A stretch of DNA of 64,000 nt from Rhyzopertha dominica. Lineage: Eukaryota; Arthropoda; Insecta; Coleoptera; Bostrichidae. The position numbers and the translations under genes were made by a program. The notes beneath the pieces were generated by a model, which worked only from the letters and a program-made list of their open reading frames with translations, ran no database searches and was not told the origin of the DNA. Below are positions 1-64,000 of the stretch, one piece after another (the first letter of the stretch is position 1; the number at the start of each line of letters is the position of its first letter). The stretch is from the NCBI GenBank assembly GCA_025024175.1, contig QCXZ01000086.1:20116245-20180244 (forward strand), given 5' to 3'.

Positions 1-158
1 CAAGGTCAAATAGAACGACTCCATTCCGTTGCCGATTTGGGCATAACGACCTCAGTAACAGCCGTAAAAATCTGCTAATTAGAAAACGCGAGACACACAC
101 ACGGTCGGAAAGTAAAAGGAGAGACAACCCCGTAAAAGTACGCATCTGTCGCGCTTAC

Positions 159-3100
159 CATCAGCTCCAGAGCTTTGGTCTCGATCTCGGCCTTGGTGAA
201 TTTGGCGCGAAAGTCAAGCGGCTGCAAACACGCTTCCATAGTCTTGATCCAGTTTCGCAGGCACTTGACTTCGTGATCGATATCTAGATTGCAAATTTAC
301 GTTATTGACGCCTTGTATGGAAGAGCGCGTGACCTCACCTAAGCAAGTTTCTTGTTTGCACCGTCCGCAGTCCGAAGGTCCCAGGATACTCAAAATCGAG
401 TCCCATTTCGAGTTCAAGTGTGCCAACCTCCAGTTCACCTCCTCGTGCACTTCGGGATACAGCTGCACGAGATGACTAGCTTGTTCGTTGAACAGTTTCC
501 ATAAGGAGCTCTTTTGTAGAACTGTGCTTCTACAGTGCTGAAAAATTACTTCCTTCAGATGGATTTCTTTCGAGGCCCGTTTACCTAGTGCTGCCTACTC
601 GTATCGAATAGGTTCGTTATTCAAATACAGCAGAAGGAATAAATAATTCGTATTCGTTTTATTCGCGAACTTGTAAACGAACATTTATATTAGTTTTATT
701 CGGAAATCAATAATGTATTTGAATAAATTTATTGGGTTTTGAATGCTATTCGCTTCCGGATTTTATTTGTTTTCAAATTTTATGCCTTTTTTAATAACTA
801 ACAGATATTTGTTTTTAAATAATATCCGTCGTCAAACAAATAATGTTAGTGGCGAAAAACGAAATAAATATGTATTTTATGTAGTTTGGGAGTTTATCCA
901 CGGCAGCTGCCTTCGTCCTCAACCTTAACCAAAAAGCAACAATAAAACAAATTGAAATCTACAGTAATTATTCCCAGAAATAAGAAATTGCAGTCATAAA
1001 GCAGTTTAAAAAAACAAATGGACTGGGAATGCAGTTAAATAAATTACTTGCCACATCTAACGGATGGGAAGTATTGTATCGCGAAAAAAATTTTCAAAAA
1101 TTTTTATTTGCTCATTCGCTTTAAAATGGCCGAAAACGTAAAAAAACACAATTTGAGCAAAAAATTTCTTGTCTGTGGTTTTGTTTGTGGACACGATAAC
1201 TTTCGAAAGACTTAATATATGAACTTCAAATTAGGCACACGTATCGATCACAACTACCCAAAGCGACCTATTGCTTTTGTGGTAAGTAGGGTATCAGGAA
1301 GGGGGCGAAATTTTTGCAAATTTTTATTTTTTTATTTTTTTTTCGTTTCAGTATGTGATTAGTAGTATAACTGCGAGTATTATTCGCCCTTATAAATTTT
1401 CGGTGCAGCAAATTGTTAAAAGATATTAGCAAAAGAGCGTCACTTAAACAAAACGGTTTTTCCTAAATATCTCCGAATATATTTAATATATTCAAAAAAT
1501 GAAAATACCATCAGATAAAAAATAAAATTTCTCACAAAAAGTGTGACATTTTCGAAATATTTCCAAAAAACATATTTTGGTCCCCGTTCGTATGATTTTT
1601 TTTAAATTTTGGTATTATATAGGAAATCAAATTTCTGATTGGAAAGCACCTTAAATTTTTTTGTTAAGTTAATACTTTTCGAGTTATTTGGAAAAAATAG
1701 ATTTTAAAATTTATGTATTTTTGCTAATATCACGAGGGCCGTGTGTCTTAAAAAATGTGTAGAGAGAAAAATGCTCAAAACCTGATTACTAATCGTATAG
1801 TATAAGAAATAAAAACGTAATTGTCATTTTGACAATTTGATGTGGAAGTATTGATTCCATTTGCAGCGGTTTTTTGCGCATGCATTACCCAGTGTAAAGT
1901 TTACGAAAGCGTAGTAGGGCCACGTACATTTTTATTCGCTACAAAGTATGGAACCAGCAGGATTTCGGGTTCTATTCGACCGATTTTTCAAATTGTGAAT
2001 GGGCCCATGGGTAATTAAAATACATTTTCTGGAATTTTTGCAACTCCGTGTCAGCTCTCGTTTCCGAGATATGGACGCAAGTTGCATTTTTTTAATGGGA
2101 AGGGGAGTCAAAAGGCACATCAATGAAAAGGATATTTTTCCTTATTTTAAAAATGTATAACACTTTTACAATTTATAGCTTCCGAGTTGAGAAAAGTGTA
2201 AATACAATAAATGAGCCTAACAAAGAACGAAAAGAATGAAAGCAATTTTCTTTTTGGCTAAAATGGACAAAAAAGCCAGGTGTTATCATTTTTCCTTGAC
2301 TGGTGATAATTTTCGCCTAGGTTGATCAATTTATTGCGAATCGGGTACCCTAAAAGTAAAAAAGAAAAACATGGTTTCGTGAAAATGCTGTATTTTTTCA
2401 GATTTACATTACAGAAGAAGCTCAAAATGTTCCCCATTTACTTCCTGGCAGGAATGCAGTCTTAAGTAAAAGTTTTTTCTAATATTCTTTGAAGCATATT
2501 TGGAGGTAAGTTCTGAATTTCTGACCTGATTCGTCCTTTTAAATATTCTGCATTATGTGGCCGATTAGCATAAATACGATTTTTCAGATACCCCCATAGG
2601 AAAAGATCAAGTGGCGTCAGATCAGGGGAACGTGCTGGGCATTCTATCGCTACGCGCCTACCAATCTAATAATCTGCTCACCGATAATACCACACCACAT
2701 ATTCACTTTCTGCGGGTGTTGTGTGTGGAATTGTTCCATCCAATGTGGATTTGTGTCTCACCAATATCTGCAATTATGTCTATTCACATTACCATTGAGG
2801 CAAAAGTCGCTTCATTAGAAAACATAATCAAATTTAAAATGTTTCTTCTTCTTCTTCATCTATCATGTTCATAGCAGTTTCGCAAAATTCTATCCTACAA
2901 TCGAAATCATCTTCGCTCAGTTCTTGTAATAAGTGTATTTTATATGGATGAAACTACTCTTTTTTCAAAATTTTCTGAACAGATCTTCTGCTAATATGGT
3001 GACTGAGAGCACGGTGTTGTACGGAACACTTGGGATTCTCTTGCACATCTAAAAGGACATTCAAGCTACTTTCCGCACTCGTAGCAACCTTTGGAGGTCC

Positions 3101-4473
3101 TGGTTTTTGTCGATTTTTAACACCGCCGGTTTCGTCAAAACGTTGCAATGTTTTAATAACTGTTAATCTAGCAATTGGTACACGATCTTCATGAATTGCA
3201 TTGTAGAGTGCAACTACTCTCGAATAACTTCGCCTTCTGTCTCCATAACCAATCATCACCAAAATTTCGATGCGATCATGTTTAGTTAACTGAGGCATTG
3301 CGATTGCAAATAACAAAGTGAATGAAAATTATCACCAGTCACGAGAAAAATAGAGACATTGGGAGTTTTTGTTCTTACTTAGCGATAACGAAAATGGTTT
3401 TTAACCCGAAGTTTTTTTTGCAAGACCCAAGTTTGTTATCACACTTTTCTCAACTCACAAGTTTTACAAATGTGACACTTTTTTGAAATCAGGAAAAAAT
3501 ATACTTTTCAGTGATGTGCCTTTTGACGAGCCGACACGGAGTTGAAAAAATTCCAGAAAATGCATTTTAATTACCCATAGGCCCATGCAAAATTTCAGAA
3601 AAATCGGTCGAACAGAACCTGAAATATCCTGCTGGTTCCATACTTTGTAGCGATCTTGTATATTGTATATTGAAATTTGCTAACAATAAAAAGCTGTTTC
3701 TTCAGCAATTAAAAATTACTTAAATTTGCAAATGTCGCGTTTAGAAATTCGTGTATAAGCTATAATAGTATAGTAAAAAACAAGTGTTGCAAACACACTC
3801 ATTGTGATACGAGTGGTATGTGACAAGATATGAATATTAATAATAAGCGAATATATTCCTTTTCTAATAAAATAAATGCGAATATATTCGGTTTGCTACA
3901 TATTCGAATATCGAATACAAGGATTCCCAATTTCGAAGGAACTAGTTAATACTTACCGCTCTTAGGGCCTTGTCCGTTATATTCTCCTCCTTCCCGTATA
4001 TAGCCTCCTGAACGCTATTCAACCAGGAATAGAGTTCGGAGAACTGTGCGTAGAATTCTTTCAGCGACCAAGTGTAACTGGTTCCTACGGCCAGTTCACC
4101 GTTCGCCTCCTAAAAAGTCCGAAATTACCACGAGAAAATCGATGAAATCTAAACACGAACCCGACACTTATCAATCAGCTGATTGTCCATTATGTAGTTG
4201 TAGTTGGCTTGCAACGCCAACCAAAAGTCGTCCTTTTGGTCGCTGGCGCTGCTACCCCAGGAGCGCCTCCACATCTTGTTCTCCTGTTTCCTGTTCTTTG
4301 TCAGACTGTTGTACATTCGAGGTTTGTCAGTTTTATCGGGGGTTTCGCAAGCTTGTAGGGACGAAAGCGAGAAGCTCGCCTTCATGGCCGAGTTTTCGAA
4401 ACCTGTGAATTGAAGCATCAGTTATAAACAGTTACGGAGCATCGTTACGAGACTTACTGGTTCCCACTGGCAT
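159..4473 (-). CDS. Spectrin-repeat-like protein, 5' part of gene (partial)
   Basis: Five coding segments can be joined in frame on the minus strand: 4473-4458 (putative start exon, five codons plus one base), 4402-4161, 4109-3957, 537-339 and 283-159. Each internal boundary has an AG acceptor and GT donor, and the phases agree (1, 0, 0, 1, 0). The ATG at 4473 follows an in-frame TAG five codons upstream. The product is rich in charged and helical segments with regularly spaced Trp and Leu, for example FWLALQANYNYIMD, YTWSLKEFYAQFSELYSWL, VNWRLAHLNSKWDSI and HEVKCLRNWIKTMEACLQP, which is the pattern of spectrin-type triple helices. This suggests a cytoskeletal or LINC-complex linker such as a KASH/nesprin or klarsicht type protein, but I could not settle which. 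The last donor (gtaagc at 158) shows the gene continues past the left edge. Intron 3 (538-3956) contains an R1 repeat and a DNA transposon. Confidence 0.62.
1041..1875 (+). repeat. Repeat family R1, copy 1
   Basis: About 835 bp, highly similar along its length to 18263-20398 and 34101-34984. The family has short inverted ends: the left end reads like TACTTCCACATCCAA and the right end like TTGGATGTGGAAGTA. This copy's left end is slightly mutated (ttgccacatctaac). No long reading frame is conserved among the three copies, so it is probably a non-autonomous DNA element. It sits inside an intron of the spectrin-like gene. Confidence 0.75.
1925..3662 (-). mobile_element. Tc1/mariner-type DNA transposon with long inverted ends, copy A
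   Basis: Both ends carry the same inverted sequence: cgctacaaagtatggaacca from 1937 and its reverse complement ending at 3654. The inverted similarity runs inward for more than 300 bp (1937 to about 2310 against about 3325 to 3654), with gaps. Between them, on the minus strand, lies a broken transposase. The outermost bases seen in copy B (TATACCGGG) are recognisable only on the right side here (TATA at 3659-3662). It is the same family as 12064-13382, in opposite orientation. The whole element lies in the large intron between exons 3 and 4 of the spectrin-like gene. Confidence 0.75.
2345..3316 (-). pseudogene. Broken transposase of copy A (helix-turn-helix N-terminus, DDE remains)
   Basis: The readable N-terminal part (3316-2954) has the arthropod transposon helix-turn-helix signature with IGYGDRRRSYSRVVALYNAI and TLQRFDETGGVKNRQKPGPPK, followed by a HHISRRSVQKIL segment; this resembles the DUF4817 class. 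Farther along the minus strand are out-of-frame remains of the catalytic part, including the ARSPDLTPLD-like block near 2640. Compared with copy B a central piece is missing, around 2680. Frameshifts, stops and the deletion make it non-functional. Confidence 0.7.
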
Positions 4474-5960
4474 TTTTGTGATTGCTGGCTACGGCTACTC
4501 TAATATGTTGTTAATGACACGTTCCCAGGGCATATCATGGGCCAGAGTTACGGTTTTTTACCTGCAATAAAGAGACACCGTATCAGGATGCGGTTCGTGA
4601 TGGCTTATTTGATCGATCGTAGTCTTGGCATGCGACTTTAGATAAACGTTGTAAATTTGCAGCGGCTGATACGGAGAGAGAGAGCGATCACGCTACGGTT
4701 TGGGGTTAATCCTGCCACTTTCGATTGCCATTGTTTTTAATATGCCAATGGATTCCGGAAAAGCCAGTTAAAAGAAGGAACAACGCCAAGTTTAAAATAT
4801 CACGCCGGCAGTATGTAGATTTGTACACAAAAAACGATTTCGTAATGGTAGAATATTTAATTTCGTTTTCAACGGAGAACGTACTGATGTTTAATATGTA
4901 TTGCTGTTGGATTATTGCGTAAAGTCATTACATATTGCTCACGCAAAGCTTGTGAGATAACAGTTCAAAATAACGCTTACTTTTGAATGAAACCCTGCGG
5001 AATTTTGACGTTTACTTCATACTTGACGGCACCATAGAATAAAACAAATGACGTCACTATTAGATATGATATCAATAACTATATAATTCGCTTTATTCCA
5101 GCACAGGTCTATGATATAATACTCGAGAGTTTATAAATAGACGAGGTAGATAATATAAAATAGAGATGTGAGGAGAATGATGTATAACTACACCAACTTA
5201 CAAAGCTGTAGCAAGCACAAGGTTCAACGACCATTCGTTGCATACAATTTAATTGAATGTGTAGAAAAACTATCAAATTTGTATTAAAAAATTCAGTAAT
5301 ACAATTGTTAAAGATAAATACGAGACTATGATAAATCTACTTACGAGTTTATTTGATTTCTAAATTGCGAGACTCTCTTAAAAGCTTAAAAGCTGTTCCA
5401 TCCAGTGATTACAGTCTGTACCCCAAATTAAAAAAAAAACTTACATGGGAAATTTTTTCCAGTAATGATGAACTGGAATAAGCTGTATGGATGTGGTTTG
5501 CAGAGGTCGAACAAAATTTTTTCTAGGAAACTGTTGAGTTGTTTGAGCACCGAAGCACTAAGTGCAGAATGAGACAATGTCGAAAAATAAAAAAATATAA
5601 CGCCACTGTATTTTTACTGTAAGAGGGGTCATAAGGATCCAGCCTCGTAGTATAGATTTGGTAGATAGTATTAGGACACACCACACAACAATCATACATT
5701 CTAGAGTACCTACTCTGGGGCAATAGCTTCCGGCCAAATATAATAATAATTTAGCGTCTTGAAGTATTAAAAATGCGTTTGGGAAACATTTATTCGAAAT
5801 ACAAATAAAAAATTATGAACAAACCACACAAATACAGACACAAAAATAATTTCTCATAACTATCACATTTCGTGTATTGCATCAGTGATGTGCCCATTAA
5901 GGGAGGGAGAGGGGGATAGACCCCTTCATAAGACTCATGAAGAATCACGGTTTTTTCAAC
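4474..5960. other. Gene-free stretch upstream of the spectrin-like gene
   Basis: I see no conserved coding block or element ends here. If the ATG at 4473 is the real start, this stretch holds the promoter and 5' untranslated region of that gene. A short AG repeat tract occurs at about 4676-4683. No core promoter motif stands out enough to be claimed. Confidence 0.3.
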
Positions 5961-5966
5961 AAAAGC

Positions 5967-5991
5967 CCTAAAACGTACACTACGTTTTAGG
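5967..5991. repeat. Short perfect hairpin
   Basis: An 11-base arm CCTAAAACGTA is followed by three bases and its exact reverse complement. It lies outside any recognised element. It could be a small palindrome of no function. Confidence 0.6.
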
Positions 5992-6280
5992 TTTCAATAA
6001 CAGAAATATTTAGAAAGATATAGCTATGAAAGAACCCACACTGAATTCGAATAGTACTTTATTTATCAACATAAATTCCTTCTATGCCTACGCATTTCTC
6101 TCAACTGTCATTCTGTCAAAAAAATAACTTCTTGGACAGTCAACAACAGACTGTTGCGGAATCAGCGCCATCTGTGCACCGGAGGCGTGTAGAAGCGAAC
6201 AATGCAAATAGTGATCCTAGCGACAGAAAGATGGCAGGGAATATCGAGACTCTCCAGAGAATTCTATCAATCGAATCGAA

Positions 6281-7105
6281 TCTACTGGGTACACTGTCGA
6301 GAAGATGTGGAAAAATGATGCCGTAGCTACCAAGGGTCCAACAACACGACTAAAAGGAAGGATGAAGCACCCTTCGAGATTATGAGGCATCCTTGTTGCA
6401 GTGGATTGCTTTAGCAAGTGGCTAGAAGTCTACGCAATACCGAAGCAAGAAGCTTGACGGTGGCTCGTAGAAATTTGGAGTCAATAAGGGTATCTCAAGA
6501 ACTCTGTCGCTTGCTGGGTATTTCAAAAACCAGAACAACTACTCTTAACCCACAATCAGAATCGAATGGTCGAGCGGTTAAACAAAACAATGTAGCAATT
6601 CCACTCAAAAGTTGTGGAGCGACATCAAACCGATTGGGACAAGCGCCTTCCTCTGTTTGTGGTGGCGTGCAGGGCAGCGATCCATGAGACCACGGGAGAG
6701 ACACCACCAAAGATAGCCTTTGGAAGAGAGCTGAGACTACCATGCGATCTTGAATTTGGGTCAACTAGGACGTCTGAAGAGGAAGTAACCGATTATGTCG
6801 ATAACCTTAGACAGTCACTTCTGGAAACCCACGGATTGGCGTGACAGGAGATCAAGATTGCGTGCAAAAGGACCAATCAGAGACAGTTTAAAGAAGGAGA
6901 TTTAATATGGCTCTATAACCCGCAAAGAAAGAAAGGACTTTCGCGTAAGTTGTGACCATCCTGAGAAGGAACCTATAGAGGGATAAAAATTATTAATGAC
7001 GTAGTCTACAGAATCCAGCCCAAGAGCAAGGATGAAGGTGGTACATTTAAATCGTTTAAGCGAATACCACGGAGACCCCGTGGAAGGGAACTCAACGGAA
7101 CGATC
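6281..7105 (+). pseudogene. Gypsy integrase remnant
   Basis: In shifting frames one can read the second half of the zinc-binding HHCC region (near 6300), the first catalytic stretch AVDCFSKWLEVYAIPKQEA (near 6395-6455), the region after the last acidic residue (LNPQSESNG near 6550), the segment RLPLFVVACRAAIHETTG (6635-6690) with FGRELRLPCDLEFGS, and the C-terminal block with LIWLYNPQRKKGLS and a chromobinding-type VVHLNRLSEYHGDP segment (to about 7080). The piece with the second catalytic Asp is missing. Several frameshifts and stops are present, so it cannot make integrase. Confidence 0.75.
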
Positions 7106-7304
7106 AGTTTTAAGGAGGGGGTAGTTTTGCGGAATCAGCACCATCTGTGTACCGGAGTTGCAGGCGTGTAAATGCGGTGTAGTAGAACACTACAAGTAGT
7201 GTTCCTAGATGGCAGGGAATGTCGAGACTCTCCAAAAAATTCTATCAATGGAACCTTCGCGAAGTTTCGATGACATCTGGAATGTTTCGCTTCTTGAATT
7301 TTCG

Positions 7305-7335
7305 ATGAGGGTATAAATAGCCCGGCGGAGAAAGC
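7305..7335 (+). promoter_or_regulatory. LTR core promoter (TATA box)
   Basis: Within the 3' LTR the sequence GTATAAATAGCCCGGCGG has a TATA box at 7312-7319. It lies at the position expected for the U3/R border, followed about 30 bases on by a likely start region near 7345. Activity is not known. Confidence 0.5.
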
Positions 7336-7699
7336 GCGGGCAGTTTTGAATTCGAATAGCGGTTATCACGCCAGCGAAAGGCTTAGTGGAACAGGTGTTT
7401 TATTGCAAGTGTGAGCAGTAAAATGATTTAGTGAATTAGTAGTGGTAAAACAGTAGTTTTTGGAACTAGTTGTATTTAGAACGTAGTTTTATAAAGTAAC
7501 AGCCTCTAGATAATGTCTGCAACGTTACGAGCTTTGTAAACCCTGTAATTGTCGTGTAACAGTAATTCCTTGTTTGTAAGAATTCGGACATTTTCCTTCC
7601 CAGTGCGAGTTTTAACTTCTGAGTAGTTTTATCATATACCGCTGCGTTAATTGTATCTCGGCGTGTACTCTATCAGCATATACCTTCAGTACCAAAATA

Positions 7700-8224
7700 C
7701 GATGCCATCACTTTTTTCATAAAAATTATGTCATGGCCTTTTTGGGCGGAGGAGAGCCCTTATGAACACACTGCATGGATAAAACCATGTCTCGTCTCAT
7801 CGCCGTCATCTTGTAAAGCGATCAAGATTTCTTGTGCAATTTTTTTCCTTGCCTGTTTCTGTTCTGATGCATGAAATCTGGATATCCATCGTGAAGATGT
7901 ACAAATCATAATACAAAATTTTCCAAACACTTCTTTTTAAGTTAACAATACAATTCCTTGGCAATCACAGATACCTTGAGCAGTCTATCTCTGTAAGCAC
8001 GAATTTTTCAACTTGTTGAGCATTTTCTGCAGTTCGTGTTCCAATTGGTATACCAGATTTTTGATAATCATCCTTTTCCCGTCGAAGCTGCTTACACCAA
8101 AAGTAATTTTTAAATAAACTAAATACTACTAAATTCAATTTCATGAAGTAAATGAATAACTTTTCAATTAAAATCAAAATTTTCATTTATATATGATTTT
8201 TTCACCAAATCGAAAGGAAACTAA
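7700..8224. other. Unassigned stretch
   Basis: Between the gypsy LTR and the next transposase relic I see no recognisable gene. Part of it may belong to the transposon whose relic follows, since its inverted ends were not found. Confidence 0.25.
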
Positions 8225-8230
8225 AATAAA

Positions 8231-8627
8231 TTGGATGAAATTGCAGAAGTGAACTTGCGTGCTCTCGTAATGCAGAATTCGTTTATTTCAACTAGGCAGG
8301 TTGCAGTAGGAGTAAGCGTTTCTCAAAATACTGCAGTAACGATTTTAAAGAAAAATAAGTTTCATCCGCGTAAATTATCGTTATACCAAACATTGAAAGC
8401 TTGTGACAGCCGATTACAATTTTGCAGTTGGTTTAGACCTCTTTATGTGGGGAACATTGAAAAACATCGTGTACAAAAAGACATATCGTACTGTAGTAGA
8501 ACTTCGAATTGCAGTGCGAGAAACTATTTTAAATTTGGATAGACATTCTGTTAGAAAGGCAAAAAACCCTATTTTGAAAAAATTGTGCAATTATAATAAT
8601 GATGATACTTTTGAACCTATGATGTAA
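8231..8627 (+). pseudogene. DDE transposase relic, N- and C-terminal parts fused by deletion
   Basis: The first part reads VMQNSFISTRQVAVGVSVSQ and LKKNKFHPRKLSLYQTLKACDSRLQFCSW, the linker between the helix-turn-helix and the catalytic domain in Tc1/mariner-like insect transposases. Then the frame shifts and the C-terminal end appears: LFMWGTLKNIVYKKTYRTV and ELRIAVRETILNL, ending at 8627. The whole catalytic core between them is missing. It is a different family from the copies at 1925 and 12064. No terminal repeats were found. Confidence 0.65.
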
Positions 8628-9248
8628 ATTGAAGCACTGCATTTTGTACTTAAATAAATAATAGAAAGCACATTTACTTAATACATTTTTTAGAGCTGAA
8701 CCTGGGTTTTCCTGTACCTATCTTATAGCAATAAGAATATGACCATCTAATAATAAACTTATAAACTGTAAGCGTCATACTGAACTCTCAAGTAACGCTT
8801 TCTTCAATGTTTTCAAAGATTCAAACCAAGATTACTATGTGTTCTTTTTAAATATTACAACTTAATGTTTTTTTAAAGCTGGTCAAGTGATATACCATTT
8901 TAAAGACAAATATATGCGCATTGTACTAATGATTTTGGTTTCATCGCACTAACGAATACTTTTATTTATACAATGGACATTGGTTCATGAATATCGACAA
9001 ATATAGTTGTTACCCCAAAGATTAGAATTCACTGAAGTAACCAATAATTTTATGGCGTTTCTGAACAAATCAACGTTAAACTAATCATTTCTGTTTTATT
9101 TTCATCCATTTAATTAACTACTTTTTATTTAGTAGACAAATTTGTTCATCGGATGAAATATGAGAATCAAATTCGTTCTCCTAATGAAGTTTCTCATTAT
9201 ATTTATATATCTTTTTGGTTAAGTGATAGACTACCATTGTAATGCATG

Positions 9249-9354
9249 TCTATGCTGTGCTGTCTACACCTCAACCAACTGCAGATAGATCTATTTCGCT
9301 GTCATTACAGCTCATCAGTGCAGTTTAGGTCTAGTGTAGACAGCACGGCATAGA
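9249..9354. repeat. Small inverted repeat element
   Basis: A 21-base arm at 9249-9269 (TCTATGCTGTGCTGTCTACAC) is matched by its reverse complement at 9334-9354 with one mismatch. The 64-base interior has no coding capacity. It could be a tiny MITE or a chance palindrome in a repeat. Confidence 0.6.
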
Positions 9355-9377
9355 ACTGGTTTTGCTTATATACCAAA

Positions 9378-10512
9378 CAGGGTTGGCAATAAACATGTTT
9401 TTTTTAAATTAAACAAAACAAGCAGTTTTTTTTAATTTAATCATGTTTAAATTGTTTTAAACATTTTTTCCTACTTAGTTGAAAACATGTTTAAAACGTT
9501 TTAAGCACTGTTTTAAATATGCACTCTCATGCAAATTACTATGTGTATTAGTGAAAATAAATACGAGTAGATGACGCAAAGCGTAGCAGTTGTCTAAAAA
9601 TCCCTAGGTGACTACGATTGCCTGTTGTCATTTGTCATTTGTATTCGATGTGTACGGCGTTTACGCTACAATTTTAGTTATTATGAGCCGGTTTTTCTTT
9701 TCTATTTTAAGCGAAAATCAACTCTGTTCTTACAATCCAGACCAATCACATACTGGTTACTAGGTTGTTTTTAGCTAATATCAACATTAACAAAGAGAAT
9801 AGGAACCTACCTTGTATGTTTTAAAGTTTAAAGTTTAACAATTACAATGACCAGTAAGAGGAATAATGCAGTATGGAATTACTTCGACAAAATTAAGGTG
9901 TAGAAAAAAAAGTACAATGCGAGCTCGATGCAAGAAGTACAAAAAAGGTATGCTTGCACTAGTAAAAATATTTTATTTCTTGTTTATTGTTTTTTTTTTA
10001 TATTCCCAAGTTCTGATAACTATTTGTTCTATTATGCTAAAGATATAATTATGTAGTAAGTGTTGAATGAACGTCTTATTTATTGTTTTGTTGTATTGGA
10101 CCAGAAATACAAATTTTTGTGTTATGATAAGGTTAAGATCTTTATTTGTCGTTTTAAAGTGTTTGTAATTTATAGCTACAGAAAAAATGTTAAGTTTATT
10201 ATTAATTTCTATAACTGTTGTATCGAAAAACTGGGCCTGGTTTTGAATTTAATTCATTTTTATGCAAATGTAAGGTGACATGTAGATATGTAATTACTAA
10301 TAATCCTGTTTATCTATTTGTGGAGGGTAAACGAGCTATAATAATTAATTAATTAATAATTAATGAATCACATACAATAGTCATAAAAAAACACTGTTTA
10401 AAACATTAGTAAAAAAACACTGTTTAAAACAAATGATTTAAACATTTGTTTAAAACCAAGTTTTAAACAGAAGCGTTGTTTTAAACATTTTGTTTTAACC
10501 ATGCCAACCCTG
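9378..10512 (+). mobile_element. hAT transposon, internally deleted, perfect 8-bp target duplication
   Basis: The element begins CAGGGTTGGCA and ends TGCCAACCCTG. It is flanked on both sides by the identical 8-mer ATACCAAA (9370-9377 and 10513-10520), the hallmark of hAT insertion. Both ends are filled with many copies of TGTTTAAAAC-like motifs, a typical subterminal transposase-binding arrangement. Internally, near 9847-9960, broken coding sequence resembles a BED-type zinc finger (NAVWNYFDKIKV followed in another frame by ARCKKYKKG). The catalytic region is absent. The intact duplication suggests a fairly recent insertion. Confidence 0.85.
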
Positions 10513-10520
10513 ATACCAAA

Positions 10521-12063
10521 GCAATGGTATGATGTAAGTAAGAATTTAGGATGGCAATGCCATCTGTCAGCATTACACTGACATGATGACAAAGCCACCT
10601 AGCCACCTACCATTGTGTTAAGTTTTTTAGGAGACAATGTCAAATACGACCCTAGCGACCATGTACTTCAAAATATTTTTAATGAAATCTACCTAAACAT
10701 ATTTGCCCAAAAATTGTTTACCCAATGACAGAAATAGCCGGTATCAAGCCTTAACTGATCACTACGATTAGTATTTTGGTATCTGTTTCCCATGAAACTT
10801 TTGAAACAATTATGTTGTATAAAACAGCACCAATGGTCAATAATTCAGTTTTATGTGAAGATAATGGGTAACAGAAAACGAATTTGTAAATTGGCCATTT
10901 AAAATTAACACTACTTTTCAAACATAAAAACAGCGAGAAGAAATAACAAACTGGAATAAGCTGCTAAATAAGAATTCTCAAATTTATGTTGATATTCAAT
11001 ACCATTTCGCGCACAAGTAAATGCATTCAATTGACATTACAATTTTTACAAATGACATTGCCAGTAGATGTGCTAAATTTTCCCTTGTGCTTCATTAAAA
11101 TGCATCAAAAATAAAGAGAAAAACTAGCGAAGACTTCCTCCGCGAGAAGGAAGCTCATTTCTCTGTATCTTCTGCTTTCTTTCTTGAAAAGGAAAAACTA
11201 CTTGCCGGCAAACCTTCACTACTTGTCGATGCACATATCTATCATCACCTCACCGCCGAGGCACACTGGAGTCCCGTCGCGTATTTTCCAGAAATACAAA
11301 CGGCGTCATGCACACAAAAAAACTGCGGACCGTCAACGCATATTAGAGGCGAATTCGCAGGTAAATTAGTCGATATAATTAGCTGCATCGACTAAAGGTT
11401 AAAGAGTCATTACTTCCAACCAGTGTGGCTTAAGAGAAACGACCCAGGCTCGACTGTCCTGATGCAGAACGTGTCATTTAGAACGCAGTTAAAAACCGTA
11501 CTATTTACCTTATCACTGACATAAAACTACTGTTGGCCAGTTCATATCATGTGAAAGTAGCATTAACGCACTTTAAGACATTCAGGTATGAGCTGAGAAT
11601 AGTTAAAATGTCAACATGGACAGAGAAAAAGTAAAGTCGATTATTACGTATGTCTTAAGAAAAAACTACAGGACAAAGTTTGTTGCAGATAAAATGATAA
11701 AGCACGATAAGCCTCTAGATTAAGTTGTTTTCTACGACTTGGAAAGTGACATTTACAAACAACTTTCTTGTAAATCACAAAAAAGGTAACATACTGCATA
11801 TGTGTCGTCTGACAAATGGTTTATAGACATGCGTTGATTATTCATAACACGGATTTGTCAGACAGGTTTTTTTCCAAAGCAAAAAACAGACTTCATGCTT
11901 CGGAGGTCGACACATAAGTAGAAAACAAACAACTGAGTAATATAATAATATTTGTTAATAACTCATTGTTACTTGATATATTTGACAACAAATGGTGGTG
12001 AGTATCTATAAAAAAATGTGCAAATTTCGTAGATATGTAAGTATGCTACCTTTAACTTGTGTA
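10521..12063. other. Gene-free stretch of about 1.5 kb
   Basis: No conserved reading frame, RNA gene or element ends were recognised. Short reading frames here lack any family resemblance. Confidence 0.3.
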
Positions 12064-13382
12064 TACCGGGTCGCTACAAAGTATGGAACCAGCAGGATAT
12101 TTCAAGTTCTATTCGACCGATTTTTCTGAAATTGTGTATGGCCCTATGGGTAATTAAAACTTTGTTATTTGCATGATCGCATCGAAATTTTGATGATGAT
12201 TGGTTATGGAGATAGAAGGCGAAGTTATTCGGGAGTAGTTGCACTCTACAATGCAATTCATGAAGACCGTGAACTAATTGCCAGATGAACAGTTATTAAA
12301 ACATTGCAACGTTTTGACGAAACCGGCGGTGTTAAAAATCGTCAAAAACCAGGACGTCCAAAGTTTCCTACGAGTGAGGAAAGTAGCTTCAATGTCCTTT
12401 TAGATGTGCAAAGTGTTCTGTGCTCTCGCTCACCATATTAGTAGAAGATCTATTCAGAAAATTTTGAATCATCCATACAAAATTCACTTATTACAAGAAC
12501 TGAGCGAAGATGATTTCGATCGTAGGATAGAATTTTGCGAAACTGCTATGAACATGATAGATGAAGATAGAAACATTTTAAATTGGATTATGTTTTCTGA
12601 TGAAGCAATTATTTGCTTCAATGGTAATGTGAATAGACATAATTGCAGATATTGGTCGGACACAAATCCAGATTGGATGGAACAAGTCCACATACAACAC
12701 CCTCAGAATGTGAATGTCTAATGTGGTATTATCGGTGAGCACATTATTGGGCCTTTTTTAATAGATGGAAATTTGAATGCGGTCAGTATTTACAGCTCTT
12801 GCGCGAACACCAGAACTTATTCGCCTGCTCCCTAACCGTGAAAATGCTGCACGTCCTTCTGAACAGATATGGTTTCAGCAAGATTTTGCAGCCAACGTTC
12901 GTGGATATTTGAATGCGATATTTCCAGTTAGATGTATTGGTAGACGCGGAGCGCCAGAATGCCTAGCACGTTCCCCTGATCTGAAGCCGCTAGATTTTTC
13001 CTGTGGGAGTATCGAAAAAATCGTATTTATGCTGGTTGGCCACATAATGCAGAAGATTTAAAAGGGCGAAACAGGGCAGAAATTCAGAACTAACCTCCAA
13101 ATATGCTACAAAGAACATTAGAAAACTTTTACTCAAGGCTGTTCTCAAGGAAGTATCTTCTGTAACGTAAATCTAAAAAAATACTGCATTTTTCATGGAA
13201 TCATGTTTTTCTTTTGTACTTTTACGGTACCCGATTCGCAATAAATTGATCAAACTAGACGAAAATTATCACCAGAAAATGCATATTAATTACCCATAGG
13301 CCCATGCAAAATTTCAGAAAAATCGGTCGAACAGAACTTGATGAAATATCCTGCTGGTTCCAAACTTTGTGGCGAGCCGGTA
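12064..13382 (+). mobile_element. Tc1/mariner-type DNA transposon with long inverted ends, copy B
   Basis: The ends are TACCGGGTCGCTACAAAG and CTTTGTGGCGAGCCGGTA, flanked by TA on both sides (12062-12063 and 13383-13384), as expected for Tc1/mariner insertion. The inverted similarity continues for about 95 bp, through the motif TTAATTACCCATAGGCCCAT near the right end. The interior is one transposase gene in the plus direction with several frame breaks. It is the same family as copy A. Confidence 0.82.
12165..13061 (+). pseudogene. Broken transposase of copy B
   Basis: The helix-turn-helix part is readable around 12185-12360 (MIGYGDRRRSYSGVVALYNA). It is followed after a frame change by HHISRRSIQKIL (12430 on), the first catalytic block NWIMFSDEA (12580-12605), a stop after 12720, the block IWFQQDFAANVRGYL (second Asp, about 12868), and CLARSPDLKPLDF (about 12960-13000, third acidic region). 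The pattern DEA / QQD / SPDLxPLD is that of insect Tc1-like DDE transposases. At least three frame breaks or stops make it inactive. Confidence 0.75.
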
Positions 13383-13384
13383 TA

Positions 13385-15690
13385 TTAGGTAGATACTAAG
13401 TAAAATAACTGACTTGGTTTTACATGAGACTTCAGAGCTTTTGCGGTGGAACGACTGCATTGCATTTATGTAATTTTTATGATTATAATGGGATCTCTTC
13501 AGCTTTTCTGCAGTCCAAAAAGTTACGAAGTCATATTCTTCTTTTTCTGTGAGATCTAAGGTCGAAACGATCGTCAGAAGTATCTGATAAAAGAGCCAGA
13601 ACCTTGGAATTTTCGCCATTTTAAATAGTATAAAATACTCTATAACTTGGAAACTTTGTGACTCAAGTTTAATTTTGTGTTCTTAATCTCGAGTTAACGG
13701 TTTTTGAGTTTTCCAATTTCAAGAAATAATGGTAACGATCTTCTTTTGTTTTTCAATGACATTATTTTAATCTTGGCGTTGTTTTCTACTTTAAATGTAA
13801 GAAAACGTTTAGGTGAATTAATAATAATAATCTTTATTTGTTCAGCATCAATAATTAATTCTTTAAAAAAAAGTTTTAAGCAATGAACAAAATTGCGAAA
13901 TTCACAAACTGCCAAGAAAACAGTTGCTGTTTTCCACTTAACCAAAAGAAAATTAGATGTATACTATAAATTTAACAAACAATACAAAACAAAATTTACA
14001 TGACGACAAGTACCTACTTAATGTAATACACTCACACCAACAGTAGTAACAATTAAAAAGAAAAAAGTAAAAGACGAAAAAAATCGTAACTGGGAAAATG
14101 TGAGCAGATGAACTAGCTTTGCGGCAACTTTTGAAAGATATCGAAACTAGGAATATAGCATACCAATCACAAGTAAGACGGAGAAAAATTCTAATAAAAT
14201 ATATTGAAATGTTAGTACTGGGTTTAGTAATTATACAGAACAGAGTACGTAAATAGAAATGAAATTATTAAGCTTAAACTTGTTATACAATTAACTGATA
14301 TTAATTTCATTTGTGGACTATAGATGGACAACACCGTTCGTTGGTCCGGTCTGTATATAATTTTGATAGATCCGTTTTGCTTCACTGATATTTCTGATTT
14401 GTCGGCGTTCAACAAGATGAAATTCCTCCACATAGCAGCAGGGTTAGATTTTTTAAACCAGCATTGACCAAAATGGACCAGGAAGTCACCTGATCTGATG
14501 GCTATACTAAGTCCGAAAATTATAACTACTTCCCAACTACATCTAATGACGTAAGAAATCAAAATCGGATTGTCGTGCCTTTGGAACAACAGAGATTATT
14601 TTAAACATTGAGTTGGCCTTCTCTTCATTTACGATTGTATACTTTTTGAGTTGGGTAGATTGTTCTTTATTTAATAACTTCAAAATCTTCAACTGTTCAC
14701 AATGTTTCGACAAATGGAAATAAAAGTTAAAAAAATATTTATACATTCCATGTGAAAAATAAAGTTATTTGTGATTAAATATTTCAAAACTAGATGGCAG
14801 CAAAACTTTTAGCGTTGAAAATAATCTGACTTCTTAAAATCTATATTGATATTGGTTCGAAGTGTTCTCGACACACTTGATGAATTCTTGCGTAAGATTT
14901 ACACAATACCTATATATGGTAAAACGGATCAACTTATTTTATTTTCCATCTGCAAAAACAAATTAACGTTTGCAACAAAACTAAGGATTCGAGCGGATTC
15001 TAATCTGTATAATTTTAATTGCTATGAACCGATCGTTTACCTAACCTATCTACTAATACAGTAATATCGCCTGTGGCGAAACACATAAATCTATTATGAA
15101 TATATTGCTTAATTTTTACGTTATAAAGAAATTACCTACATAAATGGATTGGACTTATCTCTATATAACAATGCAGATGTTATGTCATATACAAGAAGTG
15201 AGTAAATGAGTGGAAACAGAGCACGAGAAATGGAAGACTCGGGAAAATACAGTAGAATCAGCAGTGGAGGAAAAAACTAAAGCTGGTGAGGTGATGAATG
15301 CAAATAGCAAAGGGAAAAATCTGCCTGAGAAAGGATGTTACAGATTGGACAATTTAGATGATGAAAGCAAATAAAAAGCAAGACAACTTTAACTTGTAAG
15401 AATGGTGACGGATAATCTGGTGGAACCATTTTGAAAGATATTCATATGGTTTTTGTTTTGTTTTACTATGTGGTGCATTTTATGTACTGTTCACCATTTT
15501 CATTTAATTTAAATATTTTGACACACATATCAAATACATTAATGATGTTGCTAGGCAACGACCGTGGATTAAGCTCGGATCAAATTCCATCCACGTTTGT
15601 GCAACCGGTCCTAAAAGTGTTTGAAGAATATTTCATAAAATTGTGAAGATGGCCAGTTTTGGAACTAGTCGATTCATATAGAAGTATATT
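13385..15690. other. Gene-free stretch, mostly unassigned
   Basis: No host exon recognised. A run of AAT triplets followed by ctttattt at 13821-13842 looks like the 3' tail of a non-LTR retrotransposon on the minus strand. The remaining reading frames have no family resemblance that I can see. Confidence 0.3.
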
Positions 15691-17250
15691 ATAGTTGCAA
15701 GCAACAATCTATGAGACTCCATTATACGAACAGCCGATTACCGCTCACATTGGTTTACAAGTATTACCTGAAGCTGTCGTAAATAACAGACGGGTTCGGC
15801 ACGTTCCATTGTTTTGCAGCGGAGTGCACCGTATCCAAAAATTGTGTTTAGGCTTTTTTAGAATTTTTTTTTTCGTACACATAAATCAATGAGCATTATT
15901 TGGTATTATTATTTGAACCACAAATATTTCTCATCTAATAGCTTTTAATGTATGACTAAATCGTATTCTTTCCTAATTTAATGAGTAGTATCAATTTTTA
16001 TAACCATGAATGGTAAACATTCCAATTTAAATGCGGCAACCCATACTTTCTAATTTTTGATCGCGGTGTGCAATTGTCCTCTGCCCTGTTTTTTCACAGG
16101 TCAAAATTTTATTTTAATCCGGAGGATCATAAACGTAGTTTCTACCTGTATATTTTTTTGGAAATAAGAAGAAATCGGAACTATTCTACTCCAACTATAA
16201 ACGGTATTGAAAGCATATGTGTTTACTTATATTTTAAAGCTTTACAGCATATAAGCGTACCAAGTGCAATATTTTTTACTTATTCAGTCATACCTACATA
16301 TATGCTTACATTTAGCCACTTATTAAGAGGCGTTTGTGACAAATACGTAGGGCAACTGTTCAAACAGATTATTGCTTTTAAACCGATTATCATTCTGATA
16401 TGAATGTGGAAGTGTTTGAAAATTGATTCAAAAACATTTTATTGCCCAAACTGCCACCAAACAGCGTCATAGTAATGGACAACGCTAGTTACCATTCGGA
16501 GCAACTGCTGCTAAAAATTAGACACGAAGCTGAAATAACAAGTGTCGATGCATGGAGAAATTTCGTGCGGNCTGTACTGGACATTGAAAATCGGTACAGA
16601 GTGAATCATGTACAAAAATTAATAATAGAAGTCAATCGTGATTTTAGCAGTGAAAGTGATAGTGAGTAACTTTTTTTAGATTGTGACTCTTATAATGTGC
16701 TTATTAACAAGCTGTAATGAACATAATCTATACCGTGTATAAATTTTATTGTGCACTATTGTAAGTTTTTTCTAACAAATGTAAATAATTTTCTACTTAC
16801 TAATTTGTATGTTTTATATTAAAATTAAAAATTAAAATTAAAATATTAAATTCGTTATGACATGCAAAGGCTTTTATTTTATACATCGGAAAATGTAAAC
16901 CCAATAAAGTTTCGCATAAAAAAAAGATCGCGGGTCGCGCCAGTTAGCATCAGGTCTGCATTAAATAAAATTTGTTATAAAATCTTCTGTGTTTTATTGA
17001 TTGCTAAATTATCACAACAAACAAATTTCAAAAATTTATAGTGGAAAAGCTGAAATTTTAGCCAACAAGATTTTTTTGAATACGGGCCATTTAGGAACTT
17101 TGAAGCGTGCCACTAATCCCAATAGTTTAGGACGGCCGACCATAAGGTTGTAAAAACCCTCATTTACAATACAATAGTTTACGACGGCCGACCGTCAAGC
17201 TGTAAANCCGTCTGCATAAGTCAGTCTCATAGATCGTTGCTTGATACTTT
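15690..17250 (+). mobile_element. DNA transposon relic with inverted ends
   Basis: The left end has CAAGCAACAATCTATGAGAC (15701-15720) and the right end its near-exact reverse complement GTCTCATAGATCGTTGCTTG (17223-17242), differing at one base. The interior carries a fragment of a DDE transposase at 16442-16669. No convincing target duplication was found, so the outer limits are approximate. Confidence 0.6.
16442..16669 (+). pseudogene. DDE transposase C-terminal fragment
   Basis: The stretch LPPNSVIVMDNASYHS is the well-known block around the second catalytic Asp in IS630/Tc1-like transposases of insects. The expected downstream block with the third acidic residue is missing; instead the frame passes directly to VDAWRNFVR and the acidic C-terminus FSSESDSE, so an internal deletion is likely. 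One N at 16571. Confidence 0.65.
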
Positions 17251-18262
17251 ACCTTTCATTATCCAAAATTCAACTTCTGAACGGGTCCAACATATTTTAA
17301 GCACTTCTTAGCGCTCGGGGCTACTACGAAATAGTAAAAACCAATATTGGACTGGAACATTAGTTTTTGAAGGACGTCTCAAAAACAGTACACTGCCACA
17401 GTGACCTAAACTACTCAATCGGGGTAATCAATCTAACGCAATTAGTGTAAAAGCCGACACGCTTCCTCTTTTAGCGATAATCGTACTTTGCACTTAATCC
17501 GAGGCAGGTGGAATCGCGACAAAAAACTAATATGGTCGTCATTATGACAGACGGGGAATCTCGTTAGTATTCTTGCAAGATACAACGGCGATAATGCATA
17601 CGTATCATTTCCTGTCCAAAACATGCATTCTTGTGGTCAAACAACCGGCGAACACGTAACACCTAAACCTGTCGGGGACGTAGGCAAGATCGAACGAAAT
17701 AAACGGGCGTCAAATGCATTATTTATAAAAAGCGACGTAAGCACATAAAAAATTTAAAGTGCGATCAAGGCCTCTCGGGCATTACGCGACAAATACCACA
17801 TTCTTCCAGCCGTATGGCAAGGCGGTTTCGCAGTTAGGTTCTCTAACGAGGAACACACCTAATGCGTTACGTAATAATGAATACTGATTTGCTGAAAAAT
17901 ACGAATGTCGCCTGGCGGGCGAAACAGGTAAAACAATAATGGGATGTTTCGCTTGTTTGAGCCATGTGTTAACACCATGGTCAGCTCGTGCCGATGGCCA
18001 CGACCAGTGGCGGAGTCGGCTCTTCGAAAAAACTGCGAGAATAGCAATAGAATAACTACAGTCAACTCAAACGACCAACAAGATAATGCATAAATCGCAG
18101 AATCCTATACAGGGTGTTCAACGACTACATTTATCAGCTAGAAGTATCTGGGAAAATACAGATTCAAACAGTGCCCTAGACATTTATTTCGATGCTTCCA
18201 ATCAGGTTGCATCATCATCCGACATGAACGCTGAGTGCAATTAGTTTAATTTAAAAAAAGCT
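17251..18262. other. Gene-free stretch of about 1 kb
   Basis: Slightly more GC-rich than its surroundings, with short reading frames but none with a recognisable family. I see no element ends. Confidence 0.25.
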
Positions 18263-19078
18263 AATTACTTCCACATCCAACGGATGGGAAGTATTGTATC
18301 GCGAAAAAAATTTTCGAAAACGTAAAAAAAAACAAAATTTGAGCAAAAAACTAATTCTTGTCTGTGTGTCTGTGGTTTTGTTTGTGGACACGATAACTTT
18401 CGAAAGACTTAATATATGAACTTGAAATTTGGCAAACGTATAGATCTCAACTACACAAAGCGACCTATTGTTTTTGGGGTAATAGGGTATCGGAAAGGGG
18501 GCGGCAAAATTGGAGGGTAACTACCTTTTTTGCAAGTTTTTATTTTTTTTCGTTTTAGTATGTGATTAGTAGTATAACTGCGAGTATTATTCGCCCTTAT
18601 GAATTTTCGGTGCAGCAAATTGTTTAGAAGATATTAGTAAAAAAGCGTCACTTAAAGAAAACGCCTTTTCCTAAATATCTCCGAATATATTTAATATATT
18701 CAAAAAAAATGAAAATGCTTTCAGATAGGAAATAAAATTTCTCACAAAAAGGGTCTTAGAAAATTTATCCAAAATCTTGACATTTTCGAAATATTTCCAA
18801 AAAACGTATTTTGGTCCCTGTTCGTACGATTTTTTTTAAATTTCGGTATTATATAGGAAATCGTATTTCTGATCGGCAAGCACTCTTGTAATTTTTTTGT
18901 TAAGTTAATACTTTTCGAGTTGTTTGGAAAAAACGGATTTTAAAAATTTATGTATTTTTACTAATATCACGAGGACCGTTTGTCTTAGAAAAAATGTGTA
19001 GAGAGAAAAAATACTCAAACCTGATTACTAATCGTATAATATAAGAAATAAAAACGTAAATGTCATTTTGACAATTGG

Positions 19079-20354
19079 GTATTTGCCATGTATTTATATT
19101 TTATTAAATTGTATATTAATAGGTAGCATCTGATGCACAAAACAGCTGTGACAGCTTATAAATTCGAAAAAATGTATCATAAAGTGTATTTTTAATATTA
19201 AACATGTGAATATTTAATGGGACCGCCAAAACGCGAACATATTGGCCGTGACGTCAGGTGTCTTGTAAATGGCAGCTTGTTTACATCTGGGGTCAGCGCG
19301 TCACGCGTCAGCCTCAACCCGTCAATTTATCAGTTGTTTGCGTTCACTTTGTGACAAGCGGATTAAAATACCCCAAGAACAAGTGAAGTACTTATGAGTA
19401 ATGACTTCTGAAGGCATGTTCATTGTTATGGAATTTGTGTACAGCAACGAGCGGTTCAACGCGGCGGAGATGAAAAAACAAAAGCAACAACATTATTTTA
19501 TCAAACTAACGTAGCATTGATAATTTGATCACAGCGGGTTGTTGGAAACATACTATTTGTAAACATAAAAATGTAATAATCAAAAATGTACCCTAAACTT
19601 GACATTTATTTTAGAGGTGAGAATAAATATAAATTGCCATTTATTTTCGGGGCTCTTGGTGCTCGTTTTCGGTCTGGCTAACAGTCGAATATATGAGGGA
19701 CAACCTCGTTCTTTATTATAACATTTCCCTCTATCAACTTAAAACGCATATAATTTATCATATCCTCTTCAAGCTATAACAAAATGGAAACTGAATGGTA
19801 AACACTTATAACCCCAAAAAGAATATAAAACTTACAGTAAGAATTAAGATGATCTTCACAACAGAAAAACAAACTTTGCGATTTCGGCATATCACGTCTA
19901 AGGGTCTTAAACAACTTTTTTATACGTTGATAATCTCGAGGAACAGTTATAAAAATTTTGTTAGCTGTACTGACTGAAGTACTTTTATAACCATGTACAA
20001 AACAACACTTGTTTTGTTTTCCATACATAATAGATGCTTCTAAAACTACACAAATTACTTTTTGGTGCGACCTCTTACACCGTCCTTTCAATAAACACCA
20101 CACAAAAGCTTTTCCAATACAAGAATGATACTACACCATTAAACAGCACGCTCCTCGGTAATGTTTACAAGACACTTGACGTCACGAGTTGAATAACCTT
20201 GGATAGATACGTTTTGGCGGTGACTCCTAAGATTCGAATTTCAGACCTGAAATTCTCTACCTACAAATATTTTTTTGTGTTTTTTAACATGGCGTACGAT
20301 ATATATGCACTTCAAGATTCATTTTACGTAATTTTCAAAAAAAGTGATAATACC
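19079..20354 (-). mobile_element. P-superfamily-like DNA element with THAP domain remnant
   Basis: A 1276-bp insertion bounded by CAATTGG on both sides (19072-19078 and 20355-20361; 7 of 8 bases match if extended to 8), as shown by comparison with R1 copies 1 and 3. It starts GTATT and ends AATACC. About 145 bp inside the left end and 130 bp inside the right end are inverted blocks with CCGCCAAAACG and GTGACGTCA-GTGTCTTGTAAA (19223-19271 and 20163-20222). The coding remnant is a THAP-type zinc finger. The 8-bp duplication and THAP domain suggest the P superfamily; this is inference. Confidence 0.65.
19880..20035 (-). pseudogene. THAP zinc-finger fragment of the inserted element
   Basis: The segment begins NKCCFVHGYKSTS and ends SQSLFFCCEDHLN, with FITVPRD and a basic helix-like stretch between, matching the C2CH pattern of THAP DNA-binding domains in insect P-like transposases. 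The second Cys appears as Tyr. The frame begins in the element (20103) and ends at 19774 without a catalytic domain. Confidence 0.6.
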
Positions 20355-20409
20355 CAATTGGATGTGGAAGTATTGATTCAATTTGCAGCAGTTTTTTCAT
20401 CAGTTATAT

Positions 20410-21748
20410 ATGACGATCTTCTTCAAATTAACTAGTCGTTTTTACGTGATATTCAAGATGTTAATGAGGCATGTGGCAAATTTTACGAAATCTTTTACAG
20501 TACTTTTGAGCGAAGTATAGCCAAAATGAATTCTCTACCCACGCGTAAGTTTACATATTTATACCCAATGATTTGAAGTGGATATCATTCGGTGCCTTCC
20601 TGACAAACTTAAAGCTCTTAGGCTATATATAGCACCTTGGCTCACTGAGAATTTAAAGCTGATGATAAAAATGCGTAAAAAGCCCTACAAAAAATCAATC
20701 TTACTAAACTGCCCGCTCATTGGGAATCTCCAGTAGAACTAATAAACATAGTGTTTTAGAGAACTACTAAAACTTGGTGTTAAATTCAAAGCATCTGCAA
20801 GCACAGATTTAGTTTTGGGTGAATTCATTATTAATGATTTAAATACTTTCTTCTTGCAAAATGTTAATGTGAACTTTCTTCCAGACAAAATGCTCTTACA
20901 AAAATATAATAGCAAACGGCTGCATACAGTCACTGACATTTTTGATTTTCAATTTGTTACAGAAGATAGAGTTTGCACTTCCACTAACAGTCTTAAAAGT
21001 AACGCTGTTGGAGTTAATGGAATATCAGTACATATATTAAAAACTACGCTTCCAGTTACACTTCCAATAATTACTCACAAAATTAATACCAGTAGGTATA
21101 GGTAGTTGTACCTTTCCGGATGCCTGGAAGCAGTCTAAGGTCAGACCATTACCTAAAGTGCCCACTCCAAAAGAGATGAAATATATCAGGCCTATTAGTA
21201 TTTTGCACAAGAAGAATGCACATGTCACACACGATCGTGATTCTATTTCTTGGTTGAGCATGAAAAATAAAATATCACCTCCATATCTTTATAATAAAAT
21301 AAAGTATAGAACAGACGTTCATAATATAAATGCATGCAAAAAAACATGAATTAACAATACCTCGTCGTAATTCTGAATTTTTTAAAAGAGGATACTCGTA
21401 CAACATTAGTAATATATATAATTCTATACCTTACTACATAAAAAAATTTCCTTACTGTAGCTTCAAGTTTACTATCCGTAAAGCGTTACTTCGACATACC
21501 ATAGATGCTAATGCATTTCGTGTTTAGCTCGTTAAATCTTGCACTACGAGTTATTAATTATCTTTATTTTGCAGAGGAAAAGTCATCCACCGGGGCATAT
21601 CCTGGTGGATTCTGAACTTCGCCGTTTGACCGTCACTGCAGTCTACCCAGTAGTTTGAGTCTTGTATATTTTGTTAACTTATATGCGTGTTTGATACTTC
21701 TACTGTACTGCAGCATACACCGAGTCAATAAAGTCGTATTATTATTAT
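20410..21748 (+). mobile_element. Non-LTR retrotransposon fragment with 3' end
   Basis: Broken frames show the region before the reverse transcriptase (FYEIFYSTFERSIAKM near 20490), then SLKSNAVGVNGISVHILK (20985-21045), a frameshift, FPDAWKQSKVRPLPKVPTPK (21113-21170) and MKYIRPISIL (21176-21205). The catalytic palm is deleted. The C-terminal end resumes with KHELTIPRRNSEFFKRGYSY and YNSIPYYIK (21344-21450), stop at 21525. The 3' untranslated part ends with an AATAAA-like signal and an ATT repeat at 21726-21747. It is a CR1/jockey-like LINE, internally deleted. Confidence 0.75.
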
Positions 21749-21769
21749 ACGATCACGAGATCAAGATAT

Positions 21770-22390
21770 CATAAATGCGTTTGCTACATTTTTCCGGGAG
21801 GTCTATATTGAGTCTAAATTTACTGTAGTTTCTGAACCTAAAGTTTCGTTTTCTAATGTTGTCTGTTTCACATTTTTCTGAAAACGATGTTTTCAAAACA
21901 TTGAAGGCTGCTAAGAAAAATTTTGAAGAGCTTTTATATCAACAGCTATATGGAAGTGTCAAGAGCACAATTTCTATGCATCAGCATGGTTTCATGCGTA
22001 AAAGGTCGACTGCATTTAATCTGACTTGCTTTAATCAGTTTGTGGCGGAAGTCTTGGACGACAGAAGACAAGCTGATGTCATATACATGGATTTCCAAAA
22101 AGCATTCCATCGAGTTGGCCATTTCGTTCTGATAAGTTAAGATGGAGTGGTATGACTTTTCTCCGTCTCTCATAAATTTATTTTAATCATATCTGCAAAA
22201 TCGTTAAATTCAGAAACTATGTATCTACTTCATATGTTGCTACATCCGGTGTGTCTCAGGGATCAAATGTTGGTCCGTTTTGCAATTTCTCCTCTATATT
22301 AACGATATCGTAGACATAATTCAGTGCTAGAAGCTACTTTTTGCAGAATACCTGAAGATATTGTATCGGATAGACACAGATGTCCATTAG
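21770..22390 (+). mobile_element. Second non-LTR retrotransposon fragment (reverse transcriptase)
   Basis: The reading frame at 21856-22140 contains QHGFMRKRSTAFNLTCF and the palm block RQADVIYMDFQKAFHRV, standard reverse transcriptase motifs. About 90 bases farther on, in another frame, comes ATSGVSQGSNVGP (about 22243-22281). It is not contiguous with the LINE copy just to its left, because that one already reached its 3' tail. Frame breaks and truncation at both ends make it a relic. Confidence 0.7.
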
Positions 22391-22839
22391 TCGCAAACTC
22401 AATCCAATAACATATCCGTATCATAAATTAAAATGTCAAAGTTCATATCTTTTTAAAACTATTTGAACTTTATGTACGTATTTCATTAATTTGACTATTA
22501 TGGAATCAAACTAAAATTGAATTTACAAAACAGAAATTTCCGTACTGTCCTGTTTTATACCGGGCGTATGGGCATGCATCATTTTGTATTTGCAGTTTTA
22601 CACAAATAAAAACTGACTGTAAAGCCGTTTGCAAAAAAAATGCAAGGACTTGTTCAAATAATGAAATTACACCATCAAATCTGTAAATAACAAGCTGAAC
22701 AAGTATTAACAAACAGTGAAAGTAAATTAAAAAAATCTAAATCATATTCTGTCTAACTTCTTAGTACATTTGTGAAAAAATCCATACTTTTTTTCAAAAA
22801 CAGAAATACATCTTAACCTAACAAGTTTTATCAATGCGT

Positions 22840-23400
22840 CATTTGCATCTACTTCAGCTTCAAACCCAGGACAGTTGGAAAGAAGAATCATACCATGGTT
22901 AGTTTGTTTTAGTGAGGACATCAACAACAAACAACAATCTTCCAATGTACAGAAAATGTGCAAATTTATAAGGCTATCCTATCATTAAGACCTGGCTACA
23001 TCCCACTATGCCACAAAACCATAGCAACAACACTCCTAAATGAGATTACGCTGAAGAAAAAGAAATTTGTTTTTCTTTGCTATCAGAAAGTAGTGCAAAT
23101 AAATATGTCGATTGTCGAATGCTCAAACGTTCACAAGTCAGTTGTGTGCGCTACAATTACAACTGAAGAAGAACAGTACTTTCTATATGCAAAGTGAAGT
23201 CCTTTATCACTGACAATGCTGAAAATATGGCGAAGTAAAAATTGCTTATAAAAATACATTTGTGTAAGGATCTGGAAATCAAAAACAGTGTTGCCGATTG
23301 TAGCAACCCAAAATTTAGATTAATGAAAATGTGTAAATCTGTCACTTCATGTGGCCATTACTCCGAACGAGAGGTGTGTCTTACTCGAATGTTAAAGAAA
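22840..23400 (+). pseudogene. hAT/DUF659-like transposase fragment
   Basis: The frame 22958-23197 reads LRPGYIPLCHKTIATTLLNE, then NVHKSVVCATITTEEEQYFLYAK. After a frame change it goes on as VADCSNPKFRLMKMCKSVTSCG (to about 23355). This is the arrangement of DUF659-type hAT transposases. No inverted ends were found. Confidence 0.5.
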
Positions 23401-23579
23401 ACAGCAGGCCAGCAAGGGCTAGGGCAAGAGGCAAGGGCTGTAAAAAAAATGGGACAGTCGGGCATAGAGTGTGCTAGAGGTTAGCACGAGAGTATGGCTC
23501 TGTGTAGAAGTGTGTGTGATGTAGTGCCCAATGGTAGTGGTGTGTCCACGTGAGCATTATGGATAAGTTGCATTACCTG

Positions 23580-24240
23580 TGTGACAGGTATTTATAGAGG
23601 TATATGCTTATTGAAGGGGGTACTATGTGTATTGGCCATTATTGTAATTGTGTGGGCGCCGGTGGGCGCAGGACTAATTAGTAGTCCGGTGGCAGTGGCC
23701 ACGAGACCAAGTGGGTCTGTGCAGCAAGTGGCTGCGGAGGTTTATNGCAGTTCCTCCACCCTATAGCTATAGGAGTCCTGGACGGCGTGGTCTCGACAAT
23801 CCTGTCCGTGACCTGCTGCTTAGCGGCAGTGACCTGGCCAGTGTAAGTGCCAGGAGTTCCTCGCAGATGGAACAGAAACCTCTGTATACCGTTATTCCAC
23901 CAGGGGTTTTAGGTGGTTTAGTGGGTCCGTACATTCGGCCAATGTATGGAATGCCTGGTTGAAAGACTGGGGCCTAAGGGTGGCAATCCCTGCTAATCAC
24001 ATGTTACAGGTTGCCGGCCTACGTGTGCTTCATCCGGTTCCAGAGGGCCAGCGCCAGGGTGCAGGGCACCCGCCGTAAGTTAACTATCCATCCCTGTGTG
24101 ATTATCTCGCTAATGCGTCATTTATTTGTATTTCCATGTTGCGTTTTGATTGGCTGCCCGACTGGTCTAATTAAACGTGCTAGCCTTGTCCGTCACCCGG
24201 AACTCGAGTGGGGTAGTGGTAAGAAAGGGCGTGAATGTGA
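23580..24240 (+). other. GC-rich block of foreign composition
   Basis: A stretch clearly richer in G and C than everything around it, with open frames on the plus strand (23581-23766, 23711-23962, 24011-24280) but no family I recognise. Phrases such as PPGVLGGLVGPYIRP can be read. It may be the 5' region of a retrotransposon or a piece of another element. It contains one N at 23746. No function is claimed. Confidence 0.3.
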
Positions 24241-24289
24241 TATAAGAATAATATACAAATTATTTAACACTAACCAATAACGACTAACA

Positions 24290-25512
24290 TACGCCCATCT
24301 CTATTTTGGATGCTACACGATTGCTTATAGAAATGTAAATCATTCACGGGAACATTCTACTGCAGATCTAAAAAAAAAGAGATAATTNATCCAAGAAGAC
24401 TCAAACGGAGCGTGGAAAATGCTCAGATTTTAAAACCAACTGCTTTGGAGAATTAATTTAATTAATATGACAATTAAGATTAAGTGCGTTAATGTAAATG
24501 TGTGTTTGAATACTCAGTTTTTGCTTTTAATTTTTAGTAAAGGTTTTTCAAATTTTATTCCAGGTTATTATTATTTTTTATTTCTTAATGTTTGTTTCTT
24601 ATTTTTGTACTGTAATTAAAATAGTTTGTAAGTTATTTATTTTTAACTCAATACATTGATTTGAATTGTAATTTTGTAAAAAAAAAGAGTTGAATGAAGT
24701 CAATCTAACCCTGTACTATTAGAGTTAAAATTCGGTTGCACTTTTTCTATTAGATAGCCACATAATTTTTAAGACCTCTAGATTCTAATGTCTGTGTGGG
24801 TGTAGGTATGTTACACTACATTGCAAAATGTGTCACTTAAACAAATTTACATCTTAGTGTTTAAAAGATCCCAGTGGAGTGCGCCATAAAAAGGGTAACG
24901 AGTTTGTAGCCTACGACAAAAATGGATGACTTTCGCCTGTACATCAGTTTAAGTTTGCACAGTTTGAATTTTCAACAATTTTTTACTCATTTTGTTAAAT
25001 ATATTTGTATGGTTTCGAAATTTGCAGTAGTACTTACGAAAGCATTAGTTATCCAGAGATAAACAAGTCTGAAATTTGCAGTTTTCAGTCGAAATTACCT
25101 TATATTGTGTTAAAAATTTTGATAAGAAAGCAGTCGTAGCAGAATGTTAATTCTACCTACGCCACTGGAAGTACGTTATCCGAACAAAAACCATTATATA
25201 CTCTTGTAAGTCTTAAAAGAATNTCACCTACGTCAACGGCGCTCAACGAGACCATTTCGCGGGCACTTTTTACATCCTCAATTCATAACATACTCGTCAG
25301 TTTTTTGTTCGTCTGGAATCCCGCGTAATAGAAGTGTGCCGGCAAAGACACGACACCAACTGACAACGAAATGTAGACATAAATATTAATAGTACTCTAT
25401 TCAAGTTCGACGCCCACGCGTCCGAAAAAACTGCCTCGTTTAGGGGCGTGAGGGGTGCACTAAACGGGTTAAAGTTTAATCGACATGCTTTCGACAAGCA
25501 CGAAGTTATATA
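24290..25512. other. Gene-free AT-rich stretch
   Basis: No conserved coding block, RNA gene or element ends seen. Confidence 0.25.
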
Positions 25513-26765
25513 CAGGCCTGGATTTAGGTATAGGCTATACAGGCTGGTGCCTAAGGCGGCAAATATTGTGGGGCGGCAATTGGCGCCAATAATACATAAA
25601 CTATCATAAAAGAAGCGATTAGCAAAAATTTTGTGCTAACTCGCTTTTAGGATTATGTTAGTACTATAGCTACTACCATTTGGAAGAAAAATTGTAAAGA
25701 ATTACATACAGACATATATAAACTATCCGAAATCGATTATAGTGTCATATTATTGTAAACAAAAAACGCGATAGTTTTTATTAGATTATATATTATAAGG
25801 GATGGTCCATATAAAATACATTTGTTTCTAAATCATTTCCGTTTTCGAGTCTCTTTTAAAATTCTAAAAATCATGGGGGCCAAGCTTTGGGATGGAAGAA
25901 TAAAATGTTAAAAGACAGGAATGAGCCACATCTTGATTGTTACATCGCCTCTTTTATTAAGCGACATTTGGCATCATTTGGAAGTAATTCAAACATCTTG
26001 GAAATACTTTTCTGTAATGCGTAATTGCTATGGGTTCTAGGAAATTCGATCTAAGGGATATCTAATAACCAGTTTTGTTGTCCGTTGTTTTTATCATAAC
26101 CTCTCAATTTTATTGTTTCATGCGAGTTGTGCGTAAGCAAATTGGCTTTACTTGGTTTCAAGTAAAATCGAGTACAGCCTAAAATATCAGGGTCGAGGTC
26201 TCAAACATTTTTTGACAATTATCAATTGTGTTTCCAAAAAAGTCAACAACATGCTATTCATAATGCAGCTAAAATGTTAAATGACGCTTAATTAATATGA
26301 ATATAGTCTTCGCGAGAATTGCGAAGTTTCAAAAGTATAGCTGCTGATATATCCGACACATTAAATTTGGATTATTTTGAAGTTAATGTATTTGAAAAAT
26401 ATTGTACACGATTGTTGAATCGTTTTTCTGGTCATTTCAAGAAGCGCTTAAAAATGACTTGGAAATGATAAATTGGCAAGGGAAATTTTAGATTTCATTC
26501 ATACTTCTCGAGCAGTAGCTTTTCTAAAATTGGCACAGCTTGATGTCTGTTTTTGACCATCCCAGTTACAATTGCGAGAGCACAAAGGTCTTTCTCAAAA
26601 TTGAAAATTATCGAATGGCTTCTAAAGTGCAAGACAGATTCAGTTTTGCAGCTTTTATTTCAATTGAAAACGATGTAGCCAAGAAGCTTGATATTCGGAG
26701 TTTGGTAACATCATTGCCAATGCAAAAACGGACGATCAAAATATTTGAGACCCCCCTTTTTCTCT
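25513..26765 (+). mobile_element. hAT relic with left end and dimerisation domain
   Basis: Starts with CAGGCCTGGATTTAGG, a typical hAT end, and ends with a hAT C-terminal dimerisation segment. At 26575-26690 the frame reads FLKIENYRMASKVQDRFSFA and FISIENDVAKKLDIRSLV, comparable with the ERSFSKLKxIKxxLRS / LSIE block of hAT transposases of the zinc-finger MYM type. No matching right inverted end was found; the next element starts immediately after, so the right end is probably lost. Confidence 0.6.
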
Positions 26766-26769
26766 CCTA

Positions 26770-27501
26770 ACACAAATTTTTTTAACATAGTTACGCCACT
26801 GCCTCTACCAGTTGAAAAGTTTCAACACAATGAACCAAACTTTAATAATCTACATGTCGATTCTTTCAACGAAAAACGAAATGTAGATCTATCAAAGTTA
26901 CGACTTGATTACTTTAACGATGAAGAAGGAACAGAAATAATCGATATTTGTACATACAGAATAGGCCGATATCACACTTTATAACGTACATCTGACGAAA
27001 ATTCCTTTTTATTCTAAAATATATACATACCCTCAAATCCATAAATAGGAAATCCAGATACAAATAAAAAATGCTCGATCAAAAATTAATCCAACCTAGT
27101 CATTCGACCTTGTCTTCACCCATATGGGTGTTACCAAAAAAACTTGACGCCACAAATAGAAATACAGAGTCGTCATTGACTATCGGCGTGTAAACGAAAA
27201 GACCGTCGATGATAAGTATCATCTTGCGAATATTAATGATCTTGATAAATTAGGCCGTTGTCAATACTTCACTATGCTAGACTTAGCAAGCGGTTTTCAC
27301 CACACAGGAACGATATTTCAAACACAGAATTTAGAACATTATGAATTCTTCCGCGTGCTCTTTGTCCTTAAGACTGTTCCAGCAACTTTTCAAAGAATTA
27401 TCGGTAATGATTTGGGAGAAATCCAGAATGAAAGATGTCTCGTTAGTCGCTATCTAGACGACTTTAAAGACTCCGCGACACTAAATTCAAAATTTAGCTA
27501 A
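26770..27501 (+). pseudogene. Ty3/gypsy reverse transcriptase relic
   Basis: In shifting frames: IQPSHSTLSSPIWVLPKK (about 27090-27145), VVIDYRRVNEKTVDDKYHLA-like (27170-27225), then CQYFTMLDLASGFHHT (27255-27305), TVPATFQRII (27375-27405) and the active-site block YLDDF (about 27450-27465). This is the conserved reverse transcriptase order of gypsy elements. RNase H and integrase are absent and LTRs were not seen. Confidence 0.72.
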
Positions 27502-30500
27502 ATCAATCCGAATTTCTCAGATGAGAAGCGGCAAATTTTTTCAACGTAGGGGCGAGAAAGTTATTGCAGAGAAAAAGTGGAAAACGAGGAAATGCGTACA
27601 CCGTAAAACGAATACAAGCTTCGTTAATTGTCGGTGGCGTAACACACTTTATTATCGAAGCCAGACGAGACAGCCTCTTCCAAAGATAGATACTATTGCA
27701 ATTATTGCGGACAAAGTCCAAAATTCTGCAACTGCCAGTAGTTAGCGCCCTTACTGACGTCACGTGTCAACATCTTAACACTTTCTGTTTGCGTTACACC
27801 TTTCCAACATTACCATATCGGCAAACAGAAGACTATGTCATAAGACAAATTTTCATTGAGTGCAAGGCTTCAACAAACATCGAAGATTTCATGGCCTGCT
27901 GTTACGTATTACGTCTTGAGCGATCTCGCACGGGCAATTCAAAGAACCGGTGCTGAAAGTTGTGTGCATTTTATTACACGGTACTGCTACGCAGGCAGGT
28001 AGATTACAAACATGAATCATTCGGTACGGAAAAAGAAGCTAAAGGTGTCCCCTTATGAATATCAGCAAAATGGTCACTTTTTACAGCCTGCAATCACGGA
28101 TTATTTTTAGTCCGGCTGGGTAATTAAATTAAAGGCGTTTTACTGGTTATGCACAAGCATAATGCGTTATTATATTATACCACGTACAGTAACAACGCGC
28201 CTTACGTAATTAAACGCTTAATTGTTTTAATTAAACCAAACGTGCAGTGATACTTTAAACTACCCACATTTTTTTGTTCGCGAAGTCACCCAACCTTGCT
28301 TTATGTTATCGTTTTCGTACGAATAATAAACACACGCCTACTAATGTGGGCAGGTAAGTTAGGTAATCCAAAATTATCTCTAAACATACAAGACACGAAC
28401 TGGAATTCGGAGATTAGGGTATTGATTAGATACTTTTGTATGAATTACGTGAAGTGACTCAGACTATTATTGTGCACCTATTTATTACTTAAGAGTAACA
28501 TCAGAAAGGTACTCGCGAGTTTAAAAAAAAGTCTTTAAGATGTCTAAAAAATAGCTACAATTTTTACTACGACCGGTTCATTTCTGTTTCACCTACAAAC
28601 GTGCAAAGCAAGACTTACCTACCTAACGAATCATTTGTGGATACCCAGGCATTCCTTCTAAAAACATGCCGAAGGGTCCTTAATTTGCTCGTTCCGTAGG
28701 TTTTTCTCCAGGTAGTCACGATCAGTCGACACCAAAACCGCTTACATTCCATTCAACATATTAAAAAGGTGCCAAAGTAGGGTTATGTCAACTGAAGATT
28801 ACTCGCACAGGCACCAAATCTCAACTCACTCTTCTTGTGTTTTGACGCACATCCACACTATCAATCCATTCTTGTAGTTACATATTAATAACGACTTTAG
28901 TTAGTTGAAAACATTTTTCTGCAACGAACTGACAACTTTGTTGTTACCAGTCAGTCGCAAGTTGCAACTTCAACTTCTCTGTCATCCCCTCTCTAACACG
29001 CTTCTCAATTTGAACTGTGGTTACAGTCACGCCTTAGGGCAAACCGCTAAGACAGTTATTCGGAGTGGGGGAAGTTATAAATAAATATCTGGAGACTGGG
29101 TTGAGGGATGCGCAACCCTATTGTTAGCGATACATCCATCGAAAAACATCGATGTTGGGTTAATATTTTGAGCACAAAAATGCTAATAAACAAGAAAAAT
29201 CACTCTGCATTTAAAACGGTATTTTGCAATGTAGTAGCGACAATTTTACGGCATGCAATAAATGAAACCAAAAAGTTGATCACTGTAATGACAAGGCTGG
29301 CAGTAAGATACTCTTCGGCACAACAATCCTCAGTTGGCTTTTCTTGACGAATCAAGATTTCGTTAATTTTCATATGCAACTCCAAGAAATGTTCAGGCAT
29401 GTAAAATTTGAAGTGCCATAAAAATGCACATTCTTGAATTAACTTTGTAGTGGAATCACTCGCCAACCAGAGTTCATTATTTGCGACAACACTGTGTCTA
29501 AACCACATAACAACTTCTTTAACTTTGTTAAGCAGGTTTACAAATTCATTGAGAGAAGAAATTGCGTTCTATGCTACCAAATTTTGTTTGTGGGTGAAGC
29601 ATGGAAGATGTTTGGATGTTCTTAGTTTCTTTTTACAAAGCAGTGCCATCAGTGTTTTTCAAAAAATTGCTACATATCGCTTTTCTGTATGCAGAGTAAC
29701 ATACACAAAGTGAAATTATTTTATTACATAAATTTGAGGACTGAACATCATGATTGTGGGATACCTATACATTTATAAATTTCTGATGTAGAAGTGGGAA
29801 TACAAAATCAAAGCATAATATTCACGTTACTGCAACCCATTTTAATAAATTCCACATAAAATACAGCACTTCGGATAAAAGTAATGTGCCATTCACAATA
29901 AAAAAATGTTCTATGTAATAAACTAGATATTAGGCACTGTTGGTTTTTATGGGAAACAAACTGCAAAATGCCTCTTACTGATTTGTTTGATTTGTCTTTA
30001 TGCTCCTCCCAACGCTCCTGTCACAATTTGAAAAGACGCTGACTACTCACTGCTTTTCGTAATAGCACAGTAACATAGCAACAAAAACAACGATGTTAAA
30101 GAACATCGCAAATGGTAAAAATCGATGAAGATTAGGAATAACATTGATGTTACTGGCTTGGGAATTTGAATAAAACAAATATTTCAAATTAATACGTTGT
30201 ATTGTACTGCTCCTTCAGTATACAGAGTAGAGTTGTAGCTATGATATAATTAACACATCAAGCGCATGGTATATCTCTACATCTAGTTCTTTCATACGCC
30301 TTCCTGAATATAATTATAAGGCATAATCAATTAATACCGATACTGCTTTGCCAGCAACAATATTGATGTATATCTGAGGCAGTTCTAGCGCATACATGCA
30401 AATAAAAAAATGAAGACATCACACGTTAAACATACGAAAATAAACAGGAAATTTCAGACAGTACGCTGATTTGTATCAAACTTAACTGAAATATCACAGA

Positions 30501-31839
30501 TGTACAGCAAACACCGAGATGTCACTCAGCACAGGAAGTCATTAGTGTTATTTTTATAAACACCTAATTTATAAAATACCACTGAACAAATCCATGAAAG
30601 CTCGTCCTGTCACCTACGATCTGAGGAATGTCACATTAAAGAAACGTATACGTTGAAGTTAGCGTCACAGTAACAGACCGTAAGTGTGGCATTATACAAC
30701 GTAATAGTACAAAATGTGGAAACCTGTTTTCAAACATGCAATTTAACATCACAAAACCTATCAGTTATTCTGACATGACAATTTTACCACTTGTAAGGGT
30801 GCTTACTGCATCTGCAAATAATGTACAGCCCATACAGCTGTGAAGCTGAAGTATTGCCAAATGCACTATTAGATGCCATCAACGTGACTGCAAAATATAC
30901 ATAATAATTTACGTACAGGCCAGACATCACTAGTAAAACCAATGTAGCGTGATGTAATCGTTTGTAATTAAATGGCAACACAAAGAGGTTGAACTCTTAC
31001 GAAAACCTGCAAACACTAAAAGATCATGATGTAATCAACTGTCGATCAACTATATACTTTTCTTACTACCTGTAGCTCTCTAATCAATACATAATATCAC
31101 AGTATAAAAACGCATATCATAAAAAAATGCCACTTGAAAATAATATTCGGTATTGAGTAATGACCTTCTAATGTTGCTTACAGTGTCAAATAAACATGAT
31201 ACATTGAATGACAGCTGAAGTACTAAGAAATCGATCCCTGCCGCATTTAGAAAAGCTAAGGCATGGGATTGGATCCCAAAATGAAAATATATCTGCAAAC
31301 TTCTTTTAATGTTGCCGTCCAGTACACCTGTCCAGGCATGGATAAACCTTACAAAATTCTCCAAAACTTTCTTGTAAAAAAAGAAGACAGATATGTAAAA
31401 TTAGCATTCATTTCTGGTCTATTCATGCCTTGACGATTCTGGACAAGAAAAAATTGGCAACACTAAACCTTACTCTAAAGCTGTTTCAAAACTTAACTTA
31501 TATGTACTCGAATGCAGCAATCAAAAATAAAAACATTATAGATGTTATAAAACTAATCGCAAAACATGATTTCGTTGTGAGCCTACTACTACAAAACCTC
31601 CATTTTCGTTTACCTCGCTCGATCTTGATAAGCGTNGTATTTTATACAAACTAATGCTATAAACTACTTTAAAATATTGTACACTAAACACAGTTCAAGT
31701 CACAAGATACAAAACTTACAAACTTGAGAAATAAATAGCACAAAACAAAAAGGTACTTAACACTGGAAGGGCTAGATCATTCCCACCCTTAGCAGATCTC
31801 CGTGTAATAGTATAATCATTGAGCGTAAAAATCATTATA
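27502..31839. other. Gene-free stretch with the probable CARM1 3' untranslated region at its right
   Basis: About 4.3 kb without a recognised coding block. The part next to 31840 must include the CARM1 3' untranslated region on the minus strand. Its length is not determined; I did not find a single compelling poly(A) signal close to the stop codon. The reading frame at 29200-29508 on the minus strand has no recognised family. Confidence 0.3.
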
Positions 31840-34800
31840 CTACTGACGATAGGTCGGCATTGTAACACTATTACCAGGAGTGACATAGTCACCAATCATC
31901 AAATTTGCACTAACTGGGTAGTTCGCCATTACGAGCGGCTGTTGCTGGAAAAAAAAATGTGTTAAACAGTTAATGTTTACATTCTTCATGCTTAAATTAA
32001 AATTTAAATATTCAACACTTGCAAGTTTTATACTTATACCACTTTGGTTTTCTACATCACGCACTAGCCTCATCGCAGGGTATCGTTTTCTAGCCTCTTG
32101 TTTTAGAACAAACTTGATTTGTTTAAGTTACTCAAAATTCTTGGGTTTTGTGTGAAATGATGGATATGTAGGCATAAGTTGTACCATAATAAGCTGTTAA
32201 ACTAACATTAAAAAAATTCTGAACAACCCTATTAACAGAATATGGTGGCAATTAGTTTTTCTTGTTCTTCATTAAGGAGTAAATATTACGTGTACATGGT
32301 AATGATACAAATTGAAGAAGACAAAAGTCGGCATCCAACTATGAAGCAATATTTACTATATGGGGTAAGGTAAAAAATATTTACAAAAATTAACTTTATT
32401 TGCAAAATATCATAATGTGCAAAATTTTCTTTTGGACACCCACTATGCCATTTTTAAAGTTTAAAAAATTTTACATACAACGTAAGGTTGTAGTAAAAAA
32501 ATAAANAAAGTAGGAGCCTGGGAAATTTTAGGCGGCAGACCCTGTATATATTTTCCGATTTGAAGCGAAACAGCACTTATTAATTGGACAAAGCAGGTTG
32601 CCATTTACCTAGGGTTAACTCAAACAACACTGTGCGTCAGAAGCCTGATATCTGACAGTTCTGTAATCTTTAAGGTTAGTTCCTTTATAAACATTTAAAT
32701 TTTCCGCCACTATTTTGCCCTAAAATGGCCGTCTATTGTGGTACTATAATATATTTAGTGACTTAACAGGAAGCACTGCAAGCTAGCATCTGCTGGCCGC
32801 GTGAACTTGGCAAACACATCAAAAGCACTAAAGGTAAAATATATAGTCGTTTAGTGCTTCGTTAGCGCTTCAGATATAATATTAACGGCACCGGCCATTT
32901 CCGAAATATAAGCGACTTTCTAAATTACCTGCCAACTTCACACTAGCAGACATTTATTAAGCACCAACGCTAAAACTGCTGTATTGGTGCTTTATGCTGC
33001 ACCATTTGCCGTATCAACAGCACAAGCCGTTTTCGAAAAATGAGCATTTTTGCAACTTAGACGCTAACTTCACATTTATTGGTACACTTAAAACATCAAC
33101 TGCTACACATTGTTCTGAAAAATAGTAGCGAAATTCGTAGTTCATACACGGCTTCAAATGGTCTAGAATTTTTTTTAATGCATCTTGAAACCTGATCTTT
33201 TTTGTATTCGATGGATGTTATTTGTCACTGAATGTGTTAAAGTTTTAAATGGAAAATTACATTTCCTCAGATGCTTTCCAACCTTTTAATATCAATGAAC
33301 TTTTATGCTTAAAGAAATATTGTTAATGGATATTTTCTAACTTGTTATGCTGTACTAACTTAGGCTTTATTTCTTCTTTTAGATTAACTCTCTGCAATAG
33401 AGGTGTGAATTGCTCAGACACAGCACATTTTTTCTGATTCACAATTCACATAACAAAATCAATGTTAGTGTTGCTGCATTAATCAAGATTAAGATGTCAC
33501 TACATACTATGTCAGTTCTTAGTTTGCTTTTGATACATGTACATTGGATTCTAAGGTGCTTCGGTCACACATAAACCCATTAGCTGTTTCTAACTTATTG
33601 TATTAAATATTATTTTTGGCGTAATCGTGGGCTTTCTTCAAATATAAAAGATCTAAAATGTGTTTCTGATATTTATTAGTTAAAGATGCATCCTTATAGT
33701 AGGTAGTCCAATTTTGTAACGTTTCATTCCCATAAAGGGTGATTTGGTTTTCAGATCTCAAGACATGCATCCATATTATAAGACAAATGTGAATGACAGC
33801 ATAGATATTATTGAATAAGTAACTTAGCATATCACACATGTCAGACAGCGTAATCGAATGTGACTGTTATTGTTACTGTAGCAAAGACTGCAAAACAAAA
33901 TATGCATAAGTGTAAGGTATGTTCGAACTAAATTTATTAAGGATTATGTTGTAATTTGAATTTTTTTCTATATTTTTTTTATTTATTATTGAGAGTGTTA
34001 AAATACAAAAACTACATAAATATTCTATATTTGAGTGATTTTGATGTACTTTTACTTCTCTAAAGAGGATATATTTTAATATATGTATAAGTAACAGCAT
34101 TAAATTACTTCCACATCCAACAGATGGGAAGCATTGTATCGCTAAAAAAATTTTCAAAATTTTTTATTTGCTCATTCGCTTTAAAATGTTCGAAAACGTA
34201 AAAAAACTAAATTTGAGCAAAAAAACTTTCTTGTCTGTGTTTCTGTGGTTTTGTTTGTGGACACCATAACTTTCGAAAGACTTAATACATGAACTTGAAA
34301 TTTGGCATACATATAAATCTCAACTACCCAAAGCGACCTATTGTTTTTGGGTTAAGTAGGATATCGGGAAGGGGGCGAAATTGTGGAGAAACCACCCTTT
34401 TTAAAAATTTAATTTTTTTATTTTTTTCGTTTTTAGTATGAGATTAGTAGTATAACTGTGAGTATTATTTACTCTTATAAATTGTCGGTGCAGTAAATTG
34501 TTCAGAAGATATTAGCAAAAAAGCGTCACTTAAAGAAAACGGTTTTTCCTAAATATCTCCGAATATATTTAATATATTTAAAAAATGCAAATACCATCAG
34601 ATAGGAAATAAAATTTCTCACAAAAAGTGTCTTAGAAAATTTATCCCAAATTTTGACATTTTCGAAATATTTCCAAAAAACCTATTTTGGACCCTGCTCG
34701 TATGATTTTTTAAAAATTTTGTTATCATATAGAAAATCAAATTTCTGATCGGAAAGCATTCTTGTAATTTTTTTGGTAAGTTAATACCTTTCTAGTTATT

Positions 34801-37800
34801 TGGAAAAAAAACGATTTTAAAACTTTATGTATTTTTGCTAACATCACGAGGATCGTTTATCTATGTGTAAAGAGAAAAAATTCTCAAAACCTGATTACTA
34901 ATCGTATAATATAAGAATTAAAACGTAAATGCCATTTTGACAATTGGATGTGGAAGTATTGATTCAATTTGCAGCGGTTTTTTTAGTTCAACTCTTTTAT
35001 CACATATCGACATTATCATTTTGACTTATTAGAGTTTATCGCAACAGTTTCACTTCTGGTAATATATGGTACCTATACTGGTTTGTAAAAGTAGCCACCG
35101 ATCTTCATACCCGTAAACATGTGGTTGAATTTGCAGGTTTCATTTAAAAAAAGCTGTTATATTCACATATTGGCATGGGCACTTAAGGATGAAGCATGAA
35201 GTGAAAAGTTGGCCGAGATAATATTTAGAAAGTTGCTGATATTTCAGAAACAGATGGTGCTGATAAAATTCTAATACTACTGTTGTGAAGCACTAACGAA
35301 ACACTAAATTAAGTAGCAGTTTCGACAGTAATGCTTTAAGCGTATTATTAATGTGAAGGTAGTGGCTAAATTGCAAAAATGCTTATTTTTAAAAACGGGT
35401 TGTGCTGTTGACGTTGTTGCTTAATAAGTGCCTGCTAGCATGAAATTTGCAGGTAATTTAGAAAGTCGCTTATATTTTGGAAACTGGTGCTGTTAATACT
35501 AAATCTGAAGCACTAAGGAAGCTCTAAAAGATTGTATACATTTTAACTTTAGTGCTGCTCTCTCTCTCTCTTGGACCACAGGGAAAAGCATCTTCCGTCT
35601 TTTGTCTTCTTGGACTTCCAACTGAAGTCTATAGCGACGAATAACCCAAATTTCTTGTTACTATTACAGATTTTTACAGCAATCTGTAACACCCTATATT
35701 GAAGAAAATTGTAATACAATATCAATTTGCCGTCTAGTTCAAACTTTATTACAATAGTGAATTTTGGAAAGTGTTTATTAAAACAAATGAGCAAAATAAG
35801 AGACTGCAATATCTTTTGTCAATTATTGCCTATAACCTTGGGTACATTATGCACCTTTGTATACGGTATTGCACTGTACCCATACTTTTTTAATTGGAAC
35901 AATAGGGAACAGAGTACCGATATTTTAGGATAACATCCTATAAAGGTGTCGATACTATCAATAATCAATACACTACATGCATTGATACATACGTATCGAT
36001 ATGTGGTATCAATACTTTTTGCAGTATTGTCCAACACTTATAATAAGCATACAACTGTTTTAGACAGCTTTTTGTAGATGGAGTCTAAACATAACCCCAA
36101 AGGTGGCCATCAATTACCTGATGGCTATTATTTGGTGATGTGAAGAGCGAAGGAGATATAGCGCCCCCTATCAGCTGTGCCGTGTGTGTTGAAGTTGGAC
36201 TCGCTGCGACACGACCCCTACCTGTACTGGAAATGCACCCAGGATGGATGTTTGGCTGATTGGCCTCCCCTAAATGAGAGGGATCGACTGAAATTTAACT
36301 ATAAAGTAAACCGACTAGGCAATCGCTAAAAATACGCACCCAATGCTATCAAGTTGTTGGCAATCAGATTATTACTTATCACTGTTTGCGTTGTGTCCAT
36401 GGAAACTTCACCGAGACCATTTACTGACATTCCGTTGACCATGTTTACGGCTGCAAATAAACAACTCCAACATGAGCTAGTGGATTTGTCTTTTGTGTTA
36501 GTATTGGAATATATACTTGTCCAACCTAAATAGTGAATTCTAACTTTACATTGTAAATCTTGCCAGCAATACAGGGTGGGATCCCAGTTTAAGGTAGAAA
36601 TACAAATTTGCACTTTATTGCCGACTAATCGTCGTCTGTCCCACCCCGCATTGTTGGCAAGATTTACAACTAAAGTCAGAATTCACTATTTCTGTTGGAT
36701 GAGTATAAGAAGGGTGAAAGCAGGTAAAGTATTAACTAAAAAAGTTTTTGTTGCATTGATCTGGAAATGAATCTGGGACTACGGATCTACACCCCAACAT
36801 GCATATTACTACACTATCACAGCCTGCACATTGATTAATGGTCAAAGAAGTACTTTCACAATTAACAGTTCCCTTTTTATCCTGCTGGAATCTAACACTA
36901 ATCTGTGTTAAATACCAGTAAAACTGTTGAAGTTATCAAACGCTTTTGTACCTAAAAAAATTTTTCTATTAATAAATTACTTCTCTATTACATTTACATT
37001 CATTTTAATTCAAGATACACATGCACTCCAATACAGATACAATTCATACATCAGGTTTTATAGTATTAAGCAAATGGAACACAATTAATTAAATACAGGG
37101 ATACTAGGACAGGAAATTAGGTTTCTAACCACATAGTATACAAAACTAAACAAAAATAACATAAAAACTTTTGTGACCAATTTTTCCATTTCTTCTTTCT
37201 TTTCGTAAGTCAGTCAAAAACATGTTTAAGCTTAAATGGATGAAAATTAGTAAAATCAGGGCTAACAGTGTTACTTGCCCTGAACAATGGTGCCCGCGTA
37301 TTTGTGTAAAACATCAAAATAGCAAAAAACCCTAAAAAATTGTATTGTGCAAAATTTTTTTCATAAAGCTAAAGAAACGAATACAAATAGAAAAAAACAC
37401 AGAACACTAAAAATTTACGGTACAAATTTTGTATACAAAATCATTGGCAGCATTTTTCAATTTGTAACTGTTATCCTCCTGATGCATCCAAAGTTTACTT
37501 AGGAAAACAGCGCAATCCTCTAAAAATGCAAAAACGCAGTACTGACTGTACAATGCAAATTTGTTTAATTAAAAAAAATTAGATTCGAAAAAAAATTTTC
37601 AAGGAAGAAAAATGTTTTTGATAAAAAAATTTCAGTATTTTCCATTCCATAAAATTCAATGCTCTGTAAATTTTAAACTAATCCAATCAAATTACTACAG
37701 AGCAATTTTTTTAACTTTTATTTTCATTTTTACACTAATTCTTATTGTTTACACACAAAAAGCAAAAACTGTAGAGCAGGAAATGCAATAAAGGTTTTTT

Positions 37801-40800
37801 TTGTAACTTTAGAAACTAGAAAACTAAAACGAAACTTTAAAAACAAATTGCGTTTTAATTTACTTTAATCAGATTAATGGTTTAAAAGTTAAAGAACGCT
37901 GAACTTTAGTTGGACACATGAAAAAATAAATGATTTTTTTCTATCAAAAATATTACTTTGGGGCCTTTTTCATCACTGAATATTTTTTAAACTTTTAATT
38001 TTATTTTAAATATACAAATTTGCATCTGGAGGATTACCACTTACAAAAAGAAAACAGCCCACATTTTTAGTCCTCTGCATTTTACTCCTAGTCTGTTGAG
38101 TGGGATGTATTTTTAGATTTTTATTTTTTTAAACAAATATCTAGACACCATGATTCCCGACAATTTACACTTTTATTGCTATTCCCCACCGAATCCACTA
38201 ATTTTTATCCTTCCACTAATTATGAGAATTTCAACTCCTATTTTGCCTGGACTAGGAAATAGTTGTGTTATTCTATTATATTTCTGTTTGTGACCTTGTC
38301 ACTGAATCTTTGTCATCTGAAGAATCATCACGTGCAAATGGCAGACATTGTCACGTTGCCCATTTAAGGATGCTACGAATCTTGAGGCTTGCTACTGAAT
38401 CCAGTATTGTACTAGAAATACTGTCAGACTAGAGTTATCATCTAGTATGGTGACAGAAATATTGACACCTTCTGCACATGAAAGTAGTTCAGCAGCCTGA
38501 GATACTTCCTGGGCCATACCCTCACCAAATTCACCACCAATAACATGCAGGGTTGCGGGAATAGTATGGATCAAATAAGGAGTCTAGGGTTGACGCAGCA
38601 TTCTGATCCGCGACTTTACCGTTTCGTACGCCTTGAGCATCGAGTTGGCTCCAGTAGCTTTCACTCGGTGAGGAATTTGACATTCCTGGTGGGGGCTGAA
38701 CGGGAGCACCTGTGTAGCGGAAATACGGATTCTTCAGATCCAAAGTGTTGGATGAACGTAGGGTTGTTCCTTCCACGCTTAGATCTATTGTCACATCATA
38801 GCTTTGACTGCAACATGCCAAAAAGGTGTTCTAAAAATTTCATCAATGTAATAAGAGCTTATTCCAAATGTAAAGTAAGGTCCGAAGGTTTAACAGAATT
38901 AAAAAATGTATTTGATACCACAGAAACATTTGTTACACAATCATTATTTATTATTTAGTAGTCTTAGTACTCAATGTAGGGGGGCATTGAAGCCTTTCTA
39001 CAAAATTTGTAATAAACCAGAGGTTGAAAACTATATCTAAAAAAAAGCGTCACTTAATGACATTAAGTTTCAGAAACCTAAACTAAACCAGATTATTTTT
39101 TATAGGCTTTCTTTTAAATTTGCTATTGATATAAGTAATTTTTTGTTTATTTTGTATCATTCACATTTGTATAAACATTTTTCATAAATCTAAAATGTCT
39201 GTTAAAGTGTAAGCCATTATATTCATATAAATTCTTGTTTCTCTTTTTGATTTTCAAATAGAAACTCACAAACAAAAAATACTATGAATAAAACACTGTG
39301 CAGGACAATACTGTTCAATTGTCAAATAATTCAGTATAATCTTGTGCTAGTCATACAAAAGAGTTAGATTTTCCAAACCATCTTTTCACTGAATTGCTTG
39401 ATCAACCTTTGCAAAACTTCAAAAAATATATAATGTTAAAAACTTGATGTTTTGTGTGTAGCGTTACTGAAGAAAAATTTTCAAAATCAACTGTCGTGGC
39501 AAAGCTTCAAATTTCATGGATCATGGTGCTACAAGCTTTTACAAATAACATGCAATGAAAGACATCAAAACGTGATCAGAGCAAAACAAAACTTTTTAAT
39601 AAATTTTCCTGAAAATACATAAATAATGTTACTTGCCGTTTATTTGCCACAAGTAGGACTCGTCCTGTCATCACCTGGCCCTGCTTGACCAACAGCGGGT
39701 TCTCTAGAAGACAGCGCACCTGATACCAATGCGTAAGTGGTTCAGTCGGGCTCGTGCTCAACCACATAGTCTGCTGTGATCCGGCGAAGGCAACATCAAA
39801 CCAGAATGCCAGACCATGGNAGGTACCGGANTCGAGCAAGTGGAATTCCAACGGTATATCTGGAGTATCCGCGGTTGCAGAGAGGAATACAGTTCACTAT
39901 TACTTACCTATAGTGTGTAAATCAGTCTCGTCAGCTTCTAGAAAATCAACAATGTGCCGCACTGATTTGCTCATACAAATCCGTATGTCGAACGTATCAA
40001 CAATCGGCTGTCTAAAATATTCCTTTAGTGCGCAAGCATGAATTGTTGATAAATTGACTCCATGGAAGCATGATTGATACCTGCAAAAAGAATTGCTATC
40101 ATATCGCAAAAATTCAATCATTTAAAATAAAATTTCTACTTTAGTTACATCAATATTTTTGTAGTCACTTATATCACCAGGGGCAATCAAAGTTGATGAA
40201 ATGGAATAAAAATCCACACAAAACACAAAAACCAACATGTTTTTAATTGATATACTTCCATACTTTAGGTAGACCCCATATATATTTATGTAGGAATCCA
40301 AAGTATATTTTTAACACTGAAAATAATCAACATGAAGTAAAAAATTACTATTTTCTCAGGTTTGTCTTTGATTTATGTCTATCAAGTTTCAGAAGATTCT
40401 TAGCAACCTTTAATTTTTTTGTGATACACAGCTTGAGTCTGTTCACAGTTCCTCTAATACTTACAATACAAAAATTGTTACATCGAAGGAAAAGTATTGT
40501 TCGTTTATATTGGTATCAGTATCAGATCAGAGTATCGATACTTCACAGTAAATTTAAATAATTTATCTAAATGGTACCATTCTTGATATTGGCAAAATAT
40601 GGTAATAGTATTTTATCATAATTAAGCAATACATAACTACAACTACAAATTGTGAAAAAAAAGTGTATGTGTTAAACATATATCCTAATCTTAATGTATT
40701 CTGTGATAAATTAGTACCACAGTCTATTTAGTAGTGAATAATCACAAAAATCAAATTTTTATATTTATTATTGCATGTATGTTCCATACTTCAAAAATTA

Positions 40801-43800
40801 CCAGTATAATGGTTAGATTTAAATTTGGCGCCATTTTTTATGTTTAGTTAACATTTCTGTAACAATTATTTTCATTACCCATTAATAAAAAATATGGAAT
40901 TGTTATTAAATCTAAAAGAAAACACATTGGAAACAAATTTTGGTTTCTCACAGACGTCGTCAAAACTACAGGTCATTCTAAAATTTGAGCACCATCTTAC
41001 AGCCATAAGATAACGCATGGGTTATTAGGAGTATAATATGCAGTGTCCTATAATTTATGCAATAAACTTTGCAGTTAACTACATGAATTGTAGGTTTCTA
41101 TGATGGTTTATAGCAAATGAGATTTTATTTTTTTTATAGTGTTAGTCAGGTTACAAAATACCAGGTATCAGACGGAAAAGTCCAACTTGATTCAGAATTA
41201 CTATAATATTGTTGGTGATGAAGCTAGAGAGCCTTAGAAAATCTCTTACGAAAACCCACGGATCGGTGAGACAGACAATCAAGATTGTGAGTGATCGTGC
41301 AAAAGCTCACTATGATACAATGGGCAATCATAGTCAGTTTAATGAAGATCAAGTGTGGCTATACAACCCCCAAAGAAGGAAACGACTCTCGCCTAAGTTG
41401 TCGTCATCGTGGGGAAAGAACTTGCAGACTAGTGAAAAAGATGAACGACATGGTTTATAGAATCCAGCACGGCCCAAGGTCAAAGATGAAGGTTGTACGT
41501 CTGAATCGTTTCACCGCCACCTAAGTTTCTTTGGTAAGTTGATACATTGCATGGACAGTGCTTGTGTAGTTTGTGAAACCATACTGATTTGTTGATAGTA
41601 TATTGTTTACAAGATGATGTGTCAGGTTTTGCAAAAATAATTCTAATAATTATCACTCAAAATTAATTACTGACTGCTTAAATTGTGGTTAAACTATTCC
41701 TGTTGTAAAAAATTTGTTAATTATATGTTTTAAAGGCTTGAGTACACATATAAGAATAGACTTTATGGTATATATGCTGATCTTGCCTATCCCTGGGCTA
41801 CAGTTATTTTCTAAGGTTTTATATGTATAATTAATTGATCAACTGCAACTGGTGTTGGGAATATGGATTTAACAGGTACCGAATCTAACTTGATATAATT
41901 TGTGTTCTGACTGTTCACATATTTGCTGTGTTTTTGTCATCAAACATATATGACTGTTTTTATTGATCGGTATCACCGCTGAAGACAGTATGTGTGGCAC
42001 CGAAATGTACATTCAGTTGTTAAATAAAACATGACTTCACGATCTGTTGCATAATTCAGAATGAATTGAGAATCGAAAAAGCATTGCCTTCACCTTCGAT
42101 TTTGTCATAAGATTCTTTTTTTGCCAATGAATCATACTGAAAGCTCCAAATTTCGTCACCCACAATGATACTTAGCAAAAATCCACATACATAATGGCAG
42201 CCTCAATGAAGTCTTTGCACCCATGTAGGCACTACATGGTAACATGTCAGTCTGTCCAGAGCAAAAAATTCGCACAATTCCTTGAGAATTGAAAAAGCAT
42301 TGCCTTCACCTTCGATTTTGTCATTAGATTCTTTTTTTGCCAATGAATCATACTGAAAGCTCCAAATTTCGTCACCCACGATGATACTTAGCAAAAATCC
42401 ACATTCATAATGGCCGCCTCAATGAAGTCTTTGCACCCATGTAGGCACTACATGGTAACATGTCAGTCTGTCCAGAGCAAAAAATTCGCACAATTCCTTG
42501 AGAATTGAAAAAGCATTGCCTGCCTTCACCTTCGATTTTGTCCTTAGATTCTTTTTTTATTGCCAATAAATCATACTGAAAACTCCAAATTTCGTCACCC
42601 ACGAGGATACTTAGCAAAAATCCACATTCATAATGGCCGCCTCAAGGAAGTCCTCGCACCCATGTAGGCACTACATGGTAACATGTCACAGTCTGTCCAG
42701 AGCAATAAATTTGCACAATTCTTTGAGAATCGAAGCAGCACCTTCCTTCACCTTTGATTCTGTCATTAATTCTTTTTTTTTGCCAATGAATCATACTGAA
42801 AGCTCCAAATTTCGTCACCCACGATGATGCTTAGCAAAAATCCACATTCATAATGGCCGCCTCAGTGAAGTCATCGCACCCATGTAGGCACTACTAACCC
42901 TTTTGCTTGTGTTAGGAACAAACTGGACACACCTTCCGCATGCCTAAATTGTCATGCATAAACTTGTGCCCAGTGCCTACAGCAATATTTTTTATACCAA
43001 CACTTAAATAACCATTTCCATATGCTTCACGTATCATACTATACATTATACTCGCAATCTTAGATTTTTAAAACAAAATTTATTGCAACATGTTGCTCCA
43101 TTTTGTTAATAATGTCCCAGAGGTTACTGAGCCAAATGTGTTACTTAATTATTCCAAACGTACCCAAAATAATATTGAGACATCTAAAATATCAACATAT
43201 CGTAAACACTGATATCATATCATATATAAGCAATTCAATATATCACAATAATTGTGCGGACTTAATAAATAACATCAAATCAAAATAAATTTATTACAGC
43301 AGAAAAAAGACATACATAATTGCAAATTAACAAAACATAAAATTAACTTTTAAGAAAAAATAAATAAAATATAAAACAAATAAATTGCCATTATCTGATA
43401 ACTTACCTAATGCTGTTTTTCAAGGATATCAGTTACACATTAAATAATTATTGTGCATCTAACAACATTTTCCTAACATGTGATTTCAATGAATATAATG
43501 GCAACTATTTAAACCCATCTGACTATTACACTCAGTATATAGGATGTTTAGGTACCTCTATCAGTTTGTGCACCTTCCTTACATATAATTTTGTTATAGA
43601 GATATACTGGTGACTTATTAATTAATATTTCAATATATTAATACTGTAAAGTGCTCTCAATGTTTAAACAATTCATGTGATGAATATAAATATATATATA
43701 AATATACATATGATCACACCCTAATTAAAACAATAGCGTATACAGGTATTTTGAATTTTTTGTAGACTGTATGGATCTACTTTAAGTGAAACTTTGGTAA

Positions 43801-46800
43801 AAGACAAAAATACAACAATTTATAACACTTAGAACTAATATTTACATAGTTTGACACAGAAAATATTGATTTTACTATATAAACAGTTCTCAGAACTAAG
43901 CATATCTGTGAAACATGATTAGAAAAGTACATATCACCAACCATAACAATACTGATCACTAACCTCTAAATTACAGTTGTTTATTTTCAAAGACAAAATC
44001 GTCAATATTACAGATACTTTTTCTGTATACTTTANCACCACACAACANAGCTGATGTTTTCATTATGTTAAGTGANTGTTTACTACACCATTCAAAATTA
44101 TTAATTTGAGATTTTACTTGACAAGCCATCTTGAAGTTCACCGATATAAATAAAAAGAAGATTGGTCCCAGTACATATCCATGAGGTATACCGGCAATTA
44201 CCCCAGAATATTTTGAAAATGTACTATCAGAAGAATGTTCCTTTATCCCTCTAACAGCGATCCAACAAATAGCTTCCAAACCACTCCACCGCCTCTGCAG
44301 ATATTCCACAGAATTCAACCTTCACCATTTAAAGTTTGAAACTGATTGAAAGATCTAGAAAAATCATTACTGTACATTCACCTGCATTATAGAGTTCTGC
44401 AACATGTCATCGGTAATACCCCAAAGTGCCAAGGCCTAAAATGGACCGAATCAAAGGTGTAATGTTTTCTATGTCTTCCCACCATTTTGAAAGAGCTAGC
44501 AATGTGGAAATCGGGCGCAAATTCTTTAATTCAAGAAGCTCTTTGTATTTATGTAGCGGTATAGCCATCTCCTTCTTCGACTCATCAGAATATTTATTTT
44601 GCGTGATTGATGCACTTATATTCAACAATCCATCAATGCAGTAATTCTGTAGCAATGATACCATCATTTTAGTAGATAATCCATCACAGTCGCTTAATCA
44701 AACATTCATCATTCTGCTCTTATCACTGGATTGATATTCAACTACACAATCCTGTATGTAGTCATGAAAAAATGGTTGATGTCAGCAACACTTCACAAAA
44801 CTTGCTGATTAGAAACATAATTTAGTTTTAATACCAAGATTATTTATTTCCCTCCACCTCTTCCTTGTGTTGCAATCTGTTCCTGCCCAATCGTTTTTAT
44901 TACATAATCTTGCAAGTCAATCTAATGTGACCACTTAGAGGAAGTCTGCGATTACCTAAATTCAGTGTATGCCTTATTTCTGTCTAATTATCTTCTGTAC
45001 ATTGAAAGGAAACCACTCCAATTTATGTTTCCTACCTTCATCATTTTCAGGAAAGTGTCTATCAAAGACTATTACAGATTTCTAGCTTAGTGTTTAGAAT
45101 CTCTTCAACTAATTCCCAGTTCCAAGCTAAACGACTAGAATCATGGTTAAACTGGCCAAATCAATATTTCCCAAATTCACACATGGAGCAATATTATCTT
45201 AGGAAACACCAAAGTACATGTTAATGGTCTAGCCTCCTCCATCAATATCGATTTTATATTTTTTACCAGTACATTAGTAAAAAGATCTATGTCATCAATG
45301 TACACGCAATCCAAAAGTCAATTAAATTCTTATTTAGGTAGAATGTCACTGTTCTTCGAATTGAAGAAATTTATATTTAAGTCACAACTCAGCTGATCCT
45401 CAATGTTAAACAAGAATTTGAAAAATTAATTCACAGTAATGGCTGCTCCACCAGCGAATCAGCAGCATCATAAAGTGTGTGTTCAAATAAATATCCACTC
45501 ATACTCTTCTTAATGACTCGTCACAGTCTCCGTTGCCTAACCATGTTTTTCTTCAAGGAACAACTATGCAAATGTTTGAAAATCCGTCTTCAGCGATCTA
45601 ATGTTAACAAATCCAGAACCAATGGCTTCAACACAAGTACCGATGCAATTGCCAAATGGTTTCAATACTATTTTTTGCTTTCATTAAGTCTTCTTTTTCT
45701 TTGATCCTAATATTCAAAGTTGCATCCATGTTTTTATTCTTGGTCAGTATATATTCACCATCGAAAGAAAGACCAGCTTCTTATTTCGATGTTGATCCTA
45801 ATACTTTTACTGTTAACTGTTTCCGTAATGTAGCCTACACATATCTGAATTTTAATGGTGATACACAGACACGCAGCAGTAGGTTGTACCTGATTACTAC
45901 TTTTCTATTAGAAGGCTTGCCACAAATGAGCACTCGGAGAATCATTCTCCATTACTGTATTTATAGGAGGATCCCCAATTTGTTTAGTAGAAATCCTATT
46001 TATTTATAATGTTTATCACATTCTGTTGCTTTGTTTTATTTTTTCTTCATTTAAATATTCTACCTTTTTTTCAAATTGGAAATTTCATTTTGCTCTGCTT
46101 CATTTGCATTAAATTTGCCATAATATCCATCAATGTTGACTCACGATCACCAAAAGTTGGTATTGCTGTTGTAGACACTGCTACAGATTGCAAGTGCATG
46201 CCTTTTACCACAAAAATGCATTGCATCCTTATTCCGTTTGCTTTCTTGCTCTATGATTTAATCTTTTCTAATCACACAAGCAATATGAAGCTATTGAAGG
46301 CATTCAGCACTGTACTGTATATGTATTCAAGGTTGTTCTAGCACAAACACCACACTCATGCGCCATTTTACAAGACATAATTTTTCAGATGAAAAATTTA
46401 AATCGAAAGTTAGGATAACTGGATAACTTGTTACATAACACTGTTTTGTCTAATTTTGCCAACTGACAAGACTGTGTGAATATATACTGTACAACTTATT
46501 TAACGCACAATCAAAGATTTGTCTTAGTTTTTTGATATTATATATTTTTTGACACTTGTTCAATTTTTTTAATGAATAGTAGGTTTTTTCTTGAGCACAT
46601 CATGGTTAGAAAAGTAATTTCAGTATATATTGGGTATTATAAACATGTTTTTTTCAGAATATTCTAGAAACCCTGTAGGGTATACTAGCAAATGGAAATT
46701 ATTTCAATTAGGGCCACATGTTACCCTTACATTTCCTGTTTTATTCATTTATTTATCTCTGTTATTTTATCAACCTAGCACAGATAATTCAAAACTACAG

Positions 46801-49800
46801 ACAAACAGGAGCACATTCTATGATAATAATGACTATGTCATAAACATGTGGGGCAATAAAATTTGTTTTCTTTTTCATGAGATAACCGAAGTAAACAGAT
46901 GTACAAAAAAAGAAATGTAAAGGAAGCATGCAGCTACAATATGGCTCTGATTGCAATAATTTATATTTGCTACCATACCTTTTCGCCAATAATACTGAAA
47001 TTTATTTACTAACAAAAACCACAAAGGCAGTAAGAACTTGAAATTCATTCATTCCAAAAAATAAATAAGATTGACCAAGTGTTTAAAAATATATAATACG
47101 AGGGTAAATCAATAAGTAACAAGACAGATTGTTGTAGCTCGAAAACCGTTTAATTAATCATTGCAATACTTTCGGATTGTCAAGTTGGTATCCTTGACAT
47201 GTGGCTTTCCGGGCTGCTTCTCACGTTGCTTATTTGACCTTGACGTTAAGTAGCTCTGAAACAGATTCAGAGCTACTTCTGAGGAAGATACCGTCATGAG
47301 TGTCGAAACGTCAAGGTCAAATAAGCAACGTGGGAAGCAGCCCAGAAAACAACATGTCATCAGCAAAAATGAAAGCCTTCAAACCAAAAGTTGGTATCCT
47401 TGTAATGATTGTACTGCAAAAGAGCAACGTGCAGTGATTAGATTTTTAGTTATGCGTTAAATGAGTTGCGTAGTGTAGTTTACGAGAAAATCACACAACT
47501 ATTTGAGTGTAACGTAGCCAATCTGATCTACATACCAAAAGTTTGCCTTGCCATACTGCTCCATGTACAATGACTCATCAGTGAAAGGAGCAATGTGTAA
47601 ATCTCCGCGGGACGGGTACATTTTACCACCAGGCACCAGCCACTTCTTAGCGTGTAAGTAAGTCTCCAACATTCGCTCATTGTACAGCATGTATCCCATG
47701 GGTTCAGATATAATCACATCAACCTTTTCTGGCAGTTCTATTTCTTCTATCTTACCAGCGATTACTTTAATGCAGTCTTGAAGATTATTAGCTATTACAA
47801 GTTTCTACAAAAACAAATATGAGTAAAAGAGACTTAAGCAAAAACAAGTGTCTCACTTGAGCAAAATGGGCCATCGATGAAGCCTCCACAGCATACACNC
47901 GCCGGGCACCTGCCTGTTGTGCGAAGAACGACAAAATACCCGAACCAGCCCCCACATCTAACACTACCTTATCCTAAAAAATACATTTCAAAATTATTAT
48001 CCAGTTTGTCGTGTGATTTTATAAGAAGGTTTGACACATTCATGTAGAGATAGTTTTTAAAAAATAGGTTTTTGAATTTGGAACTACTCCATGACGTGCA
48101 GTCAAGAACCCATAGCTAAACCTGACTTTGTGTAAAATAACTTCATTATTTTAAATGGAATTACATCTTAAATGCTTTATCAATTTAAAGATCACTTTAT
48201 TAAGTACACAGTGGGTCTAAATCAACCGTTAGGGCATAATTCGTGTGAAAGTTTTAACGTTTGCAGTGGTTTCTAAATAACTATTTACATCTAAAATCAA
48301 ATATTCATTCATCAACTAGATATAGCTTAAAATTTTCGAAAGCTGTAATGTTGTTTATAAAAATAGCAATCATTAAAGGCCAATGACTAATTTTTTAAAT
48401 AGGAAAGTATAATTATTATATCACTGATAGACAGAGAATTAAATTTTCATTTTCTTGATGTAAACTTAACCTATCCATCTTTAATAGTTTTCACAGAATT
48501 TTAAAATAATTATTCAAATAAAAAATAATTTTTGATTTACCACATATTTAAATTAGACTAAAAAAGTATAAATGTAACAGAATTTTGGGAGCAAAAATTA
48601 AAACCCTTTCAAAAATAAATTCTTTACTGACCGAAATTCGTTTTTATCAAAATGTAGCTTTTTATAAGACAAGCCCTTTTCAAAAATTCACAGTTTTGTC
48701 ACAATTGAACTTTTGGATACCAAACTTTGACAGCCTATTTATAAAACATCATAGATGTTACTATAGAAATGAATAAAATTTTTTTACTGGAAGTTGCGTC
48801 TAGACCAACTAGCTATGTTATTTACTTTTCAACATCCTCAAAAAAACACAAATTAATACTAGATGAAATAGTCAACAGAAAATTACCATGACCATCCCAG
48901 ACGAGATTGCATTTCTAATTAAGGAGAATCAATACACTTTACAAATGTGGAAAGAACTAATAAAAGTCATGAAAGCTATAAAAAATGATTGCAATATCGC
49001 CTAGAAACTAATGCTGAAAAATATTTTTTTTATTGACAATAAACTATTGCTTTATAATTCATGGTTTTAGTTATATAATCGTTTCTAACTTAAAAATTTT
49101 TGTCACCGCCCTGTGATACAGTAATGGGGCACCATTTGGCATCTTGAGAAATAATGTTCTCTTCATATGGATGAAAACACAAAAGAACATATAGAAAATA
49201 TTGTCGTAAAGAATTCCAAATTTCAACAACATCTAAAATTACTCCAATGCAATCTACACCATAATTTAACGTGCAAATAAAATCGCACATGACGTAGACT
49301 AGTAATATCTTAATATAGTAAGTTAGAATATTGTGTTACTAACCTTAAAATCGTTAGGATTATTCACTATGGCCCTCTGATAGCTGTAAGTTCTAACGAA
49401 GTCTTGTAACATGTTTTGTTGTTGTGACAAATACCCATAAAACTGAAAGTATTGTGTGGCAGACGAGTCGTCCGTTCTGACTGAAAATACTGAAGCGCCT
49501 CGTCCTGATTTTACTACAGCTATGGCTAAGGTGATCTTCCGCATATCTGTAAAAAAACGAAGTACTAAATGTATGTACTTACGCCACCTTACTCCACTCA
49601 CCTTCTTTACTGGCAAATTTAAATAGGAGGGTTTCATTGTCTAAGTTGAATATATATGATTGAGGTCCAACCTTACAACAATCCGAATTGGGATGTATAC
49701 CGAATTCCATCAACGTCTGGCCATTATCTGCATCAAACAAAACCAGCAGTGTAAAATATACAAATGGAAATGACAAATCACATACATCGACAAACGTTTG

Positions 49801-50070
49801 AACGAAGTATAGGTTAGGAGCGAACTACAGGACGTTTAACAGATAGGAATCACATTTTCGGGGAAATTTACGCATGCATACAGGCGTGATGCTCAAGATA
49901 CAAAGCAAAATTACTTTGAAACCAACCATACCTTTGTTCTTTAAGTGTATACACAAGCCTTGAGGATCATAATTCCCACTAATCAGAACCTTTTGTTGAA
50001 ATTTCGGCACGAAACTGTAATCGTTATTGTTCAAGCTTACAACTTCTACATCACTGAGACTTAGCGCCAT
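31840..50070 (-). CDS. CARM1: CARM1/PRMT4 histone-arginine methyltransferase, complete coding region
   Basis: Type I arginine methyltransferase that uses S-adenosylmethionine to dimethylate histone H3 and coactivators in the nucleus. Eleven coding exons on the minus strand: 50070-49932, 49727-49602, 49546-49344, 47973-47857, 47804-47536, 40080-39908, 39859-39637, 38807-38620, 36450-36340, 36269-36118 and 31944-31840. Phases match at every junction; total 1806 bases, 601 residues plus stop, close to the usual vertebrate length of about 608. Exons 1-3 give the N-terminal PH-like domain. Exon 4 has the cofactor loop [20 protein letters not shown]. Exon 5 has [15 protein letters not shown] with the two active-site glutamates. 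Exon 6 has [12 protein letters not shown], and exon 7 the THW loop LTHWYQVRC. The start ATG at 50070 has a good context (caaaaaATGG). Intron 7 uses a GC donor. One N each at 47899, 39820 and 39831 falls inside codons. Confidence 0.95.
32050..32552 (+). repeat. Half copy of the foldback element (single arm)
   Basis: From CTAGCCTCATCGCAGGG at 32064 to the end GGCAGACCCTGTATA near 32550 this segment is a diverged copy of the right arm at 58468-58980. It lies in CARM1 intron 10. The left arm is absent, apart from a few bases of inverted match around 32050. Confidence 0.75.
32845..33135. repeat. Inverted repeat pair, left member
   Basis: The sequence from about 32850 (gcttcgttagcgcttcag, gcgactttctaaattacctg, tgagcatttttgcaactta) is present in reverse complement at 35290-35545. 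It has internal subrepeats such as the 'gcactaa' and 'ttttgcaa' blocks. No coding content. The pair flanks R1 copy 3 within CARM1 intron 10. Confidence 0.65.
34101..34984 (+). repeat. Repeat family R1, copy 3 (complete)
   Basis: Full-length 884-bp copy with the left end ATTACTTCCACATCCAA and right end TTGGATGTGGAAGTATT. It shows the uninterrupted sequence at the place where copy 2 is split. It lies in CARM1 intron 10, in the opposite direction to the gene. Confidence 0.8.
35290..35545. repeat. Inverted repeat pair, right member
   Basis: Reverse-complement partner of 32845-33135; the shared core includes caggtaatttagaaagtcgc at about 35450-35470. Followed by a short CT tract (about 35560-35572). 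Confidence 0.65.
36508..36712. repeat. Imperfect palindrome of about 205 bp
   Basis: Arms of about 75 bases: the left has AATAGTGAATTCTAACTTTA and CAGGGTGGGA, the right TCCCACCCCG and AAGTCAGAATTCACTATTTC. It is probably a MITE. It lies in CARM1 intron 8, about 60 bases upstream (in gene direction) of exon 9. Confidence 0.65.
36713..38619. other. CARM1 intron 8, remaining part
   Basis: AT-rich, low-complexity sequence with many A and T runs. No element or exon recognised. Confidence 0.3.
38808..39636 (-). other. CARM1 intron 7, GC-AG type
   Basis: Exon 7 ends with AAACG and the intron starts GCAAGTAAC (donor at 39636-39635), the standard strong consensus for GC donors. The acceptor is ttgcag (38813-38808). 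Only this pair restores the conserved family segment KRQSYD, as Lys, then CG+T for Arg, then CAA AGC TAT GAT. The nearby GT donor four bases on (39632) would give an in-frame stop. Confidence 0.85.
41161..41523 (+). pseudogene. Gypsy integrase C-terminal fragment
   Basis: Two overlapping frames give [39 protein letters not shown] and, after a frameshift near 41425, [19 protein letters not shown]. This is the same C-terminal integrase region as at 6780-7080, so the two insertions belong to one gypsy family. No LTR was found beside it. It lies in CARM1 intron 5, opposite to the gene. Confidence 0.75.
42066..42894. repeat. Tandem array, unit about 216 bp, nearly four copies
   Basis: The marker TTGAGAAT starts at 42066, 42282, 42498 and 42723, giving periods of 216, 216 and 225. 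Every unit contains CCAAATTTCGTCACCCAC, CATGTAGGCACTAC and GTCTGTCCAGAGCAA. The copies are very similar, so the array is young or homogenised. It lies in CARM1 intron 5. A fragment of a satellite or an expanded transposon piece are both possible. Confidence 0.88.
43970..46330 (-). mobile_element. Non-LTR retrotransposon relic, both open reading frames
   Basis: On the minus strand, 46200-45650 shows a coiled-coil-like ORF1 end ([19 protein letters not shown] and, farther on, frames with [11 protein letters not shown]). Then 44667-44407 has the reverse transcriptase entry [20 protein letters not shown] with [14 protein letters not shown] before it. 44318-43971 has [19 protein letters not shown], the PQGSVLGP-like block. 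The active-site YADD block is missing or unreadable. It lies in CARM1 intron 5, in the gene's own direction. Plus-strand frames here (45477-46341) are shadows. Confidence 0.65.
47197..47387 (+). mobile_element. 191-bp hammerhead-ribozyme retroposon-like insertion
   Basis: Flanked by the identical 15-mer AAGTTGGTATCCTTG (47182-47196 and 47388-47402), a target duplication of the length typical for target-primed retroposons and unlike DNA transposons. The interior is almost entirely a hammerhead ribozyme fold (47211-47343) with a short leader and an A-rich tail-like end. There is no reading frame. It interrupts a mariner remnant and is antisense to CARM1, so CARM1 pre-mRNA would not contain the active strand. 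Confidence 0.8.
47211..47343 (+). ncRNA. Hammerhead ribozyme with long open stem III
   Basis: All canonical parts are present in order. Stem III 5' strand 47211-47245; then UU (47246-47247), making a GUU cleavage triplet with G47245. Stem I strands 47248-47260 and 47266-47278 (13 perfect pairs, loop ACAGA). Core CUGAGGA 47279-47285; one extra A; stem II 47287-47291 with 47300-47304 (five pairs, one G-U). Core GAAA 47305-47308; stem III 3' strand 47309-47343. Stem III has 35 pairs with a single G-U. A47308 pairs with U47246, as the fold requires. Predicted self-cleavage is after 47247. Hammerheads are known in Penelope-like elements and retrozymes; here no reverse transcriptase is nearby. Confidence 0.82.
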
Positions 50071-50089
50071 TTTTTGGGACCACAATTTA

Positions 50090-51270
50090 TCACGGATTGA
50101 TAACTCCTAAGTGCTGCTGTTATTTGCACAAAATCGAATTTGCAATATTACCGCACGAAATGAACAGAAACGTGCAACACCAAACACCTTGGTGCAACAT
50201 TACTGGCAGTGGCTGTCGTTCCACATCGGTTACCGGTCACAATACAAGCGACCAAACAAGCAAACAATTCCAATCTAACGGTTGCTAATATCACTATGGT
50301 ACACTCTACCGAACACCGACCCTTCGGAACTTAGGCACGTTTGGGAGTACCGCGACGTGTTTGAAACAAACTCCAAATTCCGATCAGCAAAGACAAATAT
50401 CTTACACAATCCACGCCTAAGAAACAACTAAAATCAAAACTTAATGATTAATGAAGCATGGAGTAACGAGAAGAAAGACGTAGTAGAGTAGCACACGAAT
50501 CATGCCAACGGATTGGTCATTGGCCCGTGAAGAACACGTGACTAAAACTGGCTGCCATATTAAATATATTCACGCGATCGTGATTTTAGGTTATTTTACT
50601 TTATGGCATAACACGAGTAATTATATTTGATCAAAATTGCGCTAGCTACGCGTAAAATATAACAATAATAATAATCTTTATTTCGAAAGTCTACCTGTGT
50701 ATTTATGACAAAATAGCAAGCCCTATCACTGCCAAATTTAAAATTAGGTTTAGGTTTCTTTATTGTAGTTAAAATAAAGCTTTCAGAAATAGTTCTTAAA
50801 AGCAATTAGTATTAATTAATACCACCAAAGCAAAATGATTCCTAAATTGTTGACTATCTACCTACATCCTGAGGATCACTCAAAGCTGAACTGTTTATAA
50901 ATAAATGTGCGTGAAATGGCTGTTGTTGATTTAAACTTATAAATGTTGTTCAATCGTTTTTGAAATAAGTATGAAGTTGTTTTTAAGCTTCTCTTCAGGG
51001 AAGAGCATCACATCCATAATAAATAAAATAATGATGCACAATACAAATCTGGAAAGATTGTTTTCCTTAATTAATAGCCAATGGACTGACAAACGAAACT
51101 GATTCAAAGTAGAAGCTGTAAGAAACTGTAACTAGGTAATGCAATATAACTTTAAAAATAATATGTCTTCCTCAAAACTTTACCAGGCGTTGGTCGTTGA
51201 GTATTTAAGAAAAAGGCTTGTTGAAAGGAATTTCTCACCTAGAAAATAAAAAAACCTACTAGTAGGTATT
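50090..51270. other. CARM1 upstream region
   Basis: The sequence directly to the right of the CARM1 start must contain its 5' untranslated region and promoter. A run of AAT triplets with ctttattt at about 50664-50685 resembles the 3' tail of a minus-strand non-LTR element. No other feature is recognised. Confidence 0.35.
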
Positions 51271-51273
51271 ACT

Positions 51274-51768
51274 TAAAGTGACCAGATTGTAAACCTTCCA
51301 AGGAGGGACGGAATCCACAGGGGCCACGGAAATACGTATTATCGGGTACCTATACACGTAGCAGGAAAAAGCTCAATCAAAATGATAATACTTTTATTGA
51401 TTTTAAACAAGGTTATGATTTCTCACAAATTTTCACTATTTATCACGTAAGGTATAAGTTAAATTACTGGTCATTGTTAGTTGCTACTCGCTCTAAGACA
51501 TCCAGAGACCGACGTGTATAATTAGCTACTATACTTTGTTTTTACAGGTATTTACGGGTATTGGTTGACCACGTAAAGATACCTAAATAACCGATACCAA
51601 AACTAAAGCATATCGAATAGCGAATAGCAACGGCATCGTTTTTATTTTTCTCAAACAGAAAATATTGTATGTTTAAAAAAGAGGGACATTGGAGGGACAT
51701 TAATTGAGGAGGGACGATAGCTTAAAATGGGGGACTGTCCCTCCAAATGAGGGACGTATGGTCACTTT
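51274..51768. mobile_element. MITE, hAT-like
   Basis: Ends TAAAGTGACCA and TGGTCACTTTA, flanked by GTATTACT on the left and GTATTGCT on the right (7 of 8 bases alike), as expected for an old hAT-type 8-bp duplication. The motif GGAGGGAC recurs several times near both ends (about 51302 and 51672-51750). Non-coding, about 495 bp. Confidence 0.65.
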
Positions 51769-54033
51769 AGTATTGCTATTATAATTTTTGTTTTCATACT
51801 TGAATCTGTGTATTATGCAAAATGAAATCTGATTATCCCACCTAAATGAAGTAGGAGAAATACGGAATAACTGTAATTTCTAAAATATTATGTCAAACCT
51901 TGGGTACGGTTTTTAAACAGTAATTATCAGTACATCGTATGGATTACTTTGGAACTTAACTTCGCCTGAAATATAGGCAACGATCGTTACATAAGAGCTC
52001 ATTATCTAGGCAACTAAATTCTGACAAATTGTGTGGCCTAGTAAACAATGATGCTCCTTATTAACAGATTTGATCATAATAAGAAAATTGGTGGCTTAAA
52101 TTTTAACAATTAACTTAATTTGTAGAACAAATTAATTTGTTTAAATTCTGAGACATTCTAATAAAAGGTTTATATCACCTCGAATTTAGATAAAAGCACA
52201 ACGAACCTACACGCAAAAATTAATATTATTTGAAATTTTAATATTTGCCACCAAAATTGTATGATACATTATTAATAATTTGTTACTTTATATGTCTATA
52301 TGCATCCTGAATGTATTGTATAAAGTATATCGGCGACACAAATATGCCGTTTCTCTGTTTATTTTCCATCTTATTTAATTTTAATCATTTAATGTTGGTA
52401 CTGGTATATCTGTGAAGCTTACACGTTGCTTGCTGCCTTCAGCATTGCCAGTTGTACTATAATTACGAGATTCTAGATAAAACTGGACTCTACTAAAATC
52501 GACTATATATAAAAAATTATATATTAAGAGACAATTTTTGGAAGTGCCGCTAAGGTTCAGAGAGTGTTTCACTGCAAAAGTATTAATTTGGTGACATCCT
52601 GTCATTGGTAGAACAAGAAATGACTCCTAATTAATCGCTGCATCTTTTTAGTATTTACGACCTTATGCAAGGGCTATGCAAGTGTTTGAGAATATTGTTT
52701 GTGGAAGCTATTATTTTACAGTGGCTTGATAATTTACAGCATGGACTAAAAAATACTGTCATATTAACATTTCATATAAATATACAAGTCTAAGTTAATA
52801 TAGAAAACACATCTGCTAAACAAGCGACTTGTAAGACATCTTGTAACAAATATATTGAATTTTCTAGTATATCTAACGCACATTGACAAGCTACCCTTAG
52901 GTATGCAAAAAGCTAAATAATGAATTAAATAAGTACAAAATTGTTTTACATGTTCGTGTATAATGAATAGTGGCCAGTAGAATTTAGAACGATTTTAGAT
53001 TTAAATGAAATTCAAACTGGCTTTGAATTATATCCTATAACTATTTCTCTTGCAATAGAGAGTGTGCAAATGTTTTGTTTGATGAAGTTTTCATTTTAAG
53101 GACGTTGGTAAATAAATATGATATTTACAGCTAATAAGAAGAGGAATTTTGTCAGAGACGCTGACGATCGTTTGGATATAGGTAATCTTAATTGGTGCTT
53201 GTTTCCAAGCAACGTAATTAATTCAAAATGTTTTCAAATAAATGTACCTTTGCAACCACTCAATATATTATTATCAATGGTTAAATTGAGGGCACTTTCA
53301 AATATTTTCACCAAGAGTTCAAGAACTGATCTTACTCGTTAACAAAAAATTTCAGTCTTTGTAAACATATTTTTTTTTCTTTCTCTTTCTTGAAAATGTT
53401 TATTTTTATTTCACGCTTACAAGCTTATGCTTATGCGTGCTATTGTTATCACTGTTTATTGTGCACAACGTTGTTTCAATAAACCTTATTATTATTATTA
53501 TTATTATTATTATATTGTGGATAACGGTAACAATCTTCTTTAAAGTAAAAAACTTGAAATCTATAGGCAGTATTACTTTATTATAACAGATTTACTATTT
53601 TATTATATATATTATAAGATCTAATGCATTGTATTTTATTCCAACGATGTTAGAGCATTGGTAAATAGTATTGATAAGATTTTAAATTATTACAAATATT
53701 TCAAATCTAACTTTTTTCATGTCAGATATAAACGAAAAAAATATTATTTCGGTTTGGCATCATAGCGACATCCTTCGCAGCTAAATATTATGCCTGAAAC
53801 TAAAAGGCGTCAAACTTCACACACTTACAAGACTCATCGAAATTGTAAATTTAATTAGTAAACTTGTATTAGTTGTATTTTTTTGTGAGTATTTTAGTTC
53901 TTAAAAGTGATGGATTTTAATTCTCTTTAACAAAGGCTACTTTTAAGTATGAAACTGTTTATCCCAGGACACTTTTAAATGTTAGGTTATATTTTAGGTC
54001 TGTTGGTAAGAGAGGTAAACAATTCACATTTAA
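51769..54033. other. Region upstream of TADA3
   Basis: No coding block recognised. A non-LTR retrotransposon 3' tail is listed separately at 53440-53513. The TADA3 promoter should lie near the right end. Confidence 0.3.
53440..53513 (+). repeat. Retrotransposon 3' tail with (ATT)n microsatellite
   Basis: The sequence TTTCAATAAACC followed by about eight ATT units (53487-53512) resembles the end of the LINE copy at 21730-21747. The body of the element is not recognisable upstream. Confidence 0.5.
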
Positions 54034-57000
54034 ATGAGTATGGATAGACCTGGAAGAAGTCAGTCAGATATACTGAATGATAGTAGTAGATTAACTGGAT
54101 CGAAGAATAAAGAACATGACTCAGGTTTGTCCTATATCCCTGTGTTAAAACAAAGTGATAATCCAAGACTGTTACCAGGATACACAACAGGTAAATAAAA
54201 GTTTAAGTAGCAGACATTCGAATGTAGGAATTATAGGCTGATTCATTTTCTCTTTATTAAAGACAATATTAGTTAAAATGATTTTGGATCATGCCGACAC
54301 CTTGAAGTAAAATAGGTAATTGGTTTAGATTTTAGTTACAGTCTTGATACTAGCGTAATATGATGAATCAGAAACAGCCCTATAGGATTAAAGCAGCTAG
54401 ATAAATCTAGGTGCGTTTAGAATGTTACATGGAATAAACTTATGAGTAATAAGCAATATTATTTTTCTAATTGTTGGCTGTTCTTTAACGCATTGGCTTA
54501 AATTAAACATTTTTTCTTGTGTTTACATTCAGAAAGAAAGTCACAGATTTTGAGCGGTTTCTCAGATTTTTATATTTGGCCTAATTTGACGTAAACTTTC
54601 AAATTTCACAAAGTTAGGGCATGGGCAGTTTTAATTTTCAAAGGAAACATGTAATCTAACATTTACAAGTTAGAAATGAGGAAAATGTAAAATCAGTTTA
54701 CAATAGGTAAAAACCTGTAAAAAGTGTGAATTCATTTATGACCATTTTTTCAGCTTTTTTAGGGGAATGATGCTTTTAGTAAGCTTAGAATAAGTCGCTT
54801 TTTATAATTTTATCCCGCTAGACACAAATGAATTTATTTATTTTTTATACTAGTATGTGTGCAGGCGTTAAAATTTGATAAAATAGACACTCTACAGTGC
54901 CCAGTTAGCGTAAGTTATTTGCATAGATAATATGGATTTGTTAACATATGTTTGATCCTATTGCCAAAGGCATTCATAAACAGGTCAACCAACCTAGCGT
55001 CTGCTGTGTAAATTATTTTTTGTAATTTCTTATTCATCGTTTATTGCACTGAGAAAATAAGACACCATTGCTGTCATTTATGGCTAATAAAGGTACCGTT
55101 AATTCTGTGAAAATGTTTACAAATCGCGGAATACCCTATCCCGATAAACTATGAACAGTATACATAATATACATTTTTAGCATGTTCATTCTGTGATTGT
55201 TTTTGAGTGATTTACCATGTTTTTATTATTTTTGCATGACCTGTCATGTAATGTTTTTGATGACTGAACAGACAAAATGCAGATTTTGGTTTCAGCAACG
55301 TGTTAATGAAATTAGACCTTGAATTTGCAATGCATCTGGCTAATTTCATTACACAATAATTTAATTTGAGCTGCAGTATTCAGCTGAAAGGCCCAACATT
55401 TAATTTTCTGTCCACGTTGACTTTTTATTAGCTCCTGGTTGCAATGTCAAGGGTTTCAGTGAATAGTGAATTTCACAATAGNTTGTTTCAATTAATTTCA
55501 AATGTGAAGCATCATCCCGTTGGACAGTATGTGCGACACTTCTTTGAGCGCTTAAATTGGATTTTAATGAAAGCAACTACAGTAGATTGTGACTTGGTTG
55601 AAGTTTTCAACCATGAGCTAAATTTAATTGGGGGTTGGTAATTAGGTCGCAATGTCAAGTTAACGTGCTGTGCATCTCTAGACCTAGTGGAATGGCATAA
55701 TTGTAAATTCTGATGAAAACATTGGGGTAATCTAAGTTATAGCAACCTGAATACTGACAAAATCAAATAATTTATACACGGTGTTCAGTTTTCGCATACT
55801 ATTTTCACTATAGGCTGGCTGGGCATTGGCATGTAATTATGCATTTACAGGAATTGTTTGATAACTGCAGATCAATTTTCCGGTAGGTACGGCATTTTTT
55901 TAGTAGTTGTAGCAGTTTTTGGTAATTATAGCACTTTTGGCAATGGGCTACTTGCACAAAAAAATTTTATGTGCTTAATTTAATCATTAAGGTCACGTGT
56001 GCAAAGTATTTTCGAATTGTCTTTGTTAATACGCTATTTATTTTGTGTTAAAATTGGAACCCAAGATGAACACTGAACCGCTGTGACATCAGAATTATCC
56101 AATAAACAAGTTAAAGGGAACAGCGTGCGGCCCTCTGCTTTTATTTATTATTATTATAATAGTGACATGACATGGTTTTGATGCCATGTGAAATTTAAAA
56201 GGCCAAATGCAATTTTTAATTAATAATTTTATGCATTTGCAATTTTTTGCAAGTGCTAACTTTTCGTGTGTGAAATAAACTTAATAATGACCATTGAATT
56301 TTGCCAGATTTATCCAAAAATAAAATTAGTGCAAGTAGCCCATTGCATGTTATTTTGAGCAGTGTTTTAAACATGCTTCAAGCAAATGCTTGATTCGAGA
56401 GATTTAATTTAAAGTAAAAGTTAGAACAAATTATTTGTCATAGCTGTAATCTATTACAGTATTGTATCTTTTTTAACAGTGTTAAGTAGGTCCCGTGAGG
56501 ATGGTGTAACAATGGAAGATCTAGATCTTTTACAACAAGAGTTAGAGAAACTGTNGTCTACTTGTGCTGTTCGAAACCGTCTCTTACGTTCAGAAATAGA
56601 ATCAATCGATAGAGTAGAAGAAAGAAGAGAAGAGAGAGGAAAGCCTCCCTTAAAACGACAAAAACACGAACATGAAAAGACAAAGCGGAAGGAATCAAAA
56701 CAGAACAGTGTTCGTGTTCTAAAAGCAAAGCACTACGGTGTACCACTCAACAATTCAATTAATGACTTACCTGCCAAAGTAGAAGTACCAAAAGTTTTAC
56801 CGCGAAGTGATACTTCAGACAAATTTTGGTTATCGATTGAACCGTACTGTGCCGAAGTTTCAAAACAAGATGTTGCCGTTAGTATTATCAGCACATTGCT
56901 TCATCATAACCTCTCGTTTCAGTTTTTAGATGATTTAATTCAGGAGTGTTCTCAAGAAGTGGATGTGAAAATTCCTGAAGTAGGTGATCATTACGCCTCA

Positions 57001-57361
57001 GAATGGTGCGATAAAATATTATCTGAGGAACAGAGCGTAGAAAATGGAATGAAGCCTGGCAAATCGAAAACATTCTCTGTCGATGGCAAAAAGAACGGTT
57101 TAAGTGCCGCAGTGGATTTTATCACTAGTCCTTCAATACAGTGCTTAACCGCCTGTAAAGAGGAAAAGGTATCCACCAAGCTGCCTGAAGTCAATGAGAA
57201 GTTAAAACGTATAGTAAATGTTGCTATGTTTCTTGTGCTATTCATCAGCATGAACTATTTTAGCTTTGGACCTAAAGTTTCTTAAAACATCCAGTGTTCC
57301 CCATTATATGTGTATGGCATTAGTGGAACAAGGTGTTTTAGAAATAGAGGATCTCCCTAAG
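54034..57361 (+). CDS. TADA3: TADA3 (ADA3) transcriptional adaptor, N-terminal half (partial)
   Basis: Adaptor subunit of SAGA/ATAC histone acetyltransferase complexes in the nucleus, which links ADA2 and GCN5. Exon 1: 54034-54190, ATG preceded directly by an in-frame TAA, ending PRLLPGYTT with phase 1. Exon 2: from 56480 (after ttaacag), reading VLSRSREDGVTMEDLDLLQQ, then a basic linker and FWLSIEPYCAEV (human has FWASVEPYCADI), up to KLKRIVNVA near 57227. Exon 3: 57295-57361, with MALVEQGVLEIEDLPK. These correspond to the N-terminal ADA3 region; the C-terminal ADA3 domain is not in the window, so the gene continues to the right. The exon 2/3 junction is uncertain: only a weak donor (gtttct at 57228) keeps the frame. 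One N at 56555. Confidence 0.88.
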
Positions 57362-57934
57362 GTAAATGGTGAAACAGCTATAAAATACTAACCAATTTAT
57401 TGAAGTTAGATATTAATTATTTGAATAACGTAGAAAGTATATATTTACATTGAATCATACACATCTCGGTAAGAGTGTGGACAGTAGAAAACGAAGACGA
57501 CAAAGTCACCTATTTAAAAGGGGGGGTTGCCTGTGATTGTCAATTCCACACATAGTTAGCTGCATGGTTCAGTGAAAGGGCGAAATTTAACAAACATTAA
57601 AATTGTGTTTGATACACTGTATGTTTTATGCATGTTATGCTTACAGGCGAAAGTCTGTTATGCTGCTATTACATTTCAGGTTTTTATTGCATTTTATTTT
57701 GGATATATCTGCTGCAGAAATCTACTCTATATACTAGGTGGGCTAAAACTGCAGTGGCCAGAGATGTTATTTAATTATTAAATTTTCTGTTTTTTAAACT
57801 AAAAGTATTTAGCAAGGTGAAGCAGTATTTGAACATGAAAAATTAACTAATCTGTTTTAAAGTGAAATGTTATATTAAATTTTCAAGGTACAAATACAGA
57901 TCGCTTAAGATCGCTTTCCACCATTAAGTGGCTT

Positions 57935-58980
57935 TGTATACAGGGTCCGCCACCTAAAACTCTTCAGGCTCGTATTTACTTTATTTTTCTAGGTACAACC
58001 GTAAGTTATATGTCAAATTGTAGGTCTTTTTAACCTCTTTAAAAATAGAATATTGGGTGTCCAAAAATTTTTTTTGCAGATTATCATATTTTGCAAATAA
58101 AGTTAATTTTTGTAAATATTTTTTAACCTTACCCCGTATAATAAATATTGCTTTATAGTTGGATGGCAGCTTTTATTTGCTTCAATTTTTGTCTTTACCA
58201 ATTATGCGTAATTTTTACTCCTTCTTAATGAAAAACAAGAAAAACTAGTCGCCGCTATTTTTGTTAATAGGGTTGTTCAGAATTTTTTAAGTGTTACTTT
58301 AGTAGCTTATTACGGTACAAATTATGCCTACATACCCATCGCTGCACACAAAACCCCAAAATTTGGAGTAACTTTTTAATAAATAAAGTACAAAGTTTGT
58401 TCTACAGAGAGACAGGCTAGGAAATTAAACCCTGTGACGAGGCTAGTAGGCAATGTAGAAAACCAAACTAGCCTCATCGCAGGGTTTCGTTTTCTAGCCT
58501 CTCTCTCTGTAGAACGAACTTTGTACTTTATTTATTAAAAAGTTACTCCAAATTTTGGGGTTTTGTGTGCAGCGATGGGTATGTTGGCATAATTTGTACC
58601 GTAATAAGCTACTAAAATAACACGTAAAAAATTCTGAACAACCCTACTAACAAAAATGGCGGCGAATAGTTTTTCTTGTTTTTCACTAAGAAGGAGTAAA
58701 AATTACGCATACATGGTAAAGACACAAATTGAAGAAAATAAAAGGCGGCATCTAACTAAAAAGCAATATTTATTATACGGGGTAAGGTTAAAAAATATTT
58801 ACAAAAATTAACTTTATTTGCAAGATATGATAATTAACAGAAAAAAATTTTGGACACCCAATATTCTATTTTTAAAGAGTTTAAAAAGACCTACAATTTC
58901 ATATACAACTTAAGGTTGTAGCTAAAAAAAATAGCGAAAATACGAGCCTGGGGAGTTTTAAGTGGCAGACTATGTATACA
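57935..58980. repeat. Foldback element, two arms of about 510 bp
   Basis: The left arm 57935-58446 and right arm 58468-58980 are near-perfect reverse complements. The outer ends are TGTATACAGGGTCC and GACTATGTATACA, and the spacer is 21 bases (58447-58467). Each arm carries AAAAAATATTTACAAAAATT-like and CTACAGAGAGA-like blocks. No reading frame. It lies in a TADA3 intron, so TADA3 pre-mRNA should contain a hairpin of about 500 pairs. A single diverged arm is at 32050-32552. Confidence 0.88.
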
Positions 58981-59113
58981 TATGTTTTGAGGTTTGTTCC
59001 TTGATAAAGTTACTTGTAAATACAGAATAATATTGTTCTATTGATTCGTAATCTATTCACTACCATGATCAACACTGAGTTATAAATTAATTAGTTAGTT
59101 TAGAAACAAGCTG

Positions 59114-59196
59114 ACTATTTGAATGTGCTGCTTATGAAGAAGTTTTATCAGAAAGGTCTGATGATGGTTTCGACCATAAAAGTCATTTTCAAATAG
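59114..59196 (+). ncRNA. Degenerate hammerhead-like motif
   Basis: CUGAUGA at 59158-59164 is followed by a stem UGGU-UUCG-ACCA (59165-59176) and then UAAA where GAAA is required. The outer arms CTATTTGAA (from 59115) and TTCAAATAG (to 59196) are complementary. Stem I is poor. If it was a ribozyme it is now inactive because of the G to U change. Chance similarity cannot be excluded. Confidence 0.35.
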
Positions 59197-60205
59197 GGTT
59201 GCCAGATTGTCATATTAAAATTCCCGGATTTTGTCTGACTATTCTGGGATATTTACACATTTTTGGGAGATTACTAGTGTGATGTGCAAAAAAATTTTTA
59301 TTTAGAAGAATTATTTTATTATACATGTTACGCAGAAACATTAACAAAAAGAGTGATTATATATTAGAATTCTTAAAAAAAGATAAAACAACAAAACCTT
59401 TCCATTTTTATTTTGAATTGAATTTGGCCAAACTAATAAATCCTGCTGATTCCGGTTTGTTCAAAAATGACACAAATTCTGCACATTTGGAGTTAAAATT
59501 AATTCGTATTTGCAACTCAGCTTTTATTCGATCGATTGACATTCTGTTCCGCTCTCTTCTAAACAAATCGTTTAACAGATTAAACACACGTTCATACCCA
59601 AAGTTTATCATTGGGTAATTCTTTTGGTAGCTTTTGAAATACTTCCCGAAAACAGCAATATTCAGTGTATAATGTATCCGAACTAATGGCATGGCTAATA
59701 TTCAAAATTTCTGGAAATTCTGAAAGTTTATCCCAATGTAAACAAATTGTCTAACTTTACTGAAAATTTTGATAATTTCCTGTAAAGCGAATCGTTAGTA
59801 AAGTTATGATGTTCACACAAGTATTTGAACTCCGTCTGCGTTTACACGTGCTTGCACCGCTTGTGATTCATAGTTCACACATAGTCATAACGCGGGATGT
59901 ATGCGTGTGTTGCTAAACACTGGTGAAGGGTGAAGGGGAACCCCAAATTATGTGATTACAATACAGACGTGTGAATCATAAATATTTGTCAGAAATTATT
60001 AACTGTTAACGATGCATATAATATAAAATCATACCTATTACACAATACCACAAAAAAAATCACAAGTTAATGTTTATTGTTACTGAAGCCCCGATTTTTA
60101 TCCCACATTCCATTATATTCGGATTCCGGGAGAAAATTTACCAATTACGGGTGTTGGGAGACCACCTTTGATTCCGGGAGACTCCCGGCCACCTTTTTTC
60201 AAAGA
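59194..60205 (-). mobile_element. hAT-like element relic
   Basis: Starts with AGGGTTGCCAGATTGTC, like many hAT ends. Its right part is full of CCGGGAGA / TCCCGG motifs in both directions (60124-60198), similar to GGGAGA and CCCGGA motifs near its left end (59222-59270), a subterminal repeat pattern. The C-terminus of a hAT transposase lies inside on the minus strand. Target duplications were not found, so limits are approximate. Confidence 0.5.
59408..59692 (-). pseudogene. hAT transposase C-terminal fragment
   Basis: The frame contains FNLLNDLFRRERNRMSIDRI followed by KAELQIRINF and CAEFVSFL, which matches the C-terminal dimerisation segment of hAT transposases (ERVFSLMNxLxxxERNRLxxD type). 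No catalytic residues remain. Confidence 0.6.
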
Positions 60206-60872
60206 ACCTCAAAATTATACTAAGGTCAGATGTGCAGAATTTTGTCCACATCTCTAATTTTTACAAGGGTTGTAAAATTTACTTGGTAAAAATCTCTGGC
60301 CTGGATTTGAATGTTGACGTGAAGGTGCATATTTGTCAATTGTTTGTTCTGATATGCTTTTTTAATTTTCAAATGTGCCTAAAAGGTTAGTTTTTTATCT
60401 TTTTAATGCAATATGCAACTAATGTTGTTTTGGTTTATGGAATGATTATTTTTGGTGCAATGAAAAGCAAAAGTTGCAACTTGTTCTTTAATCCTATTTT
60501 TTAATTGCTTTACCTGATTATCCTATTCACTCACACTGCATGCATTTTAGTTGGTTAATACTGCTTCTTTTTAATGTATTGGTTTTTGCCTTATTGCTAA
60601 CTAGAAGACCCCACATTACATTTTTTTATCTGTACACCTTTGATATAATTTACTGGGGTGAAAATATGTCCCTTATTATTTATATCAGCACCATACTGTA
60701 CATGCTTTATAGTGTTTTTTAAATATTTGGTCCTCAATTTTTGCGTCATTGTTCTTTTATCGACATAAAAAAATTAAAAACCCCATCCTTTTCTTCCTGT
60801 AGCATAAAAAGGATCTTTTTGTTTAGTGCATTTAAGAATACATTCAACTGCCTATCAGTTCCCATACAAATA

Positions 60873-62181
60873 CGAGGCATGTTTTTTAAGTAAGTACCGT
60901 TTTGGAATTAAAAAAAGGCGTGCAAAGATATTGCAATAATATTATCTTACATGAAAGCCTGTACCTTAATCTACTTTTCTACATAATTTCCATGAATATT
61001 GAGGCACTTGTCATAATGTGGCACCAATTTTTGAATACCCTCCTCATAAAATTCTGCCGCCTGACTTGTTAACCACTGTATCACAAATGTTTCGACTTCG
61101 TTATCGTCTTGAAGACGCTGACCACCCAGGTGTTTCTTCAAGTGCAGGAACAAATGGTAGTCGCTGGGCGCCAGATCAGGGCTGTATGGAGGATGATCTA
61201 GAGTTTCCCATTTAAAAGATTTAATGAGACCTTTGGTCCGATTAGCCACATGTGGACGGGCATTGTCATGCAGCAAAACGATACCCTTACTCAACTTGCC
61301 ACGTCTTTTGTTCTGGATTGCATGACGCAGATTGTTCCATTGATTGTCTCATTACGAGGCAGAAACTCCACTAGCAATACTCCTTTTCTGTCCCAAAAAA
61401 CTGTGCACATGATTTTCCGGGCAGAAATTGTTTGCTTAAACTTCACTTTTTTGGGTGATGATGAATGTCGCCATTCCATGGATTGTTGTTTCCATTCTGG
61501 TGTGATGTAGGCCACCCATGTTTCGTCACCAGTAACAATTTGGTCCAAAAAATCTTCACCTTCATTGTGGTACCGCTCACGGAAAGTCAATGCACTGCCT
61601 AAACGTTGGGTTTTGTGCAAATTCGTCAACATTTTCGGAACCCAACGTGAACACAATTTTCGGTAATTCAAGTTCTCGGTCACAATGCGATACAAAACAC
61701 TACGAGAATATTGAGGAAAGCAGTCGCACAATGATGAAATTGTAAAGCGTCTATTTTCTCTCACCTTTTCGTTCACTTTCTGCACCAAATCTTCATTAAC
61801 GACCGAAGGACGCCCACTCCGTTCTTCATCATGCACATTTGTGCGGCCATCTTTAAATGCTCTCACCCATTTCCTTACCATTCCATCACTCATAATGTTT
61901 TGTCCGTAAAGTTCACAGATCTCACGATGAATACCGGTCGGTTTTACGCCTTTAGCACTAAGAAATCGTATAACAGCCCGCACTTCACAATCGGCGGGTC
62001 TCACGATTGTCGGATGCATCTTAAACACTCACTAAACAACGTATAAAATGAAGAATCAAACTGTAATGGCGTCAGTGCGTAGATAAGAGATGTAGGTAAC
62101 CAGCGCGCATGCGCGGAACGCCGACCGTAGCGCTGCGGCGGCGGAATCGCAAAACGGTACTTACTTAAAAAACATGCCTCG
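60873..62181 (-). mobile_element. Mariner transposon, both ends intact
   Basis: 1309 bp with inverted ends of at least 28 bases: CGAGGCATGTTTTTTAAGTA at the left and its reverse complement at the right (TACTTAAAAAACATGCCTCG, ending 62181). TA dinucleotides flank it at 60871-60872 and 62182-62183. The length is that of a full mariner. The interior is a single transposase gene on the minus strand with one lesion. It lies in a TADA3 intron. Confidence 0.92.
60971..62028 (-). pseudogene. Mariner transposase (DD34D) with one frameshifting lesion
   Basis: The first frame, 62028-61291, has the helix-turn-helix part (VRAVIRFLSAKGVKPTGIHR), GRPSVVNEDLV, WVPKMLT and the first catalytic Asp in TGDETW. 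The second frame resumes before 61294 and ends at 60971; it has the second Asp in LLHDNARPHVA, and SPDLAPSDYHLF with the third Asp exactly 34 residues later. The frame shifts near 61345, right after ETIN and before the LRHAIQNKRRGKLSKG block, and a few codons usually found there are missing, so a small deletion is likely. Apart from this all catalytic residues are present. Confidence 0.88.
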
Positions 62182-62664
62182 TACTACAAATATCAGCATA
62201 TCTGGTCCAAAATAATACATTTTTCATAATTTCGTTTTTCCTTGTAATGATTTTTTTTCAGGTCTATTGTCTTGCTTGCAGAATATGTCATTTACATAAA
62301 ATAACTTTAATCTATGCATATTTCCATAATATTTNAAAGTTCAGTTTTTTTTTGTGTTTGATAGGGGCAANTTGTTTATTTTATTTTTGAGAAATATTGA
62401 AAGGGGGATAGAATTGAAAAGAACACAAGAGTGTTATTTGGTATTCATAATTATTTTACCCTATTTGTGAAATCTATGGAACGCTTCACACTGTATTTGG
62501 TTTGGCATTCAATTGATCATGTTAATATATTGCAGGCAAATTAACATAATAATTTATATGATTAACATAAGACACATCCAGTCTCAAAGGTATTCCATTT
62601 GTATGAATTTTTGGTAGGCCATATAGAATTGGAGCTTGTTAGTTCATTATTCTTAATTTTTACT

Positions 62665-62790
62665 GTGACGACCCTTATATAGATGGTAGCAAGCTGTCAA
62701 ACCAACAGAATTCCTTTAGCTTAGTGGTATGGAGTCCACCTTGTAAGCGACAGAGCTATGGTTTGACCTCGGCTATCGAAATTCTACAAT
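62665..62790 (+). repeat. tRNA-like repeat, copy 1 (possible SINE)
   Basis: Contains TAGCTTAGTGGTATGG, similar to a tRNA A box, and 33 bases later GGTTTGACCTCG, similar to a B box, in the spacing of a polymerase III promoter. The start TGTGACGACCCTTATATAG recurs at 62975. The copy does not fold as an intact tRNA as far as I can see. An LTR containing this segment is another possibility. Confidence 0.45.
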
Positions 62791-62971
62791 ATGTGACTGA
62801 CACTCGCCTGTCTCCCTCTTGCCTATGCATCAGCTTAAGGAGGGAGCTGGGCAACATTCGCTCATAAAAATTGTGACAACACCCTAAGCACACAATGTGC
62901 ACACTCGGCACAACAGCAGCACATGCAACACATCTTTCTTCATCAAGATTGTCGTCTGTAGAAAGGGAGTA

Positions 62972-63085
62972 TTGTGGTGACCCCTAAATAGTCAGTAGCA
63001 TGCTGTTAAAGCAACAAAGTTTTATTAACTCATTGGTACAGTGTCTGCCACGTAAGCGGCAGAGTGAATGAGGCTGGGGCTGTCA
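62972..63085 (+). repeat. tRNA-like repeat, copy 2
   Basis: Direct repeat of 62665-62790 about 310 bases downstream (TGTGGTGACCCCTAAATAG, then TTGGTACAGTGTCTGCCA and CGTAAGCGGCAGAG). The B-box part has been lost or changed. Confidence 0.45.
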
Positions 63086-64000
63086 ACTTTTTTCAGCTTG
63101 TTACTCTATCGAAATGCCTACAATGGTTTTTCTCTTTTCATATCAAGTAGTNTGAAGATTTTAAAATGCTTGTGACANCTGCGCTGTGGGNTCTGAATTA
63201 AATTATAAAACATGTTTTTGTTTAATAAAATAGTTATGCATTTTTAAAGTGACAGTGGCATTGCCTTTATCATCTTTACAAATAGTTATATGAATTGTCT
63301 GCTCATTTCTGCACTATATCTGATAAAACTTGTGAAACGAAGCACATTTAAACAATCAGTTTTCCCATGCTCTTCTTAGCTTTTAAAATATTTCAATTTT
63401 TGTTGAATTATGTTAATATCCAATATGCAGATATCTTACTCTGNAATGACATAAAAGAGGGGCTATATATATTTTAATAGTAGGAATTTCTGTTAGGTAA
63501 AATGTGGAAACATAAAAATGCCATTCAAACAATTATTACAACAGTAATCAATTCATAACAAAATTTATGCTGACACAGAAACACACTGTACCTCTAGCTT
63601 AGTCTTGCCTGGCTGTTCTTATTTTTGCCATGATCTGCTTATATAGGTATAATGGAGCAGTTAGTGACATGGTAGTTTTATTAAGTTGTTTTTGCAATTA
63701 CATTAAGTTTAAATAAGTTACGTTACTGTATGATGTTTTAGTGTTCTTTAGTGAAACATGAATCCAATAAATCAACAAGATTTGGACATTCTTTTGGCAA
63801 ATTGTTTCCAATAAATTGTTCATGCATAAATCAGTACAACCTGAAGATTTTAAATAATATCATGTGCTATAAGACAATATAGATAAGTATGAGAGTGCCA
63901 CAATCAAAATGCATTGGCATGTTTTTGTACTATTGAAGCACTTTGTATAATTAGTTGCAGCTATTAAAATTAGCTGTAAATGAAAATTTTAATTCACAGA
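63086..64000. other. Right edge, inside TADA3 intron
   Basis: No exon recognised. The final bases ttaattcacaga could be a 3' splice acceptor with an exon starting at the last base, but this cannot be judged from the window. Several N bases (63152-63191, 63444). Confidence 0.3.

Follow-up and report, generated by a model that had tools for sequence, protein, structure and literature searches.

Head-to-head inverted copies of a leader are a known product of Penelope-like elements (PLEs). The available portions of the rotifer work describe PLEs with inverted pLTRs, palindromes at the junction, a one-sided tail of 31 bp and target-site duplications, as well as solo pLTRs, some of them without target duplications; self-priming, rather than two cDNAs, was proposed by the authors for the palindromes (PMC3846280). 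For a PLE of the anole, an in vitro report describes a protein that extends both target strands, reverse transcription from two internal sites with a 30–40 bp tail made of the sequence between them, and mutants of the ribozyme motif that still insert (PMC11167929). Minimal PLE hammerheads lacking helix III have been described as well (PMC7761336, PMC6155905), and, according to the title of a 2017 paper cited in both PMC8490949 and PMC10085705, such minimal variants cleave as dimers.

The locus compared with these systems here lies in a window of 64,000 nt from Rhyzopertha dominica (contig QCXZ01000086.1, positions 20,116,245–20,180,244, assembly GCA_025024175.1). As the original prediction had stated, an insert of 191 bp (47197–47387) is flanked on both sides by a perfect 15-bp repeat, AAGTTGGTATCCTTG (47182–47196 and 47388–47402, without strand), and the final TG of the left repeat is also the element's own start, since family copies begin with TGACATGT. 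The left arm, which has no tail (47195–47247, minus strand), is the reverse complement of a PLE leader up to family coordinate 53, and its inner part forms the 5' strand of stem III. At the arm–arm join (47247/47248, plus strand) the insert is 28 nt short of a full palindrome, and cleavage at GUU/A is predicted after 47247. The palindrome is centred on 47263 (plus strand), the A of TCAGTT and predicted +1 of the PLE mRNA, with TATA at −30 in ORF-bearing copies. The right arm (47264–47359, plus strand) corresponds to the PLE leader from +2 to +97 and holds the hammerhead core and the presumed first PLE codons; it is followed by the one-sided tail between two presumed reverse-transcription start sites (47360–47387, plus strand; 28 nt long, against 30 nt in the consensus). 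No second copy of the insert was found in the window by BLAST.

The host gene context is an exon of a CARM1-like arginine methyltransferase in an open frame (47499–47804, minus strand), about 120 bp from the insert; since the gene is transcribed from the opposite strand, the strand that carries the ribozyme runs antisense to the CARM1-like transcript. That the insertion split an older mariner remnant, as had been proposed, is plausible but weak, given a TIR-like stretch at 47098 and a 14-column similarity with an E-value of 0.03. Elsewhere the window contains a mariner-type transposase frame of 245 aa with Transposase_1 and Mos1-type HTH domains (61291–62028, minus strand), a palindromic stretch of 1,046 bp that matches its own reverse complement at 90% (57935–58980, with related sequence at 32043–32551), and a tandem array of 3.8 copies of a 216-bp unit with 92% matches (42066–42894).

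In a computed fold, the plus-strand RNA of the insert forms a three-stem type III hammerhead. The insert folds at −101.9 kcal/mol, whereas 200 shuffled sequences give −43.6 ± 4.1 (z −14), and mean pair probabilities in a context of 601 nt are 0.95 for stem I, 0.85 for stem II and 0.999 for stem III. Stem I (13 pairs) is the hairpin AAGTAGCTCTGAA-ACAGA-TTCAGAGCTACTT (47248–47278), made by the palindrome around the predicted mRNA start. It is followed by the core CTGAGGA and one extra A at 47286 (47279–47286), by stem II (5 pairs, GATAC/GTGTC, 47287–47304), whose loop CGTCATGA contains the presumed PLE start codon (47296–47298), by the core GAAA (47305–47308, with A15.1 at 47308) and by the 3' strand of stem III (47308–47343), all on the plus strand. 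Stem III is long and open, as predicted, and pairs with 47211–47246 over 36 pairs when A15.1–U16.1 is counted, against the 35 claimed. The elements that define type III are present (three stems, CUGANGA and GAAA cores, an NUH site and an open stem III), so that the claimed hammerhead fold holds; the claim had passed over the additional A between A9 and stem II, which makes the core CUGAGGA-A-GAUAC.

A fold that has these stems and keeps the core unpaired has an ensemble probability of about 0.05. The bare core pattern occurs once in the window against 0.05 expected, and at least one match was obtained in 5 of 100 shuffles, which makes it weakly significant. The full type III descriptor matches nowhere in the window but here, the other strand giving no match; 100 × 128 kb of random sequence, generated with the dinucleotide frequencies of the window, gave none either. 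A covariance-model search with Rfam, whose failure the original prediction had named as counting against it, returned no hammerhead at the gathering threshold in the whole window, none at E-values up to 10 on stretches of 801 and 108 bases from it, and none on the PLE leader of an ORF-bearing locus (L081). The extra A and the lack of an Rfam hammerhead weaken the picture of a textbook hammerhead. To go by a title in the references of PMC6155905, a comparable extra residue occurs in a viroid hammerhead.

The insert belongs to a large family. A search of the window's own assembly (479,159,283 bases in 138 contigs) gave 1774 candidate places, and all 40 that were scored match the insert, 32 of them spanning both of its ends (start at query base 18 or below, end at 205 or above). 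Together with 10 places out of the 150 scored in a search with the leader peptide, these 40 bring the leader arm to 50 distinct places (51 loci, as L002 and L042 are the same place); because most copies were picked by their similarity to the window copy, statistics on arm length are biased. Joins and duplications were tabulated for 43 of the 50 places, leaving out two with a single arm (L032, L087), four with an ORF attached (L080, L081, L082, L086) and one whose left end was not located (L084). A typical copy, as judged from an alignment of 30 copies, is a palindrome of a 96-nt arm and its reverse complement with a tail of 30 nt on one side. Among the 43 measured, all with both ends present, L007 and L020 keep the full palindrome and 41 have one arm truncated, at 37 distinct joins. 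Target duplications, called at a score of at least 10 with one mismatch allowed, accompany 38 of the 43; when flanks of different copies were paired instead, 200 shuffles gave 0.115 on average and never more than 1. The predicted retroposition with target duplication holds. Their lengths differ among copies, with scored matches of 11–19 bp that include letters common with the element. The proposed genome-wide search did find further copies with duplications.

Divergence from the consensus, determined for 39 copies, is 0.5–5.9% in 36, 7.3% in L019 and 11.1% in L040. The window copy differs by 7.8% (15 of 192 sites) and is rather old. Very young copies are already truncated at the join (L016 at 0.5%, L008 and L012 at 1.0% from the consensus), and some truncations could be DNA-level deletions of a perfect palindrome. 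In the first set of 31 copies, the left arm was truncated in 25 and the right arm in 4, with 2 undeleted; a preference for truncation of the left arm was dropped as a probable ascertainment bias, since the right arm is truncated in all four measured copies from the leader peptide search. Two copies on a single contig (L024, L031), oppositely oriented and separated by about 9 kb, have the same target duplication and the same join, and probably represent one insertion copied within a duplicated segment.

The arms vary together. At family position 41 they agree in 35 of 40 copies (19 T/T and 16 A/A) and are discordant in 5, so that the co-variation asked of the stem arms does exist; copying from a template suffices to explain it. 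As both arms would be copied from one template, selection on structure is not needed, and the long stem III, judged from its sequence, is best described as pairing between two copies of one leader. Co-variation of arms copied from one template is therefore, as a caution, no evidence for a selected RNA structure.

The complete hammerhead depends on the particular join of the window copy, which lacks family positions 54–81, the 28 nt complementary to the core. This loss joins GACGTT to AAGTAG and thereby places a GUU cleavage triplet beside the closed stem I. Among the 43 measured copies the join is found in the window copy only, and a genome scan with its 21 letters at up to three mismatches, which copies diverged at more than three letters escape, returned the window itself and two matches with three mismatches (one match in the reversed control). 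On reading, the latter two proved unrelated, leaving no second instance of the join in 479 Mb. Since the join is absent elsewhere in the scan and in the measured copies, the complete hammerhead is probably not the spreading unit, and the central claim of the original prediction, a retroposon built around a complete hammerhead, is left unsupported. This hammerhead is probably an accident in one rather old copy, assembled from PLE parts. Joins end at p = 53 in 3 of 41 copies and at q = 82 in 1 of 41; if the two ends are independent, a few such joins would be expected per genome among 1774–3516 candidates, an order-of-magnitude estimate from a biased sample that includes the window copy itself. 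In viral contigs, pattern scans matched once, by chance and within a phage gene, and three others were empty.

The parent of the leader can be approached through its coding part, as the right arm is an open frame from the ATG in loop II. The arm's consensus peptide of 31 residues has 3516 candidate places, and the 150 scored all match at 100%; the open frames at these places measure 41 to 265 aa, hence no scored place lies within an intact full-length PLE frame. The predicted link to a Penelope-like element is borne out by four of the ten loci from this search (L080, L081, L082, L086), in which seven arms lie behind the end of a PLE-like frame. In L081 the frame directly precedes the arm, its best five blastp matches are PLE C-termini (28–32% identity, E 1e-26 to 1e-30), and GVYGIPC...VYIGQTGR was spotted in it by eye; GIY-YIG was not called by Pfam in four frames tried from L080, L081 and L082. 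A reverse transcriptase frame in L082 (RVT_1, E 5e-8; best five PLE protein matches 36–40%, E 1e-30 to 1e-34) is located on the inverted partner and continues into the C-terminal sequence found ahead of the arm in L081. The loci examined yielded no intact full-length parent PLE.

The seven arms of these four loci also indicate where the leader begins. In all seven, TATAAATA starts 30 nt before the centre A. The arms are preceded by TATAAATACCCGAG, and the distance from its first T to the A of TCAGTT or TCAATT downstream is 30 nt; in 7/7 arms that A, at family position 97, is the palindrome centre. The palindrome centre is thus predicted to be the start of the PLE mRNA, of a TATA/Inr type. A separate search with PF01541 gave 144 matches (2080 candidates, 150 scored) with many PLE-type frames, and the window's leader was absent from 30 of these loci of about 3.2 kb each. 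Several GIY-YIG frames are paired on opposite strands (minus, then plus), up to a few kb apart (e.g., C64:33819030-33823046), and appear to be another abundant PLE family with inverted architecture. PLE proteins of at least 780 aa in the database were considered as parents and rejected, as they start without the leader peptide when compared by eye and hence belong to other families.

We consider it probable, at about 0.82, that the insert is an ORF-less product of a PLE in which two leader cDNAs were joined head to head, with the hammerhead arising accidentally. The PLE mRNA would start at the Inr TC[A]GTT, 30 nt below the TATA box, and its leader would hold the core-and-stem-II part of the PLE hammerhead together with the first codons. 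The PLE protein would open both target strands, and two internal sites separated by about 30 nt would each give rise to one cDNA, the cDNAs beginning at mRNA positions +97 and +127 and both extending to the mRNA 5' end. Imprecise head-to-head joining of the two cDNA ends would then yield a palindrome centred on the mRNA start. In the window copy, the tail-less arm would have ended at ...GACGTT and resumed at AAGTAG..., omitting the 28 nt complementary to the core; GUU would thereby come to stand before the closed stem I, and the paired arms would serve as the long stem III of a complete type III hammerhead. On this model it would follow that the tail is one-sided, that the outer ends are fixed, that the centre lies at the predicted +1, that an ORF is missing and that the joins vary. 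We infer the two-cDNA mechanism as well as the start of the mRNA and the accidental origin. In a variant mechanism, a single cDNA would fold back and prime itself, which is compatible with the data because many copies, including that of the window, keep up to 24 nt past the centre.

The arms also bear on the state of the template. In none of the 41 truncated copies does an arm end within 1 nt of the predicted ribozyme cut (+50), and arms extend beyond it in 38 on the left and in 41 on the right; as the arms pass the predicted cut, templates seem to be mostly uncut by the ribozyme, in a sample that favours long arms. This is a lead, and it agrees with the in vitro report on the anole PLE (PMC11167929).

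A DNA fold-back or MITE-like palindrome that later lost bases near its centre, with an equally accidental hammerhead, is improbable. Two copies, L007 and L020, are full palindromes, as such an origin would have it, and long palindromes are unstable in DNA; against it stand the varying length of the target duplications (scored at 11–19 bp), the one-sided tail, the arm behind a PLE-like frame elsewhere in the genome, and the truncation of copies within 1% of the consensus.

Still less probable, at long odds, is a non-autonomous retroposon or retrozyme that spreads by way of the complete hammerhead RNA, as thought for animal retrozymes, which are held to use circular RNA. The small size, the target duplication and the hammerhead fold would suit such a unit, and the insert resembles animal non-LTR retrozymes, described in the accessible text as short non-coding units of 150–450 bp with hammerheads and target duplications of more than 4 bp (PMC7229834). 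The retrozymes described there carry type I hammerheads in tandem repeats, whereas here the scan of 479 Mb turned up a single complete hammerhead, present in one of the 43 copies measured, and that in a rather old copy, 15 of 192 sites off the consensus. With the join absent from the rest of the genome scan and from the other measured copies, the idea of a type III element that is under selection or propagates was discarded. Retention of the ribozyme for a host function beside the CARM1-like exon, to which the intact core and stems of a diverged copy might point, has hardly any probability, with the ribozyme strand antisense to the exon and no type III descriptor match on the other strand.

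Returning to the joined leader cDNAs of a PLE, the inserts share with the rotifer Pen families (PMC3846280) and the anole Poseidon (PMC11167929), as far as the accessible portions of these texts describe them, the head-to-head inverted leader copies with a junction palindrome, the AC-rich one-sided tail (optional there, 30–40 bp), the target duplications and the hammerhead core with a start codon at stem II. Unlike the PLEs described there, the measured inserts consist of the leader only, lack an ORF, reach a high copy number and have a predicted TATA/Inr start at the centre of their palindrome, and the hammerhead of the window copy is complete. Its core, stem II and GAAAC appear to be derived from a motif such as the minimal PLE hammerheads, from which the window copy differs in having apparently gained stem III and a predicted intramolecular cleavage site from the inverted arm. 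Like the HDV-like RNAs of termite and toad and the hammerheads of termite and fly genomes, it is a type III hammerhead in animal DNA with an unusually long helix; in those, as the available text describes them, helix I is the long one and pairs with loop II through an internal loop, in contrast to the long stem III here (PMC7936874).

The insert is thus most likely of a known kind, a PLE insertion product, and a byproduct of a known jumping gene rather than a new mobile element. In open-access texts without their supplements, no earlier account was found of leader-only inserts in high number, of a palindrome centred on a predicted transcription start, or of a complete type III hammerhead assembled by a join; such forms may have been noted in other papers.

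It is conceivable, if rather unlikely, that head-to-head joining of leader cDNAs is a recurring route from core-only PLE hammerheads to complete, cis-cleaving type III ribozymes, and that the window RNA cleaves after 47247; if true, such joining could supply new ribozymes and retrozyme-like units. As modelled here, the case would show that an inverted retroelement join can assemble a complete hammerhead from parts. The family outweighs the window insert in importance: relatively little is known about the mechanism of PLE cDNA synthesis (PMC11167929), and young leader-only inserts are a genomic record of where PLE cDNAs start and end.
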